NCBI GenBank assembly: GCA_021810565.1
Contig: JAJZIM010000032.1
Span: 1-33,897 of the forward strand
Origin: Bacillota bacterium
Lineage (GTDB): Bacteria > Bacillota > Sulfobacillia > JAJZIM01
DNA: 33,897 bases
Direction of reading: 5' to 3'
Part shown: in pieces, positions 1-33,897 of the stretch
Layout of the letters: each line of letters opens with the position of its first letter
Position numbering within the stretch: the first letter of the stretch is position 1
Notes under the pieces: model-generated
Seen by the model: the letters and a program-made list of their open reading frames with translations, nothing else
The model's database searches: none
Told to the model about the DNA's origin: nothing
Translations under genes and position numbers: made by a program

Positions 1-177
1 CCCGTTCTGATCCGACGGATGCCGCCTTGCCACCCCCCCCGCGATGACCCCATTTCCGACCCATGGCCGACAATCCATGGTAATCAAAACATCCGCGGTC
101 GCCTCGCGCAAGCGGGATTGTCACCGCCCGCTTGACCCCCTCCCGGCTGCGCCTGGGAAGGGGAATGCGCGGGCGTC
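1..177. other. Window edge, no gene recognised
   Basis: I see no supportable gene here. The reading frame of the downstream ATPase is closed by a TGA at 133-135, so the preserved coding sequence cannot extend further upstream than that. A purine-rich stretch (GGGAAGGGGAAT) at about 155-166 could be the ribosome binding site for the ATG at 178. Confidence 0.4.
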
Positions 178-1242
178 ATGTTCATCGCCGAGACGGTGCA
201 ACGGCTGTCCGACGGGCACAGTGTGGTGCTGGCGGGGCCGCGGCGGACCGGCAAATCCAGCGTGGCCGCGTAGGTGCTGCGGCGAGTGCGGTCGACCGGA
301 GCCTACACGGCGGCGGTGGACCTGTTCTACGTGGGCAGCGTAGAGGAGCTGGCGACCAAGCTGCTTCAATCGGTGCTGGAGAACCGAACCGGTCCGTAGC
401 GGCGCTGGGCGCAGCTGGCGGGTGGGCTGCGGGAGCTCTTGTCCCGGGCGCAGGTGTAGGCCAAGATCCACGATCTGGAGCTGGGCTTTCTCCTGGAGCA
501 GCGGCGCCGGCAGCCGGAGGAGCTGCTGGAGGCGGCGCTGGCCACCCCGGCGCGTTTGGCGGGACGGGACGGGCGGCGGGTGGTCGTCCTCTTGGACGAG
601 TTCCAGGAGATCGAGCGCTTGGGGGGACAGCGGCTGCTGCAGCGGCTGCGGGCCAACCTGCAGCCCCAGCGCCGGACGGCGTACCTGTTTCTCGGCAGCC
701 GGATGACGTTTTTGTGCTCGCTGTTCGCCGACCGGGGTCAGGCCTTCTACCGGTTTGCCGTCCTGGAAGACCTGCCGGCGGTGCCGGAGGACGCGTGGCG
801 CAGCTACATCGGTGGCCGCTTGGCGGAGCAGGGCATCGGCGCGACCTCCCGGGCGCTGGATCTGCTGCTGGAGCGCACGGGGGGGCATCCCTACTGCACC
901 ATGGCCGTGGCGTACAACGCCTACCTGCAGACCAGAATGCACGGTGACGCGACCCTGGACGCGGACACGGCGCTTTTCGCGGTGGACCGGGCCTTGGAGC
1001 AGCTGGACAGCGCCTACGAGGCCCTGTGGCGAGACCTGCGGCGCGCCGCCCATGCCGACCGGGTCCTGGCGGCCCTTGCTTTGGGAGGGCGCCCCTATAC
1101 GCTGGGGATCCCCGGCTCCCAGGTGTCCAGGGCCTTGCGGCAGCTGCAGGAGGGGTCCGTGCTGGTCCGGGGAGAGGGCCGGGGACAGTACCACCTGGTG
1201 GATCCGCTGTTCGGGGAATGGCTGCGGCGCAAGCTGGCATGA
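178..1242 (+). pseudogene. DEXX-box ATPase interrupted by three in-frame TAG codons
   Basis: Read straight through, one frame gives 354 codons of an ATPase_2-type (archaeal ATPase-like) STAND/AAA protein. Walker A (AGPRRTGKSS) lies at codons 19-28 and Walker B (VVVLLDEFQE) at 135-144. The C-terminal winged-helix-like segment ends in YHLVDPLFGEWLRRKLA, typical of the family. The frame is broken only by TAG at 271-273, 397-399 and 457-459 (codons 32, 74, 94); there is no frameshift and no TAA or TGA. Several genes in this window use TAG as their normal stop, so general reassignment of the codon is unlikely. The simplest reading is a pseudogene carrying three CAG-to-TAG or TGG-to-TAG transitions. 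A TTG at 556 could start a fragment with Walker B but no Walker A. The family's role is often unknown; some members act in defence or mobile-element biology. Confidence 0.75.
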
Positions 1243-1266
1243 CAGAGGGAGGGTCGTTAGGCAAGA

Positions 1267-1321
1267 ATTAACGGTTTGTTCACCGATAGCACACGGCCTG
1301 TTCACACCTGGGCGCTATGAT
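1267..1321 (+). promoter_or_regulatory. Promoter region with a motif shared with 18231-18248
   Basis: ATTAACGGTTTGTTCACC at 1267-1284 matches 16 of 18 bases of an element upstream of the lipoprotein gene at 18300. A second TGTTCAC copy begins 22 bp after the first (1277-1283 and 1299-1305), about two helical turns. A TATGAT at 1316-1321 is a good -10 box, but no good -35 sits 16-18 bp upstream. This fits an activator-dependent promoter for the secreted protein gene at 1374. The regulator is unknown. Confidence 0.5.
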
Positions 1322-1373
1322 CTAAGCGCGGGCTCGCGCACGGGGCCAAGCGAAGCGAAGGAGGAATGCCCAG

Positions 1374-1952
1374 GTGTTTGTACGGGGTAAGACGACGGTG
1401 GCGGCCGTGACCGGGGGCGTGTTCCTGCTCCTGGGGGCGGCGGGGGTGTTCGCGGCCTCCCCCCAGGGGAGCACCGGCGCGCACCACGGCCAGCGGGGGG
1501 CCAAGATCGCGGCCATCCTGGCCAAGGACTCGGGACAGAGCGTGGCGCAGGTGGAGGCCTTGAAGGCCCAGGACAAGACCTGGAAGGCGGTGGTCAGCGC
1601 CCTCAAGGTGGATCCCAAGACCTTCCACCAGCAGCTGGGCTCCCTGGGCCGGGCCCGGGGCAAGCGGGGCGTGCTGGTGGCGGTGCTGGCCAAGGCTTCG
1701 GGCAAGACCAAGACCGAGATCCGGGCCATGAAGACCAAGGGGGTCAAGTGGTCCCAGGTGGAGAGCCAGTTGGGTCTGAGCCAGAAGACGGTCCGGTCCC
1801 AGGTTCGCGCGCGGCTGTCGGGCCGGATGCGCTCCCGGGCCGTGGCGGGTTTCCTGGCCAAGCTGTCGGGCAAGACGCCCAAGGAGTTGCGGGCCCTGAA
1901 GAAGCAGGACAAGACCTGGATCAACGTGGCCCACGCCCTGGGCATCCAGTGA
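1374..1952 (+). CDS. Secreted protein with three ~56-residue repeats
   Basis: This 192-residue protein starts at GTG, 8 nt after GGAGGA. Residues 1-28 form a signal peptide ending VFA, and the rest is basic and Lys-rich. Three related repeats follow at residues 44-84, 100-140 and 156-192. Each contains a LAK-x-SG-[QK] motif, a helix with ALK or AMK, then a KTW or VKW motif and a hydrophobic end (SALKVD, SQLGLS, AHALGI). No catalytic motif is visible and I do not recognise a named family. The basic charge and export signal suggest a cell-wall or surface-associated role. The gene lies 61 nt upstream of an SLH surface-protein gene and is probably co-transcribed with it, from the promoter region at 1267-1321. 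Confidence 0.85.
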   Translation: MFVRGKTTVAAVTGGVFLLLGAAGVFAASPQGSTGAHHGQRGAKIAAILAKDSGQSVAQVEALKAQDKTWKAVVSALKVDPKTFHQQLGSLGRARGKRGVLVAVLAKASGKTKTEIRAMKTKGVKWSQVESQLGLSQKTVRSQVRARLSGRMRSRAVAGFLAKLSGKTPKELRALKKQDKTWINVAHALGIQ

Positions 1953-2013
1953 GCACGGGGGGGCGACCATGGCGGTCCGCCCCCTTTTCTTGCGGCGGAG
2001 AGGAGGATCCGAA

Positions 2014-3381
2014 GTGCGATACAAGTTCTTGGCCTGGCTGGCGGCTTTGAGCCTGGCGGTGCCCCTGGGGGGAATGGCTTCGGCCCAAAGCGTGCAGGCG
2101 GCGGGGTACGGGGGGGCGGGCGGCGGCTTCGTGGACTTGGGACATGCCTCCTGGGCGGCCAGGTATGTAATCCTGCTGCACCTGGAAGGGGTGGTCCACG
2201 GGATGGGCAACGGCTATTTCCAGCCCAACCACGACCTGACCTGGGCCCAGGCGGTGGCCATGGTCGACCATTACGTGGGGGCGCATCCGTCCCAGGGTCC
2301 CTCCCTTAGCGGCGCGGTGCCCGGCGGGGTCCGTTCGGGGCTGGGGCGGCAGTGGTTCCGCCGGGACGTGGAGTACGCCTTCCGGCGCGGCTGGCTGGCG
2401 CAGGCCCGCAGTTGGGGTGGCTACATCGACCGGGCGGATTTCGCGCGCCTGGTGTTCCACTCACTGCAAATGCCGCGGCTATCCTCGACCCAAGTCGATC
2501 AGGTGCTGTCGGCGTACGCGGATGCCTCCCAGATCCCCGCGCGGGATCGCCAGGGGGTGGCCGTGCTCAGCCAGGACGGCATCCTGCACGGCTTTCGCAA
2601 CGGCACCTTCCGGCCCCTGTCCCGGCTGACTCGGGCCCAGGCCGCGGTGATCCTGAGCAAGGCCGAGCTGTTGCGCGGTGACCAGACCGGCACCGGGCAG
2701 GTGCTGCAGGGGACCCTGACGGTGGTCTCAGCCACCCCAGGGACCACTCCCGGCGGGGCGGGCTACCAGGGCACGGTCACGGTGCAGGCGGGCAGCGGGT
2801 CGGCGACCACCTACTATGTGGACACCGCCGCGTCCGTCTTCCTGAACAGCCAGGCCTCCAGCCTGGCGGCGCTGGCCCCCGGGGATCAGGTCAACCTGTA
2901 TCTGGACGCCGGCGGCAACGTGGCGTACCTCAGCGCCACGGCTGCGGCGAGCGCTCCCACGGCCACGGAGCAGGGCGTGGTGCTGCAGGCGGGGACGGGC
3001 GGGGTACTCCAGATCTACAGTCCCAGCACGGGGGTGACCCAGGTGACCCTGTCCACCGCCACCGGCGCCGCCCAGGCGGCCGCGCTGAGCCCGGGAGACG
3101 AGGTCGAGCTGCAAGGGGTGTCCAACGGGCAGGCCAGCGGCGTGAGCCTGGTCCAGGCCGCGGCGTCCTACCAGGGCACGGTGGAGAACCCCTCGGCGAG
3201 CGGTTTCCTGCTGGTTCAGACCAACGGGACGGCGCTGCCGGTCACGCCGGCCGCCGGGGCCTACGTGGAGGCGGGCGGCAGCCAGACCGAGCTTTCCGCC
3301 CTGAGCGCCGGCACGGCGGCGACGGTCTTCGGCTGGAGCTACGGCAACGGGCTGCAGGCATCCCTGATGGTGATCGGCTGA
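2014..3381 (+). CDS. S-layer homology (SLH) domain surface protein
   Basis: The protein is 455 residues long. I chose GTG 2014 rather than the in-frame ATG at 1969 because GGAGAGGAGGA lies just upstream of it and it begins a normal signal peptide (MRYKFLAWLAALSLAVPLGG). Three SLH modules follow, at roughly residues 39-90, 110-150 and 165-220, with motifs such as FVDLGHASWAARY, GYFQPNHDLTWAQA and GTFRPLSRLTRAQA. SLH domains bind secondary cell-wall polymer. The remaining ~230 residues form about three beta-rich units with recurring QGTV and LxPGDxVxL motifs, resembling DUF5666/OB-like modules. The protein is probably anchored non-covalently to the cell wall. It follows a secreted repeat protein, and a strong terminator at 3399 closes the unit. 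Confidence 0.88.
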   Translation: MRYKFLAWLAALSLAVPLGGMASAQSVQAAGYGGAGGGFVDLGHASWAARYVILLHLEGVVHGMGNGYFQPNHDLTWAQAVAMVDHYVGAHPSQGPSLSGAVPGGVRSGLGRQWFRRDVEYAFRRGWLAQARSWGGYIDRADFARLVFHSLQMPRLSSTQVDQVLSAYADASQIPARDRQGVAVLSQDGILHGFRNGTFRPLSRLTRAQAAVILSKAELLRGDQTGTGQVLQGTLTVVSATPGTTPGGAGYQGTVTVQAGSGSATTYYVDTAASVFLNSQASSLAALAPGDQVNLYLDAGGNVAYLSATAAASAPTATEQGVVLQAGTGGVLQIYSPSTGVTQVTLSTATGAAQAAALSPGDEVELQGVSNGQASGVSLVQAAASYQGTVENPSASGFLLVQTNGTALPVTPAAGAYVEAGGSQTELSALSAGTAATVFGWSYGNGLQASLMVIG

Positions 3382-3398
3382 GGTAGCAGGCAAGGATC

Positions 3399-3434
3399 AG
3401 CTCCCCTTCCCGGCGGCGGGGAGGGGAGCTTTTC
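3399..3434 (+). terminator. Rho-independent terminator after the SLH gene
   Basis: AGCTCCCCTTCCC (3399-3411) pairs with 3418-3430 in a 13-bp stem with one G-U pair and a 6-nt loop, followed by a short T-tract (3431-3433). It lies 18 nt after the SLH stop codon. The next 140 bases (3434-3573) contain no gene that I can support. Confidence 0.85.
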
Positions 3435-3573
3435 AACGGCGCAGGCGGCGGGAAAGGAGTGCGGGCCTGGACCGGTCCGCTCCCCGGCGGTCCCGGTCCC
3501 GCCCGGGGCACGCCGGTGGGCGTCCTGGCGAAGGGAGGTCATATGACGGCGGCGGCTGGCGGGGGGGTCGCCT

Positions 3574-3603
3574 TTGACACGCCCGGGGCAAGTGGGCTAT
3601 AAT
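3574..3603 (+). promoter_or_regulatory. Near-consensus promoter for tRNA-Sec
   Basis: TTGACA (3574-3579), an 18-bp spacer and TATAAT (3598-3603) lie 14 bases before the predicted first base of the tRNA. Both hexamers match the housekeeping sigma consensus exactly, as expected for a stable RNA gene. Confidence 0.85.
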
Positions 3604-3617
3604 CAGGCCGGTCATGC

Positions 3618-3715
3618 GGGGGCAGCTGGCAGGCTGGTGTGGCCCTTGGACTTCAAATCCAATGGCGGGCGCTTGCAGCGTCCGCGGTGGGTTCGATTCC
3701 CACATGCCCCCGCCA
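3618..3715 (+). tRNA. selC: tRNA-Sec (anticodon UCA)
   Basis: The 98-nt gene ends in an encoded CCA (3713-3715). The anticodon arm has stem TTGGA/TCCAA and loop CTTCAAA, giving anticodon TCA at 3653-3655, the hallmark of selenocysteine tRNA. A long variable arm pairs CGGGCGC with GCGTCCG, and the T arm is GTGGG-TTCGATT-CCCAC. The acceptor pairs GGGGGCA with TGCCCCC, with G as discriminator. I could not fold the D arm convincingly by eye. The tRNA is charged with serine, which is then converted to selenocysteine by SelA and delivered to UGA codons by SelB. None of the sel genes lies in this window. Confidence 0.93.
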
Positions 3716-3746
3716 TCTGCTTTTTTTGGGAGGGCGGGTGGGCGGC

Positions 3747-4346
3747 GTGCGGCTGTTGCGCACCTATTTCCTGAGCGGGCTGGTCTGGCTTTTGCCCGTG
3801 TTCATCACCGTCTACATCGCCTACCACATCTTCCTCTTCACCGACGACCTGTTGGGCGGTTTGATCTACCACTGGCTGGGCTTCTACCTGCCCGGCCTGG
3901 GTCTGATCGCCACCTTGGTGTTGATCGTCCTGCTGGGCGCTCTGATGAACAATTTTCTGGGCCGGGCCGTGCTGCGCCAAGCGGAGACGGCCCTCTTGCG
4001 TCTGCCGGTCCTGCGGGGGGTCTATGAAGCGTCCCGGCAGTTGGTGAACACCTTCCTGGGACGGGACCGGGGGACGCTCCGGCAGGTGGTGCTGGTGCCC
4101 TACGGCGGGGAGGGCTCCAAGGTGCTGGGCTTCGTGGTCGCCCCGGCCACGCCGGCCCTGGACGCTCGGGTGGGGGTGTTCATCCCCTTCTCGCCCCCCA
4201 CGGCCGGCTTCCTTTTTTTCTACCGCGAGCAGGACCTGCTGCCCCTGTCCCTGAGCGTGGAGGAGGCCCTGCGCCTGATCATGTCGGGCGGCACCCTGCA
4301 GCCGCCCTCCCTGCGCCACCCCCCCGCCGGCTACCCGCCGCAATAG
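3747..4346 (+). CDS. DUF502 family membrane protein
   Basis: This 199-residue protein belongs to the DUF502 family, whose function is not established. It begins with two strongly hydrophobic membrane spans, around YFLSGLVWLLPVFITVYIAY and PGLGLIATLVLIVLLGALMN. The conserved region reads LRLPVLRGVYEASRQLVNTF, then VVLVPYGGEGSKVLGFVVA and FIPFSPPTAGFLFFYREQDL, the usual DUF502 pattern. I prefer GTG 3747 because GGAGGG lies about 12 nt upstream; GTG 3738 is too close to it. The gene follows tRNA-Sec directly, separated by a T7 run that may end the tRNA transcript. No functional link to the tRNA is implied. Confidence 0.85.
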   Translation: MRLLRTYFLSGLVWLLPVFITVYIAYHIFLFTDDLLGGLIYHWLGFYLPGLGLIATLVLIVLLGALMNNFLGRAVLRQAETALLRLPVLRGVYEASRQLVNTFLGRDRGTLRQVVLVPYGGEGSKVLGFVVAPATPALDARVGVFIPFSPPTAGFLFFYREQDLLPLSLSVEEALRLIMSGGTLQPPSLRHPPAGYPPQ

Positions 4347-4397
4347 GCATCCGCCGCCTCCCTCCGGTATATAGAAGACCGGGAGGGTGGGGAAACG

Positions 4398-4625
4398 GTG
4401 CGGCTTTGCGACGTGCGGCGGGACCAGCTGGTGGAGGTCAAGGCGGTGGATGCCGCGGTGCGGGACCTCTTGCTGCGTCTGGGCATCGGGGAGGGCTGCC
4501 GCCTGCGCTGCCTGGAGCGGCTTCCCGGGGGCGGCCCGCTGGTGGTGTCCCGGGGTTTTTGGGAGTTGGCCATGGACCGGGAGCTTTGCCGGCAGGTTGA
4601 GGTCGTTCCCGCCCGGGGCCTTTGA
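4398..4625 (+). CDS. feoA: FeoA, ferrous iron transport accessory protein
   Basis: This 75-residue SH3-like FeoA protein starts at GTG and has the family pattern of an N-terminal strand, DLLLRLGIGEGCRLRCLERL, and a C-terminal strand ending near QVEVVP. FeoA is a small cytoplasmic partner that supports Fe(II) uptake by FeoB. The gene overlaps feoB by 4 nt, so translation is probably coupled. Upstream, CCCTCCGGT (about 4361) and ACCGGGAGGG (about 4378) form an imperfect inverted repeat around a TATATA. It could be an operator or hairpin, but I cannot assign a regulator. Confidence 0.9.
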   Translation: MRLCDVRRDQLVEVKAVDAAVRDLLLRLGIGEGCRLRCLERLPGGGPLVVSRGFWELAMDRELCRQVEVVPARGL

Positions 4626-6430
4626 GCGGCAGGCTCATCGCCCTGGCGGGCAATCCCAACGTGGGCAAGTCCGCCCTCTTCAATGCCCTCACCGGCGCCT
4701 ACGCCCAGGTGTCCAACTACCCGGGCACCACCCTGGAGCTGGCCGCGGCGCCCTGGGACGGCGGCGTCCTGGTGGACACCCCGGGCGTCTTCGGCCTGTC
4801 CGGATACAACGACGAGGAGCGGGTGGCCCGGGACATCCTGCTGCGCGCCGACGCGGTGATCGCCGTGGCGGCCGCCCCCTCCCTGGAGCGGGATCTGTTC
4901 TGCGTTCTGCAACTGGCCGACCTGGGCGTGCCGCTGGTGGTGGCCCTGAACCAGATGGACGAGGCGCGCCGGCGTGGGCTCACGGTGGACGGGGCGGCCC
5001 TGGCGGCGGATTTGGGCGTGCCGGTGGTGGAGGTGGTGGCGGTCCGGGGCTGGGGGGTGCCGCACCTGCGCCGGGCCCTGGACGCGGCCAGACCGGCCAG
5101 GACGGGCGCCTACCTCGACGACGCGACCCGGCTGGCCCAGGAGCGGCGCATATCCTTGCGGCGGGCGGTCCTGATCCTGGAGGGAGACGGCGAGTTGGCC
5201 GGCGCGGCGGGGGTGGCGCCGGGGAGCGGGCGGGAGCGCATCTACCGTCGGCGCGCCCAGCGGGCGGCCGCTCTGGCCCGCCAGATCGTCATGGGGCGGG
5301 GCGGGAGGGGCGCGTGTTCCGACCGGATGGGGCGGTGGCTGCTGCGCCCGGCGGTGGGCTTTCCGGCCCTGGCGGCGGTGCTCGCCGTCTTGTATCTCTT
5401 CTTGGGCTGGTTCGTGGGGCAGCGGGTGGTGGGGTTCACCGAGGGCGTGCTCTGGGGGGACTGGGTGGCGCCGGTCCTGCGCCGCCTGATGCTGGAGCGA
5501 GTGGGGGCGGGGGGCCTGCCGGAGGCGGTGCTGGTGGGACCCCACGGGCTTTTAACCGCCACGGCCGGCTACCTGCTGGGGCTGCTTTTGCCGCTGGTGT
5601 TCTCCTTCTATCTGGCCCTGGGCTTTTTGGAGGACTCCGGCTATCTGCCGCGCCTGGCGACGCTGCTGGACCGGGCGATGGAGGCCGTGGGCCTCAACGG
5701 CAAGGCGGTGATCCCCTTCGTCCTGGGCCTGGGCTGCGTGACCATGGCCACCTTGTCCACGCGGCTTTTGAGTACGCGGCGGGAGCGCACCATCGCCACG
5801 GCGCTCTTGGCGCTGGCCGTTCCCTGCTCGGCCCAGACCGCGGTGATCCTGGGGCTCTTGGCGCCGCTGGGTCCGCGTTTTTTGGCGCTATATGCCCTGA
5901 GCCTCCTGGGGGTGTTTTTGGCCGCGGGCTTCCTGCTGCGGGAGACGGTGCCGGGGCGCACCGCGCCGCTCTTGTTGGACCTGCCCCCGCTGCGCTGGCC
6001 GCGTCCCGGGAACATATGGCGTAAGGCGGCGGCCCGTTCCGGCGGGTTCCTGCGGGAGGCGACCCCCTACTTCTGCTACGGCAACCTGGGCCTGGCCCTG
6101 TTGGCGCAAGGGGGGATGTTGACCCGGCTGGAGGCCTTCTTGCAGCCGATGACCCAGGGCTTTCTGGGCCTGCCCGCCCGGGCCGCCCGGGCCTTCCTGC
6201 TGGCCATGATCCGCCGGGATCTGGGGGCGGCCGGACTCTTGGGCCTGCACCTCGACCCGGGCCAGACGGTGGTGGCGGCCCTGACGGTCACCCTGTTTCT
6301 GCCCTGCCTGCCTTCCCTGCTGCTCATCTTCAAGGAGCGGGGCTGGCGGGAGGCCCTGCTCATCTGGCTGGGCACCCTAACCGCGGCCCTGGCGGTGGGG
6401 CGCCTGGCGGCATGGCTGCTGGTCCGCTGA
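4622..6430 (+). CDS. feoB: FeoB, ferrous iron transporter
   Basis: This 602-residue FeoB has an N-terminal GTPase domain: G1 GNPNVGKS at 10-17, G2-region threonines in NYPGTT at 32-37, G3 DTPG at 52-55 and G4 NQMD at 110-113. A helical linker follows, then the membrane domain with Gate motifs such as YLPRLATLLDRAMEAVGLNG and GCVTMATLSTRLL. FeoB carries Fe(II) across the cytoplasmic membrane. The start is a TTG inside the feoA stop (TTGA overlap), and a later start would remove the first strand before G1. The protein is somewhat shorter than many FeoB proteins. No FeoC is present. Confidence 0.93.
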   Translation: MSGRLIALAGNPNVGKSALFNALTGAYAQVSNYPGTTLELAAAPWDGGVLVDTPGVFGLSGYNDEERVARDILLRADAVIAVAAAPSLERDLFCVLQLADLGVPLVVALNQMDEARRRGLTVDGAALAADLGVPVVEVVAVRGWGVPHLRRALDAARPARTGAYLDDATRLAQERRISLRRAVLILEGDGELAGAAGVAPGSGRERIYRRRAQRAAALARQIVMGRGGRGACSDRMGRWLLRPAVGFPALAAVLAVLYLFLGWFVGQRVVGFTEGVLWGDWVAPVLRRLMLERVGAGGLPEAVLVGPHGLLTATAGYLLGLLLPLVFSFYLALGFLEDSGYLPRLATLLDRAMEAVGLNGKAVIPFVLGLGCVTMATLSTRLLSTRRERTIATALLALAVPCSAQTAVILGLLAPLGPRFLALYALSLLGVFLAAGFLLRETVPGRTAPLLLDLPPLRWPRPGNIWRKAAARSGGFLREATPYFCYGNLGLALLAQGGMLTRLEAFLQPMTQGFLGLPARAARAFLLAMIRRDLGAAGLLGLHLDPGQTVVAALTVTLFLPCLPSLLLIFKERGWREALLIWLGTLTAALAVGRLAAWLLVR

Positions 6431-6467
6431 CCGGGCCGGGCGCGGGCTCGAGAATTAAAAACAGCGT

Positions 6468-6496
6468 TTGACAAGCGAGGAAGGCGGGATTAAAAT
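6468..6496 (+). promoter_or_regulatory. Promoter for the qcr operon
   Basis: TTGACA (6468-6473), a 17-bp spacer and TAAAAT (6491-6496) make a near-perfect housekeeping promoter. The leader to the qcrA start is about 145 nt. Near its end a perfect 6-bp hairpin, GATGGC-CTCGC-GCCATC (6615-6631), directly precedes the GGGAGG ribosome binding site and might influence initiation. That last point is inference. Confidence 0.8.
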
Positions 6497-6649
6497 GGTG
6501 GACGTGCATGGAACCTTAGGACTATAAACAGGCCGGGGGGTGGTGTGCTGGGGGGTCCGCCGGGCCGCGAATTGTGCTTTTCGTAACATGGATTCCCCTG
6601 AGGAACCGCAACGGGATGGCCTCGCGCCATCGACGGGAGGGATCAGCCT

Positions 6650-7252
6650 ATGAGTGATGAGAACGAGAAGCTTCCCCCCGGGGAAGTGACGCGGCGCAAG
6701 TTCCTGACCGCGGGGATGGGGGTCATCGGCGGGGTGCTGGGACTGGGGTATCTGGGCATGGGCCTCAAGTACATGTTCCCCCCGGCGCCGATGATGCGCA
6801 CCCCCTGGCAGGAGGTGGGCCTCGTCAAGGATTTCACCATCTCCGACGCCAAGCTGGTGCCCCTGCTCTATCAGGGCCATCGGGACGGCGTTTGGGTGCT
6901 CAAGTGGAGCGACAGCTACGACCACCAGTTCTCCGGCAAGCGGCTGGCCGCTTGTACTCAGCCGGCGCTCAGCGGCAAGGCCGCGACGGCGGAGCGCTAC
7001 GACCACACCAACTCGAACCAGTTCTCCGTGTACGACATGCATTGTCCCCACCTGCACTGTCCCTTCGCCTCCACGGGAACGGGGTTCGCCTGCCCGTGCC
7101 ACGGCAGCCAGTACACTCTGGACGGCTGCCACATCGCGGGGCCGGCGCCCCACGGCCTGTACCTGCACAGCTGGAAGGTTGAGGCGGGCAAGCTGTACGT
7201 GGCGGGCATCTATGGCTACGTGGGCACCCACATGGGTGACCAGAACGCCTGA
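6650..7252 (+). CDS. qcrA: Rieske iron-sulfur subunit of menaquinol:cytochrome c reductase
   Basis: This 200-residue protein carries a TAT-type export/anchor sequence (TRRKFLTAG, twin Arg 15-16) and one membrane helix at about residues 22-42. Its Rieske domain has ligands Cys132 and His134 (CPHLHC box) and Cys148 and His151 (CPCHGS box). Cys137 and Cys150 are placed for the conserved disulfide. It passes electrons from menaquinol at the outer face of the membrane towards cytochrome c. The gene is first in an operon with the fused cytochrome b/c gene 29 nt downstream. A helical insert of some 20 residues precedes the cluster-binding region, within the normal range for Gram-positive QcrA. Confidence 0.93.
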   Translation: MSDENEKLPPGEVTRRKFLTAGMGVIGGVLGLGYLGMGLKYMFPPAPMMRTPWQEVGLVKDFTISDAKLVPLLYQGHRDGVWVLKWSDSYDHQFSGKRLAACTQPALSGKAATAERYDHTNSNQFSVYDMHCPHLHCPFASTGTGFACPCHGSQYTLDGCHIAGPAPHGLYLHSWKVEAGKLYVAGIYGYVGTHMGDQNA

Positions 7253-7281
7253 GCGGGGCGGGAAAGGGGGAAGGGAATAGC

Positions 7282-8694
7282 TTGAACGGCATCGTCAAAT
7301 GGTTCGACGAGCGCACGGGCTGGGCCAAGGGGATCCAGGAGTACATGGTCCACCCGGTGCCGCGCCTGGTGAGTCCTTTGGATTTTCTGGGCGTGGCGGC
7401 GCTGTTCTTGTTCATCAACCAGGCCGTGACCGGCATCTTTCTGGCCATGTTCTACGTGCCCTCGGCGGCGTCCTACGCGCCGCATCCGTCCCTGTCCATG
7501 GCCTACGAGAGCATCCTGTTCATCATGTACAAGGTGCCTCTGGGCTGGGTGGTGCGCGACCTGCACTTCTGGGGCGCCAACCTGATGGTGATCGTGGTGG
7601 TGACCCACATGCTGCGGGTCTTCTACGAGGGAGCGTACAAGAAGCCCCGGGAGCTCACCTGGTGGGCCGGCGTGGGGCTTTTGCTCATGACCCTGGCCCT
7701 GGCCTTCACCGGCTACCTCTTGCCCTGGGACCAGCAGTCCTTCTGGGCCACCGCCGTGGGTACGGCCATGTTCAAGTACGCGCCGTTCCTGGGCCACTTC
7801 CTGATGACCATGTTCCAGGGCGGCGAGTTCACCAACAGCCTGACCCTGACCCGGTTCTACTCCCTGCACATGCTGGTGCTGCCGGCGGCGCTGGTGTTGC
7901 TCTTCGCCGTGCACTTCATCATGGTGCTCAAGCAGGGGATGTCCTTCATCGAGGAGGGGGAGGGCGCACCCAAGCAGAAGACGGTGCCCTTCTTTCCCTA
8001 CACGGCCTTTCAGATGAACATCGTGGTGCTGGCCACGGCGGCGGTGCTGCTGGTCATCGCCACCAATTACCTGGCGCCCCTGGTGGCGCCGGCGGATCCC
8101 CTGAACAAGGCCATGTACGTGCCGATCCCCCTGTGGTACTTCTTCTGGGTGTACCAGTTCCTGAAGTGGGTGCCCTACTACCTGGATCCGGTGGGCGTCA
8201 TCGTGATCCCGGCCATCGGCGTGCTGGCGCTCTTGGCTCTGCCCCTCATCGACCGGGGCCCGCATCGGGAGGCCTCCCGGCGCAAGCCCATCATCGCGGC
8301 GGGCGCGGTGGCGGTGGCGGCCTTGGCCGCCCTGACCTACCTGGGCTTCCTGACCGTGCCGACACCCCTGCCCAGCACTCTGGAGGCCCAGGCCCATCCC
8401 ACCTTCTCCGGCACCATCGAGCCGATCCTGACCGGCAACTGCGTCATGTGCCACGGACCCACGGGCGGTGACATGGCGGGACAGGACTTCACCACCTACG
8501 CCGGAGTGATGAAGGGGGGCACCACGCCGGTCAAGGGACCGGTGGTCATCCCGGGCCATCCGAGCAAGAGCCTCATCGTGCTCCACGTGGAGGGCAAGGT
8601 GGCCCCGCGGATGCCCCTGGGGGCTGGACCGTTGCACAAGGCCTGGATCCAGGATATAATCAACTGGATCAAGGAAGGGGCCAAGAACAACTAG
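7282..8694 (+). CDS. Fused cytochrome b / cytochrome c subunit of a bc-type complex
   Basis: This 470-residue protein joins what Bacillus splits into QcrB and QcrC. A cytochrome b6-like part has heme b ligand pairs His95/His109 and His196/His211 (spacings 14 and 15, the b6-type pattern). A subunit IV-like part with further helices follows, and a C-terminal cytochrome c domain has one heme motif, CVMCH at 387-391. Two features are odd. The Qo-site PEWY motif is PLWY (283-286), lacking the usual acidic residue. There is also no cysteine outside the heme c motif, so a covalent heme ci as in b6f and Bacillus QcrB is not possible by the usual bond. The start is TTG after GGGGGAAGGGA. The downstream ccm operon would attach heme c. 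Confidence 0.9.
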   Translation: MNGIVKWFDERTGWAKGIQEYMVHPVPRLVSPLDFLGVAALFLFINQAVTGIFLAMFYVPSAASYAPHPSLSMAYESILFIMYKVPLGWVVRDLHFWGANLMVIVVVTHMLRVFYEGAYKKPRELTWWAGVGLLLMTLALAFTGYLLPWDQQSFWATAVGTAMFKYAPFLGHFLMTMFQGGEFTNSLTLTRFYSLHMLVLPAALVLLFAVHFIMVLKQGMSFIEEGEGAPKQKTVPFFPYTAFQMNIVVLATAAVLLVIATNYLAPLVAPADPLNKAMYVPIPLWYFFWVYQFLKWVPYYLDPVGVIVIPAIGVLALLALPLIDRGPHREASRRKPIIAAGAVAVAALAALTYLGFLTVPTPLPSTLEAQAHPTFSGTIEPILTGNCVMCHGPTGGDMAGQDFTTYAGVMKGGTTPVKGPVVIPGHPSKSLIVLHVEGKVAPRMPLGAGPLHKAWIQDIINWIKEGAKNN

Positions 8695-8715
8695 CCTCAC
8701 GAGGGGAGCACGAGG

Positions 8716-8994
8716 GTGGAGACCATCACCGGCAAGTGCAAGCACGACGTCTACTTCGAGAAGGGCGACCCTTGCTACCACTGCGCATTCTGCACCATCG
8801 ACGGCAACGACTACTCGAAGCTGCGCACCGAGCCGGAGCTGGAACGCAAGCTCATCCGAGTCTACACCTACCGGGGCGACGCGGCCTACGAACTGCCCTG
8901 CGCCGCGTTGGCGGAGGAGTTCCGCCAACGAGTGCGGCCCACGGACCACGTGAAGGTGGTCTTGAGCTTCGAGAAACTGCCTCCCCGAGCGTGA
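8716..8994 (+). CDS. Small Cys-rich protein of unknown function
   Basis: This 92-residue soluble protein starts at GTG, 21 nt after the cytochrome b/c gene and inside the same terminated transcript. Its N-terminus holds Cys8, His10, Cys20, His22, Cys23 and Cys26, the last part forming CxxCxxC (CYHCAFC), which looks like a metal or Fe-S site. Another Cys lies near residue 58. The C-terminal half is plausible alpha/beta with no motif that I know. There is no signal peptide, so it should act in the cytoplasm. Its position suggests a role in assembly or control of the bc complex, but this rests on context alone. Confidence 0.75.
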   Translation: METITGKCKHDVYFEKGDPCYHCAFCTIDGNDYSKLRTEPELERKLIRVYTYRGDAAYELPCAALAEEFRQRVRPTDHVKVVLSFEKLPPRA

Positions 8995-9001
8995 GCGCCC
9001 A

Positions 9002-9031
9002 GGGGGCCGGGAAAATCACCCGGCCCCCTTT
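9002..9031 (+). terminator. Rho-independent terminator ending the qcr operon
   Basis: GGGGGCCGGG (9002-9011) and CCCGGCCCCC (9019-9028) form a perfect 10-bp stem with a 7-nt A-rich loop, followed by TTT. It starts 7 nt after the small Cys-rich gene. Confidence 0.88.
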
Positions 9032-9035
9032 GATA

Positions 9036-9064
9036 TTGGCGGCGGGCCGGCGTTGTGGTAGAAT
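9036..9064 (+). promoter_or_regulatory. Putative csoR promoter
   Basis: TTGGCG (9036-9041), a 17-bp spacer and TAGAAT (9059-9064) lie just before the csoR start at 9086. A CsoR protein often represses its own promoter, but I see no clear GC-rich CsoR palindrome here. Confidence 0.55.
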
Positions 9065-9085
9065 CGGGCGTGAGGGGGGGAGCCC

Positions 9086-9361
9086 TTGCAGCGGCATTTC
9101 TCGGGGGACAAGGCGGAGATGGCCGCCCGATTGCGCAAGGTGGAGGGGCAGGTGCGGGGCATCGCCCGGATGATCGAGGAGGATCGGTACTGCGTGGACG
9201 TGTTGGTGCAGATCGCCGCGGTGCGGGCGGCGCTGAACCAGGTGGGTCTGTCCATCCTGCGCTCCCACACCCGGGGCTGCGTGGCCTCGGCCATCCGGGA
9301 GGGCGACGGCGACGCGGCGGTGGAGGAACTAATCGATACCCTGATGCAGTTTCTGCATTAG
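9086..9361 (+). CDS. csoR: CsoR/RcnR family metal-sensing repressor
   Basis: This 91-residue all-helical regulator of the CsoR/RcnR family has the copper fingerprint Cys36, His61 and Cys65 (SHTRGC), matching the Cu(I) ligands of characterised CsoR proteins. The N-terminal helix is basic and includes the family's KVEGQVRGI motif at 18-26. By family knowledge it releases DNA when Cu(I) binds, inducing copper efflux genes. No copper exporter is next to it, so its targets lie elsewhere. The start is TTG, with GGGGGGAG upstream. It stands alone between the qcr operon and a kinase/regulator pair. Confidence 0.88.
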   Translation: MQRHFSGDKAEMAARLRKVEGQVRGIARMIEEDRYCVDVLVQIAAVRAALNQVGLSILRSHTRGCVASAIREGDGDAAVEELIDTLMQFLH

Positions 9362-9387
9362 ACTTGCGCCGGTCCCGAGTTTAATAT
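9358..9387 (+). promoter_or_regulatory. Possible promoter for the kinase/regulator pair
   Basis: TTAGAC (9358-9363), an 18-bp spacer and TAATAT (9382-9387) lie in the AT-rich gap before the kinase start at 9425. The match is moderate, and the -35 overlaps the end of csoR. Confidence 0.4.
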
Positions 9388-9424
9388 ATCGTCGTCATCA
9401 TAGACAAAGGTTGGCTGTTAGAAG

Positions 9425-11167
9425 GTGGGACGCTTGGGCTACAATCGGTTGAAGTGGTACACGGTGATCTTCCCGGTGGTGGGCATTGCCCTGGTGGAGT
9501 TTCTGCAGTTCATGTTGGTGGAGCCGCTTTGGGGCGTGGCCTATGCCGACGCCTTCGGCTTGGTCTTCCTCCTGGGCGGGGCCTATCTCTTCTCGCGCTT
9601 CGTGTTCCGCACCGTGGATCGGATCGACGCCGAGCTGCACCGCAACGAGGAGCGGGTGCAGGCCCTGTTCTCCTCCAGTTCCGACGCCATCGTGGTGCTG
9701 GGGGGCGACGGGGTGGTGCGGGCATTGAATCCCGCCGCCCAACGACTCCTGGGCTGGAGCGCCGAGGAGGCCAACGGGAAACGCCGCTGCACCGAGCTTT
9801 GCGGCTGCGAGGGACCCTGCCGGGGAATGGAGGTGGCCCGCACGCGGCGCGCCGTGCCCTATGTGGAGATGAAGCTGGCCAGCCGGCGGGGCCGGGAGTT
9901 GGCGGTGACCGCCAGCTACTCGCCGCTGCCCACCCGCCACGGTGAGGTGCAGGTGGCGGTGATCATGCGCGATATCACCGAGAAGAAGCGCCTGGAGGAG
10001 GAGGTGGGCCGTCGGCGCCGGGAGGTGGAGGCGTTGTACCTCACGGGACAGGAACTGTCCGCCCTGGACAACCTGGCGGAGGGCATACCGGCGGTGGTGA
10101 CCAAATTGCGGGAGCTGTCGGGCGGCGACGTGGTGGGTTGCGCCGCGCTGGACGAGCGTTGGCGGCGCATGCGCTGGGAGGCGCTGCAGGGGCAACGGGA
10201 GGAGACCACCCTGCGCCATTGTTGGTCGGCCGACGAGGGGCTCACCGCGCAGGTGCTGACCCGCGGCACGCCCCTGACCGGGGACGCCGGGGAGGCGCTG
10301 CCCGGGGAGGCGGTGGAGTCGGCTCTGGCGGTGCCCATCCGGGCCCGGGAGCGGGTCTTCGGCTTCCTCTTGGTCGGCTACCGCCAACCCCACAGCTTCG
10401 GGGGGGAGGAGATCCGCCTGCTGACGGGGGTGGCCACCCAGGCCGGCGTGGCCATGAACAACGCCGAACTGTACCAGCAGGTGCAGGAGATGGCCGTGCT
10501 GGAGGAGCGCGAGCGCCTGGCCCGGGAACTGCACGACGGACTGGCCCAGTCCTTAAGCTACCTGAACCTGAAGCTGCAGACGGTGGAGGCGCAGCTGGAC
10601 GAGGGGAAGATCCGCCAGGCGCAGCGGGAGATGGCGCAGATGCAGAAGGTGGTGGAGGACAGCTACGCCGATGTGCGTCAGGGCATCTTCGCGCTCAAGA
10701 CGAGGATCAGCTCCCCCGGCTTTCTAAACACCCTGGCCGACTACCTGCGCGAGTATCAGGGATCCTGCGGCATCGCAACGGAGCTGCAGTTGGAGCCGGC
10801 GGAACTGGAGCTTAAGCTGTCCCAAGCCGCCGAGATTCAGCTTTTGCGCATCGTGCAGGAGGCCCTGGCCAACGTGCGCAAGCACGCCGGAGCCACCCGG
10901 GTGGAGGTGCAGGTCAGACGCCTGGAACAGACCGTTTCCTGCGTGGTGAGCGACAACGGGCAAGGTTTTGAGCCGGAGCGACCCATCGACGACGCCAACC
11001 ACCACTACGGGCTGTCGGTGATGAGCGAGCGGGCGGAGCTTCTGGGAGGGCATCTGGAGATCGCCAGCCGGCCCGGGGCGGGAACCAGGCTGACGGTGTG
11101 GTTGCCTTATCATGACGAAGGGGTGGTGAACCTACCAGGTGGAACCGGTCAGAGTGTTGCTGTGTGA
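9425..11167 (+). CDS. PAS-GAF sensor histidine kinase (NarL/LiaS-type)
   Basis: This 580-residue membrane-anchored kinase has two hydrophobic segments in residues 10-60, a PAS domain at about 75-190, a GAF domain at about 200-350, a HisKA_3 dimerisation domain with phospho-accepting His370 (RELHDGLAQSL), and a HATPase domain with N-box EALANVRKHA and G-box DNGQGF. It would phosphorylate the response regulator whose gene overlaps its 3' end. Inside the PAS domain, Cys122, Cys126, Cys128 and Cys132 form a CxxxCxCxxxC cluster. This resembles a metal or Fe-S site and could sense oxygen or redox, as NreB does, but the ligand is not proven. Neighbouring respiratory genes support such a role. The start is GTG 9425, after GAAGG; TTG 9434 is possible. 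Confidence 0.88.
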   Translation: MGRLGYNRLKWYTVIFPVVGIALVEFLQFMLVEPLWGVAYADAFGLVFLLGGAYLFSRFVFRTVDRIDAELHRNEERVQALFSSSSDAIVVLGGDGVVRALNPAAQRLLGWSAEEANGKRRCTELCGCEGPCRGMEVARTRRAVPYVEMKLASRRGRELAVTASYSPLPTRHGEVQVAVIMRDITEKKRLEEEVGRRRREVEALYLTGQELSALDNLAEGIPAVVTKLRELSGGDVVGCAALDERWRRMRWEALQGQREETTLRHCWSADEGLTAQVLTRGTPLTGDAGEALPGEAVESALAVPIRARERVFGFLLVGYRQPHSFGGEEIRLLTGVATQAGVAMNNAELYQQVQEMAVLEERERLARELHDGLAQSLSYLNLKLQTVEAQLDEGKIRQAQREMAQMQKVVEDSYADVRQGIFALKTRISSPGFLNTLADYLREYQGSCGIATELQLEPAELELKLSQAAEIQLLRIVQEALANVRKHAGATRVEVQVRRLEQTVSCVVSDNGQGFEPERPIDDANHHYGLSVMSERAELLGGHLEIASRPGAGTRLTVWLPYHDEGVVNLPGGTGQSVAV

Positions 11168-11798
11168 CGATCACGCCCTTTTCCGGCAGGGCATCAAGGG
11201 CGTGTTGGATTCCCAGGCGGACTTCCAGGTGGTGGGGGAGGCGGAGGACGGCCGTCAGGCCGTGGAGCTGGCCCGGGAACTGATGCCGGATCTGATCCTG
11301 ATGGACCTCAACATGCCCGGTCTGGGAGGCCTGGAGGCCACCCGCCTGATCAAGCGGGAGATGCCGGCCATCAAGGTGGTCATCCTCACCGTCTCCGACG
11401 AGGAGGAGAACCTGCTGGAGGCCATCAAGAGCGGCGCCCAGGGGTATCTGCTGAAGAACCTGAAGCTGGAGACCTTCCTTGACTTTTTGCGGGGTGTGTT
11501 CCGCGGCGAGGCGCCCATCTCGCCGCTGATGGCCGGCAAGATCCTGGGGGAATTCGCGCGGCTGGCCACCAAGCCGGCGGAGGTGACCGGGGGCGATGAG
11601 CTCACCGACCGGGAGACGGAGGTGCTGAATCTGGTGGCCCGCGGGTCCACCAACCGGGAGATCGCCACCGCTTTGTTCATCTCGGAGAACACGGTGAAGA
11701 AACACCTGCAGAATATCCTGGAGAAGCTGCACCTGCAGAATCGGGTGCAGGCGGCGGCCTTCGCCCTGCGCCAGGGACTGGGCCGCGAGAAGCCCTGA
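11139..11798 (+). CDS. NarL/LuxR-family response regulator
   Basis: This 219-residue protein has a receiver domain with acidic residues Asp10/Asp11, phospho-acceptor Asp56 (LILMDLNMPG) and the conserved Lys in YLLKN. The C-terminal LuxR-type helix-turn-helix includes LTDRETEVLNLVARGSTNREIA and ISENTVKKHLQNILEKL. Its GTG start lies within the last 29 nt of the kinase gene, so the pair is translationally coupled. It most likely controls respiratory genes, perhaps the adjacent ccm or qcr operons, but I found no operator to prove this. Confidence 0.92.
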   Translation: MEPVRVLLCDDHALFRQGIKGVLDSQADFQVVGEAEDGRQAVELARELMPDLILMDLNMPGLGGLEATRLIKREMPAIKVVILTVSDEEENLLEAIKSGAQGYLLKNLKLETFLDFLRGVFRGEAPISPLMAGKILGEFARLATKPAEVTGGDELTDRETEVLNLVARGSTNREIATALFISENTVKKHLQNILEKLHLQNRVQAAAFALRQGLGREKP

Positions 11799-11855
11799 GG
11801 TTGCCATGGTTTTGTCACCGGTGGCGCACATACTGCGAGTAATTCCTTTGGGTGG

Positions 11856-11884
11856 TGGACACCGGGCGGCGAAAGTGCTAGATT
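11856..11884 (+). promoter_or_regulatory. Putative promoter of the ccm operon
   Basis: TGGACA (11856-11861), a 17-bp spacer and TAGATT (11879-11884) lie upstream of ccmE (start 11913). The match to the housekeeping consensus is good but not perfect, in keeping with a regulated promoter. Confidence 0.6.
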
Positions 11885-11912
11885 GGAGCAAAAATCACGG
11901 GAGGTGGTAACG

Positions 11913-12302
11913 GTGGGCCAGCGACGCAAGCTCGTGATGGGAGGGCTTCTGATCGCCGCCGCCGTGGCCTACCTGGGTTGGAACTCCTTCCAGAATTTCT
12001 CCGAGTATTACGTGCCGGTGGCCAAGCTGCTTTCGCAGCAGGCGGTCTACCGCGGGAAGGACGTGCGGGTCCAGGGCAAGATCTTGGCCAACACCGTGAT
12101 CTGGCGTCCCCGCCAGCAGTACCTGCGCTTCGAGTTGGCTGGCGGCGGCAAAGAGCTGCCGGTGGTGTACCACGGCGTGGATCCCAGCAACAACAACCAG
12201 GACGTCAACGCCGTGGTGGAGGGCAAGCTGGTGGGCGGGGTGTTCCAAGCCCGGCGCGTGCTTACCCAATGTGCCACTCACTACAAGGCTCAACAGGGAT
12301 AA
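11913..12302 (+). CDS. ccmE: CcmE, heme chaperone of the CxxxY type
   Basis: This 129-residue heme chaperone has an N-terminal membrane anchor (about residues 6-24) and a periplasmic-side OB-fold domain with VRVQGKIL and the strands expected of CcmE. The heme-binding end reads VLTQCATHYK, with Cys120 and Tyr124, so it is the CxxxY variant instead of the common HxxxY. In the literature the Cys type occurs in sulfate reducers, archaea and some Gram-positives. The protein takes heme from CcmC and passes it to CcmF. I chose GTG 11913 because GGGAGG lies 8 nt upstream; a longer form from TTG 11883 lacks such a site. Confidence 0.9.
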   Translation: MGQRRKLVMGGLLIAAAVAYLGWNSFQNFSEYYVPVAKLLSQQAVYRGKDVRVQGKILANTVIWRPRQQYLRFELAGGGKELPVVYHGVDPSNNNQDVNAVVEGKLVGGVFQARRVLTQCATHYKAQQG

Positions 12303-12314
12303 CGGAGGTAGTTC

Positions 12315-14252
12315 ATGGCCCAACTGGGGCAGTACCTTTTGTATCTGGCCCTGGCGATGTCGCTATATGGGGCACTGAGCAACTGGTTCGGTCGCGGGCG
12401 CTGGGCGGCCAGCGCCCGGGGGGCGGTCTGGGCCCTGGCGTTGGTGAACAGCGGGGCGGTGCTGGTGCTCTTGTACCTGTTGGTCACCTCGGACTTCCGG
12501 GTGGCCTACGTGGTGAACCACACCGACCGCAGCCTGGCCTTGCCCTACAAATTGGCGGCGCTATGGGGAGGCGACGCCGGTTCGCTCTTGTTCTGGGTCT
12601 GGATCCTCTCCCTCTACGCCGCCTATTTGGTTTGGTCCGCCCGGCGGCGGGAGCTCTTGCCCCAATCCCTGGGGGTGCTGGCGGGCATCGCCGTCTTCTT
12701 CCAGGTGCTCCTGGTGGCGGCCGCCCCCCCCTTCGCCCAGCTGGCCCAGGCCCAGCCCGACGGGTTGGGGCTGAATCCTCTGCTGGAGAACCCCATGATG
12801 CTGGTGCATCCGCCCACCCTGTACCTGGGCTACGTGGGCATGGCCGTGCCCTTCGCCTACGGGGTGGCCGCCCTGTGGCACCGTCGCCGGGACTCCGATT
12901 GGCTGCGGCTCACCCGTCGCTGGACGGTGGTGGCCTGGCTGTTTTTGAGCGTGGGCATCGTGCTGGGCGGCATGTGGGCCTATGTGGAGTTGGGCTGGGG
13001 CGGCTATTGGGAGTGGGATCCGGTGGAGAACGCCTCTTTCATGCCCTGGCTCACGGCCACCGCCTTTTTGCACACCGCCGTGGTGGCCGAGCGGCGCCGC
13101 TCCCTAAAGACCTGGACCTTCGCCCTCTTGTTCATCACCTTCTTCCTGACCATTTTCGGCACCTTTCTGACCCGCTCGGGGCTAATCGCCTCGGTGCATG
13201 CCTTCTCCGGCACCAAGGTGGGCCCGTACTTCATCTGGTTCTTGGTCCTGGTGGTGCTCGGCGTGGGCGCCCTGCTGTGGGCGCGGCGGGACCTGCTGCG
13301 GGGGGAACACCCCTTGGAGGGTGCGGCCTCCCGGGAGGCGGCGGTGGCCCTGGCGGCGCTGGTCCTGTTGGGCGCCACCGTCTTGACCCTGATCGGCACG
13401 CTGTCCCCGATCCTATCCGATATCGGCAGCAAGCAGCAGGTGACGGTTAACCCGGCCTTCTTCAGCGCGGCGGTGGTGCCGCTTTTGGTGGCGGTGGTGC
13501 TGATCATGGGGGCGGGTCCCCTGCTCAAGTGGCGGGACACCCCGGGGCGCGCGCTGTGGGAGCGCTTCCGGCTGCCGGTGGCGGCCGGGGGAGTGATGTT
13601 CCTCGTCCTGATGCTCACGGGAATCCACCGGGCGGGCATGGTCGCCGGCGGGACGGCGGCGGCCTTTCTGATCACGGGGGTGGCGCAGGCGCTGGTGTGG
13701 GGGGTGCGGGGCAGGATGCGCGGCCGGGGGGAGGGAGTGGGGAGGGCGCTGGTGGGCCTGGTCGGGGCTGACCGGCGCCGCTGGGGCGGCTACCTGGTGC
13801 ATGTGGCCGTGGCGGTGCTCATGGTGGGGGTGGCCGCCTCAACGTTGTACACCCAGGAGACGACCCAGAACCTGGCGCCGGGACACTCGCTGACCATCGC
13901 CGGCTATCGGTTGACCTATCATCACCTGGACAGCCGGGTGCACGGCCACCACCTGGAGGTGTACGCGCCCTTGGCGGTGAGCGACGGCGCCCGGCCCTTG
14001 GGGACGATGACCCCCCGGGAGTTCTTCCTGCCGGGGCAAACCACGCCGGACTACGCCCGGGTGGCCATCCGCGGCGGCTGGCTGCGGGACGTGTACGTGA
14101 TCCTGGGCTGGGACCCCAAGAACTCAGGCTCGGTGGCCACGGTGCGCGTCCTGGTGGAGCCTTTGGTGTCCTGGATCTGGATCGGGCTGTACCTCCTGGC
14201 GGCGGGGGGAGTCTTCGCCCTGTCGGCCCCGGCCAGGCGGGATCGGCCATGA
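12315..14252 (+). CDS. ccmF: CcmF, cytochrome c heme lyase subunit
   Basis: This 645-residue polytopic membrane protein of the HemeO/CcmF family has the tryptophan-rich WWD motif at residues 228-236 (WGGYWEWDP), followed by ENASFMPWL. The region with HPPTLYLGYVGMAVPFAYG carries a conserved external His. The C-terminal soluble loop and last helix (about 500-640) are typical. CcmF transfers heme from CcmE to CXXCH motifs of apocytochrome c, here presumably including the cytochrome b/c fusion. The ATG follows AACGGAGG, 12 nt after ccmE. The stop overlaps the next gene by 4 nt. Confidence 0.95.
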   Translation: MAQLGQYLLYLALAMSLYGALSNWFGRGRWAASARGAVWALALVNSGAVLVLLYLLVTSDFRVAYVVNHTDRSLALPYKLAALWGGDAGSLLFWVWILSLYAAYLVWSARRRELLPQSLGVLAGIAVFFQVLLVAAAPPFAQLAQAQPDGLGLNPLLENPMMLVHPPTLYLGYVGMAVPFAYGVAALWHRRRDSDWLRLTRRWTVVAWLFLSVGIVLGGMWAYVELGWGGYWEWDPVENASFMPWLTATAFLHTAVVAERRRSLKTWTFALLFITFFLTIFGTFLTRSGLIASVHAFSGTKVGPYFIWFLVLVVLGVGALLWARRDLLRGEHPLEGAASREAAVALAALVLLGATVLTLIGTLSPILSDIGSKQQVTVNPAFFSAAVVPLLVAVVLIMGAGPLLKWRDTPGRALWERFRLPVAAGGVMFLVLMLTGIHRAGMVAGGTAAAFLITGVAQALVWGVRGRMRGRGEGVGRALVGLVGADRRRWGGYLVHVAVAVLMVGVAASTLYTQETTQNLAPGHSLTIAGYRLTYHHLDSRVHGHHLEVYAPLAVSDGARPLGTMTPREFFLPGQTTPDYARVAIRGGWLRDVYVILGWDPKNSGSVATVRVLVEPLVSWIWIGLYLLAAGGVFALSAPARRDRP

Positions 14253-14470
14253 GCGTCGCCTTGGGAGCGCTGTTCACCCTGGCGGCCCTGGGGCTGGTCT
14301 TAGCCCCTTGGCTCTCCCGACAGGTTGAGCCGCCCGCGTCCGAGTTGACGATGGTGACGCGGGCCCTGGCTGAACTGGACGAGGCTCGCCGGCAGGGACG
14401 GTTGAACCAGGAGGAATATGCCGCTCGGTGGGACGAGTTGGTGCGCCGCGGAGGGGAGGGGGGCCGGTGA
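14249..14470 (+). CDS. Small CcmI-like membrane protein
   Basis: This 73-residue protein has one N-terminal membrane helix (about residues 5-22) and a charged helical tail with ALAELDEARRQGRLNQEEYA, close to the short conserved segment of CcmI-type and SHOCT-like proteins. In System I, CcmI recruits apocytochrome c. This protein lacks the TPR part, so it could only be a minimal version. It overlaps ccmF and the next gene by 4 nt each (ATGA and GTGA), which shows that it belongs to the operon. Confidence 0.65.
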   Translation: MSVALGALFTLAALGLVLAPWLSRQVEPPASELTMVTRALAELDEARRQGRLNQEEYAARWDELVRRGGEGGR

Positions 14471-15255
14471 GAGGGGCTCGGTGGGTCGTGCTCATCGCCT
14501 TGGGTTGGGCGCTCCTCGCCCCTGCCGCGGTGGCCGCCGCGCCTACGGTCATGGTGAGCCAGGAGGCCGTTTTCCTGTTGGCCAAGGGGCACACCCTGCG
14601 AGGGGTGGTCACCTTGAACTTCCCGGGCACCAATCCCGCGGGCTGGCGGGTATCCCTGCCTACGGGCTACCGGGCCCTGGGGGTGCAGCAGGTCACCGGG
14701 AAAATACGCCGCGGCCCGGATTGGGTGCTGCTGCCGGGGAGTGCCAGGAAGGCCTTCATCACCTTCGAGCTGCCGGCGAACAGCTACCAGTTGGGTTGGA
14801 ACCAGCGGATCTACGATCCGACCCAGGTCATGTTCCTGTTCACCGGACCGGGGGTGAGCCTGCCCATCGTCCTGAACCAACTTTTCTTCCAGGGCAAGCC
14901 GCCCACGCGGCAGATCAGCGGGATCACTTTCCAGACCTACTACACCAATCCGATGGCGGCGGGCACCGTATTCCGCCTCAATCTGCAGCTTCCTGGGCAG
15001 CTCGCGGCACCGCCGCCCCCGCCGGCGGCCGCGGCTGCGGGACGGGTGCTGCTGTTCTTGTCCTTCGTCCTGGCCCTGGGAGGGCTGGGCGGGGTCTGGC
15101 TGCTCTATCGCCGCGGTTTGCCGGATCCCCAGCGCCGGGTGCGGCGGGAGGCCGCCGAACTCTTGGAGCGGCTGCGCACCGGCGAGGGAACCGCGGCCCA
15201 GGAGCGGCGACTGAGGATCCTGCTGCGGCGGCTCGGGGCCGAGGGCGGGCTTTGA
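14467..15255 (+). CDS. Unknown exported, membrane-anchored Ccm-operon protein
   Basis: This 262-residue protein begins at GTG, overlapping the upstream stop. It has a signal peptide (1-25, ending AAA), an exported beta-rich domain of ~160 residues, a proline/alanine linker, one membrane helix at about 188-210 and a short charged cytoplasmic tail. I recognise no CXXC or LRCxxC thioredoxin or CcmH motif; the mature part contains no cysteine. Its place between ccmF and ccmA, with 4-nt overlaps on both sides, makes a role in cytochrome c maturation very likely. It might hold apocytochrome or bridge CcmF, in place of the missing CcmH, but that is inference. Confidence 0.75.
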   Translation: MRGARWVVLIALGWALLAPAAVAAAPTVMVSQEAVFLLAKGHTLRGVVTLNFPGTNPAGWRVSLPTGYRALGVQQVTGKIRRGPDWVLLPGSARKAFITFELPANSYQLGWNQRIYDPTQVMFLFTGPGVSLPIVLNQLFFQGKPPTRQISGITFQTYYTNPMAAGTVFRLNLQLPGQLAAPPPPPAAAAAGRVLLFLSFVLALGGLGGVWLLYRRGLPDPQRRVRREAAELLERLRTGEGTAAQERRLRILLRRLGAEGGL

Positions 15256-15962
15256 TCGAGGCACAGGGGCTGACGCGCCGCCTGGGGGAGCGCCAGGTGC
15301 TGCGCGGGGTTGACCTGCGCGTGGAGCGGGGGGAGATCCTGACCCTGTGCGGCCCCAACGGGGCGGGGAAGAGCACCCTGCTGTCCGTCCTGGCCCTGCT
15401 GACGCGGCCCTCGGGGGGCCGGGTATGCATCGCGGGGACGGCGGCGCGAGGCGACACCCGCGCGTTGCGCGAGCGCGTCGGCCTAGTCGCCCACCGTTCC
15501 TTCCTCTACGGCGCCCTCACCGCCCGGGAGAACCTGGACTTCTATGCTCGGCTGTACCGGATCCGGGAGGGCGAGGGGCGGATCCGGGAGCTGCTGCAGT
15601 TGGTGGGGCTGTATCCCTTCGCCCACGAGCCGGTGCGCACCTTTTCCCGGGGCATGGAGCAGCGGCTGTCCTTGGCCCGCGCGCTGCTGCACCGGCCGGA
15701 GGTGCTGCTGTTGGACGAGCCCTACGCCGGATTGGATCCGGCGGGGGCGCGGCTCTTGGATCGGATCCTGGCGGAGCATCGTGCCCGCGGCGGGGCGGCG
15801 CTCCTGGTGACCCACGACCTGGTCCAGGCCGAGAACCTGGGGGACCGCCTGGCTGTCCTGGTGCGGGGTCGGCTGCCCCTCAGCGCCCGGCGGGGGGAAC
15901 TGGCTCCCGGGGAGTTGGCGCGACGCTACCAGGAACTGGTGGGGAGGCCGACGGATGCTTAG
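15252..15962 (+). CDS. ccmA: CcmA, heme export ABC ATPase
   Basis: This 236-residue ABC ATPase has Walker A GPNGAGKST at 34-42, a signature region FSRGMEQRLSLARAL in place of LSGGQ, Walker B VLLLDEP at 151-157 and the switch His in LLVTHDL. With CcmB and CcmC it drives release of heme-loaded CcmE. The start is a TTG overlapping the upstream TGA by 4 nt. The open frame continues upstream, but a longer protein would lie over the preceding gene and lack the ABC N-terminus. Confidence 0.92.
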   Translation: MIEAQGLTRRLGERQVLRGVDLRVERGEILTLCGPNGAGKSTLLSVLALLTRPSGGRVCIAGTAARGDTRALRERVGLVAHRSFLYGALTARENLDFYARLYRIREGEGRIRELLQLVGLYPFAHEPVRTFSRGMEQRLSLARALLHRPEVLLLDEPYAGLDPAGARLLDRILAEHRARGGAALLVTHDLVQAENLGDRLAVLVRGRLPLSARRGELAPGELARRYQELVGRPTDA

Positions 15963-16623
15963 GGACGTGTGGACCATCCTGCGCAAGGACTGGCAGGCGG
16001 AGCTTAGGACCCAGGAGATGGCCGGGTCGCTCTTGGTGTTTATCCTGCTCATCGCCTTCCTCTTCGGGCTCACCTTCCCGGCGCGGCGCGATCTGGTCTA
16101 CTTCTTCCCCGGTCTGGTGTGGACGGCCATCTTCTTCGCCGGCATGCTGGGGCTCTCCCGCTCCTTCGCCGGTGAGGCCCGCTCCGACTGCATGAAGGGT
16201 CTGGCCCTGGCCCCCCTGGATCGGGGAGCGGTGTTTTTGGGCAAACTGGCCAGCAACCTGCTGTTCTTGGTGGCCACGGAGCTGGTGGCGGTGCCCCTGT
16301 TCTTCGCCCTCTTCGATTTCTCGCCGCCGGGCCACTGGGGCACCTTGGTGGCGGCGTTGGCCTTGGGCACCCTGGGCTTCGCCTCGGTGGGCACCCTGCT
16401 GGCGGCCATGATGGCCGGCACCAAGCGGGGCGAGTTCCTCCTGCCCCTGGCCCTGTTCCCGCTGGAGATGCCGGTGGCCGTGGGCGCGGTGGAGGCTACG
16501 GCGGGAGCCCTGGGGGTGGCGGGGGCGCACGCCGGTCACTGGCTCAAGCTGCTGGTCGCCTATGACCTGATCTTCCTGGTGGTGCCCTACCTCTTGTTCG
16601 ACTACCTGATGGAGGTGTTGTGA
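15955..16623 (+). CDS. ccmB: CcmB, heme exporter membrane subunit
   Basis: This 222-residue protein has about six membrane helices and the CcmB family's N-terminal VWTILRKDWQAELRT. Family features near FFPGLVWTAIFFAGMLGLSRSF and LLPLALFPLEMPV are present. It forms the membrane part of the CcmAB transporter. It overlaps ccmA by 8 nt, and its stop codon shares one base with the ccmC start. Confidence 0.92.
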   Translation: MLRDVWTILRKDWQAELRTQEMAGSLLVFILLIAFLFGLTFPARRDLVYFFPGLVWTAIFFAGMLGLSRSFAGEARSDCMKGLALAPLDRGAVFLGKLASNLLFLVATELVAVPLFFALFDFSPPGHWGTLVAALALGTLGFASVGTLLAAMMAGTKRGEFLLPLALFPLEMPVAVGAVEATAGALGVAGAHAGHWLKLLVAYDLIFLVVPYLLFDYLMEVL

Positions 16624-17306
16624 TGCGGCGAGAGTGGCTGGCCTGGACCACCTTCCTGCTGGTGGAGGCGGCCATGGCCCTGAACTTCCTCTACGCGCCG
16701 AATCTGGCCCCGGGCGAGCAAGTGCATCCCTTGAGCCAGCATCTGTTCTACATCCACGTGGGGGCGGCCTGGAACGCGGCGGTGGCCTTCACCGTGGTCT
16801 TCGTGGCCAGCATCGCCTATCTGCGCAGCCGCGACCTGAAATGGGACCTGTGGGCCGCCGCCTCCGCGGAGATCGGCGTGGTCTTCACCGCCGTCACCCT
16901 GCTCACCGGAACCATCTGGGCCAAGGCGGCCTGGGGGGTGTGGTGGACCTGGGACCCGAAGCTGACCACCACGCTGATCCTGTGGTTCCTCTTCGTGGCT
17001 TATCTCTTGATCCGGGAGTCGGTAACCAGCCCCGACACCCGCGCGGTATATTCGGCGGTTCTGGGCATCGTGGCCTTCCTGGACGTGCCGGTGGTCTTCC
17101 TGGCGGCCCGCTGGTGGAGTTCCATCCATCCGGTGGTGATCACCGGCCAGGGCTTCCTGATGCCGCCGTCCATGGTGCTGACCATGGTGACGGGCTTCGT
17201 CGCCTTCACCTTCCTGTACTGCTACTGGCTTTGGCATCGAACCGCCTTGGCCAGGGTGGAGCGGCGGCTTTCCGAGCTAAGGGCCAGACGGCGCGAAGAC
17301 ATCTGA
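16623..17306 (+). CDS. ccmC: CcmC, heme delivery protein
   Basis: This 227-residue protein has six membrane helices. The WWD motif is at 104-112 (WGVWWTWDP), and the conserved external histidines occur in FYIHVGAAW and SSIHPVV. CcmC attaches heme to CcmE at the outer face of the membrane. I chose ATG 16623 instead of the GTG one codon upstream; its first base is the last base of the ccmB stop. Confidence 0.93.
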
Positions 17307-17322
17307 AGGGAGGAGACGCGTT

Positions 17323-17472
17323 TTGAGCGAGCATGTGGGGATGTATTACCTGTTCGCAGGCACCACGGTGGCCTGGATCCTGATCTTCGCCTTCACGCAG
17401 AAGATGCGGGGGAATCTGCGCCGCCTGGAGGAAGCGGTACGGCTCTTGCAGGAGACCTCCCGGGAACCTTGA
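17323..17472 (+). CDS. ccmD: CcmD-like small membrane protein
   Basis: This 49-residue protein is read from a TTG start after GGGAGGAG. It has one membrane helix near MYYLFAGTTVAWILIFAFT, followed by a basic turn and a charged helix (NLRRLEEAVRLLQE). Size, topology and place right after ccmC match CcmD, which helps release holo-CcmE from the CcmABC complex. Sequence conservation in CcmD is weak, so the call rests mainly on context. Confidence 0.72.
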   Translation: MSEHVGMYYLFAGTTVAWILIFAFTQKMRGNLRRLEEAVRLLQETSREP

Positions 17473-17524
17473 CCCCGGTGGGCCGCCGTGGGAGAATATG
17501 GGCTGAGGGGAGGCGGGGGATCCT

Positions 17525-18229
17525 TTGGGCAAGGGCGTGATCGGCAAAGTGGTGGTGGTGGTGGCCTTCGCGGTGCTGGGGCTGATGCTGGCCACCCAGT
17601 TGCGTCTGGAGCGCCTGGCGCCGCCCACGGACGCGCGGCAGTTGGCGGCCACCAGCGTGCTCTTGTCCGATGCCCAGAAGGAAAACACCGCCTTGGGGTC
17701 CGAGGTGGCCAAGTTGCGGGACGAGATTGCCCACCAGGAGGTGGGTGCCACCCTGGCCCAGGAGTTGGAGCGGGCGCGCATGGCGGCGGGACTGGTGTCG
17801 GTGCAGGGGCCCGGGGTGCAGGTGGTCATGACCGAGGGGCCGCCGCCGGCGGGGGCGGGCTCCGGCGTCCAGTTGGCCTACCAGATCCACGATAGCGACG
17901 TGCTGCAGGTGCTCAACGAGCTGCGGGCGGCCGGAGCGGAGGCCATGTCCATCAACGGCCAGCGGGTGCTGGCCACCACCGAGGTGCGCCGCTCCGGCAA
18001 TGTGTTCTCCATCAACAACATGCCGGCGGCGCCGCCCTTCACCATCCTGGCGGTGGGCAACCCCTCGGTGCTGGCGGCGGCTTTGGAGATGCGGGGCGGC
18101 ATCATCGACGCGGAGGCGGTCTGGGGGATCAAGATTACGGTGCAGAGCGAGTCCCAGGTGGTGATCCCCGCCTACAGCGGGGTGCTGCACCTGGGCAAGC
18201 TGCACCCCGTGACCGGGAAGACAGGCTAG
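17525..18229 (+). CDS. DUF881 family protein
   Basis: This 234-residue protein has an N-terminal membrane helix (residues 7-24), a coiled-coil stretch at about 40-85 and the DUF881 core with LVSVQGPGVQVVMTEG, LQVLNELRAAGAEAMSING and INNMPAAPPFTILAVGNP. In Firmicutes such proteins often sit near division genes; their activity is unknown. It starts at TTG after GAGGCGGGGGA, 52 nt downstream of ccmD-like, and may be transcribed with the ccm genes. Confidence 0.88.
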   Translation: MGKGVIGKVVVVVAFAVLGLMLATQLRLERLAPPTDARQLAATSVLLSDAQKENTALGSEVAKLRDEIAHQEVGATLAQELERARMAAGLVSVQGPGVQVVMTEGPPPAGAGSGVQLAYQIHDSDVLQVLNELRAAGAEAMSINGQRVLATTEVRRSGNVFSINNMPAAPPFTILAVGNPSVLAAALEMRGGIIDAEAVWGIKITVQSESQVVIPAYSGVLHLGKLHPVTGKTG

Positions 18230-18230
18230 G

Positions 18231-18274
18231 ATTAACAATTTGTTCACATACTTCCCCGCGTTGCCTGCTATAAT
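18231..18274 (+). promoter_or_regulatory. Lipoprotein promoter with shared ATTAAC-TTTGTTCAC element
   Basis: ATTAACAATTTGTTCACA (18231-18248) repeats the element found at 1267-1284, and TATAAT at 18269-18274 is a perfect -10. The element lies 38 bp from the -10 here and 49 bp at the other site, a difference of 11 bp or one helical turn. TTAACAA and TTGTTCA also form an imperfect inverted repeat. This suggests a common activator. Confidence 0.55.
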
Positions 18275-18299
18275 TGGGGGAAGGCAGGCGAAAGGGGAG

Positions 18300-18698
18300 A
18301 TGAAGATGCGGCGTTTCGTTCCGGTGGTGTTGCCGCTGTTGGCCGGAGCCCTGCTGCTGGCGGGCTGCGGCGCCGCCCCGGCGAGTTCCGCGGTGTCCAA
18401 CACGCCGGCGGTCCACCATCATCACCAGGCGAAGAAACCCAGCGGGGTGGCGGGGACGGTGAGTTCCCTGGCCAGCACCGGGTTCCAGCTGACCACCGCC
18501 AAGGGCGTGGCCTGGACGGTGCAGGTCAGCTCCAGCACCGTCTACCGGCAGGGGAAGAGCAAAGTGACCTTTAGTACCCTGATGAACGGGCAGCGGGTGC
18601 GGGTGCTGGGCAAGCGCGACAAGACCACCCACACCATCCAGGCCAAGGCGGTGCGGATCCTGCCGTCCAAGGCGGCGACGGGCACGACCACGGGGTGA
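18300..18698 (+). CDS. Lipoprotein with a DUF5666-like domain
   Basis: This 132-residue lipoprotein has a lipobox LLAGC near residue 23, a short linker with a run of four histidines (HHHH), and one beta-rich domain of ~75 residues. The domain includes GVAGTVSSLASTGFQLTTAKG and LMNGQRVRVLGKRDKTTHTI, like DUF5666 domains. It should sit on the outer face of the membrane. Its function is unknown. The His run could bind metal ions, but this is speculative. The start ATG 18300 follows AAGGGGAG. Confidence 0.82.
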   Translation: MKMRRFVPVVLPLLAGALLLAGCGAAPASSAVSNTPAVHHHHQAKKPSGVAGTVSSLASTGFQLTTAKGVAWTVQVSSSTVYRQGKSKVTFSTLMNGQRVRVLGKRDKTTHTIQAKAVRILPSKAATGTTTG

Positions 18699-18729
18699 GC
18701 GGCGGGGCGGCGTGATGCTGCCCCCGCCC

Positions 18730-18962
18730 TTAGGGTAGGCCCTGCGTTGCTCGGCGCAGGGCCTCGTCTTTGAGGAAGGCTAGGAGGGCGGCAGGATCGT
18801 TTCCGAGCAGCAGGTCGCAGGTGGTCAACCCATCCCCTGGCAGCCATGGGCCCCGGAGGCTTGGAGTGAAACACCGGAAAAGAAAATTATCAGCCGGAAA
18901 GGGAGGAGAAATCTTCGAGTCGCCTAAGAAGAAGCAATGGCGGATTCCAGTTTATTTAGGAA
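18730..18962 (-). pseudogene. Possible C-terminal gene remnant
   Basis: On the minus strand an open frame of some 77 codons ends at TAA (18730-18732). Its last ~35 codons read like real protein (TTCDLLLGNDPAALLAFLKDE, then ALRRATQGLP). It has no ATG and no good ribosome binding site, and it starts inside the end of the gene at 18924. I do not recognise the family. A perfect 10-bp inverted repeat, AGGCCCTGCG/CGCAGGGCCT (18737-18746 and 18755-18764), lies within it and could also end the plus-strand lipoprotein transcript. Confidence 0.3.
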
Positions 18963-19646
18963 GGCGACATGGGCATCCGACGCAAGGGGGGCGGCGCTAT
19001 AGAACTCCTGTCCCGGGCTGACCATGGTGCCCGCCCGAAGCGACAACGTCCAGACATTTTGTGGTCCTATTTGTCCTCCCGGAAAGTCCCCGAGGTAGGA
19101 GGCAGCCTCTTTCACGAAAACGGCATGGATTGCCGGCACGAAAACATCTTGTCGTGCGGCGGCTTCCCCGACGGCCTCCCTCGAGGCTTCAACGAGTTGT
19201 GGCGCCACCAAGGACTGGATCGGGATACGAAGGCGGATGTTGAGTTCGGAGAAATCCCGTTCGGCTTGTGGTTCGGGAAGCACCGAGGCCTTCCCCACCC
19301 CCGGCAATTGCGCCAACACCTGGCGCAATTTGGACCATACACGGTCGATGGCCGAAGACGGACCTCCGACACATATCGCCACACGCCGCGGTTCAAAGTA
19401 GAGATCTCGGATAGAAATATCCGGACCGCTGTCTTCCGACAGAACACCGAGTTGGAAAACCAGACCGACTTCTTGCGGCGGAGGTCCGAAGGTAGCCGGA
19501 GGGAGGCCAAGGCCTGAACCTCGGAATTGAAATGTGTCTCGGATGGCAGCCATGACCGCGGGGAGCATGAGCGTTTGTAGACGGATCCTATCCGGGGGGT
19601 ATTCGTAGCCGCGCCAGGCGGCAATAATGGCATTCACCTCGGCCAT
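18924..19646 (-). CDS. Third gene of a toxin-antitoxin operon, unknown function
   Basis: This 240-residue protein is not one I recognise. It has no signal peptide or membrane helix. The middle part (LYFEPRRVAICVGGPSSAID) reads as alternating beta strands and helices, and the C-terminal half has further strands. It starts at an ATG that shares one base with the stop of the antitoxin gene (TAATG), so it is translated with it. In toxin-antitoxin-chaperone systems the third gene encodes a SecB-like chaperone that protects the antitoxin. This protein is longer than SecB and shows no clear SecB motif. GC content is visibly lower than in the neighbouring housekeeping genes. Confidence 0.75.
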   Translation of the reverse strand: MAEVNAIIAAWRGYEYPPDRIRLQTLMLPAVMAAIRDTFQFRGSGLGLPPATFGPPPQEVGLVFQLGVLSEDSGPDISIRDLYFEPRRVAICVGGPSSAIDRVWSKLRQVLAQLPGVGKASVLPEPQAERDFSELNIRLRIPIQSLVAPQLVEASREAVGEAAARQDVFVPAIHAVFVKEAASYLGDFPGGQIGPQNVWTLSLRAGTMVSPGQEFYSAAPLASDAHVAFLNKLESAIASS

Positions 19647-20323
19647 TAAGAAGCCTCCCTTGTATCAAGGGGGTACATAGGGGGCAAAACGCTGGTATCT
19701 TCGTTAGCCTTTCGGCATGTCGGCGGAGACAATGTTTGGCCATGCAGGCTCAACCCAGGGGATTCGGGTTGTTCTAAATGAGGTATTTTCCCAAATAACC
19801 AGGAGCCTTGCGGCTGCGTAGAGGCCTGGGATAGTTGGTTAGACATCTTCCAGGGGGAGTGAAAATATGATGCTGCGAGATTTATCGGATCCACTTTTTC
19901 CGCTTGGCAATTTAGCATTGACGGCCCCGCCTGCCCTTGCTGTATTGAGCCGGTTGCCTCGAATTTGACGAAGGGTCTGACGGCGTCAAGAGAAGCAAGG
20001 GCCACATTGCTTAAAGATTCCACCCTTTCAAGAACCAAACCGGGCACAAATCCGGCGGCCAGGAAGTACCTGGCCATACGACGGAAAGAAGGAGAGCCGT
20101 CGATGTCACCCTCCAAGGCGGCCACGGCCGACTGCGTCGTATGCGTGCGCCGGGCCATGTCTGCCTGGGTCAGGCCTGCCCGCATCCGAGCCTCCCGCAA
20201 AGCAGCAATCACGTCATTCGTAAGGGTAGCCAAGAGATAGCCCGCCGCCGCACCTTCATCTTCTGCGATCTCGCGCCGGATAACATCGTCCAAGGAAAGG
20301 CTCTTAGTGGTCAAAACAACCAT
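19646..20323 (-). CDS. Xre-family antitoxin with a long C-terminal extension
   Basis: This 225-residue protein has a helix-turn-helix of the Xre/HigA type at about residues 40-95 (REARMRAGLTQADMARRT, then TTQSAVAALEGD). An extension of ~120 residues with no recognised domain follows. HigA antitoxins are usually near 100 residues, so the extension is notable. In chaperone-dependent systems a C-terminal tail of this kind is the chaperone-binding site. I prefer ATG 20323 because ACGGAGGGG precedes it; an ATG at 20353 gives ten more residues. It overlaps the toxin gene end by 20 nt. It would bind DNA to repress the operon and bind the toxin. Confidence 0.8.
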   Translation of the reverse strand: MVVLTTKSLSLDDVIRREIAEDEGAAAGYLLATLTNDVIAALREARMRAGLTQADMARRTHTTQSAVAALEGDIDGSPSFRRMARYFLAAGFVPGLVLERVESLSNVALASLDAVRPFVKFEATGSIQQGQAGPSMLNCQAEKVDPINLAASYFHSPWKMSNQLSQASTQPQGSWLFGKIPHLEQPESPGLSLHGQTLSPPTCRKANEDTSVLPPMYPLDTREAS

Positions 20324-20705
20324 CCTCCCCTCCGTAATCATGTCTGGATGCACGTCGGCACCATTCCATTGCCCGTTGCCTTGCTGTATTTAGGTGATTC
20401 GCTCGGTGTTGGGTGGCTGATTTCCGGCAGACATGAACCCAACACCCGACTTCGCTATCATCGCATTCCACCCAAAAAGCTCGAAAGTTCCGCCCCATCC
20501 GAATAGTTCGCAGAGTTACTCCTGCATTGCGATAGATTTGGGTGAGATCATAGCCGCTTCTGATTTCGTTTGGGCTAGACGCCACGGCCCATTCGATGCC
20601 AAAATTTTTCATTATACCCAGAAGAAACTGGTCGCCATTGCTGCTTTTCAGTCCTGTTACTTCTTTGCGGCAAGAGGGAAGGATTTCGAACTTAGCAGGT
20701 CTCAA
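20304..20705 (-). CDS. HigB/RelE-like toxin
   Basis: This 133-residue protein starts at TTG, 8 nt after AAGGAG. It looks like a RelE/HigB-type ribosome-dependent mRNA interferase: an N-terminal helix with CRKEVTGLKSSNGDQFLLGI, then TLRTIRMGRNFRAFWVE and the late basic motif VHVCRKSATQHRANHLNTAR, where HigB proteins have an F.KK...p..ei..A..R pattern. The order toxin then Xre antitoxin is that of higBA. Upstream lies an AT-rich stretch (20706-20758), a likely promoter region, though I cannot assign clear hexamers. Sequence similarity by eye is moderate. Confidence 0.65.
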   Translation of the reverse strand: MRPAKFEILPSCRKEVTGLKSSNGDQFLLGIMKNFGIEWAVASSPNEIRSGYDLTQIYRNAGVTLRTIRMGRNFRAFWVECDDSEVGCWVHVCRKSATQHRANHLNTARQRAMEWCRRASRHDYGGEDGCFDH

Positions 20706-20812
20706 TATCCCCTCTCCTTATCATAGTCGATCGGAGATAATTTGTATATAGGAAAAAAATGGCTAGACTTGGCGGGCCACCCCCCGAGCCTCCAACCGGG
20801 ACCGGCGGTTTT

Positions 20813-21184
20813 CTATGGGCCAACCAGACGGCGTCCCTCCTGGCGGATGACTTCTTGGATAGCCGGGGGCAGCACGCGGAGGACCGTCAGGTGCACGGTT
20901 TGCGACAAGAGATCCTCCAAGGCTGCCTCGAGACGGAAAAGGTTACGGGGGGAGTCCGGGCCGGGTTCCACCGCCAGATCGACGTCGGAATCCGGACGCC
21001 AGGTTCCGTCGAGGAAAGAGCCGTACAGCCAGGCCTGCCGCACTCCTTGGCTGCGCAAAAGCTCGGCGGCGGTCGCAAGCTTGGCTTCCAGCCGCGAGTA
21101 CACGGCCCGGCGTTCCTCCTCGTAGGCGGCTTGGCGTGCCGCCCACCGCCGCGCCCAGGCTTCGGAGTAGGAAGAGGGTTGCAT
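20813..21184 (-). CDS. Minimal nucleotidyltransferase (MNT) domain protein
   Basis: This 123-residue protein of the MNT/MntA fold has the signature GSFLDGTWRPDSDVDLAV, with Gly55-Ser56 and metal ligands Asp67 and Asp69. The third acidic residue, normally in a VDLV-like motif, seems to be His98 (TVHLTVL), so activity may be lost or altered. Such proteins often act as antitoxins or AMP-transferring enzymes beside a HEPN partner, but no HEPN gene is present here. The first ATG with a good ribosome binding site is 21184 (AGAGGAAAGCAGG upstream). Earlier ATGs lie at or before the predicted transcription start. Confidence 0.82.
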   Translation of the reverse strand: MQPSSYSEAWARRWAARQAAYEEERRAVYSRLEAKLATAAELLRSQGVRQAWLYGSFLDGTWRPDSDVDLAVEPGPDSPRNLFRLEAALEDLLSQTVHLTVLRVLPPAIQEVIRQEGRRLVGP

Positions 21185-21215
21185 TCGATAACCTGCTTTC
21201 CTCTGTTTTGCATCC

Positions 21216-21243
21216 ATTATAGCATGACCGCCATGGCTCAAAA
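21216..21243 (-). promoter_or_regulatory. Putative promoter of the MNT gene
   Basis: Read on the minus strand, TTTTGA (21238-21243), a 16-bp spacer and TATAAT (21216-21221) lie 32 nt before the ATG at 21184. The -10 is perfect; the -35 is weak. Confidence 0.5.
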
Positions 21244-21285
21244 AGTGCCGTGGCGCCGGTCCCGGCAAAGGGAGGGGGGACGAGC

Positions 21286-22233
21286 ATGGCTGGACCGTCG
21301 AAAAAAGACGCCTTTCCGATCAACGTGGACATCGCCTTCCAGATGTATGCCAAGGCAGATGATGCTTTGGCATCCGGCAAACTGGAGCAGGCCAGGCTAC
21401 TCCTGGTGGGTTGCCGGAAGCTGGTGCCCGAGTGGTACCAGCCGCTCACGGTCCTCGGCTACACCTGGATGCTGCTGGGCCGCCCGGAGAAAGCCGTGGC
21501 GTCTTGGCGGCGGGTGCTGGAGTCGGGGGCCGAGCCGTGGCAGGCCGGCAGCATGCTGGCCTGTGCGCTGGCGGAGCGGGATGCCGAGGGGGTGCGCCGC
21601 CTGGCCGCCGACCTGACGGAGCGTTACCTGGGCAGCCAGAAGGCGGACCGCTGGGACCGCCGGGCCGCGCTGGCGGCGGAGGTTTTGGCCCAGGTGCTGC
21701 GGATCGCTGCCGACGCGCCGGCGCAGGTGAGGCTGGCCAAGCGTTGGCAGCACTCGACTGAGCCTCCCGGGCCCCAGGTGGGAGCCTTGATGGGGCTGGC
21801 CGCCTTGCGACGCGGTGACCTGGCCGCGGCGCGACGCCACTGGCGGGCGGGACTTTTGAGCCCGCGCGGCACGCCGCACCTGGGGGGCCTGCTGAGGGTG
21901 CGGCTGCCGGCGGACGAAGGCCTCCGGATCCTGCTGCGGGGAGGCGTGTGGCTGGCCCAACTGGGCCTTGAGGAGGGAGCCGCGCCCTTGGCCTTGGATT
22001 TCCCCTTCCCGGCGGGCGGGGAACCCCAGGCCCCTGTGGCGGGGGCCTGGGAGGCGGTGCAGTGTCTGGGGCTGGCTCGAGGCAAGGATGCCGTGGCGGG
22101 GCAGAGGGGCATCCGCCGTTTGGTGCGCCTGCCCGGGGGAAGGCGGCTGTCGGAGGCGGCCGCGGCCCACGCCGCCACGCCGCGGCGGGTGTTGGGGTGG
22201 ATCGTCGAGGCGCTGGGGGACGGACGTGGATGA
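21286..22233 (+). CDS. TPR-like protein of unknown function
   Basis: This 315-residue cytoplasmic protein has an N-terminal half resembling tetratricopeptide repeats: AFQMYAKADDALASGKLEQA, then WYQPLTVLGYTWMLLGRPEKAVASW, and later ALMGLAALRRGDLAAARRHW. TPR domains mediate protein contacts. No enzyme motif is seen. It starts at ATG after GGAGGGGGG. It is divergent from the MNT gene and sits 198 nt upstream of the TCA operon, with its own GC-rich composition like the housekeeping genes. Confidence 0.7.
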   Translation: MAGPSKKDAFPINVDIAFQMYAKADDALASGKLEQARLLLVGCRKLVPEWYQPLTVLGYTWMLLGRPEKAVASWRRVLESGAEPWQAGSMLACALAERDAEGVRRLAADLTERYLGSQKADRWDRRAALAAEVLAQVLRIAADAPAQVRLAKRWQHSTEPPGPQVGALMGLAALRRGDLAAARRHWRAGLLSPRGTPHLGGLLRVRLPADEGLRILLRGGVWLAQLGLEEGAAPLALDFPFPAGGEPQAPVAGAWEAVQCLGLARGKDAVAGQRGIRRLVRLPGGRRLSEAAAAHAATPRRVLGWIVEALGDGRG

Positions 22234-22329
22234 GGGGGGGGGGAGGCCGGCAACGCCTTCATTAAGATGTCCCGGCGAAGGGCTCCCGCTGGCCGAGGCT
22301 CCCGGAGCGGCGGCCCGGGCGCAAAAGGT

Positions 22330-22359
22330 TTGACGGGATTTGTGATCGTGGTATACAAT
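22330..22359 (+). promoter_or_regulatory. Promoter of the TCA-cycle operon
   Basis: TTGACG (22330-22335), an 18-bp spacer and TACAAT (22354-22359) precede the citrate synthase start by about 70 nt. The rest of the gap from 22234 holds no gene that I can support. No other promoter is obvious before 29115, so the following six genes are probably one transcript. Confidence 0.7.
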
Positions 22360-22431
22360 AGGGCAAGGGGAAGGTGCACGAGCGGCAGGGTAAACCTGGT
22401 CGCTTTTTTTGGGCCGGGAGAAAGGGGGTCG

Positions 22432-23829
22432 ATGCCGCACGCGCGGCGCGCACACATGCCGAAAGATTTTCTGATCCGGCAGGGGATCCGGGAGTGCCCG
22501 TTGGTGGAGGTGGGACAGCCCAACCTGCTGCGGGAGCAGTTTCCCTACGAAGAGCCGCCCAAGATCCTGTTCGACGGCTACGAAGTGCCCATGGACCTGC
22601 CCGAGGACATCGTGATCACCGACACCACCTTCCGGGACGGCCAGCAGGCCCGTCCCCCCTACACCGTGGAGCAGATCGTCACCCTGTATGACCTGCTGCA
22701 TCGCCTGGGCGGACCTCAGGGGGTGATCCGGCAGAGCGAGTTCTTCCTGTACAGCGAGAAGGACCGGGAGGCGGTGCGCCGCTGCCAGGAGTTGGGCCAT
22801 CGCTACCCCGAGATCACCGGCTGGATCCGGGCGGTGAGGGAGGACTTCCGACTGGCCCGGGACATGAACCTGCGGGAGACGGGGATCCTCACCTCGGCCT
22901 CGGACTACCACATCTTTTTGAAGCTGGGCTGGAACCGCCGCCAGGCCATGGATCGCTACCTGGAGGTGGTGGAGGCGGTGCTGGAGGCCGGCATCCGGCC
23001 CCGGCTGCACATCGAGGACGTCACCCGGGCGGACATCTACGGGTTCGTGGTGCCCTTCGTGCAGCGCGCCCTGCGCCTGGCGGAGGGCGGGCGGGCCCAG
23101 GTGAAGATCCGGCTATGCGACACCATGGGCTACGGTGTCCCCTACCCCGGCGCCAGCCTGCCCCGCAGCGTGCCGCGGCTGGTGCACACCATGGTGCACG
23201 AGGTGGGGGTGCCCCGGGAGGATCTGGAGTGGCACGGCCACAACGATTTCTACAAGGTGCTGATCAACGGCTCGTACGCCTGGCTCTACGGCTGCGCGGC
23301 GGTGAACGGGGCGCTCTTGGGCTTTGGGGAGCGCACGGGCAACACCCCCACCGAGGGACTGATCTTCGAGTATTACGGCCTTTTGGGCCAGTGGAACGGC
23401 GTGGACCCCACGGTGGTGACCGATATCGCCGAGTATCTGGAGCGGGAGTGCGGCTACCGCATTCCGCCCATGACCCCCTTCGTTGGCTCCCACTTCAACG
23501 TCACCGCCGCGGGCATCCACGCCGACGGACTGATCAAGAACGAGGAGATCTACAACATCTTCGACACCAAGAAGATCCTGAAGCGCCCCTTGAGCGTGAA
23601 CCTCACGGACAAGTCGGGCACCGCGGGGGTGGCCTATTGGGTCAACTCCTACCTGCACCTGCCCGAGGAGCGCTGGGTGTCCAAGAACCATCCCGGCGTG
23701 CTGGCCATCCACCGCTGGGTGGCGGAACAGTACGCCGCGGGGCGCACCACCACCATCTCCTCCGAGGAGATGCTGGAGCAGGCCGAGCGGCACCTACCGG
23801 ACCGGTTCATCCAGGAGGGGCATCGCTGA
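22432..23829 (+). CDS. Re-citrate synthase
   Basis: This 465-residue protein belongs to the DRE-TIM metallolyase family (homocitrate and isopropylmalate synthases). It has DTTFRDGQQ at 64-72 and the metal-binding HxH of WHGHNDF (His268, His270). Its close likeness to the Clostridium kluyveri type, for example YDLLHRLGGPQGVIRQSEFF, ILTSASDYHIFLKL and GFGERTGNTP, points to Re-citrate synthase. This enzyme makes citrate from oxaloacetate and acetyl-CoA with the opposite stereospecificity to the common enzyme. An aconitase and isocitrate dehydrogenase follow at once, which supports citrate over homocitrate. The ATG 22432 has GAGAAAGGGGG upstream; ATG 22456 is the alternative. The enzyme type is known mainly from anaerobes. 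Confidence 0.85.
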   Translation: MPHARRAHMPKDFLIRQGIRECPLVEVGQPNLLREQFPYEEPPKILFDGYEVPMDLPEDIVITDTTFRDGQQARPPYTVEQIVTLYDLLHRLGGPQGVIRQSEFFLYSEKDREAVRRCQELGHRYPEITGWIRAVREDFRLARDMNLRETGILTSASDYHIFLKLGWNRRQAMDRYLEVVEAVLEAGIRPRLHIEDVTRADIYGFVVPFVQRALRLAEGGRAQVKIRLCDTMGYGVPYPGASLPRSVPRLVHTMVHEVGVPREDLEWHGHNDFYKVLINGSYAWLYGCAAVNGALLGFGERTGNTPTEGLIFEYYGLLGQWNGVDPTVVTDIAEYLERECGYRIPPMTPFVGSHFNVTAAGIHADGLIKNEEIYNIFDTKKILKRPLSVNLTDKSGTAGVAYWVNSYLHLPEERWVSKNHPGVLAIHRWVAEQYAAGRTTTISSEEMLEQAERHLPDRFIQEGHR

Positions 23830-25085
23830 TGGGTCAGACCTTGGCCGAGCAGCTTCTGAGCCGGGCCGCCGGGCACGCCGTGGCGGCGGGGGAGATCACC
23901 CTGGCCCGGGTGGACCGCTGCCTGACCCAGGACGGCACCGGACCGTTGGCGGTGCGCCGGCTGGAGGAGGCCGGGATGGTCCAGGCGGCGAATCCCGCCG
24001 GCACGGTGCTCTACCTGGATCATGCCGCGCCCAGCCCGCGGCGGGAGCTGTCCAACGACCATATGCTGCTGCGCGAGTTCGCCGCTCGGGTGGGCTGCCG
24101 CCTGTCCGAGGTGGGGGAGGGGGTGTGCCACCAGCTGATGGCCGAGGACCACGCCGCCCCGGGGGAGGTCATCATCGGGGCCGACTCCCACACCTGCACC
24201 GCCGGTGCCCTGGGGGCCTTCGCCACCGGCATGGGTTCCACCGACGTGGCCGTGGGCATCGCTCTGGGCATGAACTGGTTTCGAGTCCCGGAGAGCTTCC
24301 GGGTGGAACTATCCGGCGAGTTCTCCCGGGGAGTGTACGCCAAGGACGTGATCCTGGCCCTCATCGGCCAGATCGGGGCGGATGGCGCCACCTACAAGGC
24401 GCTGGAGTTCGGCGGACCCGCCGTGAGCCGCCTGGCCATGGATGAGCGGCTGACCATGGCCAACATGGCCGTGGAGGCCGGGGCCAAGGTGGGGCTGTTT
24501 CCCTCCGACCAGGAGACCCGCCGCTACCTTACCGAGCAGGGACGCGGGGACGCCTGGCAGCCCCTGGCCGCGGATACCGACGCCACCTATGAGCGGGTGC
24601 TGCGGGTGGATCTGGGGGAGCTGGAGCCGGTGGTGGCCTGCCCTCACACCGTGGACAACATCTCCCTGGTGCAGGACGTGGCCGGCACCCCCATCCAGCA
24701 GGTGTTCATCGGCTCGTGCACCAACGGTCGGATCTCGGACCTGGAGGTGGCCGCCGAGATCCTGCGGGGGCGACGGGTGCACTCCGGGACGCGGCTGATC
24801 GTGGTGCCCGCCTCGCGCCGGGTCTACCTGGAGGCCTTGGACCGGGGATTCCTGCGGATATTCGTGGAGGCTGGCGGCATGGTGCTGGCTCCCGGCTGCG
24901 GTCCCTGCGTGGGGGTGCACGAGGGGATCCTGGGGGACGGCGAGGCCTCCTTCAACACCTCCAACCGCAACTTCAAGGGACGCTTGGGCAACCCGGAGGC
25001 CTTCATCTATCTGGGCTCGCCGGCCACGGCGGCCGCCACCGCCCTGCGCGGGCGCATCACCGATCCCCGGGAGGTGCTGGAATGA
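23829..25085 (+). CDS. Aconitase/isopropylmalate isomerase-type large subunit
   Basis: This 418-residue protein is of the LeuC/homoaconitase family. The [4Fe-4S] ligands are Cys297 (GSCTNGR) and Cys357/Cys360 (GCGPC). Other family motifs include GADSHTCTAGALGAFATGMG and FNTSNRNFKGRLG. With the small subunit encoded next it hydrates and dehydrates a 2-hydroxy di- or tricarboxylic acid. Since citrate synthase precedes and isocitrate dehydrogenase follows, the substrate is most likely citrate/isocitrate, so the pair would replace monomeric aconitase. An isopropylmalate or homocitrate role cannot be excluded by sequence alone. The ATG overlaps the upstream TGA by one base. Confidence 0.85.
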   Translation: MGQTLAEQLLSRAAGHAVAAGEITLARVDRCLTQDGTGPLAVRRLEEAGMVQAANPAGTVLYLDHAAPSPRRELSNDHMLLREFAARVGCRLSEVGEGVCHQLMAEDHAAPGEVIIGADSHTCTAGALGAFATGMGSTDVAVGIALGMNWFRVPESFRVELSGEFSRGVYAKDVILALIGQIGADGATYKALEFGGPAVSRLAMDERLTMANMAVEAGAKVGLFPSDQETRRYLTEQGRGDAWQPLAADTDATYERVLRVDLGELEPVVACPHTVDNISLVQDVAGTPIQQVFIGSCTNGRISDLEVAAEILRGRRVHSGTRLIVVPASRRVYLEALDRGFLRIFVEAGGMVLAPGCGPCVGVHEGILGDGEASFNTSNRNFKGRLGNPEAFIYLGSPATAAATALRGRITDPREVLE

Positions 25086-25585
25086 TCCGCAAGGGCCGGG
25101 CCTTCAAGTTCGGGGATGACGTCTCCACCGACGCCATCGCCCCCGGCCGCTATTTCCACCTGCGCTCCAACCTGCCGGAGCTGGCCAAACACGTGCTGGA
25201 GGATGCCGATCCGCAGTTCGCGTCCCAGGTGCGCCCGGGGGACTTCGTGGTGGCCGGACGCAACTTCGGGTTGGGTTCCAGCCGCGAGCACGCCCCCACC
25301 ATCATCAAGCTGGCGGGGGTGAGCGCCGTGCTGGCCGAGTCCTTCGCCCGGATCTTCTTCCGCAACGCCATCAACGTGGGGTTGCCGGCGGTGATCTGCG
25401 ACACGGGATCCATCCAGGCGGGAGACGAGTTGGAGCTGGATCTGGAGGCGGGGGAACTGGTCAACGTTACCCGGGGCGAGCGCCAGCGGGTGACGCCCCT
25501 GCCCCCGGTGATGCTGGCCATCCTGGAGGATGGGGGACTGTTGGAGCACATCAAGAAGCACGGCGGGCTAAAACTGGAGGTCTAG
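25082..25585 (+). CDS. Aconitase/isopropylmalate isomerase-type small subunit
   Basis: This 167-residue swivel-domain subunit (LeuD family) has [15 protein letters not shown], the active-site loop [10 protein letters not shown] and [17 protein letters not shown]. The stretch after GRY (FHLRSN) lies in the loop that sets substrate specificity in this family and differs from the usual LeuD loop. It overlaps the large-subunit gene by 4 nt (ATGA), so the two are made in equal amounts. It completes the dimeric aconitase-like enzyme. Confidence 0.85.
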
Positions 25586-25589
25586 GTCT

Positions 25590-26774
<1,185 letters not shown>

Positions 26775-26798
26775 TTTTGAGGCGGGGGATGGTGCGGC

Positions 26799-27725
26799 AT
26801 GGCTAGAGACAAGATCGCCGTCATCGGCGCGGGGCACGTGGGGGCCACCGCGGCCCACTGGATGGCCCAGCGCCACCTGGGAGACATCGTCCTGGTGGAC
26901 GTGGCGGAGGGCATACCCCAGGGCAAGGCCCTGGACCTGGAGGAGGCCTCGCCGCTGGCGCCCTGGGACGAGCGCATCAGCGGCACCCAGGACCTGGCCC
27001 AGATTCGAGGGGCCGGGATGGTGGTGCTCACGGCGGGGGCGGTGCGCAAACCAGGCATGAGCCGGGACGACCTTTTGGCCGTCAACCGGCGCATCGTGGA
27101 GGACGTGGCCCGAGGGGTGGCCGAGCAGGCGCCCGAGGCCTGCCTCCTGGTGGTGACCAACCCGGTGGACGTGATGACTTATCTGGCCTGGCGCACCAGC
27201 GGCTTCCCCGCCGCGCGGGTCTTCGGCATGGCCGGCGTGCTGGACTCCACCCGGTTCCGCACCTTCCTGGCCCGGGAGCTCGGGGTGTCGGTGCGGGACG
27301 TGTCCGCCTTCGTGCTGGGCGGACACGGGGACCAGATGGTGCCCCTGGTCCGCTACTCCTATGCCGGGGGCATCCCGGTGCAGCAGCTCCTGCCCCCCGA
27401 CACCATCCAACGGCTGGTGGAGCGCACCAGGAGCGGCGGCGGCGAGATCGTTTCCTTGCTGAAGAGCGGTTCCGCCTACTATGCCCCCGGGGCCAGCATC
27501 GCCGAGATGGTCGAGGCGGTGCTGCGGGACCAGCGCCGCATCCTGCCCACGGTGGCCCGGGTGGCGGGGGAGTACGGTGAGCGCGACATCTATGTCGGGG
27601 TGCCGGCCGTCCTGGGGGAGGGCGGGGTGCGCCGGGTCCTGGAGATCGAGCTGAACGAGGAGGAGCGCCAGGATTTCGCCGCCTCGGCGGCGGCTGTGCG
27701 CCGGGTGCTGGCCCAACTGGGATGA
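26799..27725 (+). CDS. mdh: Malate dehydrogenase (LDH-like)
   Basis: This 308-residue NAD-dependent enzyme of the LDH-like MDH group has nucleotide-binding GAGHVGA at 10-16, with Asp in VLVDVAEG binding the ribose. The mobile loop AVRKPGMSRDD has Arg where lactate dehydrogenase has Gln, giving malate specificity. The catalytic pair lies in NPVDVMTYLAW and GGHGDQMVPL. It oxidises malate to oxaloacetate for the citrate synthase encoded upstream. The ATG follows GGCGGGGGA, and the end overlaps the next gene by 4 nt. Confidence 0.94.
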   Translation: MARDKIAVIGAGHVGATAAHWMAQRHLGDIVLVDVAEGIPQGKALDLEEASPLAPWDERISGTQDLAQIRGAGMVVLTAGAVRKPGMSRDDLLAVNRRIVEDVARGVAEQAPEACLLVVTNPVDVMTYLAWRTSGFPAARVFGMAGVLDSTRFRTFLARELGVSVRDVSAFVLGGHGDQMVPLVRYSYAGGIPVQQLLPPDTIQRLVERTRSGGGEIVSLLKSGSAYYAPGASIAEMVEAVLRDQRRILPTVARVAGEYGERDIYVGVPAVLGEGGVRRVLEIELNEEERQDFAASAAAVRRVLAQLG

Positions 27726-28561
27726 GCCGGGATATTCCCCGCGCGGCGGTGGTGCAGGCCGTGGCCGACCTGTTTCGCCGCGCCAACCAGGAGCTGGGTG
27801 CGGACATGGTGGCGGCCCTGGAGGCGGCCCGGGGCGAGGAGGCATCTCCCACCGGGCGGCGCGTGCTGGAGCAGATCCTGGAGAACGCCCGCCTGGCCCG
27901 GACGGAGGGGCTGCCCATGTGCCAGGACACCGGCTTTCCCGTGGTATTCGCCTTTCTGGGGGAGGACGCCCATGTGGACGATCTGGCCGGAGCGGTGGAC
28001 GAGGGCATCCGCCGGGGCACGGCGGCGGGCTACCTGCGCGCCTCGGTGGTGCGCCATCCCCTGGACCGGGTCAACACCGGCGACAACACTCCCGCCCTCT
28101 TGCACCTGACCCTGGTGGCGGGAGACCGGCTGCGCCTGGCGGTGACCCCCAAGGGGGCGGGCAGCGAGAACATGAGCCGGCTGGCCATGCTGCGCCCCGC
28201 CGACGGCGAGGAGGGCATCGTGGACTTCGTGGTGGAGACGGTGCGCGCCGCGGGGCCCAATCCCTGCCCGCCCTTGGTGGTGGGGGTGGGCATCGGATCC
28301 AACTTCGAGGGAGTCGCGCTGTTGGCCAAGCGGGCGCTTTTGCGCCCGGTGGGGGATCCGAGTCCCGACCCGCGCCTGGCCGCCCTGGAGCGGCGGATCG
28401 CCGCGCGGGTGCGGGATCTGGGCATCGGGCCGGCCGGCTTCGGCGGCACCGTCACGGCCCTGGCGGTGCATGCGGAGGCCGGCCCCACGCATATCGCCAG
28501 CCTGCCGGTGGCGGTGAACATCTCCTGCCACGCCACGCGCCACGCGGAGGCGGTCCTGTGA
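27722..28561 (+). CDS. Class I fumarate hydratase, alpha subunit
   Basis: This 279-residue [4Fe-4S] subunit has cluster cysteines Cys67 (MCQDTG), Cys182 (NPCPP) and Cys269 (ISCHA). Its motifs NTGDNTPALLH and PKGAGSENMSRL are typical. With the beta subunit it interconverts fumarate and malate (some relatives use tartrate). The mdh neighbour supports fumarase. This enzyme class is oxygen sensitive, as is its Re-citrate synthase partner. Start and end both overlap neighbouring genes by 4 nt. Confidence 0.92.
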   Translation: MSRDIPRAAVVQAVADLFRRANQELGADMVAALEAARGEEASPTGRRVLEQILENARLARTEGLPMCQDTGFPVVFAFLGEDAHVDDLAGAVDEGIRRGTAAGYLRASVVRHPLDRVNTGDNTPALLHLTLVAGDRLRLAVTPKGAGSENMSRLAMLRPADGEEGIVDFVVETVRAAGPNPCPPLVVGVGIGSNFEGVALLAKRALLRPVGDPSPDPRLAALERRIAARVRDLGIGPAGFGGTVTALAVHAEAGPTHIASLPVAVNISCHATRHAEAVL

Positions 28562-29118
28562 GGCAGGTGCAGCTGCCCTTCACCCGGGAGGTGCTGAAGG
28601 AGCTGGCGGCGGGGGATGAGCTTTACCTCACCGGCACCCTGTACGCGGCGCGCGACGCCGCCCATCGGCGACTGGTGGAGCTGATCCGTCGGGGGGAGCC
28701 GCTGCCTTTCGACCCGGCGGGCCAGACCGTCTACTACGTGGGGCCCTCCCCCGCGCCGCCGGGGCGGATCATCGGCGCCGCGGGACCCACCACCAGCTAC
28801 CGCATGGATCCGTACCTGGAGCCCCTCCTGGAGCGGGGCCTTTTGGCCACCATCGGCAAGGGACGGCGCGGCCGGGAGGCCCGGCAGGCCATGCTGCGCC
28901 ACGGGGCGGTGTACCTGGCGGCCGTGGGTGGTCTGGGGGCGCTTTTGTCCCAGCGCATCCGAGCCGTGGAGGTGGTGGCCTTTCCCGAGTTGGGTACCGA
29001 GGCCCTGCGGCGCATGGAGGTGGCCGCGTTTCCGGTTCTGGTGGTCAACGATCTGGCGGGCCGGGACCTGTACGAGGAGGGGGCGGTCCGCTACCTGAGG
29101 GAAGGGGAGGCACCATGA
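28558..29118 (+). CDS. Class I fumarate hydratase, beta subunit
   Basis: This 186-residue subunit has LTGTLYAARDAAHRRLVELI, VYYVGPSPAPPGRIIGAAGP, TTSYRMDPYLEPLLERGL, the glycine-rich IGKGRRG and the late VVAFPELGTEA. These are the standard marks of the fumarase beta chain. It starts at GTG within the alpha gene stop, so the two subunits are coupled. Its own stop overlaps the ATG of the next gene, an ATPase with no metabolic link that I can name. Confidence 0.92.
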   Translation: MRQVQLPFTREVLKELAAGDELYLTGTLYAARDAAHRRLVELIRRGEPLPFDPAGQTVYYVGPSPAPPGRIIGAAGPTTSYRMDPYLEPLLERGLLATIGKGRRGREARQAMLRHGAVYLAAVGGLGALLSQRIRAVEVVAFPELGTEALRRMEVAAFPVLVVNDLAGRDLYEEGAVRYLREGEAP

Positions 29119-30368
29119 TCGGCCGGGTGGAGGCCCACAACTTCCGCTGCCTGCGCTACGTGAAGCAGGATCTGGATCCCTTTCAGGTACTGGTGGGTCC
29201 CAATGCCAGTGGGAAGACCACTTTTTTCGATGCGGTACGTTTCCTTGGCCAACTGGTGGCGGAGGGCTTGGATGCCGCAGTGAGGGAGCGCAGTGAGGAT
29301 ATCCGCGACCTGTTCTGGCGCCGGGAGGGGGAGCGCTTTGAATTGGCCGTAGAACTGGTCATTCCCCCGCGGCAGCGGAGCCTGCTGAAGGACGCGTACG
29401 CGCGTTGCCGCTACGAGGTGGCCGTGGGTATCGACGCGACCACGCAGGAGAACTCCATCCTGGCCGAGCAGGTGCTCTTGATGCCGCCGGAGCAGAGGCG
29501 ACCGGTGCAGGAGCGGCTCCGTTTTCCGGAGGAGCCGGTCGGGGTGGACACCATTCTCACCCAGCGCCGTTCCAAAACCGCACGGTGGAAGGTGGTCATA
29601 AAGAAAGTTCCGGGCGGCAACGATTGCTTCTACGACGAACGTGGCAGAGGCTGGACGCCTACTTTTAAGCTGGGTTCGCGCAAATCGGCGTTAGGCAACC
29701 TGCCCGAGGACGAGTCGAAATTTCCGGTGGTCATGTGGCTGAAGGGCATGCTGCAGGAGGGGATGCAGAACCTGGTGCTGAACAGTGCCATGATGCGCCG
29801 GCCGAGCCCTCCGGGCCGTCCGAGGGTCTTTCGAACCGACGGCTCGAATCTGCCCTGGGTGGTGGAGGATCTGCGGCGCAAGGCACCCGAGCGTCTGGCG
29901 GAGTGGGTGGCCCACCTGCGCACCGCCCTGCCTGACCTTGAGGACGTGGAGACGAGGCTGCGGGATGAGGATCGGCACCGCTACCTGGTCGTTCGGTACA
30001 AGGACGGATTGACCGTTCCCTCCTGGATGATTTCCGACGGCACTTTGCGCCTACTGGCCCTCACGCTGCTGGCTTACCTGCCGGATCTGGAGGGTAGCTA
30101 CCTCATAGAGGAGCCGGAGAACGGCATTCACCCGCGGGCGGTAGAGACGGTGTTCCAGTCATTGTCCTCGGTATACGATGCACAGGTGCTGTTGGCGACC
30201 CATTCGCCGGTGAGCCTCGGCTTGGCGCGGCCGGAGCAGGTGCTTTGCTTCGCTCGCACGCCCCAGGGGGCGACGGACATCGTGGACGGCTCGCGCCATC
30301 CGGCCCTCAAAGAATGGCGCGGTGAGACGAACCTTGGCACCCTTTATGCGGCGGGCGTCCTGGGATGA
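29115..30368 (+). CDS. OLD-like AAA/ABC ATPase, probable defence module subunit
   Basis: This 417-residue cytoplasmic ATPase is of the AAA_21/OLD-like (SMC-related) type. It has Walker A GPNASGKTT at 28-36, a signature-like SDGTLRLLALTLLAY, Walker B SYLIEEPENGIHP (Glu332, Glu333) and the H-loop LLATHSPVSLG. Residues ~60-290 form the inserted lid or coiled region. ATPases of this kind pair with TOPRIM nucleases in phage defence (OLD, PARIS). As I recall, the methylation-associated defence system also has an ATPase (MAD3) next to a small protein (MAD4). ATGA overlaps couple it to fumarase beta upstream and to the TOPRIM-like gene downstream. It is a little less GC-rich than the TCA genes, so recent gain is possible. 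Confidence 0.8.
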   Translation: MIGRVEAHNFRCLRYVKQDLDPFQVLVGPNASGKTTFFDAVRFLGQLVAEGLDAAVRERSEDIRDLFWRREGERFELAVELVIPPRQRSLLKDAYARCRYEVAVGIDATTQENSILAEQVLLMPPEQRRPVQERLRFPEEPVGVDTILTQRRSKTARWKVVIKKVPGGNDCFYDERGRGWTPTFKLGSRKSALGNLPEDESKFPVVMWLKGMLQEGMQNLVLNSAMMRRPSPPGRPRVFRTDGSNLPWVVEDLRRKAPERLAEWVAHLRTALPDLEDVETRLRDEDRHRYLVVRYKDGLTVPSWMISDGTLRLLALTLLAYLPDLEGSYLIEEPENGIHPRAVETVFQSLSSVYDAQVLLATHSPVSLGLARPEQVLCFARTPQGATDIVDGSRHPALKEWRGETNLGTLYAAGVLG

Positions 30369-30991
30369 ACCAGAAGGTAGAGCTTGTTGTGCTGGTCGCA
30401 GACAAAGACATGGATCTTGCCCTGCAGGAGATCCTGAAGCGGCATCAAGCTGTAGGCATGCGACCGGTGGAATTCCAAGTGTGGCCGCATCCGGAACACG
30501 ACCCCGGCTGTCTGCGAACTGGGCACGAGTTTTTGCGGCCCTTCGCGGGTCGCTGTGCCCATGCGTTGGTGATCTTTGACCGGGACGGTTGCGGTCGGCA
30601 GGGGCTGGCCCGCGAGACCCTCGAGGAGCAGGTGGAACAACGGCTGCGGGAGAGCGGCTGGGACGACCGGGCGGCGGCGATCTGCATTGACCCGGAGCTG
30701 GCGGCCTGGCTTTGGAGTGGATCCTCTGAAGTGGCCTCGGCCCTGGGCTGGCATGACCGATCGGCCGAGCTCAGATCATGGCTCATGCGACAGGGACTTT
30801 GGACACCGAAGTTGCCCAAACCCCAAGACCCCAAGCGGGCGGTGCGGGAGGCGATCCGCCAGGTGCAAAAACCTTGGTCGGCGCAGATCCATCAGCACTT
30901 GGCGAGTCGAGTGAGCTTTCGCAACTGCGCCGATCCTGCCTTTGGAAAGCTCCTTTTGAGCCTGCGGCGCTGGTTTCCGCCTCGGGGTTGA
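30365..30991 (+). CDS. TOPRIM/DUF4276-like protein, partner of the OLD-like ATPase
   Basis: This 208-residue protein has an N-terminal strand and acidic motif VVLVADKDMD (residues 8-17), then ALVIFDRDGCG with Asp72 and Asp74. Next comes ICIDPELAAWLWSG, like the PEiEaWL motif of DUF4276. The pattern fits a TOPRIM-like fold with metal-binding acids, though the classic EG of motif 1 is not obvious. With its ATPase partner it could be a nuclease or effector triggered by phage. No methyltransferase, kinase or other defence gene lies nearby. Its start overlaps the ATPase stop by 4 nt, and trmFO follows after 61 nt. Confidence 0.65.
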   Translation: MNQKVELVVLVADKDMDLALQEILKRHQAVGMRPVEFQVWPHPEHDPGCLRTGHEFLRPFAGRCAHALVIFDRDGCGRQGLARETLEEQVEQRLRESGWDDRAAAICIDPELAAWLWSGSSEVASALGWHDRSAELRSWLMRQGLWTPKLPKPQDPKRAVREAIRQVQKPWSAQIHQHLASRVSFRNCADPAFGKLLLSLRRWFPPRG

Positions 30992-31052
30992 AGGCGGCGC
31001 GGGATTGCGCTGAGATTGCCACCGCAGCGGCTCCGGAGGGGAGGTGGGGCCC

Positions 31053-32363
31053 ATGGACCAAGGTGCGGGGATCGTGGTGGTGGGCGGCGGGCTGGCGGGC
31101 GCCGAGGCGGCCTGGCAGGCGGCGCGGCGCGGCGTCCGGGTGAGGTTGTGGGAGATGCGCCCGGCGACCATGACCCCGGCGCACCGCACCGGGGAGCTGG
31201 CGGAGCTCGTGTGCTCCAACTCCCTGGGCTCCATGCGGCCCGAGAGTGGGGCGGGCACCCTGCAGGCGGAACTTTCCGAGCTGGACTCGCTGATCATGGC
31301 GTGCGCCCGGGAGCACGCCGTGCCCGCCGGGCACGCCTTGGCGGTGGACCGGGAGGCCTTCGCCCGGGCGGTCACCGTGCGGGTGGCGGACCATCCCCAG
31401 GTCGAGCTGATCCGCCGGGAGGTGGCGGCCCTGCCGCCGGGCGTGGCGGTGGTGGCCACCGGGCCCCTGACCTCACCCGCCCTGGCGACGGCCCTGGAGG
31501 AGCTGACGGGGGAGCCGCTTTTCTTCTTCGATGCCGCGGCCCCCATCGTAACCCGGGAGTCCCTGGACCTGTCCCGGATTTTCGCCGGCTCGCGCTATCA
31601 GGCGGGCGGGGACTACCTGAATTGTCCTCTGGGCCCGGAGGAATACCGAGGGCTGGTGGAGGCCCTGCTGACGGCCGAGGTGCAGCCCCTCAAGGATTTC
31701 GAGCGGGGTCATTTCTTCGAGGGCTGCCTGCCGGTGGAGGAGTTGGCCCACCGGGGGATGGACACCCTGCGCTTCGGCCCGATGAAGCCCGTGGGCCTCA
31801 CCGACCCGCGCACCGGGCGGCGGCCCTACGCCGTGGTGCAGCTGCGCCGCGAGAAGGCCGCGGGGGACCTGTACAACTTGGTGGGGTTCCAGACCAATTT
31901 GAAGTGGGGGGAGCAGGCCCGCGTCTTCCGGATGATCCCGGGCTTGGAACAGGCGGAGTTCGTCCGCTACGGGGTGATGCATCGCAACACCTACCTGAAC
32001 TCCCCCCGCATCCTTGAGCCCACCTTGGAGCTGACCGTCCGGCCGGGGCTGTTCTTCGCCGGGCAGATGACGGGGGTGGAGGGATATCTGGAATCGGCGG
32101 CCACGGGGCTGTTGGCGGGCATCAACGCCGCGCGTCGCCTGGGCGGGAAGGATCCGGTGGTGCCGCCGCCCGAGACCATGCTGGGGGCCCTTTGCCGCTA
32201 CGTGGCGGGGGCGGATCCGTCCCACTTCCAGCCCATGAACGCCAACTTCGGCCTCTTGCCGCCCCTGGCCGAGGCGGTGGCCGGTCGGGCCGAGCGCAAG
32301 GAGCGGCTGCACCGCCGGTCAGTGGCGGCCATGGCGGCCTTCGCCCGGGAGCGGGCGGAGTAG
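31053..32363 (+). CDS. trmFO: TrmFO, folate-dependent tRNA U54 methyltransferase
   Basis: This 436-residue flavoprotein makes 5-methyluridine at position 54 of tRNA, using methylenetetrahydrofolate. It has the FAD-binding GGGLAGAEAAW at 11-21, RTGELAELVCSNSLGSM with Cys54, and Cys225 in FEGCLPVEELA. These two match the Cys53 and Cys226 known in the Bacillus enzyme. The C-terminal FAGQMTGVEGYLESAATGLL is a clear family mark. I prefer ATG 31053 over GTG 31044 because GGAGGGGAGGT is then well spaced. TrmFO is typical of Gram-positives and relatives, unlike the SAM-dependent TrmA. Confidence 0.94.
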   Translation: MDQGAGIVVVGGGLAGAEAAWQAARRGVRVRLWEMRPATMTPAHRTGELAELVCSNSLGSMRPESGAGTLQAELSELDSLIMACAREHAVPAGHALAVDREAFARAVTVRVADHPQVELIRREVAALPPGVAVVATGPLTSPALATALEELTGEPLFFFDAAAPIVTRESLDLSRIFAGSRYQAGGDYLNCPLGPEEYRGLVEALLTAEVQPLKDFERGHFFEGCLPVEELAHRGMDTLRFGPMKPVGLTDPRTGRRPYAVVQLRREKAAGDLYNLVGFQTNLKWGEQARVFRMIPGLEQAEFVRYGVMHRNTYLNSPRILEPTLELTVRPGLFFAGQMTGVEGYLESAATGLLAGINAARRLGGKDPVVPPPETMLGALCRYVAGADPSHFQPMNANFGLLPPLAEAVAGRAERKERLHRRSVAAMAAFARERAE

Positions 32364-33002
32364 GTGTTCATCGGGCATTTCGGCATCGCCAACGCGGCGG
32401 CGGCGGCCTTGCCCCAGGTGCCGCCCCTGATCATCTACGCCGGGGTGAGCTTCCCGGATCTGCTCTGGGCGCCGCTGGTGCTGGCGCAGCGGGAGCGGGT
32501 CAAGATGGACCCTGCGGATCCGCTCCAGAGCCGCATCGATTTCCAGGCCTATCCCTTCTCCCACTCCCTGGGGTTGACCAATCTGATCGCCCTGGTTCCA
32601 GCCGGCCTGATCGCGTTGGCCACCCATTCTTTTCTTAACGGCGCGGTGTTCGTCCTCGCTTCCATATCCCACTGGCTCTTGGACGTGGTGGTGCATCGGC
32701 GGGACTTGCCGCTATGGGGCTTCGGCCGGGACCGTCGGGTGGGTTGGGGCCTTTGGCTGCATCCCGGGGCTGCTTTCGCCCTGGAATATGCGGTGTACGT
32801 GGTCCCGACGGTGCTCTTCGTACCTGCGGACAAGATCCTGTCCCTGCTGTTGGCCGGGACCCTATTCCATATGGCCAACAGCAACACCTTCTTCCGCTTC
32901 ACTCGGAGGAATCCCTTTCCTTCCCCTGCCAGCTACGCTACCCTGGCCCTGGTCGGCTTCGTGGCACTGAGTTTGGCTTTGAACGGGATCATGATCGCCT
33001 AG
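32364..33002 (+). CDS. Membrane protein, DUF457/YdjM-like
   Basis: This 212-residue protein has about four to five membrane helices. Conserved-looking polar motifs are HFGIANA near the start, SFPDLLW, FSHSL, and SHWLLDVVVHRRDLPL in the middle. His and Asp in this arrangement are typical of membrane-bound predicted metal-dependent hydrolases (DUF457/YdjM type), but I cannot fix the family. It starts at GTG directly after the trmFO stop, with the ribosome binding site inside that gene, and is probably co-transcribed. Confidence 0.7.
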   Translation: MFIGHFGIANAAAAALPQVPPLIIYAGVSFPDLLWAPLVLAQRERVKMDPADPLQSRIDFQAYPFSHSLGLTNLIALVPAGLIALATHSFLNGAVFVLASISHWLLDVVVHRRDLPLWGFGRDRRVGWGLWLHPGAAFALEYAVYVVPTVLFVPADKILSLLLAGTLFHMANSNTFFRFTRRNPFPSPASYATLALVGFVALSLALNGIMIA

Positions 33003-33035
33003 GGCCGGGGGGCAAGCGTAATTTTGAGCAAAGCG

Positions 33036-33369
33036 CTAGGCCAAGCCAATCCACAGGACTAAGGCTCGAGGGACTCCGAGCCCGGTCCGGTTATCCAAGG
33101 CGCAGATGACGCGTCGAATCTCGTCGCGCGGCACGGTCAGGGTCTGGCCCACCATGTTGGAAACCGCTTTGACAAACCATCGTTAGCTTTGGGCCGTACG
33201 TTGATGGCCCTGCGGGATCCATCAGCAATTGCGCGGATTGCCGTCGGCAAGTCCTTGCGGATCCCGGTCGGCGGGTATCCGGCACCCAAATCTGGATGGG
33301 GCGTAGGCCTGCTTCCCGCCACCGCCGGCGGTGGCTCGCTGTGCGCCGGTGGATGGGTTCCATCTTCAT
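33036..33369 (-). pseudogene. Collapsed mazEF toxin-antitoxin module
   Basis: The minus strand begins with a MazE-family antitoxin N-terminus: HRRRWREAGLRPIQIWVPDT then RRPG and CRRQS, the hallmark RPxQIWVPDTR of this antitoxin group. After ~50 codons the sequence jumps to the C-terminal part of MazF: INVRPKANDGLSK, then after a frameshift NMVGQTLTVPRDEIRRVICA and GVPRALVLWIGLA with a stop at 33036-33038. The end of MazE and the first half of MazF are missing. This is a deletion remnant, not a working pair. Confidence 0.7.
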
Positions 33370-33442
33370 CGCCTCCATGGATTCCATGGGACCTGTTTGG
33401 GGATTTTTCAAGAGGCGCAAAAGGGAACGGGAGGCCGACTAG

Positions 33443-33616
33443 GGCCGAGAGCGGCGCCGGCGAAAGAATCAATTAATGAAAAATTGGTGCCTGGAAACGG
33501 GCAAAAGCCACGGAGCCTTGAAAACACTGCGCCGGGCGGGGTTTCGGCTCCGCGGCTTTTTCCAACCTGTGCAGGACTTTATCGAGCTTTTCAAAGGTGT
33601 TTTCGCCCGTATGTGA
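33443..33616 (+). pseudogene. Transposase-like C-terminal fragment
   Basis: From 33443 to the TGA at 33614-33616 an open frame encodes a basic 57-residue segment: ERRRRKNQLMKNWCLETGKS, then GALKTLRRAGFRLRGFFQPV and a hydrophobic tail ending FARM. An upstream TAG at 33440 closes the frame. It reads like the end of an insertion-sequence transposase or a similar basic DNA-binding protein, but I cannot name the family. An internal ATG at 33476 could start a 46-residue peptide. Confidence 0.35.
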
Positions 33617-33641
33617 TCAAGCGGTGATCAAACGGTGATCA
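33613..33641 (+). repeat. Three GTGATCA repeats at 11-bp spacing
   Basis: GTGATCA occurs at 33613-33619, 33624-33630 and 33635-33641, each starting exactly 11 bp after the last. The 4-bp gaps are AGCG and AACG. The first repeat overlaps the stop codon of the transposase-like fragment. One-turn spacing fits a protein-binding array such as an operator, iteron or element end. Confidence 0.8.
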
Positions 33642-33897
33642 GCCGGCCGCCGCGGCGGACCCCCCGCCGCCCCTTCCGACGCCGCCCCGGCTTGCCGGCC
33701 GCCTCCCCGTGCGCAACATGGCCGCAGTGTTGGGATGTGACCAGATCGATCATGCACTTCACGAGCTTTGCTCAAAATTAAATTGGGTGCGGCTCTTCTG
33801 GAGTGACTTGCGATAGCAGGAGAAGGCTGCGGCGTGACGAAGTCGATTCTCGGCTTGGCCTGCAGACGAAAATCCGGTCGGTCGGGGAGGTTGGGTA
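33642..33897 (+). other. Window end, no firm gene
   Basis: A palindromic CCGCCGCGGCGG lies at about 33645-33656. A short frame from ATG 33718 to TAG 33816 (32 codons) includes AAVLGCDQIDHALHELCSKL and reads like a protein tail, but it has no clear ribosome binding site and no known family. I see nothing else to support here. Confidence 0.3.

Follow-up and report, generated by a model that had tools for sequence, protein, structure and literature searches.

Which group accepts the second proton at the Qo site of cytochrome bc enzymes is debated, and the evidence comes mostly from mutants of few enzymes. In Rhodobacter capsulatus, function survives the exchange of the PEWY Glu (E295) for a nonprotonable residue, and some organisms are known to have no protonable residue there (PMC10583091). 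E295V alone is functional and H276F/E295V is not, M154T rescues the double mutant, and in a model of H276F/E295V Met154 contacts residue 295 and Tyr147 (PMC10583091). At the Qi site of the same enzyme, only the double D252/K251 change is described as stopping proton uptake (PMC10583091). Simulations give Tyr147 as the first proton acceptor and a heme bL propionate as the last, with Glu295 rarely touching the quinol, and a survey of 9993 sequences in the same source reports that no two of Tyr147, Glu295 and Tyr297 are changed together (PMC12199298). In C. glutamicum, stigmatellin is hydrogen-bonded by Tyr153, the matching Tyr, and not by the motif Asp (PMC8795186). Lineages differ in this motif, whose residue type is reported to correlate with the quinone and with cofactor potentials (PMC9162462).

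Here, we describe a cytochrome b gene in a stretch of 33,897 nucleotides from a Bacillota genome (the window, meaning the whole stretch analysed) in which the motif acid is Leu. The change is clade-wide and is joined by changes at residue 152, at the Qi site and in the Rieske partner, none of which was within reach of a preliminary description made from the window alone. With moderate confidence, we propose that the gene encodes a menaquinol:cytochrome c reductase belonging to a distinct clade, where joint replacement has affected the proton-handling residues of the two quinone sites.

Relatives, alignment and tree

Relatives were drawn from 61 genomes around the window's genome (29 with a match), from named GTDB species genomes and from the phylum (398 genomes, of which 14 matched at 1e-60). 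A single-protein scan of the GTDB species genomes gave no relatives; an alignment-based scan of them succeeded, and the best 80 of 592 confirmed loci were used. The Qo motif was readable in 117 of 123 loci. These relatives and later scans, with duplicates (22 names) removed, gave 135 cytochrome b rows. Left out were pieces without a readable Qo motif (L024, L026-L030, L147, L174) and pattern matches without cytochrome b (L151, L154-L158, L162-L165, L176-L179). Thirty rows were picked by Asp34 with Gly37, and they form one clade with support of 100/100 when columns 34, 35, 38, 152, 216, 244, 245, 284 and 286 are masked. Among the named members are the cultivable Neobacillus sp. PS3-12 (L031), whose motif is of the PAWY type, and L032, a Bacillota MAG that duplicates L123. 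The window protein has all the marks of this acid-less clade: a non-acidic residue 284, E/Q152, D34, no acid at 245 and a Rieske protein with CxHL[QEHN]C.

The window gene and its second copy

The features of the locus are as follows.

6650..7252, +: Rieske [2Fe-2S] protein, partner subunit (Pfam PF00355, 4.7e-7)
7043..7060, +: Rieske Box I, CPHLHC; His codon at 7055-7057 where nearly all others have Gly
7091..7114, +: Rieske Box II, CPCHGSQY, with the potential-raising Ser and Tyr (role: PMC12954380)
7282..8694, +: fused cytochrome b and C-terminal monoheme cytochrome c (Pfam PF13631, PF00033, PF00032, PF00034; bc1 fold match)
7381..7383, +: Asp34, clade-specific helix A acid, adjoining residue 35 (Phe), where b6f has the Cys for heme ci
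7564..7566, +: His95, heme ligand
7606..7608, +: His109, heme ligand
7714..7716, +: Tyr145, equivalent by alignment to R. capsulatus Tyr147; invariant in alignment A2
7735..7737, +: Gln152, equivalent to R. capsulatus Met154; most relatives that have the motif acid show K/R here
7867..7869, +: His196, heme ligand
7912..7914, +: His211, heme ligand, 15 after His196
7927..7929, +: Leu216; Arg there in 82 of 105 rows outside the clade (b6f Arg207 by alignment)
8011..8016, +: Gln244-Met245, replacing the Lys-Asp pair of the Qi site
8128..8139, +: Qo motif PLWY; Leu284 codon at 8131-8133
8440..8454, +: CVMCH heme c site
8716-8994: protein of 92 aa that contains several Cys and follows cytochrome b-c; nothing matched in Pfam or NCBIfam
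9086..9361, +: metal-sensitive (CsoR-type) repressor, a neighbour (Pfam PF02583)
9425-11798: genes for a NarQ/NarX-like PAS sensor kinase and a response regulator, lying within the cluster of bc and cytochrome c maturation genes
11883..14252, +: CcmE and CcmF, cytochrome c maturation, same cluster (Pfam)

Translation of the fused gene gives 470 residues with one P-x-W-Y, the PLWY at residues 283-286, and two cysteines, 387 and 390, both within CVMCH. The preliminary description was correct on both points, and its claim that Leu takes the place of the Qo acid is borne out as well: in a phmmer alignment with bovine and chicken cytochrome b, PLWY falls on PEWY. This alignment and the single P-x-W-Y rule out a true Qo motif elsewhere in the chain, one of the two objections it had foreseen. 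The other, a base error at 8131-8133, is rejected because the same motif is present in a second gene copy; the Leu codon, CTG, lies at least two base changes from the Glu codons GAG/GAA. With Leu as its second motif residue, the protein falls outside the acid-bearing (PEWY/PDWY) class. The nearest acids by sequence, Asp150 and Asp272, are both common in relatives that have the motif acid, so they do not explain the difference and were rejected as compensation.

In the same alignment, Gln152 falls on the Met of GYVLPWGQM, the stretch across which the Rhodobacter numbering of Tyr147 and Met154 was transferred (from PMC10583091). Tyr145 and the motif Tyr are both retained. The cytochrome b fold with four heme-ligating His is recovered from Pfam, from the His positions, spaced 14/15 in helices B and D, and from a fold search: an AlphaFold2 model of the protein (mean pLDDT 79.6, made without heme, Rieske or quinone) matched bc1 cytochrome b chains in Foldseek, the best being 6nin_A (E 4.6e-16). 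The top PDB sequence scores are to cytochrome b6. The CVMCH of the fused C-terminal domain would provide a c-type heme as electron acceptor.

The second copy of the Rieske and cytochrome b-c genes lies at G000:C82:9786-11192 (L002, L186), is 88% identical and has its own Rieske gene. Between the copies, dN/dS is 0.30 for the cytochrome b part, 0.42 for the c part and 0.15 for Rieske. Both copies look constrained, and the b-part and Rieske values lend no support to a pseudogene or decaying copy. Divergence has been faster in the c domain than in the b part. No cytochrome c maturation genes were recognised beside the second copy, and three tandem related small ORFs (~68-143 aa) directly follow it (L186 11238-12210, -), with GDNVAILL and DCSYL stretches, or close variants, common to all three.

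The Qo acid across the family

An acid at position 284 is found in none of the 30 clade rows, which have L, A, P, V or I, versus 89 of the 105 rows outside. This consistency speaks against chance. The clade motifs are PLWF (9), PAWY (9), PPWY (5), PVWY (4), PLWY (2) and PIWY (1), and those outside are PEWY (82), APWY (11), PDWY (6), PQWY (3), SDWY (1), PPWY (1) and TQWY (1); among all 135 rows, PLWY occurs in the window's genome only. Natural PVWY, PPWF and PDWY motifs, with PVWY in proteobacterial complexes, are reportedly described in a 2014 survey by Kao and Hunte. A search of the open literature for PLWY, PPWY, PVWY, PAWY and PPWF as Qo motifs found no paper. Four acid losses are inferred on the tree: in the window clade, in a PQWY/TQWY group, in an APWY group and in L095 (bacterium HR08). 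Acid loss as such has precedent, non-acidic residues being described in this motif (PMC10583091, PMC9162462).

Several rows deserve separate mention. In the PLWF members (L003, L005, L131-L137; 9 of 30 clade rows), the equivalents of Glu295 and Tyr297 are both replaced, a double change of the kind reported absent from the 9993 sequences (PMC12199298). L095/L169 of bacterium HR08 is a lone PPWY with Glu152 near PEWY rows with Lys152 or Arg152 on the tree; its Rieske Gly is kept, and a second cytochrome b in that genome (L171) is PEWY-type. In L011, L013, L015 and L124, cytochrome b is split and has the Cys for heme ci, yet the motif is PQWY or TQWY and residue 152 is Gln. L016-L023, L085, L098 and L105 combine APWY with Leu152 and retain the Rieske Gly where a Rieske was found.

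Coupling to position 152

Position 152 is Gln in 20 clade rows, Glu in 9 and Thr in 1, that is, Q or E in 29 of 30. Over the 135 rows, all 34 with E/Q152 are non-acidic at 284 and all 71 with K/R152 are acidic; the remaining 30, with neither, divide into 18 acidic and 12 non-acidic. Gain of E/Q152 coincides with three of the four acid losses on the tree and occurs nowhere else. The four loss branches make up 2.7% of tree length, and the chance of three gains falling there by length alone is about 2e-5, a rough figure given that position 152 was picked after inspection, though prompted by the R. capsulatus suppressor. A DNA-level scan for P-W-D-Q-(E/Q)-x-(Y/F), blind to 284, gave 32 places in 28 of 154 genomes of the class; 30 became loci, and two got no locus and were left unread. 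All 28 readable cytochrome b matches, including the window's own two, are non-acidic at 284. The same pattern, applied to the 398 phylum genomes and to 297 genomes from L095's phylum, found no E/Q152 cytochrome b with the acid, the other matches not being cytochrome b.

Against the coupling, the APWY group lost the acid with Leu152 (11/11 rows), the proteobacterial complexes said to have PVWY may be further exceptions, and four acid losses are too few for an independent-pairs test. Against a new Qo acid, the window protein has Gln, not Glu, at 152.

The Qi site and heme ci

The acid at position 245 is absent from all 30 clade rows (Met 27, Ile 2, Ala 1) and present in 100 of 105 outside (Asp 67, Glu 33). 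We identify 245 with the Asp of the Lys-Asp pair from the ungapped alignment of the clade starting at the conserved P-(F/Y)-x-P-Y, and the equivalence rests on that alignment; phmmer instead opens a two-residue gap there. Asp34 was gained once on the tree and is invariant in the clade, with Tyr, Phe, His and others outside, and it may have taken over from the lost pair. At position 216, most clade rows have Leu, Phe or Ile.

The preliminary description had treated the lack of a Cys for heme ci as at odds with a b6-like His spacing. With Cys387 and Cys390 as the only cysteines, the usual thioether is indeed unavailable, but the supposed paradox is the rule: the 14/15 spacing occurs without Cys35 in 30/30 clade rows and 87/105 others (117/135; 17 others have the Cys), so the spacing does not define a b6f-type group. 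We thus reject a heme ci anomaly, this being the ordinary state. Of the features of a b6f enzyme with heme ci, the window protein has the spacing, and it has Phe35 for the Cys and a single ORF for the split PetB and PetD.

The Rieske partner

The window Rieske gene, next to cytochrome b, encodes the Cys/His cluster ligands (CPHLHC...CPCH). The Gly of Box I (C-x-H-L-G-C, as in CTHLGC) is replaced in all 30 clade rows, by Gln in 22, Glu in 4, His in 2 (both copies of the window's genome) and Asn in 2; of the 105 rows outside, 94 have a Rieske found, and 91 of these keep Gly. We take the Box I loop to be the tip that docks on the Qo site. We reject the idea that acid loss is generally accompanied by a Rieske change, as Gly is kept in L095 and in those APWY loci for which a Rieske was found. 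The Ser and Tyr of Box II, reported to raise the cluster potential (PMC12954380), are both kept in the window Rieske; the Ser is Gly in 6 of 30 clade rows, the Bacillota PAWY members.

Acceptor, quinone and gene neighbourhood

A CxxCH follows cytochrome b in 28 of 30 clade rows. In one genus (genomes G008 and G469), cytochrome b is instead fused to a sulfocyanin/rusticyanin-like blue-copper domain (L005 408-1994, +; L137 445-1995, -; PF06525, 1.3e-17 and 3.4e-18), with rusticyanin and copper nitrite reductase as PDB matches. No CcmF was found in these two genomes (97% and 96% complete), which have heme-copper oxidases, whereas it is present in G000 and G049. Blue copper in place of cytochrome c in two rows indicates that the clade tolerates a change of high-potential acceptor.

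The window's genome has a futalosine menaquinone cluster, in which MqnC scores above cut-off (514.7 bits) and a PF02621 protein lies between it and a second radical-SAM homologue. With these genes present, nothing points to an unusual quinone, as the preliminary description had considered. A cbb3-like oxidase is also present, with scores below the NCBIfam cut-offs.

The window cluster runs Rieske, cytochrome b-c, 92-aa protein, CsoR-type repressor, sensor kinase, regulator, CcmE and CcmF. Clusters of this kind recur in other clade genomes, where genes for isocitrate and malate dehydrogenase are often nearby (neighbours judged from ORFs), and the setting looks like that of a main respiratory complex. 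The NarQ/NarX-like kinase raised the idea of a nitrate-reductase-linked complex, which we rejected because no nitrate reductase gene was recognised around the clade genes, by eye among called ORFs (almost none were called for L031). Elsewhere in the window, 18924-20353 (-) holds two adjoining small ORFs, one helix-turn-helix-like by eye, a possible toxin-antitoxin-like pair.

Discussion

In sum, the preliminary reading stands as to the replaced acid and the missing heme ci thioether, falls as to the spacing paradox, and finds no support as to an unusual quinone. Retention of all four His ligands, of Tyr145 and of the Rieske ligands supports a working enzyme. With the PEWY Glu gone, the proton on the heme bL side would be taken by the conserved Tyr145 and could pass via water, aided by the polar residue 152 (Gln in the window protein, Glu in sister groups), to the heme bL propionate or the surface. 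Docking may be adjusted, or a polar contact added, by the residue at the Rieske tip (His in the window, Gln, Glu or Asn in sisters), and at Qi the helix A Asp34 would replace the lost helix E Lys-Asp pair. More specifically, the proton gates may have been moved at both sites, from the PEWY Glu to the cd1-helix residue 152 and the Rieske tip and from the helix E pair to Asp34, with PLWF members that dispense with Glu295 and Tyr297 and one genus that uses blue copper for cytochrome c; this fuller version we advance tentatively, as a possibility somewhat short of probable.

Ordinary variation of a tolerant position, with protons leaving by water and Tyr and the other changes being unrelated lineage markers, is one alternative: E295 is replaceable (PMC10583091), the motif differs by lineage (PMC9162462), many alignment columns set the clade apart from the rest, and the tree holds four acid losses. 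We nevertheless find it rather unlikely in view of the strict split of E/Q152 and K/R152 with the state of 284 over 135 rows, the replacement of the Rieske Gly in 30/30 against 3/94, the Qi acid loss and Asp34 gain in the same clade, and the restriction of 284 within the clade to aliphatic residues or Pro. A different quinone or potential range as the driver appears improbable. Residue type is reported to follow both (PMC9162462), and menaquinone genes stand here alongside a Rieske with both potential-raising residues; yet menaquinone users can keep the acid, as with Asp295 in C. glutamicum (PMC8795186) and PDWY in Salinicoccus and in the Neobacillus split complex (putative menaquinone users), and Bacillota clade members with Gly for the Rieske Ser also lack the motif acid.

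It is very improbable that the full Q cycle has been abandoned for linear menaquinol oxidation, or that heme bH serves another partner. Both Qi residues are lost, and a double change of this pair is the one described as stopping Qi proton uptake in R. capsulatus (PMC10583091), but all four heme His are retained in the clade rows, the invariant Asp34 is a ready substitute, and in several genomes the complex lies beside cytochrome c maturation and TCA genes, as a main respiratory complex would. We retain the joint replacement of proton-handling residues at both quinone sites in a menaquinol:cytochrome c reductase as our reading.

A natural acid-less lineage with defined replacements at 152, at the Rieske tip and at Qi offers ready-made comparisons and concrete mutants, and lineage-wide acid loss with matching second-site and partner changes amounts to a natural test of proton movement in a bc enzyme. 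The PLWF members bear on the reported absence of Tyr147/Glu295/Tyr297 double changes (PMC12199298). In the open literature searched, which did not include the Kao and Hunte survey, we found no description of a clade whose residues at 284, 152, 34/245 and the Rieske tip are jointly replaced.

The window protein resembles cytochrome bc1 of Rhodobacter and mitochondria in its unsplit cytochrome b, four heme His, the Tyr147 equivalent, the Pro, Trp and Tyr of the motif, and its Rieske partner. It differs in having no PEWY Glu, Gln for Met154, Gln-Met for the Qi Lys-Asp pair, a fused c heme and a His spacing of 14/15, where bc1 has 14/14. With cytochrome b6f and Bacillus QcrABC it has in common the 14/15 spacing and the top sequence scores to cytochrome b6, and in Bacillus QcrC the c heme is also fused, there to the subunit-IV part (PMC3475470); unlike them, it is unsplit, has Phe where the Cys for heme ci would be, lacks a motif acid and has Leu for Arg207. 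The R. capsulatus E295V and H276F/E295V/M154T mutants have a nonprotonable motif residue too, with a polar 154 in the triple mutant (PMC10583091), whereas the change described here is natural, clade-wide and accompanied by Qi and Rieske changes. The natural PVWY, PPWF and PDWY motifs likewise appear to be lineage-specific replacements of the motif acid, to which the present clade adds a coupling to residue 152, the Rieske tip and the Qi residues.

Follow-up and report, generated by a model that had tools for sequence, protein, structure and literature searches.

A TAC-like three-gene toxin-antitoxin operon whose third partner belongs to a new protein family

Our analysis of the window, the whole stretch of 33,897 nucleotides under study, identified a three-gene operon, best described as resembling toxin-antitoxin-chaperone (TAC) systems but having a protein of a new family as its third partner. 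On balance, we believe that this is a tripartite system in which the antitoxin depends on a protector, the third protein P3, which is not SecB by sequence. This view is based on the operon anatomy, the conserved linkage of P3 to toxin-antitoxin pairs, a signature in the tail and end of the antitoxin, the presence of P3 with two toxin-antitoxin families, purifying selection, and the lack of a sequence relation to SecB, all of which were observed. The features of the operon are:

20720..20748, minus strand: promoter-like site TATACA-17-TATGAT
20304..20705, minus strand: toxin-like gene, 133 aa, TTG start, weak Gp49/HigB similarity
19646..20323, minus strand: Xre-family antitoxin, 225 aa from the ATG at 20323, with a helix-turn-helix (HTH, PF13560) in its N-terminal half
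19649..20011, minus strand: antitoxin tail, the C-terminal ~121 aa, a proposed counterpart of the ChAD chaperone-addiction region
19649..19660, minus strand: end of the antitoxin, with R-E-A-S as its final four residues, a weak version of an A-A/S/G end and a proposed protease signal
18924..19646, minus strand: P3, the third protein, 240 aa, of a so far undescribed family

A sequence-only reading had described three tightly overlapping genes on a lower-GC island. The open reading frames and both overlaps were confirmed at these positions, with exactly 20 nt shared by the toxin and Xre genes and exactly 1 nt, inside TAATG, shared by the Xre gene and P3. Plausible ribosome binding sites precede all three starts (AAGGAG for the toxin TTG, GGAGGGGAGG for the antitoxin ATG at 20323, and GGGAGG for the P3 ATG at 19646). 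The island was equally apparent, with a GC content of 0.50-0.59 in the operon versus about 0.66 in two flanking genes, and a third-position GC of 0.47-0.61 versus 0.90-0.92; the operon therefore looks imported. The promoter-like site precedes the toxin start by ~15 nt, and this single occurrence is suggestive at most, since 0.8 such sites were expected by chance. Just upstream of the operon, the window also encodes a nucleotidyltransferase of the Polbeta/MNT kind (PF18765; 20813-21268, minus strand), for which no obvious HEPN partner was seen.

The first gene had been read as a HigB/RelE-like toxin. It resembles HigB in size and position and showed a weak similarity to Pfam Gp49 (E=0.27, below the cut-off); membership in HigB/RelE was not confirmed, and no family threshold was reached. 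Comparison with the Gp49 proteins of the class by hhalign gave 0.8%, which is not significant, and a single-sequence AlphaFold2 model had a pLDDT of 44. Homologs of the protein have a common C-terminal W...K...A..R pattern. We refer to it as a predicted toxin that is HigB-like by context only.

The antitoxin was correctly described as an Xre protein with an unusual tail of ~120 residues: its HTH matched PF13560 (HTH_31) with 30.5 bits against a cut-off of 27, and 121 aa follow it. Among the P3-linked Xre antitoxins, 39-166 aa were found beyond the HTH region. The sole apparently intact homologous two-gene locus without P3 (G078) encodes a tail of 23 aa that ends in VSL (G135, located at a contig end, says little), and antitoxin tails were also short in G007 and G122-C46, where P3 has been lost and the toxin is damaged too. 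The dN/dS of the tail was 0.28-0.35, versus 0.05 in the N-terminal HTH part, and comparison of the antitoxin tails revealed no common sequence motif for P3 to bind. The ends of the P3-linked antitoxins were TAA, VAA (four), DAA, LAS, LAG and EAS, with ASA for the HicB of G085; the window's own antitoxin ends in REAS, not AA, and the motif is missing in G009 (GTN) and in the HicB of G086 (RTP). An A[ASG] end was found in 9 of 12 P3-linked antitoxins versus 7 of 269 background sequences, and an AA end in 6 of 12 versus 1 of 269, the background being long open reading frames from 20 stretches of related genomes of the class. The direction of this enrichment is clear, but since the P3 loci are partly related, p-values of about 1e-10 make it look stronger than it is; moreover, the exact end motif was fixed after the sequences had been seen, LAA and VA being already known for TAC.

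Searches of Pfam, NCBIfam, PADLOC and PHROGs gave no match for P3, the PDB gave none above chance, and no meaningful Pfam or NCBIfam match was obtained for the 11 members scanned. A first search yielded one relative, 32% identical, from a different family of the class; a two-row profile then detected homologs in 13 of the 154 class genomes. These genomes belong to eight families, of which seven have full-length copies. In a phylum-wide sample of 398 genomes the window's own copy was the sole find, and relatives were absent from the genome contig scans, the viral contigs, and the plasmid and phage collections. With a dN/dS of 0.07-0.10, P3 is under strong purifying selection. A single-sequence AlphaFold2 model of the protein had a mean pLDDT of 34. 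An internal duplication suspected by eye received no support from hhalign of the two halves, and a supposed resemblance to TIGR04255 was given up, this family not being among the NCBIfam matches of any P3 member; a search of 61 relatives gave no match, but missed the controls likewise and is therefore uninformative.

The earlier reading had proposed a search for the same triplet in other genomes, and would have been refuted had the third gene not stayed with the pair. The search did not refute it: each of the 12 full-length P3 copies (including the G090 copy, which has a short assembly gap) was the next gene after an antitoxin, at a distance of -1 to +15 nt, and no intact orphan P3 was found among the copies recovered in the class. 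At nine loci, the window and eight further ones, the upstream toxin is of the same family as the window's. At two others (G085 and G086) P3 is preceded by HicA and HicB, with HicB (PF05534) recognized in both and HicA (PF07927) over the cut-off in one and weak in the other, and in G009 a contig end cuts the locus before the toxin. The arrangement is not a product of chance, since further families of the class have it too and P3 is under purifying selection. The nearest relative of the window's P3 is the HicAB-linked one in G086 (54% identity), although the window's P3 itself has HigBA-like partners. The P3 tree needs two changes of partner type, with 20% of bootstrap trees needing just one; P3 has thus probably, though not certainly, changed its toxin-antitoxin family more than once. 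G079, G134 and G122-C123 hold broken P3 copies, which are relics, and further relics of P3 systems (L070, L034 and L069, in G122 and G007) consist of stop-bearing toxin fragments, a tail-less Xre gene, or a lone C-terminal fragment of P3. In two genomes (L025 in G121 and L144 in G120) the P3 locus adjoins a TIR-domain protein (PF13676) and a probable restriction-modification helicase/methylase, a hint of defence surroundings in some genomes only. Among the P3 loci, some have a TIR protein or DNA methylases nearby (L025, L144, L030) and others sit amid housekeeping genes, and because of these mixed neighbourhoods a defence-island context was left out of the evidence.

In the papers cited here, a SecB-like chaperone is the defining component of TAC systems; by binding the ChAD, a variable extension at the C-terminus of HigA, HicB or MqsA, it keeps the antitoxin from aggregating and from being degraded (PMC5105189, PMC6377645). 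HigBA and HicAB are among the three toxin-antitoxin families that are paired with SecB in this way (PMC5105189), and TAC antitoxins are reported to end in LAA, or in VA for HigA1, as ClpXP signals (PMC11618068, PMC8165232). The layout and antitoxin tail of the window's operon had been said to recall these systems, and its anatomy agrees in the C-terminal tail, the degron-like end and the exchange between HigBA-like and HicAB pairs. As in HigB1-HigA1-SecB-TA of M. tuberculosis, HigBAC, HicABC, MqsRAC and CmdTAC, one operon holds toxin, antitoxin and third gene in this order, the antitoxin (Xre or HicB) has a variable C-terminal extension, the small-hydrophobic ends resemble ClpXP signals across the family, and the third gene is common to HigBA- and HicAB-type pairs. 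The operon differs from TAC in that P3, at one and a half times the length of SecB, shows no detectable similarity to it, and in that the toxin is only weakly HigB-like. Classical two-gene HigBA shares the order of toxin first and Xre antitoxin second, but the locus in the window has in addition a third gene and an antitoxin tail, and its toxin remained below every family cut-off. As in HicABC, P3 is found behind HicAB in G085 and G086, whereas at other HicAB loci of the class the third gene is of the SecB-like or the 'HGAWGG' kind. Three-gene toxin-antitoxin operons also include paaR-paaA-parE and omega-epsilon-zeta, in which the third gene is a DNA-binding regulator; P3 shows no DNA-binding domain. 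SecB-type loci were present in 9 of 154 genomes of the class, and at those that are not HicAB loci the preceding genes end in LAA, EAA, TAA, SAA, SAA, LVA and NVA (one in AVG). Since these ends are like those at P3 loci, the antitoxin signature is common to both kinds of system. HicB antitoxins with SecB-like partners, in the class loci that were read, had no such end signature, which fits the exception in G086.

The closest alternative is that P3 is an extremely divergent SecB that has escaped structural detection, which would make the operon an ordinary TAC system. The functional parallels to TAC are strong, and identity among TAC SecBs can be as low as 14-19% (PMC5105189). However, the third protein had been described as not evidently SecB, and every sequence comparison upheld this. 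A search with PF02556 (SecB) found nothing in G000, none of 11 P3 members had a SecB hit, P3 lacks the PYxR...LP signature of SecB and has about 240 aa versus about 150, and hhalign against the SecBs of the class gave a probability of 0.2%. Five third proteins from HicAB loci served as a positive control, and the same method recovered them as divergent SecB (83%, E 9e-6), although neither of the two that were scanned against Pfam had matched it. P3 was similar to neither of the two other HicAB third-gene families, and its comparison with these five proteins gave 0.4%. By sequence, P3 is not SecB, and we consider a hidden SecB unlikely. Because homology to SecB was tested for and not found, the operon is not a strict member of TAC.

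Still less likely, in our opinion, is that the target of P3 is the toxin or the operator and not the antitoxin tail, P3 being a transcriptional co-regulator in the manner of PaaR or a second antitoxin. Three-component operons of the paaR-paaA-parE kind do exist (PMC7167474) and P3 is co-translated with the antitoxin, but no DNA-binding domain was recognized in 11 P3 members, two unrelated toxin types (HicA and HigB-like) are served by the same protein, and long antitoxin tails accompany it. Several invariant charged or polar residues (R80, R88, R204, S217, H226) would suit an effector or enzyme, that is, a second toxin or a phage-activated sensor held by the same antitoxin. Nevertheless, the invariant residues of P3 are mostly structural-looking (G, P, F, L), it matches no enzyme family, and in G007 the toxin is disrupted and P3 gone, as expected of a protector rather than of an independent effector; we regard this idea as very improbable. 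Finally, P3 might be cargo, a chance neighbour riding with the toxin-antitoxin pair, in line with the horizontally acquired look of the operon (foreign third-position GC, patchy distribution). This can hardly be reconciled with a position behind the antitoxin in 12 of 12 cases, conserved start/stop coupling, seven taxonomic families and two toxin-antitoxin types.

For the preferred reading, a TAC-like system with P3 as protector of the antitoxin, we infer toxicity, binding of P3 to the tail, protection from proteolysis and a trigger along the following lines. The toxin would be bound by the Xre antitoxin, which probably also binds the operon's own promoter. The long variable tail and the small-hydrophobic C-terminus would render the antitoxin unstable and a target for a protease of the ClpXP type. 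P3, whose translation appears coupled to that of the antitoxin, would bind and shield the tail, so that the toxin stays neutralised; its holdase or protective activity is one that we purely infer. Stress or a phage product could then titrate P3, upon which the antitoxin would be degraded and the toxin released. Phage proteins have been reported to titrate the chaperone of TAC systems and thereby free the toxin (PMC11618068; for higBAC, PMC11980606).

With less than even confidence, we further propose that P3 may represent a second, independently evolved class of antitoxin chaperone. A protein of non-SecB fold would then have converged on the SecB role and, through selection for long antitoxin tails with protease signals, have taken over HigBA-like and HicAB pairs. 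The P3 locus suggests that chaperone-addicted toxin systems arose also with a helper whose sequence is unrelated to SecB. If true, a non-SecB partner in the SecB slot would mean that chaperone addiction evolved more than once and that toxins can generally be controlled in this way, with or without SecB. P3 would also be a new family in which to look for the phage sensing that has been reported for CmdC and HigC, and what a toxin-antitoxin chaperone needs to be would become directly testable with P3 systems.

The survey of the class also brought up third genes of other kinds. Five loci (L100, L102, L105, L106 and L108, in G047, G067, G038, G099 and G077) have HicAB followed by very divergent SecB-like proteins and represent unannotated HicABC systems. 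At four others (L095, L096, L098 and L103, in G024, G017, G122 and G023), HicAB is followed by a gene of about 105-140 aa with an 'HGAWGGIGPRGEIVxYLYQD'-like motif; the one that was scanned had no Pfam match, and these 'HGAWGG' genes are a possible further family of third partners. In three SecB loci (L061, L062 and L064, in G024, G001 and G007), the open reading frame before SecB has a 'GYHGC...GDGVYFFE'-like motif, and by its look it may encode a toxin of the ADP-ribosyltransferase type, which would make these loci possibly CmdTAC-like.
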